From IMG/VR virus record IMGVR_UViG_3300004369_000122, positions 1 through 26,620 of that record: DNA of 26,620 nucleotides; one strand, 5' to 3'. Below, piece by piece: positions 1 to 26,620 of the stretch; within the stretch, counting starts at the first letter, position 1; each line of letters begins with the position of its first letter. This stretch comes from a virus. Below the pieces are notes generated by a model, which was given only the letters and a program-made list of their open reading frames with translations, did not search any database and was not told the DNA's origin. The position numbers were made by a program, and so were the translations under genes.

Positions 1-1341
1 GCCCCAAGGTGGCAAAATAGTAACAATTGTATTATTTGCTGGGGTGACTCCTTCTGGAGTAATTACTAATGTATTATTGTCGGTATCTACACTAGTGATA
101 ATATATTCTTGTCCTCCAATAGTGTAGATACTTCCGCTAATAATATTTGCTGTGCTTGTAGCAACAAAAACAGCACTTAAATCAGCTGATTGAAAATCTA
201 CAACTACAGCACCAGAACCATTGGCAGGAGATGTCATTGTGACTGTAGTTCCATCAATAGACTCAATACCGACACCATCAGGTAATAACCCAGTTCCTCC
301 AGTATCTATAATTAGCATGTTTGCTTGTAACGATGCTGCTGTTCCAGATGTTACTGTAAAAGTAGAAGTTTCAGCAGTAACATTGATACTAATTCCAGAT
401 ACAACACCAGGGTGAGTAATTGTATAGTTTGCTTGCCCTGGTAAAGACAGTTGGTCGCCAACAGCGTGTCCATCACCTTTAGTTCCAAAAATTAAAGTAT
501 TTGGATCTATAAAATCAATATCAGAATCAACCGTCAATTGAATACCAGCACCACCGCTGGTTAAAGTATCTCCCTCAGTATCCTGATATGTTAAATCAGC
601 ATTACTTACAGTTAAAACATCTCCAGCTTGGTAGTAATTACCAAAATTACTAAACGTCACAGCAATTAGAGATCCAGATTCTCCAATTTCTAATGTGGCA
701 ATTGCTCCAGCAGCAGGATTAGTTCCGCCATTTAGAGGAACATCGGTGTAAATATTTGGAGTATAACCGCTACCAGCATTTGTGATAGTTGCTGTTAATT
801 CTGGTGTAGAAAAAGTAACAAGGACTTGAGTTCCAGAACCATCGGTAATTAATGGAATTTGATCAAATGACCCAGATTTATAACCAGAACCATTTGATGT
901 GATATATCCCCCAAATGCTTCTACTGTAATATTAACGGATCCACTAACTCCAGATCCACCAATTACCGAGATATCGCTATACGTTCCAGCGTCATAATTC
1001 TGACCTTCATTAGTAATTGACAATCCAGATGTCAATAAAGATCTTTTTCTTAAATTTAAGTCTCTATAAAGATATCCTCCATCTTCTTTGTAATCAAAAA
1101 GATTTTTGCCGCCAGATACAATACCGATAGATTTTGTGTCTGGTTTGTAAAATCCAACACTTTCATCAGTCAAAAATGACAACGATGGAGCATCGATAGA
1201 ACCATCACCAATTTTTAAAAATCCTGTTGTTAGATCGCTACCGCCAGCTCCAATGCTGAACAGATCTTGAGCAAGAGCATTGATTACCTGCCTTTGCTTT
1301 TCGAATGTATCGGTTTTAGCGACTTGCCTAAGAACTGCCAT
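1..1341 (-). CDS. Virion structural / fibre-like protein, N-terminal 447 residues (runs off left edge)
   Basis: Reading from the ATG at 1341 there is an open frame of 447 codons with no stop before base 1, so the C-terminus lies outside the window. The N-terminus (MAVLRQVAKTDTFEKQRQ) is of a type I recognise from T4-like cyanophage structural proteins that follow the baseplate genes; the exact role (fibre or baseplate attachment) is inference. The body is rich in G, S, T, V and I, with at least three segments of the form G-x-G/N-Y followed by a beta-strand pattern, one at about residues 186-200, as in the neighbouring structural proteins. No transmembrane segment or enzymatic motif is seen. 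The start overlaps the end of the upstream 66-codon gene by 14 bases. A GAGAGA sequence 10-15 bases ahead of the ATG is a possible ribosome binding site, and a late promoter motif lies 55 bases upstream. Confidence 0.85.
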   Translation of the reverse strand, partial: MAVLRQVAKTDTFEKQRQVINALAQDLFSIGAGGSDLTTGFLKIGDGSIDAPSLSFLTDESVGFYKPDTKSIGIVSGGKNLFDYKEDGGYLYRDLNLRKRSLLTSGLSITNEGQNYDAGTYSDISVIGGSGVSGSVNITVEAFGGYITSNGSGYKSGSFDQIPLITDGSGTQVLVTFSTPELTATITNAGSGYTPNIYTDVPLNGGTNPAAGAIATLEIGESGSLIAVTFSNFGNYYQAGDVLTVSNADLTYQDTEGDTLTSGGAGIQLTVDSDIDFIDPNTLIFGTKGDGHAVGDQLSLPGQANYTITHPGVVSGISINVTAETSTFTVTSGTAASLQANMLIIDTGGTGLLPDGVGIESIDGTTVTMTSPANGSGAVVVDFQSADLSAVFVATSTANIISGSIYTIGGQEYIITSVDTDNNTLVITPEGVTPANNTIVTILPPWG

Positions 1342-1528
1342 TTCTTACTATCTCTCTAAGAAGCTGTTTGATTTCAGATATTTCTTCCTTCATTGTATTT
1401 ATGTCTTGAAGAGCACTGTTGAATGTACGAGAAAAGTTCTGCTTAACAGGTTTCTCGTTATTAATAATTGCCCCCGTGGATACGTCACGAACTAAATTTT
1501 CATGACCTTCTACTTTTAAGTATTTCAT
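1328..1528 (-). CDS. Small hypothetical protein with C-terminal coiled coil (66 aa)
   Basis: The gene encodes 66 residues starting MKYLKVEGHENLVRD. Small proteins with this KYxKVEGHxxLVRDxxTGAIIN opening occur, to my recollection, in T4-like cyanophages, but I know of no function. The C-terminal third (about residues 39-63, NTMKEEISEIKQLLREIV) has heptad-like spacing of I/L residues with charged positions between, which suggests a short coiled coil. The ATG shares its first base with the stop of the upstream 2692-codon gene (TAATG), a classic sign of translational coupling. The 3' end overlaps the next structural gene by 14 bases. Its place between two large structural proteins suggests a virion, chaperone or assembly role. 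That is inference from position only. Confidence 0.75.
   Translation of the reverse strand: MKYLKVEGHENLVRDVSTGAIINNEKPVKQNFSRTFNSALQDINTMKEEISEIKQLLREIVRNGSS
1396..1403 (-). promoter_or_regulatory. T4-type late promoter motif CATAAATA
   Basis: The minus strand reads CATAAATA, which matches the NATAAATA form of the T4 late promoter recognised by gp55-type sigma factors. It lies inside the 66-codon gene, 55 bases ahead of the ATG at 1341, so it could drive the left-edge structural gene separately. A motif of this length in AT-rich coding sequence can arise by chance. Confidence 0.45.
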
Positions 1529-4500
1529 TAGAATGAAGCAACGGCACGTAGATCCTGAATTTTGGGAACATAAGCAGGATTATCAGTCTTCATAATAACT
1601 TTAATAGCAAATGATGTGAACTCTGGAAGATCTGAGGCACTGAATTGTAACTCTTGATAATCTTCTTGCTTTTCAAACTGACCAGAAATTGAATTTGTTG
1701 GAGTTGCTAGATTGGCAAAATCAGGATTGCCATCTTGATTGAAAGGAATCCAATTAGCATCTTCAAAATTAACAGAGCTAGATGCCTCTCTAATCTTGTA
1801 GAAAATCTTAATATTATCCACATCGGTTAGATTGACTGTAGTTCTTACGTCAATTGATGTGCCAGGATTGTTGATACCAACTTCTTTAGTTACATACTTA
1901 GCAACTGAAGAACTGTTGGAAGCATCTGTCTCGGCAACATAATCTACACCTTGAGTGTAATCCATAGAAGCAACTTCAACAAAGATTGGATCATCGTCTC
2001 CCGTAGAAAGAACTACATCACCAACTCTAAAGATATCTGGTTGCTGATTTGCCGAAACTGATTGGCGAGCATAAACTTCATCGCTATCGATATTGGCGGT
2101 GAAGTTGCTATTGATAGGAGTATACGAATTTTCAATAATTAAAATCTTATCTTCGGCATCCCAAAGAATTACTTTGCCGTTAATTCTATTTGAATAATTT
2201 ACATCAGTATCTTGTGGGTAATAAGCAACAACATTAGATCCTTTACTAAAATTGAAAGGAACGCTTGTAATGGTAGTTAGTGTGATAGCAATTGACTCTA
2301 CATTATTTCCTCCTTCATCATAAAGAAGAAGTGATTCTCCTTGCTGGAATGGAGTTGCTGTTTTTAATCTAATAGTAGCAGATCCGTTTGAATATTGTGT
2401 GATGAAACCTTCTGCTTTTGAAGTGTCTCCAACTAAAGTTCTGTTGACAACTAACTCTCCAGCATTAGATCCACCAACAGCAAGATTGAGCTCGAACAGT
2501 GGCAAGAACTTGAGAATTTGATCTCTCTTTCCATATCTATTTTCATATCCAGTAGAGTTTTCTACCCTGTTAGTTGATGTTTTGACAGTAGCAGTTCTCA
2601 AATCAATTACAGGAGATAGAGCAGGATTTGATGAAGATAGTTTGAACTTGTACTTCAAACTATATGCCAATCCATTTACAACTTGGTTAATTCTAGAAGC
2701 AATAAACTTTTGATTAGTAAAGAAATGCTCTTCATTTAAGAATGTTTTTTCATAATCTTCTGTTGAATATGAAACATAATTTTGGGTATTCGAATCAACA
2801 GGAACAACGTTAGTGGTAAACACAAAAGAATCAATCTTAGTTCCCTCTACTTGGATGTATGGAATCTGAGCATATAGTCTTTCGTATTTTCTATTATATG
2901 TCGCTAAAACTCCATCACCACCACCAATAACACTAGATCCAGCACCGTTTGGACCAATAATATTATAGGTATCAATACCAGAGTTTGAAACTCTATATAA
3001 ACGATTGTTCAAAGTTACAGAAGAGATGCCACCGACATCTTGGCAATTTTTGAAATAAACATAAGAATCTCCTCTATCTTCAAAACCATTATTCTTGTGG
3101 TAAACTTTAATAATGGTATTGTTATTTTTAAATAGAGACGAAGTAGCGTTTGTTGAAGAACGTACACTTGTTTCAAATGGCGAAATATCAAGACGCTCGA
3201 AATCTAAAGTTTCGTTTGTTACTTCGAGTTCTGCTTCATTTTCAATCTTAAAATTGGCACGATACATTACAAATTTAATATCTTCGTACAAGTCTTCTGT
3301 CCAGTTATCGGTGTTTTGTGACTTATAAACAGATCCAAGTGCTGGTTGAGTTGTCACAACATTACTTGTTGAAATTTCAATCTCGCCCAATTGTGATGCC
3401 CACAATTTATATTCAATAGAATCTGTTTCAATAACTAGAGCATACTCGGTATTATTTTGTAGATAAACAGGATGCTTAAAGTTGAATCTAGTTGGGATTG
3501 TTGATTCTGTAACTCCAGCAACATCTGTAGCAATACCCATTCTAACGGCAGGGGTATCAATTTCAATTGTGGATTCTATCACAGCACCACCAGCACCTTG
3601 ACCAACACCCTTAACCACTACTGATGGAGATTCTGTATATCCACGACCAGATAGAGCAATTTCTACGTTGTAGATTTTTCCATCAGAAACAAAAATAGAA
3701 CCAGTAGCAGAAGAACCACCAGGGAGTTGTGGACTTTCAATTGTCATTGTTGCTGTTTCGTAATTAGCACCAACATTGGAAATTCTAAGATCAGAAAGTT
3801 TTCCAGAATCTTTGGCTATAAAAACACCAACAGTTGTATTGTTTGTGTTGTTGTAATTTGTAATAGATGGAATTGTCAGTGGTTCATTAGCAACAAAAGA
3901 CGTACCATTATGGTTGTCTAGAACAAGAGTGTAAACTTGTTCTTTATTTAATTGGAAGCTATCACTAGTATCATCACCAACTCTTACATTGTTGCCATCA
4001 AACACTTTGTAGATTGGACCAGAAGCATTAGAGTTGTATCCAGTAACTAATTCTCCCTTGTATAGAATAATGCTTTCAGATTCTCCAGTTACATATACTC
4101 TTAGGTATGTTTCTGGTGTTAGAGAAATCTGAGTTCCAGGAATAATATTTTTGCCTGGTTTCCCAGCATTGACATCAGTTAGATATGTTCTTAATGGAAT
4201 ATTATTACTTTTCTTGGCGAAAAATAAATCTACACCAGTTGTAAACACACCGCCAGTAAAGTTTTCAATCTTGAATGTTTGGGCAAGTGGATTTGGTTTT
4301 ACTGGGTTATCTGTATTGCTATCTACTAATTGTACTCCCTCATTTGCTTTGAAGAAAGCAACCGATGTAGAAGTGATACTTGGTGGATTACTTGGAAGAT
4401 TTCCTGTGGCATAGAATTTAACTTCGGCGTAAGAATCGACATCACTCTTATTTTCATTTGTGGAACTAGATGTAAAACGAATTGTTTTTTCTCCAGTAGT

Positions 4501-7500
4501 AAATCTTACTTCCTCTTTTCCTTCATCATAGGAAACGGTTTTTACATCACCAGTCCATCTTGTATTTGGTACTGGTGGTAAACCAGAAGGAATTAAAATC
4601 AAACCACTCAAGTTGCCATTAGAATCGGTTACAAGAGGCGATCCGAAAGTGGAGAGGGTATTTGTAGCAACACCAGTGAAACGTGTGTCTGGCGCCGCCC
4701 AGGCATTGATATCACGACCTTCCATGAAGACATACACCTTAGTGTTTGGCTTCATACGGTTAATTACAAATTTAACTGGTGTAGATCTAGCAAAAAATTG
4801 TAAAGACGTTGCTACTTTTTTGCCTCCAACAGTTTTAGTTGACATACCTTTGCCAACTTCATTGTTTTGTGGACTTACGTTTGAAGAACTAGAGATACTA
4901 GCAGATTGTACTGTTGCTTCTACATCTTCACTGTTAATTCCAGCAAACGATTCGATGTTACCGAAAGATTGCTCGGCGCCAACCCAGTTGATAATAAAAG
5001 AATTGTAAATCGATGAATAAGCATCTTCTAGAACATTTGCTTTTGCTAAGAAAATAGAATTCATTTTTGTATTAGAATCTGTAACTAATGGTGCTACAGT
5101 TTGGTCATACCAAGAATCTTGTTGGGGAGAAATTACGCTTTCTCCAACATACTGAATAACGACAAATGGATTTGGATTGATTGTTTTAGTGGCATTTTTG
5201 TTTCCTAGCAATTCTACATTCTCATATGGAAGAGTTACAACGCCATCGTTGATCACATATCCAGAAACAACTCTCTGGTCATTTCTAGTATTGATTTCTT
5301 TTAAACGAAGACTATCTTCTTTTACTTGAGGTCTTAGTACAGATTGTTGTGTATCAATGGCACACTTGTAATCAATTGATTTTAAATTACCTACTTTATG
5401 AGTTTCAAAATTATCTACAAGGAATCCACTCTTGAACTTATCGATACCAACATTATCTTTAATTTGCATGTTCAATGCTTGCTGCTCAAGAATGCTGAGA
5501 GATGTATAGTACTCAAGACGTTCGATACGCTTTTCAAGTTTTCCAATATCTCTCATTGTATATCTCTTATTGTCAACAGGGACAATTCTCACATCTTTGC
5601 TGCTCTTAGTAAAAGCGGGGATGTGGAGATAACAAAGAGCAACAGCATCATCTACTGCTTCTGGTCTAGAAGGATTCAGTGACGAATTGCCAGACTTGAC
5701 AATAAATTCCCCTTGCTTGGTTAAAAACAGTCCATCAATTCTATCCAAATACTGCTTTTCACTAAATGATGCTGTATATGAAAGATTTGAATCTGGAGCA
5801 GGAGTTAAAGTAGGAATACCACCTTCACCAATGAAAGTAATATAATCGGTACTGTCGAATAGAGATACAATTGATTGATCTTGGAATCCAGTAATAGTTG
5901 TATTACTGTCTACTTTTGGTCTGAAATCAATACAATCTCTTAGAGAAATAACTCCATTGATAGTAGAGTTAAATAAAGGAATTTCTTCTGCCGATACGCC
6001 CGCCTGGTGTAAGTAGGAATCAACAGTACAGAAGTCTCCAGCAGAATGTTCAAAGTAATCAAAAGCAATTACTAGTTGACCTGTTGGAGCATCAAATCCA
6101 GGTTTTAAAACAATTCTCGATACATCATAGTAAGTGTCTCTTTGTCCATCGTCAAAATTGTACTTATATGTAACGTCGGTGCCACTTACTAAATTGCCAG
6201 CACTATCTACTGAAGGTGGGTTGGAAGTTGTACCTTCATAAACATATTTTAACTTGAATACATCGGAATATGAATATGTCTTGATTACATCAGAATCGTA
6301 GTCTTGACCTCTTAATGGAATAACACGATCACCAGAAGATACTACAATCAATCTTCTATTTCTAATAGCAGTCTTTAATCTTGGACGAGCTTGCTGAATT
6401 TCTACAGTAGCAGTCAACTTAAGTGTTGGGTAATTTCCGTCGTTAATTGCTCCGAAATAATTTGATGGAAGATTTTTAATTCTAAAAGCACCAGCACTAA
6501 CTTCATTAGCACTAACTATAGATTCTTCTAGTTCAACATATCTAGAATCAATATAAATGACATCTCCATTATTGACTACTGTAGAAGATCCTTTATTGAG
6601 AACAGTGATTAAGAAGTTCTCTTCAGTGAAAGCAACAAATTTTTGAGTTCCAACAGGAAGCTGAGCAGTAAATGTTAAGTTGCCACCGCTGGCAGACATG
6701 TCAGTTACAAAGTCTTTTCTGACATGATACTTAAACTTAGTATCGCTAGTATCATTAATTAGAGATGCTACTTGCTTACTGCCAGTTGGGAATACTAAAG
6801 TGGCAGCAGCATTAGAAATTCTTGGTCTTAGTTTAATAATTGTAGCATTATCTACATTATTTGGTAGAGCATATTCCAAATAAATTCTTGACTTATCAAT
6901 ACCTTCTGGCGAAGTTACGTATTGTACAATACTTTTTACTACGTTGTTTTCAGAATCGGTAAATTGAATAATATCCCCCTGAATGAGAGAACCAGAAAGA
7001 TCGGCGCCAAAACCATTACATTCCAAGAATTTTCTACCCTTTCCTCCAAAGAAAGTAAAATCACTAATTTGTGAATATGTGGCATATGATGTTGATGTTA
7101 AATCAACGTCCGCTGTAAATTTGTAGTTATTGAATGTGGAGCTAAAAGATTTTACATTTTGTGGGGTGTAAGTTAATACAGTATCTTTAAAGAGAACTGG
7201 CGTTACTACTGCTTTATCTGTCTGGGCATCATTCTCTGTGTCAAAAGAAATTGATGGTGGAGATGAATATGTTGTTTGTACTGCCGATCTATTTTCAACA
7301 ACAACTTTAACAATTGCTCCACCATAGTTTTGGATGCTAATTTTTGATTGATCGAAGATAGTACCATTGATCACAATTTGACTTGTGTCTGGATAGCTAC
7401 TACCTCTTTTATTGACAATGAAGTGAGAAATAGTATTTTCCTTAGCAATTTTGATGGCGTTATTCTCTTCGTCAATAATTGTTTCGCCAGGAATAAACTG

Positions 7501-9606
7501 ACCAGATAATGTAGTTACAAATAAAGTTGAAATACCGCTAAAATTATTAGTAGTATCATTTTCAATGACACCGTATGCTTTGCTCTCTTTGCCGTAAATA
7601 TATTTACCGTTAGAGAAAGTTCCTGCTTCAATTTCTCTTTCTACTTTCAAACGAGTAAAGAATACTGGGTTGAAATAAGTAAATCCAAAAGTAGAATTGT
7701 ATGGAGTTGTAGTTCCATTCCTTCCTCTAGAAATAACAATATCAGTGTCTGGGTTAAATCCAGAACCTTTACTTAGAAGACGAATATTTTTTGGTTTTGC
7801 CACACCAACAATCGGTGTAATGCTGTCGTTGTAGTCTACAATATATCCCCAAGGATTTGTAGAAGTCTCCATCTCAGTTTGTTGGAGATAGATAAATCTT
7901 CTGCCGTCTGCTTCGCCGTCATCATATTCCTTGATGAATTTATCCAAAACAGATTTATCGCCAAGCAATGTTAATTCAGCATAAATGGCGTTGGTAGCAG
8001 GATTAACTTCTGGGCGATTTACAAGACCTTTACCAATTACTGTAGCACTTTTACCTTCTGTTACACCAGTACCTCTTTGAGTTACAAACCAAACGGTATC
8101 AGGAAGATCGGCAAAAACAGTTGGTTGGGAGGCAAGAACTGCTATGTAAATTGTTTTAATCGCTTGCTTTAGTTCAAATGATTGTGCTCTTCTACTAATT
8201 GAAGATCTGTAATAATCCGCTGCTTCCAGAGCATTGAAACCAGTAGTGCCATCATTAAAGACACTGTTCAATGTTACTGTTGGGTATCCAGTTAGATCAT
8301 CACCAACAGTATTCAGTGGTACAGTACCATACACATTGGTAATATTAAACTCTGGTAATCCTTTTGTCTTTAGAGTTACGTTTTCTCTTGACAGAGTATC
8401 TCTACCTTTACCAATAACAATAGATTTTGTTTCTTTATTTACAATCTCAAATCCTTTTACATATGCTTTTCCTGAACTTACGCTCAGCATCATTTTCGAA
8501 TCTGCTTCTAGTTCAGTAAATTCGCCAACAAGACCAGTTTCATTGTTAAGTTTAAAAACTCCGCTGTTGTTATTTTTTTGATAGTATTCTCTAATATCGT
8601 AAGTAAAATCTTCTACGACATAATCACCAGACTCATCATAAGTTCTTCTTGCTAAAGTCTCTTCTAGTAAAGTATAATCAGCACTTCTTACTTGTCTTTC
8701 AACTTGACCTTTGTTGATCTGTAAAAGTTGAATAAAATTCTTATCGGTACTTGCCAAATAATCAAATTTGACTAAGTTAAGATTAATTGTTAGTCTATGT
8801 GCTCCAGGAGCAGAAGAATTTGAATACCCTCTAGCATTATCATAAAGTGAAGCATCTTCTTCTGGAGCGATTAGATCTTCTTCAATTGTAAATCCAACTT
8901 TTGCAGATGGTTTGTTGTAATATTTGTCAATAATGAGTAACTGCTTTTCATTTCTTACAAAATATCCATTTACAAAATAGACTCCTTCCTGTACCTCAAC
9001 AGCACCACAAAATCCCATTGCTGGACTTTGTAATGTTTCTGTAATGCCAGTAATTGGATCTGTAGTATTAATGCTGGTTGGCAGTACACTACCATCAGTT
9101 CCTACAACTAACAAAGGTGTGTTGACGCCACCGATAACTTCTAGAGTTTCTCCCTGTCTAAAAGTTTTTTCATTGTTAGCAGCGCCACTGCTTGTGTACT
9201 TGACAAACAAAGTATCTGCTTCAATATCAGATCCATACTCGGCAGCAACAACACGACCAACAACGCCAGAGTTTAATCCTTGTAAATCGGCATCAATCAG
9301 TTGTTTGATGTCGTATTTTTTATAAACAATTTTACCACCTTCACTAACTGCTACTTCTGAAACAGAAGACAGTTTTACATAATCCAAGTTGGTGTTTAAA
9401 CCAACCTCTCCAGGAATTACCTGCTGTCCCTGCTTAAAAAGGAACCTACCATAGCTCTCAATTTGATTCTGGAGAATCGATTGGAGAGAGGTAAGTTCCC
9501 TTGTTTGGATTGAATAACCTGGACGGAAAAGAACTTTATAAAAGTTCTTCTTAGCGTCAAAGTCATCATAGTAAGGAGCTACATTAAGATTGGTCTTCTG
9601 TGGCAT
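1528..9606 (-). CDS. DUF4815-type giant virion structural / tail fibre-like protein (2692 aa)
   Basis: This is a 2692-residue protein. The N-terminal block (NVAPYYDDFDAKKNFYKVLF, then an RELTSLQSILQNQIE helix) marks the DUF4815 family of phage structural proteins. Other family-like landmarks follow in order: LRDCIDFRP near residue 1222; MRDIGKLEKRIERLEYYTSL near 1350, a predicted helical or coiled-coil stretch; a VKFVINRMKPNTKVYVFMEG strand block near 1620; a PLAQTFKIENFTGG block near 1772; and a C-terminus ending PKIQDLRAVASF. At least four GxGY-type beta segments are present (about 611, 728, 1941 and 1983). No signal peptide, membrane segment or enzyme motif is seen. The position after gp8 corresponds to the T4 gp9/gp10 fibre-socket region, so a role as a baseplate-attached fibre or spike is likely but inferred. 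The ribosome binding site GGAG (9611-9614) lies inside a hairpin described separately. The stop overlaps the next ATG. Confidence 0.9.
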   Translation of the reverse strand: MPQKTNLNVAPYYDDFDAKKNFYKVLFRPGYSIQTRELTSLQSILQNQIESYGRFLFKQGQQVIPGEVGLNTNLDYVKLSSVSEVAVSEGGKIVYKKYDIKQLIDADLQGLNSGVVGRVVAAEYGSDIEADTLFVKYTSSGAANNEKTFRQGETLEVIGGVNTPLLVVGTDGSVLPTSINTTDPITGITETLQSPAMGFCGAVEVQEGVYFVNGYFVRNEKQLLIIDKYYNKPSAKVGFTIEEDLIAPEEDASLYDNARGYSNSSAPGAHRLTINLNLVKFDYLASTDKNFIQLLQINKGQVERQVRSADYTLLEETLARRTYDESGDYVVEDFTYDIREYYQKNNNSGVFKLNNETGLVGEFTELEADSKMMLSVSSGKAYVKGFEIVNKETKSIVIGKGRDTLSRENVTLKTKGLPEFNITNVYGTVPLNTVGDDLTGYPTVTLNSVFNDGTTGFNALEAADYYRSSISRRAQSFELKQAIKTIYIAVLASQPTVFADLPDTVWFVTQRGTGVTEGKSATVIGKGLVNRPEVNPATNAIYAELTLLGDKSVLDKFIKEYDDGEADGRRFIYLQQTEMETSTNPWGYIVDYNDSITPIVGVAKPKNIRLLSKGSGFNPDTDIVISRGRNGTTTPYNSTFGFTYFNPVFFTRLKVEREIEAGTFSNGKYIYGKESKAYGVIENDTTNNFSGISTLFVTTLSGQFIPGETIIDEENNAIKIAKENTISHFIVNKRGSSYPDTSQIVINGTIFDQSKISIQNYGGAIVKVVVENRSAVQTTYSSPPSISFDTENDAQTDKAVVTPVLFKDTVLTYTPQNVKSFSSTFNNYKFTADVDLTSTSYATYSQISDFTFFGGKGRKFLECNGFGADLSGSLIQGDIIQFTDSENNVVKSIVQYVTSPEGIDKSRIYLEYALPNNVDNATIIKLRPRISNAAATLVFPTGSKQVASLINDTSDTKFKYHVRKDFVTDMSASGGNLTFTAQLPVGTQKFVAFTEENFLITVLNKGSSTVVNNGDVIYIDSRYVELEESIVSANEVSAGAFRIKNLPSNYFGAINDGNYPTLKLTATVEIQQARPRLKTAIRNRRLIVVSSGDRVIPLRGQDYDSDVIKTYSYSDVFKLKYVYEGTTSNPPSVDSAGNLVSGTDVTYKYNFDDGQRDTYYDVSRIVLKPGFDAPTGQLVIAFDYFEHSAGDFCTVDSYLHQAGVSAEEIPLFNSTINGVISLRDCIDFRPKVDSNTTITGFQDQSIVSLFDSTDYITFIGEGGIPTLTPAPDSNLSYTASFSEKQYLDRIDGLFLTKQGEFIVKSGNSSLNPSRPEAVDDAVALCYLHIPAFTKSSKDVRIVPVDNKRYTMRDIGKLEKRIERLEYYTSLSILEQQALNMQIKDNVGIDKFKSGFLVDNFETHKVGNLKSIDYKCAIDTQQSVLRPQVKEDSLRLKEINTRNDQRVVSGYVINDGVVTLPYENVELLGNKNATKTINPNPFVVIQYVGESVISPQQDSWYDQTVAPLVTDSNTKMNSIFLAKANVLEDAYSSIYNSFIINWVGAEQSFGNIESFAGINSEDVEATVQSASISSSSNVSPQNNEVGKGMSTKTVGGKKVATSLQFFARSTPVKFVINRMKPNTKVYVFMEGRDINAWAAPDTRFTGVATNTLSTFGSPLVTDSNGNLSGLILIPSGLPPVPNTRWTGDVKTVSYDEGKEEVRFTTGEKTIRFTSSSTNENKSDVDSYAEVKFYATGNLPSNPPSITSTSVAFFKANEGVQLVDSNTDNPVKPNPLAQTFKIENFTGGVFTTGVDLFFAKKSNNIPLRTYLTDVNAGKPGKNIIPGTQISLTPETYLRVYVTGESESIILYKGELVTGYNSNASGPIYKVFDGNNVRVGDDTSDSFQLNKEQVYTLVLDNHNGTSFVANEPLTIPSITNYNNTNNTTVGVFIAKDSGKLSDLRISNVGANYETATMTIESPQLPGGSSATGSIFVSDGKIYNVEIALSGRGYTESPSVVVKGVGQGAGGAVIESTIEIDTPAVRMGIATDVAGVTESTIPTRFNFKHPVYLQNNTEYALVIETDSIEYKLWASQLGEIEISTSNVVTTQPALGSVYKSQNTDNWTEDLYEDIKFVMYRANFKIENEAELEVTNETLDFERLDISPFETSVRSSTNATSSLFKNNNTIIKVYHKNNGFEDRGDSYVYFKNCQDVGGISSVTLNNRLYRVSNSGIDTYNIIGPNGAGSSVIGGGDGVLATYNRKYERLYAQIPYIQVEGTKIDSFVFTTNVVPVDSNTQNYVSYSTEDYEKTFLNEEHFFTNQKFIASRINQVVNGLAYSLKYKFKLSSSNPALSPVIDLRTATVKTSTNRVENSTGYENRYGKRDQILKFLPLFELNLAVGGSNAGELVVNRTLVGDTSKAEGFITQYSNGSATIRLKTATPFQQGESLLLYDEGGNNVESIAITLTTITSVPFNFSKGSNVVAYYPQDTDVNYSNRINGKVILWDAEDKILIIENSYTPINSNFTANIDSDEVYARQSVSANQQPDIFRVGDVVLSTGDDDPIFVEVASMDYTQGVDYVAETDASNSSSVAKYVTKEVGINNPGTSIDVRTTVNLTDVDNIKIFYKIREASSSVNFEDANWIPFNQDGNPDFANLATPTNSISGQFEKQEDYQELQFSASDLPEFTSFAIKVIMKTDNPAYVPKIQDLRAVASF

Positions 9607-9608
9607 CG

Positions 9609-9655
9609 TACTCCGCCAAATACACTACTATATCGTTGAAGTATTTAGCGGAGTA
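9609..9655 (-). promoter_or_regulatory. Hairpin sequestering the ribosome binding site of the DUF4815 gene
   Basis: Bases 9609-9623 pair with 9641-9655 over 15 positions. The only non-Watson-Crick pair (9617 with 9647) is a G-U wobble in the minus-strand RNA. The loop is 17 bases. The 3' arm contains GGAG, four bases from the ATG at 9606, so the folded RNA would hide the Shine-Dalgarno sequence. There is no U tract after the 3' arm, so it is not a simple terminator. A CTAAATA late promoter lies in the 5' arm, so transcripts starting there would lack most of that arm and could not form the hairpin. Confidence 0.7.
9642..9649 (-). promoter_or_regulatory. Late promoter variant GCTAAATA
   Basis: The minus strand reads GCTAAATA, which keeps the TAAATA core of the T4 late promoter and matches the ACTAAATA copy ahead of the 165-codon gene. 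It is in the 58-base gap between gp8 and the DUF4815 gene, 36 bases from the ATG. Initiation 6-7 bases downstream of the motif would fall in the loop of the hairpin at 9609-9655. Confidence 0.6.
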
Positions 9656-9664
9656 AAAACCAAA

Positions 9665-11527
9665 TCAGAACTCGATAACTAGTTTGATATCTTCAATCTG
9701 GTCAGCAGCACGAGTGATGAGACGACGGTTCTCAACGTAGATGATTTCACCTGAGTTGTTTTCGATCTCTGGATAACCCAAACCATTCTGGAATTGAATT
9801 CCTTGTAGACTGCCGTTTTCAGTAGTTGAAACATTACCAGATGCTAGAGACAGAGCACCATCAATCGAGTTGGTGCCGTTAGATTCAAATCTTCTTACCT
9901 TACCATTGTTGGTGTGAAGATCTGGAGATTGGATATACTTAAGTACACCGCCACCTCCAGGACCAGGGTTAGAAACATCTAGGGTCCATGAAACTACAGT
10001 ACCATATGCTTTACCGCCGTCTGCTGTATCCTGTGAGATTACCTCGTCAACTTGGTAGTCGGCACTAGCACCACTAACCTTGACAGCATAAACACCGTTT
10101 AGAGTTGGTAGTGTAGCATAAGTGGTTGTACCAGGAACATATGGATCCTTGATAATACCAATTCTACGGAAGTCGTTATCAACAGGGAAGTCTCCAGAAC
10201 CTTCAGCGTAGGTTAGACGAATGTTCGTCATAACACGTTTGGCATTTAGTTCTTGCTCGAAGTTAGAACCATGACCACCTTGAGGAGGAATGATTACTTC
10301 GATTGCTCCAGTAGCAGTAGCACCAACAGTCTGTGAAGCAGATAGACCAGCGTTAGTGTATAGACCATAAGGAGCGCCAGCAACAGTAGCACCAGACACT
10401 AGAGGAACAGTAGCATAGGTGTATCCACTTCCACGAGCAAATACAGTAGCACTTGTAATTGAAGTGGAAGAAACGGTAATTTCAGCAATACCGCCAGTGC
10501 CATCACCAACAATTGGAGCGTAGAAAGTGCCGTTTGGTAAGTTTAGACCAGCATTTTCAACGTATAGAACATCGATGGCATTTGGATCAGCAGTAGCAAG
10601 TGCTTCGGTGGCAGTACGAGTAGAGTTGCCAGGAAGAACAATAGGCATAAAGTCTGTGGAAAGGAAGCGTAATACGTCATCGGTTGGGATGGTGTACATA
10701 TACTTCCAAATGTAACCGCCAGGAGCAGCAGGATCTTCGGTGAAGATACCAGCAGCATAAGTACCTTGACCAGCAGAAGGAGTTGTCTTTGGTTCGTTGG
10801 TTACAGTAGCACCACCAGGAGCGAAATCCTCTCCATTATAGAGGCACTTGAATACTTCATACTGTGAGTTGATTAGATAGAATTTAGCTTCGGCAATATT
10901 GGTAGCGCCAGTAGCTGATGCTTTACCAATCTGACCACCACTACCAGGAGTTGAAGAGTAGTCAGGCTTCCACATGTCAAATACATCGTTAGCAGCTGGA
11001 TCCCAGTTGAAACGACGAATTACTGAACGAGCAAAATCGGTAGTGATTCTTTTAGCAGCAATGATATCGTCATAGATACCATATTTTTCTGTTTGGTTGT
11101 CGAGAGGTACTGGTGGTACATCTTCAGTAGCGTAACGATATACACCAGTTAGTGCTTGAGCTCCAGTGTCGGAGAGACCGTTCCATCCTTTAAGAACGGC
11201 AACACCAGGAGTCCCAGGGGTCGAAGTTGTTGATGGACCAATTTGGTACAATAGGAGAGAATTTTCATAAACTTCTCTAACTACTGCTTTGAAAGTGGCA
11301 TTGGAGTAAGCGGTGCCGACATAAACTTCATCTCCCGCTACGAAAGCGGTATTATTTTGATTGAAGATTTCTACGTAAGCATCCCAACGTTGGGGACGAC
11401 CAACAAAGAAGTACATTCTGGTACGTACATCACCAGCATCCCCACCGTCGTTGGCACCCTCAGACAACGACTCAAGGAATTGGGTGGCATTGAAAATTCT
11501 AAATTTATCTGAGATAATAGCAGCCAT
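9665..11527 (-). CDS. 8: Baseplate wedge subunit gp8 (620 aa)
   Basis: This 620-residue protein starts MAAIISDKFRIFNATQFLES, followed by a YFFVGRPQRWD block near residues 40-50. I recognise that pattern from the protein annotated as baseplate wedge gp8 in T4-like cyanophages. Cyanophage versions are much longer than T4 gp8 (about 334 residues). In T4, gp8 forms dimers in the wedge and contacts gp6, gp7 and gp10. One GxGY-type beta segment (ARGSGYTYATVPLV) lies near residues 361-375. The gene sits directly after the giant gp7-slot protein, exactly as expected from T4 order 6-7-8. Base composition is higher in GC than its neighbours: the line starting at 9961 counts 28 of 60 G+C against 17 of 60 at 15001. 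It has its own perfect late promoters 34-47 bases upstream and a weak purine-rich ribosome binding site (GAGAGA). Confidence 0.82.
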   Translation of the reverse strand: MAAIISDKFRIFNATQFLESLSEGANDGGDAGDVRTRMYFFVGRPQRWDAYVEIFNQNNTAFVAGDEVYVGTAYSNATFKAVVREVYENSLLLYQIGPSTTSTPGTPGVAVLKGWNGLSDTGAQALTGVYRYATEDVPPVPLDNQTEKYGIYDDIIAAKRITTDFARSVIRRFNWDPAANDVFDMWKPDYSSTPGSGGQIGKASATGATNIAEAKFYLINSQYEVFKCLYNGEDFAPGGATVTNEPKTTPSAGQGTYAAGIFTEDPAAPGGYIWKYMYTIPTDDVLRFLSTDFMPIVLPGNSTRTATEALATADPNAIDVLYVENAGLNLPNGTFYAPIVGDGTGGIAEITVSSTSITSATVFARGSGYTYATVPLVSGATVAGAPYGLYTNAGLSASQTVGATATGAIEVIIPPQGGHGSNFEQELNAKRVMTNIRLTYAEGSGDFPVDNDFRRIGIIKDPYVPGTTTYATLPTLNGVYAVKVSGASADYQVDEVISQDTADGGKAYGTVVSWTLDVSNPGPGGGGVLKYIQSPDLHTNNGKVRRFESNGTNSIDGALSLASGNVSTTENGSLQGIQFQNGLGYPEIENNSGEIIYVENRRLITRAADQIEDIKLVIEF

Positions 11528-11560
11528 TGAAAAATCTCTCGGTGAACGTTTTGCTTGATT

Positions 11561-11574
11561 TATTTATATTTATA
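11561..11574 (-). promoter_or_regulatory. Two overlapping perfect T4 late promoters (TATAAATA)
   Basis: The minus strand reads TATAAATATAAATA, which contains two complete TATAAATA motifs offset by six bases (11567-11574 and 11561-11568). The pair overlaps the stop codon of the upstream gene (11570-11572) and lies 34-47 bases ahead of the gp8 ATG. This is the best late promoter in the window and should give gp8 an independent late transcript. Confidence 0.8.
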
Positions 11575-14500
11575 CGATTTGGAAGGGAACTACATCATCG
11601 TTTGTGGTAACTGTTGATAGACCCCTCACAACACTCACTCCAGTAAATGATATTGGCGTTAAACCAGTATAAGAAAGGACATTGCCACTTGCTGTGAATA
11701 AGTATTCAGTTTTTCCAGTTACAGTTGGATCGTTGAAATATTCTGTAGTTGTGACAAATAAAGTACTATTAACAGTTCCACCTGATGTGACTAGAGTAAC
11801 TGGAGTTTGATAGGCGGGAGTAGCAAAATTAAATCTCTCTCCAGATCCTAAGAAAGCAGAGGATCCTCTAAGATCAAAATCACGAATTGTCAATGTAGAG
11901 AAGTATAGATCCATATCGCCAATTGATAAACCTGTGCCAACACCAGGATCGATAAAAGCATTTGTCTGGAACATGTTTAAATTCAATCCAGCATTACCAA
12001 GAGTGTAATCTTCAAATCCTGGTGGAGCATATTGATTTCTGTTGGATACAATAATCGAACTTCCATCTCTATAAATTACTTCATTGTAAGGATCATTCAG
12101 AATAATAACATTGTTATTTCTTTGAACAATTGTATCTTCTAAAACATATTCTTCGATAATAAAATCAACAACAGCACTTCTGTAATCTCTTTCTGTGCTG
12201 GAGGCGTAATCAAAATTGAGACCACCACCAAGAATCATTGTAAATGTAGTCGAGAATGTATCGACATCTTGAACAGATGCCGTAATTTCTCTATTGGCAT
12301 ACATTACAAATGGTTCTGGTGTGTATACGGCAGGGGTAAACTTAATTACTTGGGTGCCAACATTTGCTATAGTATTAATTACAGAAACATATGTGCTTAT
12401 TTCATCAATAGTAGAAATTCTTTCCGAAATTACCGTGGAAACAGACGAAATGTCGGCTGCTGCCACAACTTGTACGGTTGTAACATCATCAGTCTTATTA
12501 ATGTTTGTTGTTACAACATGAGAAGTAGCGGAAACAGTAGCAGCAACGTTGCCAATAGTAATCTTCGTAATATTAGCAGATGTATCTAATTGAATCTGTT
12601 TTTCTTGTGTTAATTGAATATCAGATTCTGTTAACGTAACAATTTGTGATGTTACTGTACCAGTTACCTGAGAAGATGGAGCACTGATTGGTCTTACAGT
12701 AGATACTGTGCTATGAACATCAGTAACTACATGATATGAAGTTGGCGGAATAATAATAATCTGCTCAATTATTTGTGGTTCAAATTCAAGAGGTGCTAAA
12801 ACTTGTGACTCGATAAACTCCTCGGCATCAATTGACTGAATTGATTCAATGTTGCTAATTACTTGGAATGTAACGGTAGACTTTCTAGATGCTGTTTCGG
12901 CAGAAGAAACAGAAACTTCACTGATAATAGTGTTAATACCACCAGAAACAAGAGTGACACTTTCTGGGTAATGTAATACAAGATCTCCAGCATTGTGAGT
13001 TTCATTGAGACTATTTTGATATCCTCTAGTCAAACCGAGGAATCTATCAGATTTCTTGCTGGTATAGTAAATAACTTCTCTACCGATACGTAGTCTGCTT
13101 GGGGTATCTGGGAATCTTGCTGTATTTGGTACATAAGCAATTGTGTCAGCAAGACCCATCGGAGCATCCAAGAATGTTCCAACTCCATTGAGAGACTCTG
13201 TTCTTTCTTGCTTTCTGTATGCTTTGGCAGCAGCAATTTCAATAATTTTGGTAACTTGTGGTGGTTCGACCGTTTTAATTGAAGTGCTAACTTCGAATCC
13301 AGAAATTCCACCAATAACAGTAGTAAGGGCAGAATCGACTCTAATTTCTCCAAAACTTTCGATACGAGTAATTGGAGGTACATTTTGTCTGAGTCTTACA
13401 ATTGTAACCTCGGACATTGTAATGTCACGAATCTCTGGCCAAATATGTGATGTTACTTGTTCGAATGAATTTGTGCCAGCGACTAACCCACCAAGACTGA
13501 TAACAGAGAAAATGCCAGCAGCTTCGCCATCCCCAAACAGAGTAATTTCAGAAGCAAATGTAATTTCTGTAAATAAAGTTGCTGTCGATCCAATTGATAG
13601 TGTTGTTAGACTATCAATCTTACGACTCTCTTCTTTGATTCTCTTAAATCTTCTTGCTACAACAACCTTTGGTGGTTGTGTATATCCACTGCCAGAATCT
13701 GTGATTACAATATCTAAAATTTGACCACCATGAGCAATAACTTCTGCTTTAGCTCCGCCACCATTTCCATCAACTGGAATGAAATGAATTTCTGGTGTGG
13801 TGTAATAACCATAAGCCGTTGGTTGTAGAAGAATGCCTGTTTCTAGATATAAATTAAAGTCTCTCTTGTTCCACTCAACATCAGAAACGTTTAGAGTTGT
13901 AACTTGACCAAAATCATTGACATTAGCAGTGATGCTTAAACCAACACCATCAGTATCTCCTTCGTAATTAGATACTGATGCTTTTGTGTAATAACCATTT
14001 TGTACAAGGTCTCCAACTCTATATGATGTTGTTTTTGCCGAATTTGGAGTTCTTAAAACTTCTCTATAAGCACTTTCACCATCAATTAAAATTTTATCCC
14101 CTGGCAACAAATTGCCAAGCATAGAGAATTTATTGTTCCATGCTTTATTTGCTCCTTCTCCACCATACAACCATGATGGGATGGTTCTCTCTAAAACTCT
14201 ATCTCCATCATCATCTGTCTTATATGAATAAGAAATACTATAATCACCCATAATTTGAAAAACTTTGGGTTCTCTGGTTGTATAAACAACGGTTGGATCG
14301 AATACACCCAAGACATTGATTATGCCATATTTTTGGGTGCCGACAAGTGTGTAGTAATAACTTCCAACAAAACTAGGGTCTAACTGCCATTCAATAGTTC
14401 CAGCATCAGTTGCGTTTGATGACAAATCATTGGTAGTGAGTTGATTATTGCTAAATTCGTTCCAATACTCACCAACATATTCATTAATTGTAATTTCTCC

Positions 14501-17500
14501 CCACATTGTAGAACTGTGATTACCACAAACGTAATAATAAGTTCCAGTAGATATAGTTCTTGTGTCTAATAGTGCTAATCCAGTAGTTCTATCATTTGCT
14601 AGCAATAACGGTACGTCATTATCACCAGCAGTGTATCCAAAAGCAGGACTATTGGTAGTGATATAAAATTCATGACCAGGATCTAACTGTAAATCAAAAT
14701 TTAAATAATCGCCAAAGTTGGCAGTAATTCCTGGATTTCCTCCATTACCATCAATTACAAAATCGGTTGTTCCATTATTTGTAATTGTATACGTAGTTGT
14801 CTGACCATCAACATATTCTAAATTATTTAAAATTACAAATTGCTGTCCTGGAGTATCTACAACAATAGAAAGTAAATTATTGGCATGAGCATTAAATGTT
14901 ATTAATTGATTACTACCAGGATCTGACTGAAGATTAGGGTAAGTATCAAGAGTTTCTGTATCTGTTAGTAGTAAATTAGCGCCAGAATAATAAACACTAT
15001 AATTATACGAATATTGATCTTCACCAGATTGATTCGTGATAGTAATCTCATCAAAAACTTCTAAATTAACAAGTTCAATAGGATCTTGATTTAAATCAAT
15101 ATTTCTAGTAGCACTGAAAGTAATTAAAATTTCATCATCACTAATGATAGTTGTGTTTTGTACTTTACCAAGAATAGTATTTCCCTGGCGTAAATAGTGT
15201 CTGTTTAAACCATTAAAAGCATATACATCTAAGAAATTTGTAGTTACACCAGTTCCTTCTAATCTTACTAAAATTGAGTTGTTAAATGTGTATGGTTCAA
15301 AATCATAAAATGTTAGTGTCTTTGGAACATCTCTACCATAAAGAAGAACGATACTGACATTTTGATAAATTCTGTCTCCACCATCTATCTCATATGCTAC
15401 AAGATTGTCAGTAAAGGTAATGTTTGGTCCAACAATTTTATATGAGTCTCCATCACGCTGTAATACACCATCGATGAAAACCAAGGCATATTTTGGTTCG
15501 TCAATTTTTCTTACTTTGCTTGTAATTTCATCGAGAATTAGATATGGTCCTCCAAATCTATATTCGTACAATTCAGATTGAATCGTTAGTCTTTCATAAC
15601 TTCCGACCGAATAGATGAAGCATTGTTCATAGTTTTTCAGAATCTCTGGCAACTCTTCTGGTGGACCATAGGCATCATCATTGTCGATAGGTGGTTTCGA
15701 AAAAACAATTTTATCAGCAATGTTTGGATTTTCTGATCTTTCGATTTGATAGGAATTGCCAAATGGCAATCCAGGCGCCATTCTAGCTTTTTGAATTACG
15801 CCATTTAAACCTACAATCAGATTTTCATTGGGATCTGTTTTAACTGGTGTGCCGTCATCATCCCAATACAAATCAAATACAAATTGTACTCCATCAAACT
15901 GATTAGAAATGTTGGCAACTTTTCTAAAGTACCTGTTGGTTAAATCTGTGTTCTTAAATTTAAATGCTCTGCCATAAAACTTGACGGCATCAGTTTCTTG
16001 TCCTTCGACAATTCTGTTTCCAAAAGGAGGAACGCTAAATGTGATTTGAGAACCGCTAACCGTGTAAGCAACGTCTGGTTCTTGCCAAACACCATCTAAA
16101 GTAATAACCAACTGTTCTGCTTTGTCAACAGATACAGCGCCACCAGATGCTATATCTACTAGTGTAAACGTGCTCGTTCCGACAACTTGACCAGTATTTG
16201 GATCAAAGTCTCCATCAAATTTTGGCGATAATGATAGATTGAAGACTCTAGTTTCAGAAGTGTCAAATGTGTCAACAGAAACCGAACCAACGCCGTTTTC
16301 GACAGCAAATGTATCAAATTTGACCCAACTTGTTGTTGATTGATATTTTGTCGATAAATCAGTAACTTGTAATGTTGGGAGCTCAATAATGCTGAAATGT
16401 GAAATTGGTGATTGCTCAACAGGCATTGGAGATTCTGCTTTGCTATCAACAACCATTTCACTGAACAACTGGAATCCAGCTGGATGGGTTGTTTCTTTGA
16501 TTAGATCTCTCCAAACCTCAATAGAGGTCTTTGATCTAATTACATATGAATAGTCTTGGTAGTAATAAGAATCTTGTAGTCTTTGATTGGCACTACTTAC
16601 TTTTCCTTTGTCGCCAGAATAGTAACCAAAATTGTCAAGGTATGATTTTAAATCAACAGAAAACTCGGTAGAATATTGATCATAAACAACGGCAGTTCTA
16701 GTACCAATTAGACTTCTAATTTCTCCATTTTCAAAAATTCCTTGGACATCTCTAACTTTTAGTAAATTACTTCCTGGTCTCCATCCATCATTCGATACAA
16801 CGGCTCTAGCACCAGTTGTGTTTTGAACAATAATTTCTCCGAAAAAGAATCTTTCGGAAATGTTTTTTAATGCTAAAGTGGTGTGACTCTTATATGTTCT
16901 TAAAGTGGAAAAATCGGAATTGTAATTTTTTCCTGGGTCATTAATTTTAACGTTTTTGGGAACACCAATAGTTTTTGATTCTAGATAAACTTTTACAGAA
17001 CCTTCGGCAATTCTTACTGTTGGTTTGTATGTAAACCCAGAACCTTCTTTCAGAATTCTTACCTGAGTTAATTTGCCATTAAGAGAATCACAATCATATT
17101 CGTAATTAATTCCGTCTCCATCAACAATTACAACTACTGGTTTTACATAATTTAAACCTTTCTCAATAATATCAAAACCAACAACTTTTTGAGTTGTCGA
17201 ATCCCAGATAGGATCGACAATAGCTTCATTGGCAGTAGTTGGAGAAATGCCAGATACAATAGGTATTTTAGTGTAATTTCCGCCAGTATTAATAATTTTT
17301 ATTGATTGGATATTTCCAACAGCATTTATAGATGACGTTGTGTACGACATATCCCCACTTCCATCATATGCTGGTGTATTATCAACAGCATACACAAATC
17401 TAGTATCGGTAGAATACAAAACCTTTTTACTTCCAGAAAGAGGGTCGTCGATAATACTGAGATATGATCCACCAGTATCTACATCTGGAGAAACTTTAAT

Positions 17501-20500
17501 AAAGTAAAAATAATTTTGGAAATTGATTGGTCTTCTTTCTTGATAGTTGTTTGTCGAAATTGCTGGCCCAAATCCCAATTTAATTGATACAAATGATCCA
17601 TTGTTACCAGGAGAAATGCTACTTACTTCTTTCTCTTCTGTAAAAACATTGTAATTAGAACTAGAAGAAAAATCCAAATAAGTGTCAACCATAGAAGAAT
17701 GACTGACATCAAAAACATACTTATAGTATTTCTGAATTTTGATAACTGGATTTGTATCAAAATTGTTTTGATCTGTAGAAAACTCTAATTTGTAGTTAGC
17801 AGTATTTACTGACTTTACTGCTACCAATTTAGCAGGAATACTTTGATCAAAAAACGAAGAACTAGTGGAAAGTAATTGGGGGTTGGTTACAGAGTATTCA
17901 TAAGCAATATTAATTTCTTTTGTAATTTCGTTATATGAAATTAAATATGGTTTTGATGCTTCTTCGCCAAATGGTCTAAATCCATTTTCAAATCTATAGG
18001 ATGGTTGATATAAAGTTACATCGGCACCATTGAAATGATTTTCTGGAATAGTATTTTGCTGTCCTCTGGAAACAGTAATACTCTTCACAACTGTATCAAC
18101 TCTTGTAACTAATAAAATTTCATTTCCAATTTTAACATAATCCTCTTGAGAAATGTTAGTGACATTAGACAATCTCAATTCTGTATTAGTTTTAGCAAAA
18201 CCTACATGAGTTACATCGATGACTAAACGTTGTGAAGATTCTTCTGTAATAACTCTATCTAAAGAATCATCAGTAACGGTTAAAACATCACCCCTCTTAT
18301 ATCCTTCTCCTTTATAAGTTAGAATTAAGGATGATACCAGACCAGACCCAACACCAGCTGGGTTAGAAACAATAATGGTTGCTTTGGCGTTTTTCTCGTT
18401 ACCAGGAGCTCCTAGACCATCCCTAACTTTTGATTGATCTTGGAAAATTAATTCCACATCGTAATATGTACTTGTAGTATATCCTCTACCACTGTTAAGA
18501 ATTTCAGCAGCGCCAATGCCAGTGTCAATAATTACAGAACTATGTGATGGTGATATGATTGTGGCATTTTGGTATAATCTTTTTCTAACATAGTAATTTG
18601 TTGTAGATACTGAATCACTTGGAGTAATTGTGACATTAACCATATCACCAGTCCCCAGACCGTGTGGTTCGGTGGTTTCAACAATAGCAAGTTTTTCGTC
18701 AACTTGATATGGAGTCAAACCAGTACTAAGAGATTCTAATGAAATAATTTCAGAACGATTTGTGTCACTTAGATTAGTGCTACGTAAATAGTAATCTTCT
18801 GTTACGATAAAATCGCCATCAGTGACTCTAATTTTAACAGAATTTTGTCTAGTGATTGTTTCTAGAATAATGCCAGTAGCAATAATTACATCATCATCGT
18901 TGGTCAAAGTCATTGTAGATCCAACAGTAAAGTTGGAATTTTGATTTAAAACCAAACGTAATACTAGTGTTTCCGATGAGACTGGTATGTTGGTTCTCCA
19001 CGATCCATTGTTGTCTCTCATAACTAGGTCACCAGCGTTGATGACATCGCCAATTAAATATCCTTGTGCTAAAATTTCACCATCCGCTGCTATTTGCTGA
19101 ATTCTGTCGCCAGCAAACAAATAAGCACTTTCTTGAACAAGAATTCTGGCAGCCTTAGTTTCTACAGATTCAATTGAAGATACTTGCTTACCACTAACCT
19201 CTTTAACAGTAAGTACAGATCCAGATCCATTAGTGCCAGCATTGTTGATGTGTACATCATTACCAGGCGAAAAATTATTAGTAGAAGATTCTACATAGGC
19301 ACCCGAAACATTTCCTACTTCTACATCTTTTACTAAACCATAAAAACTAAATCCATTTGAGTCTGTCTCTTCAGTCCTTAAAGATTTAATTCCTAGAGGA
19401 ATATCATCTTGAGAAATATTAGAATTGTAATTAGAATCTACAGGAAGAGAGTAAAAATTGTCGCCAAGAATATAGGGGAATACTGGGTTGTCGTTGCTAT
19501 CTACCGTAATAAAATAAGCATACACACCATCTGGATAATCTGGAGTTACACAAAATCTTCCGTTGTTAGCATCTAATTCAGTTTTACCAGAATTTACAGA
19601 TGGAACCCATTTATAATCATCTACAAATGATCCTAATGGATATAAACCAGTATCTGGGCCATTTGGTCTAGAACCTCTCAGCTGATAACCACTAGAGATT
19701 CTAGTAATAGAAGAAGTGGAATCTACTGGATTGGAATATCCATATGGACCATAAATTGGATTGCCATCATAAGCATAACCCAAGATTGGTGAGTGTACAT
19801 TCTGACTGGATAGATTATTCGTATACTCTGCTTGGGTTGTATATGCTCTTTTTCTTACATTAGTCGGATTGGCAATATAAGCATATCCATAATCTCTAGT
19901 TAGATTGTAGTTTGCTAAAATAGTTCCGTTGCTAGAATCTAAGTTATTTTTTACTCGGTTGTATCTATCATATACCCATTTTTTGATTTCTGCTTTTGCC
20001 GAAGCATTTTTTCCAACAGATTCTACAACAACAGTTGTATATCCTCTAGTATAGAATCTACCACCACTAACTTTACGAACGCTTTCAATTTGACCATCTA
20101 CAGATAAAATTGCTTCATATTCAGCAAAATTACCTTTTCCTAGAGTATCTACGATTCTAATTGTTGGTGGTGAAGAATAGTATTGACCAGGATTTACGAT
20201 ATCCATGCTTGTGATAGCACCGTTCGTAATTACTGGTGAGAGAATTGCTTTTTCTCCAGAAGTAATTCTGATAGTTGGGTCTTCTTTATAATTTTCGGTA
20301 GTAAGAATTTCAATAGAATCTAATACACTTCCAGCAAGATTTGCTCTAGCCTTACCAGGAACTTCATTAATCAATACATATGGAGCAGCAGCATAAGAAA
20401 TTCCTCTATTTGTTAACTCTGTAGAAACGATAGGACCAAATTTAACACTATCGGTATCTTTATATCCTAATGCTGGAGTACCATCGATAAAAATTCCAAC

Positions 20501-22048
20501 ATCTCTATTTGGAGTTTTGTATACTTCTGTTGTTGTAATTGGAGATTTTCTGATCAACTTCAAATGTTTCTGATCACTTAGCTGCTGGAAATAATTTGTA
20601 TCTACTAACAAATTACCTTTTGGATATCCAGAAGAACAAATGTAATAATATTGTTCATCTTCTAAAACGGCGCCAATATCAGCAGAGAATGATGATTGAA
20701 CACCTTTAATATAAACTGGATTCAAATCTGGGTCGGTGTTAATCAACCATCTAGTTCTATTCTGTTGTTTATTAAAAATAATGGGATCTAAGGTTTCAAA
20801 TCCAGATTCTGAAACCTGGATAGTATCATTTGCTGTAGCATAAGGAGCAGATGACGAAGGAAGCAAATTGTAAACAATGCCAAGCGTAGTTAATCTAACT
20901 CCATTACCAGAAATGGAAGAATATGAATAGACATCTACACCATCCGAATGATTTCTAACTGGTCCAACTCTAGTGTCAATAATAAACTGATTAACAGTTT
21001 TATCCGAATATACAACTACTTCATCTCCAACTAAGATTTTTCCATTCTGTGGAAAACCTAAAGTAGATTTTACGTTGATTCTATCACCAGATACTAAAGT
21101 ATTTGAAGTTACTGTTGTGGTTGTGGTTTGGGCAGCAACTTTAAATGTACCGTTAATTGTGCTTGGTTCTAAAACTAATTGATAAATTCCATCGCCAATG
21201 TCAAGAACATTATCAACAACAGCAGAAGCGAATGATAATGTTTCATCGAACGAATCTAATTCTTGTGTGATGATATTGCCAATTAAATTTTTTGGATCTC
21301 CACTAGTAACTTTTACTTTGAGAATATAGTCATTGACCCAATCAGATACAGAAGATTTTAATGTAAAATCTTTTGGATTGAATAATTCTGGTACGTCATC
21401 AGGTCTTTCTGAAATAATCGAGTTAAAGATAAATTTAACTGATCTATCAGTTCCTTTTGCTTTATAAAATTTGCCAATATTTTTAATTAACGTTCTCTTA
21501 TCAACATCCTTCTTTAGGTATGCTTCTGGAAAAGATCCCAAATAAGTCTTTTCAAATTCTTTTACTAGGGCATATAAGAAAAGGTTGCTAATATTCTGTA
21601 CTTCATCGCCAGTGTAATGAGGCGTAGCAGCGGTGGTTACAAATGTCGAAGCATGATAGAGATCTCCAAGAGTGGTGTTGCCACTAACTCCTCTCGATAC
21701 TTCTAAAAATTGGGTATCTGTTCTTTCTTGATAAAATAGAATTTCTTGCCCAATTTTGATATAACCATTTTCTCTGGGAAATGAGCTAGCATCTTCTACG
21801 CTAATAGTAGTAGCATCAGCAGCAGCGTTTGAAGTTAAAGTAGTTGTTTGCTTTAGTAAATTTTGCTCGTAAGAATTGATATTCTTATACTTGTCAAGAT
21901 TAGATAAAATATCCAATGGTTGACCAGCAGACTCCAGATGTTCGTAGTACTTTTCTACAAACTTAGAGAAATTTTCATACTCGTTCGTTATAAACCCTGG
22001 AAGTTGTGATTCAATCAGGGATGCTATCCTTCTCTTTTTTGGAGCCAT
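11570..22048 (-). CDS. Giant mosaic virion structural protein in the gp7 (baseplate wedge) position, 3492 aa
   Basis: At 3492 residues this is more than three times T4 gp7 (about 1032). The N-terminus (SLIESQLPGFITNEYENFSK, then EKYYEHLE) is of a type I know from cyanophage proteins between gp6 and gp8. That slot holds gp7 in T4, but homology to gp7 is not visible to me. In order I see: four copies of a roughly 70-residue module with IGxEI-x-Y, RG and H..G (about residues 69-139, 310-376, 1287-1347, 2955-3027); many GxGY beta segments; a YHYH-type domain (752-870); three GV-x-Q modules with Y.(I/V).(G)...I.F (about 1980-2225); a cupredoxin-like segment (2419-2523); and an S/T/V/I-rich stretch (about 3030-3238). 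No membrane segment or signal peptide is seen. The ATG follows the gp6 stop by four bases. No convincing promoter of its own is visible, so it is probably cotranscribed with gp25 and gp6. Confidence 0.85.
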   Translation of the reverse strand: MAPKKRRIASLIESQLPGFITNEYENFSKFVEKYYEHLESAGQPLDILSNLDKYKNINSYEQNLLKQTTTLTSNAAADATTISVEDASSFPRENGYIKIGQEILFYQERTDTQFLEVSRGVSGNTTLGDLYHASTFVTTAATPHYTGDEVQNISNLFLYALVKEFEKTYLGSFPEAYLKKDVDKRTLIKNIGKFYKAKGTDRSVKFIFNSIISERPDDVPELFNPKDFTLKSSVSDWVNDYILKVKVTSGDPKNLIGNIITQELDSFDETLSFASAVVDNVLDIGDGIYQLVLEPSTINGTFKVAAQTTTTTVTSNTLVSGDRINVKSTLGFPQNGKILVGDEVVVYSDKTVNQFIIDTRVGPVRNHSDGVDVYSYSSISGNGVRLTTLGIVYNLLPSSSAPYATANDTIQVSESGFETLDPIIFNKQQNRTRWLINTDPDLNPVYIKGVQSSFSADIGAVLEDEQYYYICSSGYPKGNLLVDTNYFQQLSDQKHLKLIRKSPITTTEVYKTPNRDVGIFIDGTPALGYKDTDSVKFGPIVSTELTNRGISYAAAPYVLINEVPGKARANLAGSVLDSIEILTTENYKEDPTIRITSGEKAILSPVITNGAITSMDIVNPGQYYSSPPTIRIVDTLGKGNFAEYEAILSVDGQIESVRKVSGGRFYTRGYTTVVVESVGKNASAKAEIKKWVYDRYNRVKNNLDSSNGTILANYNLTRDYGYAYIANPTNVRKRAYTTQAEYTNNLSSQNVHSPILGYAYDGNPIYGPYGYSNPVDSTSSITRISSGYQLRGSRPNGPDTGLYPLGSFVDDYKWVPSVNSGKTELDANNGRFCVTPDYPDGVYAYFITVDSNDNPVFPYILGDNFYSLPVDSNYNSNISQDDIPLGIKSLRTEETDSNGFSFYGLVKDVEVGNVSGAYVESSTNNFSPGNDVHINNAGTNGSGSVLTVKEVSGKQVSSIESVETKAARILVQESAYLFAGDRIQQIAADGEILAQGYLIGDVINAGDLVMRDNNGSWRTNIPVSSETLVLRLVLNQNSNFTVGSTMTLTNDDDVIIATGIILETITRQNSVKIRVTDGDFIVTEDYYLRSTNLSDTNRSEIISLESLSTGLTPYQVDEKLAIVETTEPHGLGTGDMVNVTITPSDSVSTTNYYVRKRLYQNATIISPSHSSVIIDTGIGAAEILNSGRGYTTSTYYDVELIFQDQSKVRDGLGAPGNEKNAKATIIVSNPAGVGSGLVSSLILTYKGEGYKRGDVLTVTDDSLDRVITEESSQRLVIDVTHVGFAKTNTELRLSNVTNISQEDYVKIGNEILLVTRVDTVVKSITVSRGQQNTIPENHFNGADVTLYQPSYRFENGFRPFGEEASKPYLISYNEITKEINIAYEYSVTNPQLLSTSSSFFDQSIPAKLVAVKSVNTANYKLEFSTDQNNFDTNPVIKIQKYYKYVFDVSHSSMVDTYLDFSSSSNYNVFTEEKEVSSISPGNNGSFVSIKLGFGPAISTNNYQERRPINFQNYFYFIKVSPDVDTGGSYLSIIDDPLSGSKKVLYSTDTRFVYAVDNTPAYDGSGDMSYTTSSINAVGNIQSIKIINTGGNYTKIPIVSGISPTTANEAIVDPIWDSTTQKVVGFDIIEKGLNYVKPVVVIVDGDGINYEYDCDSLNGKLTQVRILKEGSGFTYKPTVRIAEGSVKVYLESKTIGVPKNVKINDPGKNYNSDFSTLRTYKSHTTLALKNISERFFFGEIIVQNTTGARAVVSNDGWRPGSNLLKVRDVQGIFENGEIRSLIGTRTAVVYDQYSTEFSVDLKSYLDNFGYYSGDKGKVSSANQRLQDSYYYQDYSYVIRSKTSIEVWRDLIKETTHPAGFQLFSEMVVDSKAESPMPVEQSPISHFSIIELPTLQVTDLSTKYQSTTSWVKFDTFAVENGVGSVSVDTFDTSETRVFNLSLSPKFDGDFDPNTGQVVGTSTFTLVDIASGGAVSVDKAEQLVITLDGVWQEPDVAYTVSGSQITFSVPPFGNRIVEGQETDAVKFYGRAFKFKNTDLTNRYFRKVANISNQFDGVQFVFDLYWDDDGTPVKTDPNENLIVGLNGVIQKARMAPGLPFGNSYQIERSENPNIADKIVFSKPPIDNDDAYGPPEELPEILKNYEQCFIYSVGSYERLTIQSELYEYRFGGPYLILDEITSKVRKIDEPKYALVFIDGVLQRDGDSYKIVGPNITFTDNLVAYEIDGGDRIYQNVSIVLLYGRDVPKTLTFYDFEPYTFNNSILVRLEGTGVTTNFLDVYAFNGLNRHYLRQGNTILGKVQNTTIISDDEILITFSATRNIDLNQDPIELVNLEVFDEITITNQSGEDQYSYNYSVYYSGANLLLTDTETLDTYPNLQSDPGSNQLITFNAHANNLLSIVVDTPGQQFVILNNLEYVDGQTTTYTITNNGTTDFVIDGNGGNPGITANFGDYLNFDLQLDPGHEFYITTNSPAFGYTAGDNDVPLLLANDRTTGLALLDTRTISTGTYYYVCGNHSSTMWGEITINEYVGEYWNEFSNNQLTTNDLSSNATDAGTIEWQLDPSFVGSYYYTLVGTQKYGIINVLGVFDPTVVYTTREPKVFQIMGDYSISYSYKTDDDGDRVLERTIPSWLYGGEGANKAWNNKFSMLGNLLPGDKILIDGESAYREVLRTPNSAKTTSYRVGDLVQNGYYTKASVSNYEGDTDGVGLSITANVNDFGQVTTLNVSDVEWNKRDFNLYLETGILLQPTAYGYYTTPEIHFIPVDGNGGGAKAEVIAHGGQILDIVITDSGSGYTQPPKVVVARRFKRIKEESRKIDSLTTLSIGSTATLFTEITFASEITLFGDGEAAGIFSVISLGGLVAGTNSFEQVTSHIWPEIRDITMSEVTIVRLRQNVPPITRIESFGEIRVDSALTTVIGGISGFEVSTSIKTVEPPQVTKIIEIAAAKAYRKQERTESLNGVGTFLDAPMGLADTIAYVPNTARFPDTPSRLRIGREVIYYTSKKSDRFLGLTRGYQNSLNETHNAGDLVLHYPESVTLVSGGINTIISEVSVSSAETASRKSTVTFQVISNIESIQSIDAEEFIESQVLAPLEFEPQIIEQIIIIPPTSYHVVTDVHSTVSTVRPISAPSSQVTGTVTSQIVTLTESDIQLTQEKQIQLDTSANITKITIGNVAATVSATSHVVTTNINKTDDVTTVQVVAAADISSVSTVISERISTIDEISTYVSVINTIANVGTQVIKFTPAVYTPEPFVMYANREITASVQDVDTFSTTFTMILGGGLNFDYASSTERDYRSAVVDFIIEEYVLEDTIVQRNNNVIILNDPYNEVIYRDGSSIIVSNRNQYAPPGFEDYTLGNAGLNLNMFQTNAFIDPGVGTGLSIGDMDLYFSTLTIRDFDLRGSSAFLGSGERFNFATPAYQTPVTLVTSGGTVNSTLFVTTTEYFNDPTVTGKTEYLFTASGNVLSYTGLTPISFTGVSVVRGLSTVTTNDDVVPFQIV
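12335..12960 (-). other. Low-charge S/T/V/I-rich stretch in the giant gp7-slot protein
   Basis: About 210 residues (roughly 3030-3238) are dominated by Ser, Thr, Val and Ile with few charges and short alternating runs such as TVTSQIVTLTES and VSTVISERISTIDEIS. This could be a beta-solenoid-like stalk or an extended linker. It separates the last IGxE module from the C-terminal domain. Structure is inference. Confidence 0.5.
12966..13185 (-). repeat. IGxE...RG...H..G module, copy 4 (protein-level repeat)
   Basis: About residues 2955-3027 of the giant protein. It contains TFLDAPMGLADTIAYV, then RLRIGREVIYYTSK, LTRGYQNS and THNAGDLVLHY. It aligns by eye with the three earlier copies in the pattern (F)P-x-x-G/R-x-I-x-I/V-G-x-E-V-x-x-Y ... 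R-G/V ... H-x-x-G-x-x-V. Confidence 0.65.
14480..14795 (-). other. Cupredoxin-like domain with complete type-1 copper ligand set
   Basis: About residues 2419-2523 of the giant protein. A strand block (NPGITANFGDYLNFDLQ) leads to GHEFYI with His2459, and then to YYYVCGNHSSTMWGEITI with Cys2508, His2511 and Met2515. A distant His followed by C-x2-H-x3-M resembles the plastocyanin/cupredoxin copper site (C-x2-H-x4-M in plastocyanin). Whether copper is bound is not known. Confidence 0.6.
15375..16115 (-). repeat. Three tandem GVxQ...Y...I.F modules (protein-level repeat)
   Basis: About residues 1980-2225 of the giant protein. Copies begin at LDGVWQEPDVAYTVSG, LNGVIQKARM (with an insertion before YQIE) and IDGVLQRDGDSYKIVG. 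Each is followed by an I-x-F strand (ITFSVPP, IVFSKPP, ITFTDN). This D/N-G-V-x-Q pattern is a common beta module of phage tail and fibre proteins. Confidence 0.6.
18008..18190 (-). repeat. IGxE...RG...H..G module, copy 3 (protein-level repeat)
   Basis: About residues 1287-1347 of the giant protein. It contains TELRLSNVTNISQEDYVKIG, then NEILLVTRVD, TVSRGQQN and HFNGADVTLY, the same order of landmarks as copies 1, 2 and 4. Confidence 0.6.
19438..19795 (-). other. YHYH-type domain in the giant gp7-slot protein
   Basis: About residues 752-870. The block HSPILGYAYDGNPIYGPYGY, then SGYQLRG, LDANNGRFCVTPDYPDGVYA and PVFPYILG follow the order typical of YHYH-family domains, which are found in secreted and phage structural proteins. 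Biochemical function of the family is not established, as far as I know. Confidence 0.65.
20921..21121 (-). repeat. IGxE...RG...H..G module, copy 2 (protein-level repeat)
   Basis: About residues 310-376 of the giant protein. It contains RINVKSTLGFPQNGKILVGD, EVVVYSDK, DTRVGPVRNH and GVDVYSY. It is the most divergent copy (VGDE for IGxE, R-V for R-G) but keeps spacing and the His. Confidence 0.6.
21632..21844 (-). repeat. IGxE...RG...H..G module, copy 1 (protein-level repeat)
   Basis: About residues 69-139 of the giant protein. It contains ATTISVEDASSFPRENGYIK, IGQEILFYQERT, EVSRGVSG and YHASTFV. It follows directly after the conserved-type N-terminal helical block. Confidence 0.65.
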
Positions 22049-22052
22049 TTAA

Positions 22053-23849
22053 TTACTCTGGATATGCCGTAAATTTACTTCTAGTAACATCAACATCTAG
22101 GTACACTTCTCTTGAAGCACTGATGTCATTAGAAAGAGGTTTAACACGTACTTCAATTCTGTTATCACCGAAACTACCTTGAATGATAGTTACATTGAAT
22201 AATTTGATTTCGCCTCTATCATAATCTACAGTACCCAAAGAATCATTTAATATGATTTTTTCACCTGTCAGACTGTCTAATCTATATAGGTAGATTGTGC
22301 CATCCTTATCTTCAAAATATACGGTATATGTTGGGAATTCGCTTACTTTAAATCCCGTTGACATCAGGGTTGGTCCATCACAATCTTTATCAAAACGATT
22401 CTGATAACAAAGCTCGTAATATGAAGAAGAATTGATCTGTGGATAGAAATCCTTCCTCATCATAATTGATGTGGCATTTGAGTTAATAGAAGGGTCGGCA
22501 TTGTCAATAGCAGATACAAATTTACTGAATCTGAATTTGCCGTTAAATTTTTCTACGGTTGATTGATTTAGATAACTTTGGACAGAATTGATTACTTTGT
22601 TTCTAACTTCCTCTGCTCTTAGAGTCGTATTATTGACAGCATAATAAATTGCCGATGTTGCCTCGATATAAAGCAAAGATGGATCAATGATCTCTGGTGT
22701 CACTGAAGCAACCATGTATTTTCTCAATTTTGCTATAATGTCTCTCTTTGTGCTGCTAGACAAGAAACTAGCATTTGTAGGTTTAATAACAATTTTTACC
22801 TTACCATACTCAGGGGGTTCATCTTCTTCCCCACCAAAAGTAATGATATCAGAAATTGCTGGATAAATGTTTCTGATGATGGCGCCGTAATCAGACGCTG
22901 TAACGGCACGATCTTGTGTTCCAAAATATTTCGGAGCATTGTACTTGATTTTAGAGATGGTTTCTACACCAGCACCACCATTAGCAACGTCAGATGAAGT
23001 AATGGTTACGTTGTATGGATATCCAGAAACGTTAAACAAATCTGTAATAACGCCATTAAAAGTAAAATTCTTGGCGCCATTAGTGGCAGGACCATTTGTA
23101 GTTAGATATGTAATTTCAATTTTACTACCATTATCTAGTTTTTGTCCGAGAATTCCGTCTCCAAAAAATAATTCGTAACGCTCATCCTCAATTTCTTCTA
23201 AAAAGAAAACTCTGGATTGTGGAGTAACATCTAAAATATTTTCGGCATAATCATATGTTTGATATGAAGTCGATTGAATACTTTGGTATACCTCAACACG
23301 AACTGAACTGATATCGATATTTGGATTTTGTAAAACGAATCTTTGAGGTGACGCTGTATTGACTGTATATGACGTTGTAATGACCGTTCCCTCATAGACG
23401 GGTATATTATCGAAATATGCTGTTCCGTTCTGTACAGGGGTCGTATGGTCGTCAATGGTGACGAATGAGTAGAGGGTGTCATCAAAAGTTGTGGTGAAAC
23501 CAGTTCCCTTTTGTAACTTGGCAACTTTTGGTGCTGATTGTGGATAAGAAACTTGGAAACTAATAGTAGAATATGGTGCTACAACACTCTTCGGTCTATA
23601 TCCTAACTGTTTAGCAAGAGCAACAACATTATCTCTTAACGTTGCTGAATCGAGAAACATCTCGTTCACCAACATGTTGGCATTGAAGGCACTGTAATAA
23701 GTGTTGTAAGCAAGGGCATCCAACAGGACACTCATTGCCGATCCTTCAAAATCATACGAAGTGAAGTCTGATTGGGCTCTTAGATACTCTTTAAGAGCAG
23801 TTTTGATGTCTTGAAAGTCTAGGTTAGAGACTTGTACGTATGATGGCAT
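22053..23849 (-). CDS. 6: Baseplate wedge subunit gp6 (598 aa)
   Basis: This 598-residue protein starts MPSYVQVSNLDFQDIKTALK and continues into a block with SYDFEGSAMSVLLDALAYNT, NMLVNEMFLDSATLRDNVV and LAKQLGYRPKS within the first 120 residues. That is the typical N-terminal signature of gp6/baseplate-J-type wedge proteins in T4-like phages. T4 gp6 (about 660 residues) forms the continuous ring joining the wedges around the hub and drives sheath contraction. The middle (about residues 300-340, KIKYNAPKYFGTQDRAVTAS) matches the core region where gp6-like proteins keep a K-Y-x-A-P-x-x-F/Y motif. The ATG follows the gp25 stop by two bases with only a weak upstream GAGAG, so translation is probably coupled to gp25. 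It is followed after four bases by the gp7-slot gene. Confidence 0.9.
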   Translation of the reverse strand: MPSYVQVSNLDFQDIKTALKEYLRAQSDFTSYDFEGSAMSVLLDALAYNTYYSAFNANMLVNEMFLDSATLRDNVVALAKQLGYRPKSVVAPYSTISFQVSYPQSAPKVAKLQKGTGFTTTFDDTLYSFVTIDDHTTPVQNGTAYFDNIPVYEGTVITTSYTVNTASPQRFVLQNPNIDISSVRVEVYQSIQSTSYQTYDYAENILDVTPQSRVFFLEEIEDERYELFFGDGILGQKLDNGSKIEITYLTTNGPATNGAKNFTFNGVITDLFNVSGYPYNVTITSSDVANGGAGVETISKIKYNAPKYFGTQDRAVTASDYGAIIRNIYPAISDIITFGGEEDEPPEYGKVKIVIKPTNASFLSSSTKRDIIAKLRKYMVASVTPEIIDPSLLYIEATSAIYYAVNNTTLRAEEVRNKVINSVQSYLNQSTVEKFNGKFRFSKFVSAIDNADPSINSNATSIMMRKDFYPQINSSSYYELCYQNRFDKDCDGPTLMSTGFKVSEFPTYTVYFEDKDGTIYLYRLDSLTGEKIILNDSLGTVDYDRGEIKLFNVTIIQGSFGDNRIEVRVKPLSNDISASREVYLDVDVTRSKFTAYPE

Positions 23850-23851
23850 GG

Positions 23852-24244
23852 TTATCTAGCACTCTCTAGGAAGAATTCTACGTTCGATTGTAAGTCGTCA
23901 CGTCCGATTACAACATACGATAGCGAGATATCGTATCCATTATCATCAAAATTAAGATCTACAATTAATTCGGAAACTTTTACCCTGCTCTCATATTGTC
24001 TAAGAACAGTGTAGATCTCATCACGAATCATGGATGCTGTACCATAATCAAGTGGTTCAAACAACAAATCATATAATCCTGTGCCGATATCAGATTTAAA
24101 TAATCTTTCGCCTTTCTTTGTGAGAAGAAGACTTTTAATTGATTGTCTGATATCTGCATTATCTTTTAATACCTGTAAGTCCTCGGTAATTGGATGAGGC
24201 TTAAAGTTCAGATTAAAATCCTTAAAGGTCTGAAATTCTGGCAT
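23852..24244 (-). CDS. 25: Baseplate wedge subunit gp25 (130 aa)
   Basis: This 130-residue protein matches T4 gp25 (132 residues) in length and in the GPW/gp25 family core: the helix IRQSIKSLLLTKKGERLFKS, then DIGTGLYDLLFEP and a second helix. gp25 sits at the junction of wedge and sheath and nucleates sheath assembly; T6SS TssE is related. The usual E-P-R motif in Y-E-P-R is here Y-E-S-R (residues 90-93 region, QYESRVKVSEL), so the Pro is replaced by Ser. The gene starts 27 bases after the 63-codon gene. A late promoter GATAAATA lies in the gap, and a small hairpin spans the promoter and leader. No clear Shine-Dalgarno sequence is present. It is the first gene of the wedge operon 25-6-(7)-8. 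Confidence 0.93.
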   Translation of the reverse strand: MPEFQTFKDFNLNFKPHPITEDLQVLKDNADIRQSIKSLLLTKKGERLFKSDIGTGLYDLLFEPLDYGTASMIRDEIYTVLRQYESRVKVSELIVDLNFDDNGYDISLSYVVIGRDDLQSNVEFFLESAR

Positions 24245-24261
24245 TAGAGATAGTTTTTAAC

Positions 24262-24269
24262 TATTTATC
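24262..24269 (-). promoter_or_regulatory. T4-type late promoter GATAAATA ahead of gp25
   Basis: The minus strand reads GATAAATA directly after the stop codon of the 63-codon gene and 17 bases before the gp25 ATG. The match to NATAAATA and the location in the only gap of this gene run make it a likely late promoter for the wedge operon. Confidence 0.7.
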
Positions 24270-24270
24270 T

Positions 24271-24462
24271 CTATTGGTGCCACCTCTCGACATAATCATC
24301 AAACCCGCCTGCTCCTCCACAAGGTCTAGACATTCTATCTTCTGGTGGTGCTGATTTTGCTTTATTTAATTTTCTCAACCATTTTTCGGAAGCATATTCT
24401 GTAATTAGTGTCATTCCTGATTGAATAAAGTTTTTACCCTTGTCCACTGGTGAGTTTGCCAT
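24271..24462 (-). CDS. Small hypothetical protein (63 aa)
   Basis: The gene encodes 63 residues (MANSPVDKGKNFIQSG ... PCGGAGGFDDYVERWHQ). I know similar short proteins beside gp25 in T4-like cyanophages but no function. The N-terminal half looks helical and amphipathic; the C-terminal part has a Pro/Gly-rich turn with one Cys and an acidic-aromatic tail. The ATG at 24462 has a good ribosome binding site (GAGG, seven bases upstream) and overlaps the 165-codon gene by 29 bases. Its position between small accessory genes and gp25 suggests a baseplate-related or assembly role, which is inference. Confidence 0.75.
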   Translation of the reverse strand: MANSPVDKGKNFIQSGMTLITEYASEKWLRKLNKAKSAPPEDRMSRPCGGAGGFDDYVERWHQ

Positions 24463-24931
24463 TTACGATCCTCTCGTACATCTCTTTTGACCAGAACCCA
24501 TAATACTCGGTTTCTGATAACTGTTCTCTTGCTTTTAATAATTTATCACGTTTTTGTACAATAATCAAGTTATGTTTACCAAAGTTTGTCTGAATACCAT
24601 TTATAAAACTTGGTTCATTTTTATGATCATCAAAAAATATGTAATCTTTAAACACCATGTTCATCTCTGTTACTGCTTGAAGCAGAGCAGCAACAGAAAT
24701 GTCATCTTCAATAATAAAGATAGCAACATCATGCTTTTCAATTTCAATAAACTTTACGAACTCTCCTTTCAGAGTCAATTGCTTCAGAGCGCGTTCCACG
24801 ATCTTTACAGATGCCGAAAAAGCGTAAGGACAGATGGCATGACCACCTAGTTCCCCACGCTTTACGGAAATCTGCTTAATCCACTCTCTTACTTCAGCGG
24901 CCTTGTCCACGATATTTCTTCCCTGCGCCAT
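24434..24931 (-). CDS. Conserved-type cyanophage hypothetical protein (165 aa)
   Basis: The gene encodes 165 residues. Visible features are a helical N-terminus with VREWIKQISVKRGELGG, then an ICPYA motif at residues 33-37 that resembles the C-P-F/Y-A motif of some small uncharacterised cyanobacterial and phage proteins. A hydrophobic strand block (HDVAIFIIEDDISVAALL, about 67-84) follows, and the C-terminal motif has YYGFWSKEMYERIV (about 143-156). No membrane segment or known catalytic motif is evident, and I cannot assign a function. The ATG lies inside the preceding 48-codon gene (38-base overlap) and lacks a clear Shine-Dalgarno sequence, suggesting coupled translation. A CTAAATA late promoter motif lies 18 bases upstream. 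The gene overlaps the next one by 29 bases. Confidence 0.8.
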   Translation of the reverse strand: MAQGRNIVDKAAEVREWIKQISVKRGELGGHAICPYAFSASVKIVERALKQLTLKGEFVKFIEIEKHDVAIFIIEDDISVAALLQAVTEMNMVFKDYIFFDDHKNEPSFINGIQTNFGKHNLIIVQKRDKLLKAREQLSETEYYGFWSKEMYERIVNGKLTSGQG

Positions 24932-25040
24932 TACGACTGGTTGCAGAGTATTTAGTATTCTTCGACCGCCCTTGGCGAGTAATCTTAGGTTTGCCAGGAG
25001 TATACCCAGTCTTAACTAGACCGCCTTTTGCTTTTGCCAT
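24894..25040 (-). CDS. Small basic protein (48 aa), overlapping the 165-codon gene
   Basis: A short ORF encodes MAKAKGGLVKTGYTPGKPKI and continues to a C-terminus ending KKYRGQGR, 48 residues and strongly basic with many K, R, G and T. I recognise this small protein type from several T4-like cyanophages, where it lies near baseplate genes with no known function. A good Shine-Dalgarno GAGG is five bases before the ATG, and a strong sigma-70-like promoter (25063-25091) lies just upstream. Its last 38 bases are shared with the start of the 165-codon gene in another frame. The composition suggests nucleic-acid or anionic-surface binding, or an intrinsically disordered protein; this is inference. 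Confidence 0.82.
   Translation of the reverse strand: MAKAKGGLVKTGYTPGKPKITRQGRSKNTKYSATSRNGAGKKYRGQGR
24949..24956 (-). promoter_or_regulatory. Late promoter variant ACTAAATA
   Basis: The minus strand reads ACTAAATA 18 bases upstream of the 165-codon gene's ATG, inside the coding sequence of the 48-codon gene. It has the same CTAAATA core as the motif before the DUF4815 gene. It could give late expression of the 165-codon gene and those after it. Confidence 0.5.
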
Positions 25041-25062
25041 AATAACCTCAATGAACTACTGT

Positions 25063-25091
25063 ATTATACCATAATTACCCACGACTGCCAA
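25063..25091 (-). promoter_or_regulatory. Sigma-70-like promoter (TTGGCA-N17-TATAAT)
   Basis: On the minus strand TTGGCA (25086-25091) is followed by exactly 17 bases and then a perfect TATAAT (25063-25068). This is close to the bacterial housekeeping consensus with ideal spacing. It lies across the 3' end of the PAAR-like gene, about 22 bases ahead of the 48-codon gene's ATG, so transcription would start near 25056. It suggests early, host-polymerase transcription of the 48-codon gene inside an otherwise late region. Confidence 0.7.
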
Positions 25092-25440
25092 TAATGACTG
25101 TGGGATTTCCAAACGGTGCTGTCAGTGGTCTGTCAGTACCAATAAGCTGTGCCTTGTCTCCTTGGACGGCAGGCAGGAACTTATCAAAAAAGACATTCGT
25201 GTTGACAGTTGCTTGGATTTGCCTCACCCCTGGTTGACAGGGTAAGGGTGATAGGGGATTGACTTTAACCCCCTCTACATTCTCAGCAAACGATCCAGTA
25301 ATGTAATACTCGACAGATTGCTTGTTAATGTAGATACCTGGAGATTTAAAAGGTGATCCTCCAAGCGGCTTAGCAGGATATGTACATGTACCGTCAGAAC
25401 TTACGGTATCAACTGTTTGTTTCGTGACCAGCAATGGCAT
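25075..25440 (-). CDS. PAAR-like baseplate spike-tip protein, gp5.4 slot (121 aa)
   Basis: The gene encodes 121 residues. The N-terminal part (DTVSSDGTCTYPAKPLGGSP, then SPGIYINKQSV) and the C-terminal part (NVFFDKFLPAVQGD, then GNPTVIIGS) resemble the strand-turn pattern of PAAR-repeat proteins that cap the central spike of contractile tails. The position just upstream of gp25 and gp6 fits T4 gene 5.4, which encodes the PAAR tip. It is somewhat longer than T4 gp5.4 (about 97 residues), with an intervening Pro-rich stretch and only two Cys (19 and 68). A TTG six bases upstream is in frame, but the ATG at 25440 has GAGG seven bases ahead and is preferred. The start overlaps the 57-codon gene by 32 bases. 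An alternative is an unrelated small virion protein. Confidence 0.6.
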   Translation of the reverse strand: MPLLVTKQTVDTVSSDGTCTYPAKPLGGSPFKSPGIYINKQSVEYYITGSFAENVEGVKVNPLSPLPCQPGVRQIQATVNTNVFFDKFLPAVQGDKAQLIGTDRPLTAPFGNPTVIIGSRG

Positions 25441-25582
25441 CTTCAATCCTCTGTAAGCGGTGTTCTACCTCGTCTAGGTACTCTGTGATCTTCAGGTGCT
25501 CAGAACGCCCTGGAGGACGATAGAGCAACTCCATTTTACTCAGATAGGAGTTCAGATCTTTCTTCGATAGATAATCGTTCAT
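25409..25582 (-). CDS. Small hypothetical protein with helical C-terminus (57 aa)
   Basis: I choose the internal ATG at 25582 because it has GGAG nine bases upstream; the first ATG at 25597 has no visible ribosome binding site. The 57-residue product starts MNDYLSKKDLNSYLSKMELL and ends with LDEVEHRLQRIEDAIAGHET, a likely amphipathic or coiled-coil helix. No family is recognised. The gene overlaps the 73-codon gene by 47 bases and the PAAR-like gene by 32 bases, so all three are probably translated in a coupled manner. A shorter start at 25534, just after the stop of the upstream gene, is also possible but lacks a Shine-Dalgarno sequence. Confidence 0.6.
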   Translation of the reverse strand: MNDYLSKKDLNSYLSKMELLYRPPGRSEHLKITEYLDEVEHRLQRIEDAIAGHETNS

Positions 25583-25757
25583 TCCGAATTTCTCCATTGT
25601 CTAGGACTGTTTCCACATTGATATCTTTAGGTGCTTGGAGCTCATTGTAATATTGCTGAGCGACACCTTCAATGTTATCACAAAATTCGTCAAATTGATC
25701 AAATAATGTTTCCTGTAGTACGCCGTCAGGCGTCCTGTAAGTTACTTTGTGTTGCAT
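25536..25757 (-). CDS. Small acidic hypothetical protein (73 aa)
   Basis: The gene encodes 73 residues starting MQHKVTYRTPDGVLQETLFD. The N-terminal TYRTPDG hairpin-like segment is followed by an acidic helix-rich body; D and E are abundant. I do not recognise a characterised family. It is the first gene of the low-GC baseplate-side cluster. The nearest late promoter motif (25836-25843) is about 80 bases upstream, leaving a long leader with a small GC hairpin. There is no clear Shine-Dalgarno sequence. It overlaps the following 57-codon gene. Confidence 0.65.
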   Translation of the reverse strand: MQHKVTYRTPDGVLQETLFDQFDEFCDNIEGVAQQYYNELQAPKDINVETVLDNGEIRNERLSIEERSELLSE

Positions 25758-25835
25758 GATTCAACTTTGGGGGCATTTTTTACCTGGGGAATTTTTTTAT
25801 ATCGGGGGACCCGAGAATTTAGAATTCCTTTGAAA

Positions 25836-25843
25836 TATTTATC
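25836..25843 (-). promoter_or_regulatory. T4-type late promoter GATAAATA
   Basis: The minus strand reads GATAAATA in the gap upstream of the 73-codon gene, the same sequence as the promoter before gp25. It would start transcription of the small-gene cluster 73-57-PAAR, with a leader of about 70 bases. Confidence 0.6.
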
Positions 25844-25903
25844 GGGCGCTGGGAAACGTTTGTAGGTTAGAAAGAAGGTACTTTTTTGGGATCGCTCGGC
25901 CCG

Positions 25904-25940
25904 CCCGACATAACGATAACGTTATAAAATAACTGTCGGG
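25904..25940. repeat. Inverted repeat CCCGACA / TGTCGGG around palindrome ATAACGTTAT
   Basis: Bases 25904-25910 pair perfectly with 25934-25940 (7 bp, mostly G-C). The 23-base loop contains the perfect 10-base palindrome ATAACGTTAT (25916-25925). It could be an RNA hairpin or a protein-binding operator. The right arm is shared with the neighbouring hairpin at 25935-25960. Confidence 0.6.
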
Positions 25941-25960
25941 GGGCGGGTGTGCCCCCAGAC
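25935..25960 (-). terminator. Possible terminator hairpin after the 66-codon gene
   Basis: On the minus strand, 10-11 bases after the stop codon, GTC-T-GGGGGC pairs with GCCCCC-C-GAC (six G-C pairs, one mismatch, three more pairs; loop of six). A T-rich stretch (TTATTTTAT) follows after about five bases, so the T tract is displaced and termination may be weak. Confidence 0.45.
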
Positions 25961-25970
25961 TGTGCTAGGA

Positions 25971-26171
25971 TCAACCGTTGCCCATCACCACAGCGTAGGC
26001 AGAGGGGGAAGCGATTGCCTCTCGCTGTGCCCATTGCTGACTGCCTCGCTTAGTCTTGAATCCTACCCGCTGGCAGATCAGTTCTCCCTTACGTGGGCGA
26101 CGTGGGCGGATGGTCCTCATGGTGAACCCTGCTGCCATGAGTTCTGCTTTGGTGGCGGTGGCGAAGTTCAT
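25971..26171 (-). CDS. Small basic hypothetical protein in GC-rich cluster (66 aa)
   Basis: The ATG at 26171 gives 66 residues, starting MNFATATKAELMAAGFTMRT, then a very basic middle (IRPRRPRKGE). A longer reading from a TTG at 26222 is rejected because the promoter-like repeat (26187-26219) lies within it. No known domain is recognised; the basic middle may bind nucleic acid, which is inference. The leader is short (about 16 bases after the predicted start site) and contains a CA-repeat, with no Shine-Dalgarno sequence, which is common in picocyanobacteria. The gene is GC-rich, unlike the structural genes. Confidence 0.6.
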   Translation of the reverse strand: MNFATATKAELMAAGFTMRTIRPRRPRKGELICQRVGFKTKRGSQQWAQREAIASPSAYAVVMGNG

Positions 26172-26186
26172 GCTGTGTGCTGTGTG

Positions 26187-26219
26187 TGTGGTTAGTCTAC
26201 AGGATGGGGGGCGATCAGG
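26187..26219 (-). promoter_or_regulatory. Promoter-like repeat CCTGTAGACT, copy 1
   Basis: On the minus strand TTGCCT (26217-26222) is followed by 17 bases and TAGACT (26194-26199), a plausible sigma-70-type promoter with four of six matches in each box. The core CCTGATC...CCTGTAGACT...CACA is repeated at 26451-26484. The last base of the -10 box is 23 bases from the ATG at 26171. Confidence 0.55.
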
Positions 26220-26433
26220 CAACCCCGAACACTAGGTCAGCGATGGCGTCGGTGATCTCGGTGGCACGGCACCATTTCATAGGGGCACCGTGAACGGGGC
26301 ACATCCAAACCATACAGGGCTCTCCCCACTGCTGGGCGATGCGGTAGGCGTGTTCCATGTCGGTCGCCCACATGCAACCATGGGCATCGAAGTTGGTCCA
26401 GGCGGTGGGTTGAACAGCGATGGCGTTGGTCAT
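26215..26433 (-). CDS. Small Cys/His-containing hypothetical protein in GC-rich cluster (72 aa)
   Basis: The gene encodes 72 residues starting MTNAIAVQPTAWTNFDAHGC. Cys40, Cys45, His48 and Cys55 (in MVWMCPVHGAPMKWC) could bind a metal, which is inference. There are several Trp and Met residues, and the C-terminus is a likely helix (ITDAIADLVFGVA). I have an impression of similar proteins in marine Synechococcus phages but cannot name a family. It has a promoter-like box 24-30 bases upstream and no Shine-Dalgarno sequence. Composition is high in GC: the line at 26281 counts 38 of 60. Confidence 0.7.
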   Translation of the reverse strand: MTNAIAVQPTAWTNFDAHGCMWATDMEHAYRIAQQWGEPCMVWMCPVHGAPMKWCRATEITDAIADLVFGVA

Positions 26434-26450
26434 TGGTCGTTTCGTTTCGA

Positions 26451-26484
26451 TGTGATCAGTCTACAGGGTCAGCGGCGGATCAGG
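26451..26484 (-). promoter_or_regulatory. Promoter-like repeat CCTGTAGACT, copy 2
   Basis: On the minus strand CCTGATC is followed by 12 bases and TGTAGACT, then A and CACA nearby, the same arrangement as copy 1 with one extra spacer base. The -10-like TAGACT (26458-26463) ends 24 bases before the ATG of the 72-codon gene. It overlaps the stop of the 37-codon gene. Confidence 0.5.
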
Positions 26485-26582
26485 TCGCCTGCTGTGTACA
26501 GTGCCTCTGCTGTCACATTCCGAACGGGTTGGAGGGGTTGCCATAGGATAATGGCGGCGAGCACGATCAGCACGGTTTTCAT
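26469..26582 (-). CDS. Small membrane or secreted peptide (37 aa)
   Basis: A short ORF encodes MKTVLIVLAAIILWQPLQPV and ends with AEALYTAGDLIRR, 37 residues in all. Residues 3-14 form a hydrophobic stretch after an N-terminal Lys, so it is either a single-span membrane peptide or a very short signal-anchored peptide. I recall similar tiny proteins (MKxxLxxLAxxxLW ... followed by an A-x-x-L-x-T-A-x-x-I helix) in Synechococcus cyanophages, with no known function. Its GC-rich composition matches its neighbours. Confidence 0.65.
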   Translation of the reverse strand: MKTVLIVLAAIILWQPLQPVRNVTAEALYTAGDLIRR

Positions 26583-26596
26583 AGTACGTTTGTTCT

Positions 26597-26620
26597 TCAC
26601 AGGTCTGCCAGCATCTCATC
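26597..26620 (-). CDS. C-terminal end of a gene entering from the right edge (7 codons)
   Basis: The minus strand at the window edge can be read as DEMLADL followed by TGA (26597-26599), 14 bases before the ATG of the 37-codon gene. The frame fits a compact arrangement, but seven codons are too few to be sure. Confidence 0.3.
   Translation of the reverse strand, partial: DEMLADL

Follow-up and report, generated by a model that had tools for sequence, protein, structure and literature searches.

Hairpins at late promoters of T4-type phages

Hairpins of this kind precede genes e, soc, 49, I-TevI and segB of phage T4 and mobE of phage Aeh1, where a stem sequesters the ribosome binding site (RBS) and is escaped by late transcripts (PMC3014915, PMC2988022). 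In T4-type phages related to T4 the 5' strand of the e leader retains a late promoter, and the use of this logic for gene e and other T4 genes, on which the original prediction for the locus described here drew, is documented (PMC3014915, PMC2988022). Cyanophages are named only as lacking gene e in the relevant passage of a 2010 review. Their late promoters follow the consensus NATAAATA (PMC2984593). No literature on such hairpins at the DUF4815 gene was found in a search whose coverage was incomplete.

The gp8-DUF4815 junction

The DNA analysed, called the window below, is a 26.6-kb IMG/VR fragment (26,620 nucleotides). It harbors on the minus strand the gp8 gene for a baseplate wedge protein of 620 amino acids (9665..11527, Pfam Phage-Gp8, phrog_438) and downstream of it a giant structural gene of 2692 codons (1528..9606, minus strand, PF16075, phrog_358), the DUF4815 gene, which is the proposed target of the hairpin. 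The gap between them (9607-9664) is 58 nt long and reads, in the mRNA sense, UGA-UUUGGUUUU-UACUCCGCUAAAUAC-loop of 17 nt-GUAUUUGGCGGAGUA-CG-AUG. The hairpin, also on the minus strand, has 15 pairs including one U-G, with the 5' arm at 9655-9641 (mRNA TACTCCGCTAAATAC), the 17-nt loop at 9640-9624 and the 3' arm at 9623-9609 (mRNA GTATTTGGCGGAGTA). A gp55-type late promoter core, CTAAATA (9648-9642, minus strand), lies within the 5' arm and is kept in 41 of 41 aligned gaps, and the Shine-Dalgarno sequence GGAG (9614-9611, minus strand) lies within the 3' arm, at a distance of 4 nt from the ATG at 9606. The late transcript would be expected to have its 5' end near 9635, in the loop.

The original prediction had the sequence and coordinates of this 15-bp stem with one wobble right and also placed both motifs correctly. 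It further took the wobble as a sign of an RNA function; the U-G pair is present, but this argument is weak because the G belongs to the conserved TGGCGGAG block. A known RNA family was rejected, as no Rfam family matched at gathering score in the window.

Predicted folding of the start region

The 73-nt start region of the DUF4815 gene folds with a z-score of -6.0, and none of 200 shuffled sequences was equally stable. Stability alone is not rare, with 31 of 13,282 windows of 58 nt in the contig folding as well, so it is the position over the start site that is distinctive. When the opening cost is computed for unpairing the 17 nt between positions -14 and +3, the DUF4815 gene ranks at the top of ten genes of the window, the other nine requiring 3.0-10.2 kcal/mol. 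The proposed switch, in which read-through RNA is occluded and late RNA is open, holds in models folded with and without the 5' arm, the predicted cost being 23.9 kcal/mol in read-through RNA and 7.3 kcal/mol in RNA from the late promoter (7.1-7.9 kcal/mol for every start 1-15 nt past TAAATA). Shuffling of the 5' part with retention of the promoter core did not match this effect in any of 1000 trials. The same pipeline gave 15.5 kcal/mol for the long RNA and 3.9 kcal/mol for the late RNA of T4 gene e, which served as control. Like gene e, the DUF4815 gene has its Shine-Dalgarno/AUG region in a stable helix with a late promoter in the 5' strand, and its late transcript is predicted to be free of the structure.

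Occurrence in related phages

Five IMG/VR scans yielded 197 distinct gp8-DUF4815 junctions, which reduce to 168 unique gaps; TAAATA occurs in 154 of these. At least four bases of the promoter core are paired downstream in 126 of these 154 gaps, and the pairing extends to the start region in 100 of them; the structure is thus kept in many promoter-bearing relatives, another gene e-type property. Across the gaps with a promoter, the median opening cost is 10.0 kcal/mol for read-through RNA and 6.0 kcal/mol for late RNA. The loop length varies among relatives, some stems have bulges, and the base of the stem lies 1-12 nt past the gp8 stop codon, most commonly 8-9 nt. A mobile or dispersed element was rejected: among the matches listed when the promoter-arm pattern was searched anywhere in IMG/VR, 113 of 119 are at this junction and the others are chance matches in other sequence.

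Homologous gaps with broken pairing had been named in advance as evidence against the model. Pairing is found in many relatives but not in all. Fourteen unique gaps of 30-47 nt contain neither the promoter nor such a hairpin and have a start-region cost of 1.6-6.3 kcal/mol, and the RBS hairpin is also absent from the S-PM2-like clade (L025, L048, L051, L271 and others). Since pairing is absent in part of the family, the hairpin is widespread, not universal. In the S-PM2-like and L012/L015-type gaps a small palindrome contains or adjoins the late promoter and leaves the RBS free. In the S-PM2-like gaps of L051, L271 and L275 this is the perfect palindrome CCTAACC-TCCTAAATAA-GGTTAGG, with the late promoter in the loop and the RBS uncovered.

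The aligned arms are paired in 87% of the cells when in register and in 28-51% when slid, while shuffling letters among sequences leaves 86.5% paired. The original prediction called for a check on compensatory changes in homologous gaps. Some variants preserve the pairing by a different route, for example GGCGATAGT with ACTACGC in L064. Formal covariation does not reach significance: 126 of 500 shuffles score as high, both arms being under constraint in any case, the one by the promoter and the other by the Shine-Dalgarno sequence. RNAalifold found no consensus structure on the MAFFT alignment, in which the inner stem is misaligned. Formal covariation was therefore dropped as proof of the hairpin; because the arms are conserved in sequence, selection for pairing cannot be demonstrated from this alignment. 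At the first T of the promoter the U-G pair is kept in 85 of 87 folds, and the perfect complement TATTTA occurs in the 3' arm of none of the 87 gaps. Because TATTTA in that arm would place TAAATA on the other strand, avoidance of an antisense late promoter is one possible reason for its absence.

Apparent exchange of hairpin and terminator

About half of the promoter-bearing gaps, those 92-104 nt in length, possess an intrinsic terminator of the CCCCCGAGAAAUCGGGGG-UUUUUUUU type ahead of the promoter; there UUAUCUCUA replaces ACUCCGC upstream of the promoter. Occlusion is weaker in these gaps. The median relief in opening cost is 2.75 kcal/mol with a terminator and 8.6 kcal/mol without, and the Shine-Dalgarno heptamer is paired with the 5' arm at a mean probability of 0.47 and 0.84, respectively. 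The gp8 tree shows 16 changes of terminator state. Among independent pairs on supported branches, hairpin strength goes opposite to the terminator in about 6 and the same way in less than 1, with a median p of about 0.03-0.06 depending on the threshold, which is borderline once phylogeny is counted. The tendency of terminators and strong hairpins to substitute for one another along this tree is thus suggestive, not decisive. The cultured phages Sf-CH1b, S-B43, S-WAM2 and S-RSM4 are all of the terminator type with the weaker hairpin form. Tentatively, and with rather more doubt than confidence, we suggest that cyanophages have a general design of insulated late promoters, in which late promoters either sit within RBS-hiding hairpins or are coupled to intrinsic terminators, the two insulators being evolutionarily interchangeable at one gene.

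Insulation or timing

The element is real and probably functional. We consider it likely that it acts in cis as an RNA switch whose state depends on where the transcript begins, and that its main effect is probably insulation. RNA reading through from gp8 or from further upstream would carry both arms and fold, hiding the Shine-Dalgarno sequence and start region of the DUF4815 gene, whereas RNA from the late promoter within the 5' arm, if this promoter is used, would begin in the loop without that arm and would be translated. DUF4815 output would then be set by the gene's own late promoter, whatever early or late read-through arrives, and relatives would achieve the same insulation by a terminator, a hairpin or a mix of both.

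Candidate sources of read-through lie upstream on the minus strand, so that membership of an early or middle polycistronic RNA can be read both ways: a sigma-70-like promoter, TTGGCA-17-TATAAT with an extended -10 (25063..25091, 11 of 12, the best of the region), is a candidate early source, but a late-promoter-like site, TATAAATATAAATA (11561..11572), also precedes gp8 and is a likely late source. The sigma-70-like site is the best in 15.7 kb and is followed by a GAGG-ATG leader that is absent from the list of open reading frames of at least 60 amino acids. In the opening-cost scan of the window, the starts of gp8, gp6 and the YHYH gene come out as open. Together with the late-promoter-like site before gp8, these open starts suggest that late read-through would be silenced as well and, taken with the terminator exchange, they favor insulation.

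The original prediction saw the hairpin as a timer for the expression of the giant protein. In its strict T4-style form, the hairpin would stop early and middle read-through RNA from making this protein too soon and the late insulation would be a by-product. The T4 genes of this type do sit on early or middle polycistronic RNAs (PMC2988022), the candidate sigma-70-like promoter (25091-25063) is a strong one, on the same strand and upstream with no convincing terminator seen in between, and ahead of gp25 Sf-CH1b carries numerous small uncharacterised genes in the same orientation, which are probably early. Yet early RNA would first reach gp6, the YHYH gene and gp8, all of which have open starts, and gp8 has its own putative late promoter, so that late read-through would be silenced too. 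Timing may still play a part, but as stated it is unsupported, because other late genes of the operon have open start sites and the exchange with terminators fits insulation better; we regard it as a less probable reading than insulation. Translational coupling, by which ribosomes finishing gp8 would open the hairpin and translate read-through RNA in step with gp8, appears unlikely. The base of the stem does lie close to a terminating ribosome, mostly 8-9 nt (1-12 nt) after the gp8 stop in relatives, but with 8-9 nt in between, such a ribosome would touch no more than the base of a 15-bp stem, the terminator-bearing gaps of 92-104 nt would not couple, and the internal promoter would be redundant.

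It is equally improbable that the pairing is a functionless by-product of a late promoter and a Shine-Dalgarno sequence that are partly complementary by chance. This would agree with arms constrained for other reasons and with the non-significant covariation, but the stem exceeds both motifs: ACTCCGC upstream of the promoter, which is in no known late promoter, pairs with the Shine-Dalgarno sequence and is lost where a terminator is present. The shuffling result (0 of 1000) and the 87% of cells paired in register, as against 28-51% when slid, also speak against it. We likewise give little weight to a role of the inverted repeat as DNA, where it would be an operator or form a cruciform at the late promoter, or to its serving gp8 mRNA as a hairpin for processing or for the 3' end. 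The small palindromes that S-PM2-like and L012-like relatives keep around a late promoter with an uncovered RBS would suit such roles; however, the conserved position of the T-G mismatch, the variable loop length and the bulged stems are unlike an operator, and the 3' arm ends on the Shine-Dalgarno sequence in most promoter-bearing gaps. The hairpin was also rejected as an intrinsic terminator, since CGATGCC and no U-tract follows the stem, and it is absent from the output of the terminator scan. The RNA switch with mainly insulating effect therefore remains our preferred reading.

Other late promoters in hairpins

A second cyanophage gene, that of phrog_8438, has the same design in an even clearer form: its 3' arm contains GGGAGG, CTAAATA lies in the loop or arm, and the median relief is about 10 kcal/mol over 22 unique contexts. 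The gene encodes 381 amino acids of unknown function and is found in Sf-CH1b (gene at record 154392) and in L559-L592. Before its ATG, ACCTCCC-CTAAATA-GGGAGGT (L477:9430-9491 in Sf-CH1b) combines late promoter and Shine-Dalgarno sequence in one hairpin, and altered stems are kept in relatives. Some variants resemble terminators and are then followed by T-runs.

A rule for all late promoters was rejected, since the enrichment of late promoters in hairpins over the whole Sf-CH1b genome is no more than mild (8 genes with a relief of at least 3, against 4.4 expected). The DUF4815 hairpin of Sf-CH1b itself is weak. The gp25 start region has the second-highest opening cost in the window; there (24245-24273, minus strand) the stem in TAGAGATA-AATAGTTAAAAAC-TATCTCTA-ATG touches the ATG and has GATAAATA across its 5' arm. 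This hairpin is short and variable in relatives and was rejected as a conserved second case, as was that of terL, which is found in a few relatives only. At terL of Sf-CH1b (L476, about 24190-24240) and of L513, the late promoter lies in the stem ATAAATACTAGT / ACTAGTGTTTTAT just before the start. The gp13-like head-tail adaptor gene of Sf-CH1b (L476, about 14100-14157, record 109057) has AATCCCTTC-late promoter-GAAGGGATTTTTT, with the promoter in the loop of an apparent intrinsic terminator.

Comparison with known systems

The DUF4815 hairpin belongs to the same kind as those of T4 gene e, soc and I-TevI. If the proposed mechanism is true, a mode of control that in T4 is associated chiefly with lysozyme, soc and homing endonucleases would also apply to structural genes of abundant ocean cyanophages. 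It makes a testable prediction as to which transcripts would make one of the largest virion proteins, and the apparent exchange of hairpin and terminator provides natural replicates for asking whether the purpose is insulation or timing.

With gene e the locus shares the Shine-Dalgarno sequence in the 3' arm, the late promoter in the 5' strand and, by prediction, a late RNA without the 5' arm, and the computed costs drop similarly (15.5 to 3.9 kcal/mol for gene e, 23.9 to 7.3 kcal/mol in the DUF4815 gap). Gene e differs in being part of an early/middle transcription unit and in that its effect was measured as 100-fold (PMC3014915), whereas the DUF4815 hairpin is known from predictions; the gene targeted here is a giant structural one that follows another late gene. 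The hairpins of soc, 49, I-TevI, segB and Aeh1 mobE likewise have an RBS-sequestering stem that late transcripts escape, but these are small or homing-endonuclease genes that lie within early/middle RNAs, and their phages infect enterobacteria and Aeromonas. The start-region stem of T4 gene 25 is conserved and at the start of a baseplate gene (PMC3014915, Figure 5B), and the gp25 gene of the window has a promoter-containing stem at its ATG; relative to the DUF4815 hairpin, however, both gene and layout are different, and in cyanophages the gp25 stem is short and differs from one relative to another. Among cyanophages, the inverted repeat in the psbA 5'-UTR of S-PM2d is also a hairpin in a leader, close to a motif that includes a late gp55 site, but its proposed part is in light-dependent regulation of psbA mRNA and it is not described as hiding the RBS from read-through (PMC5931967).
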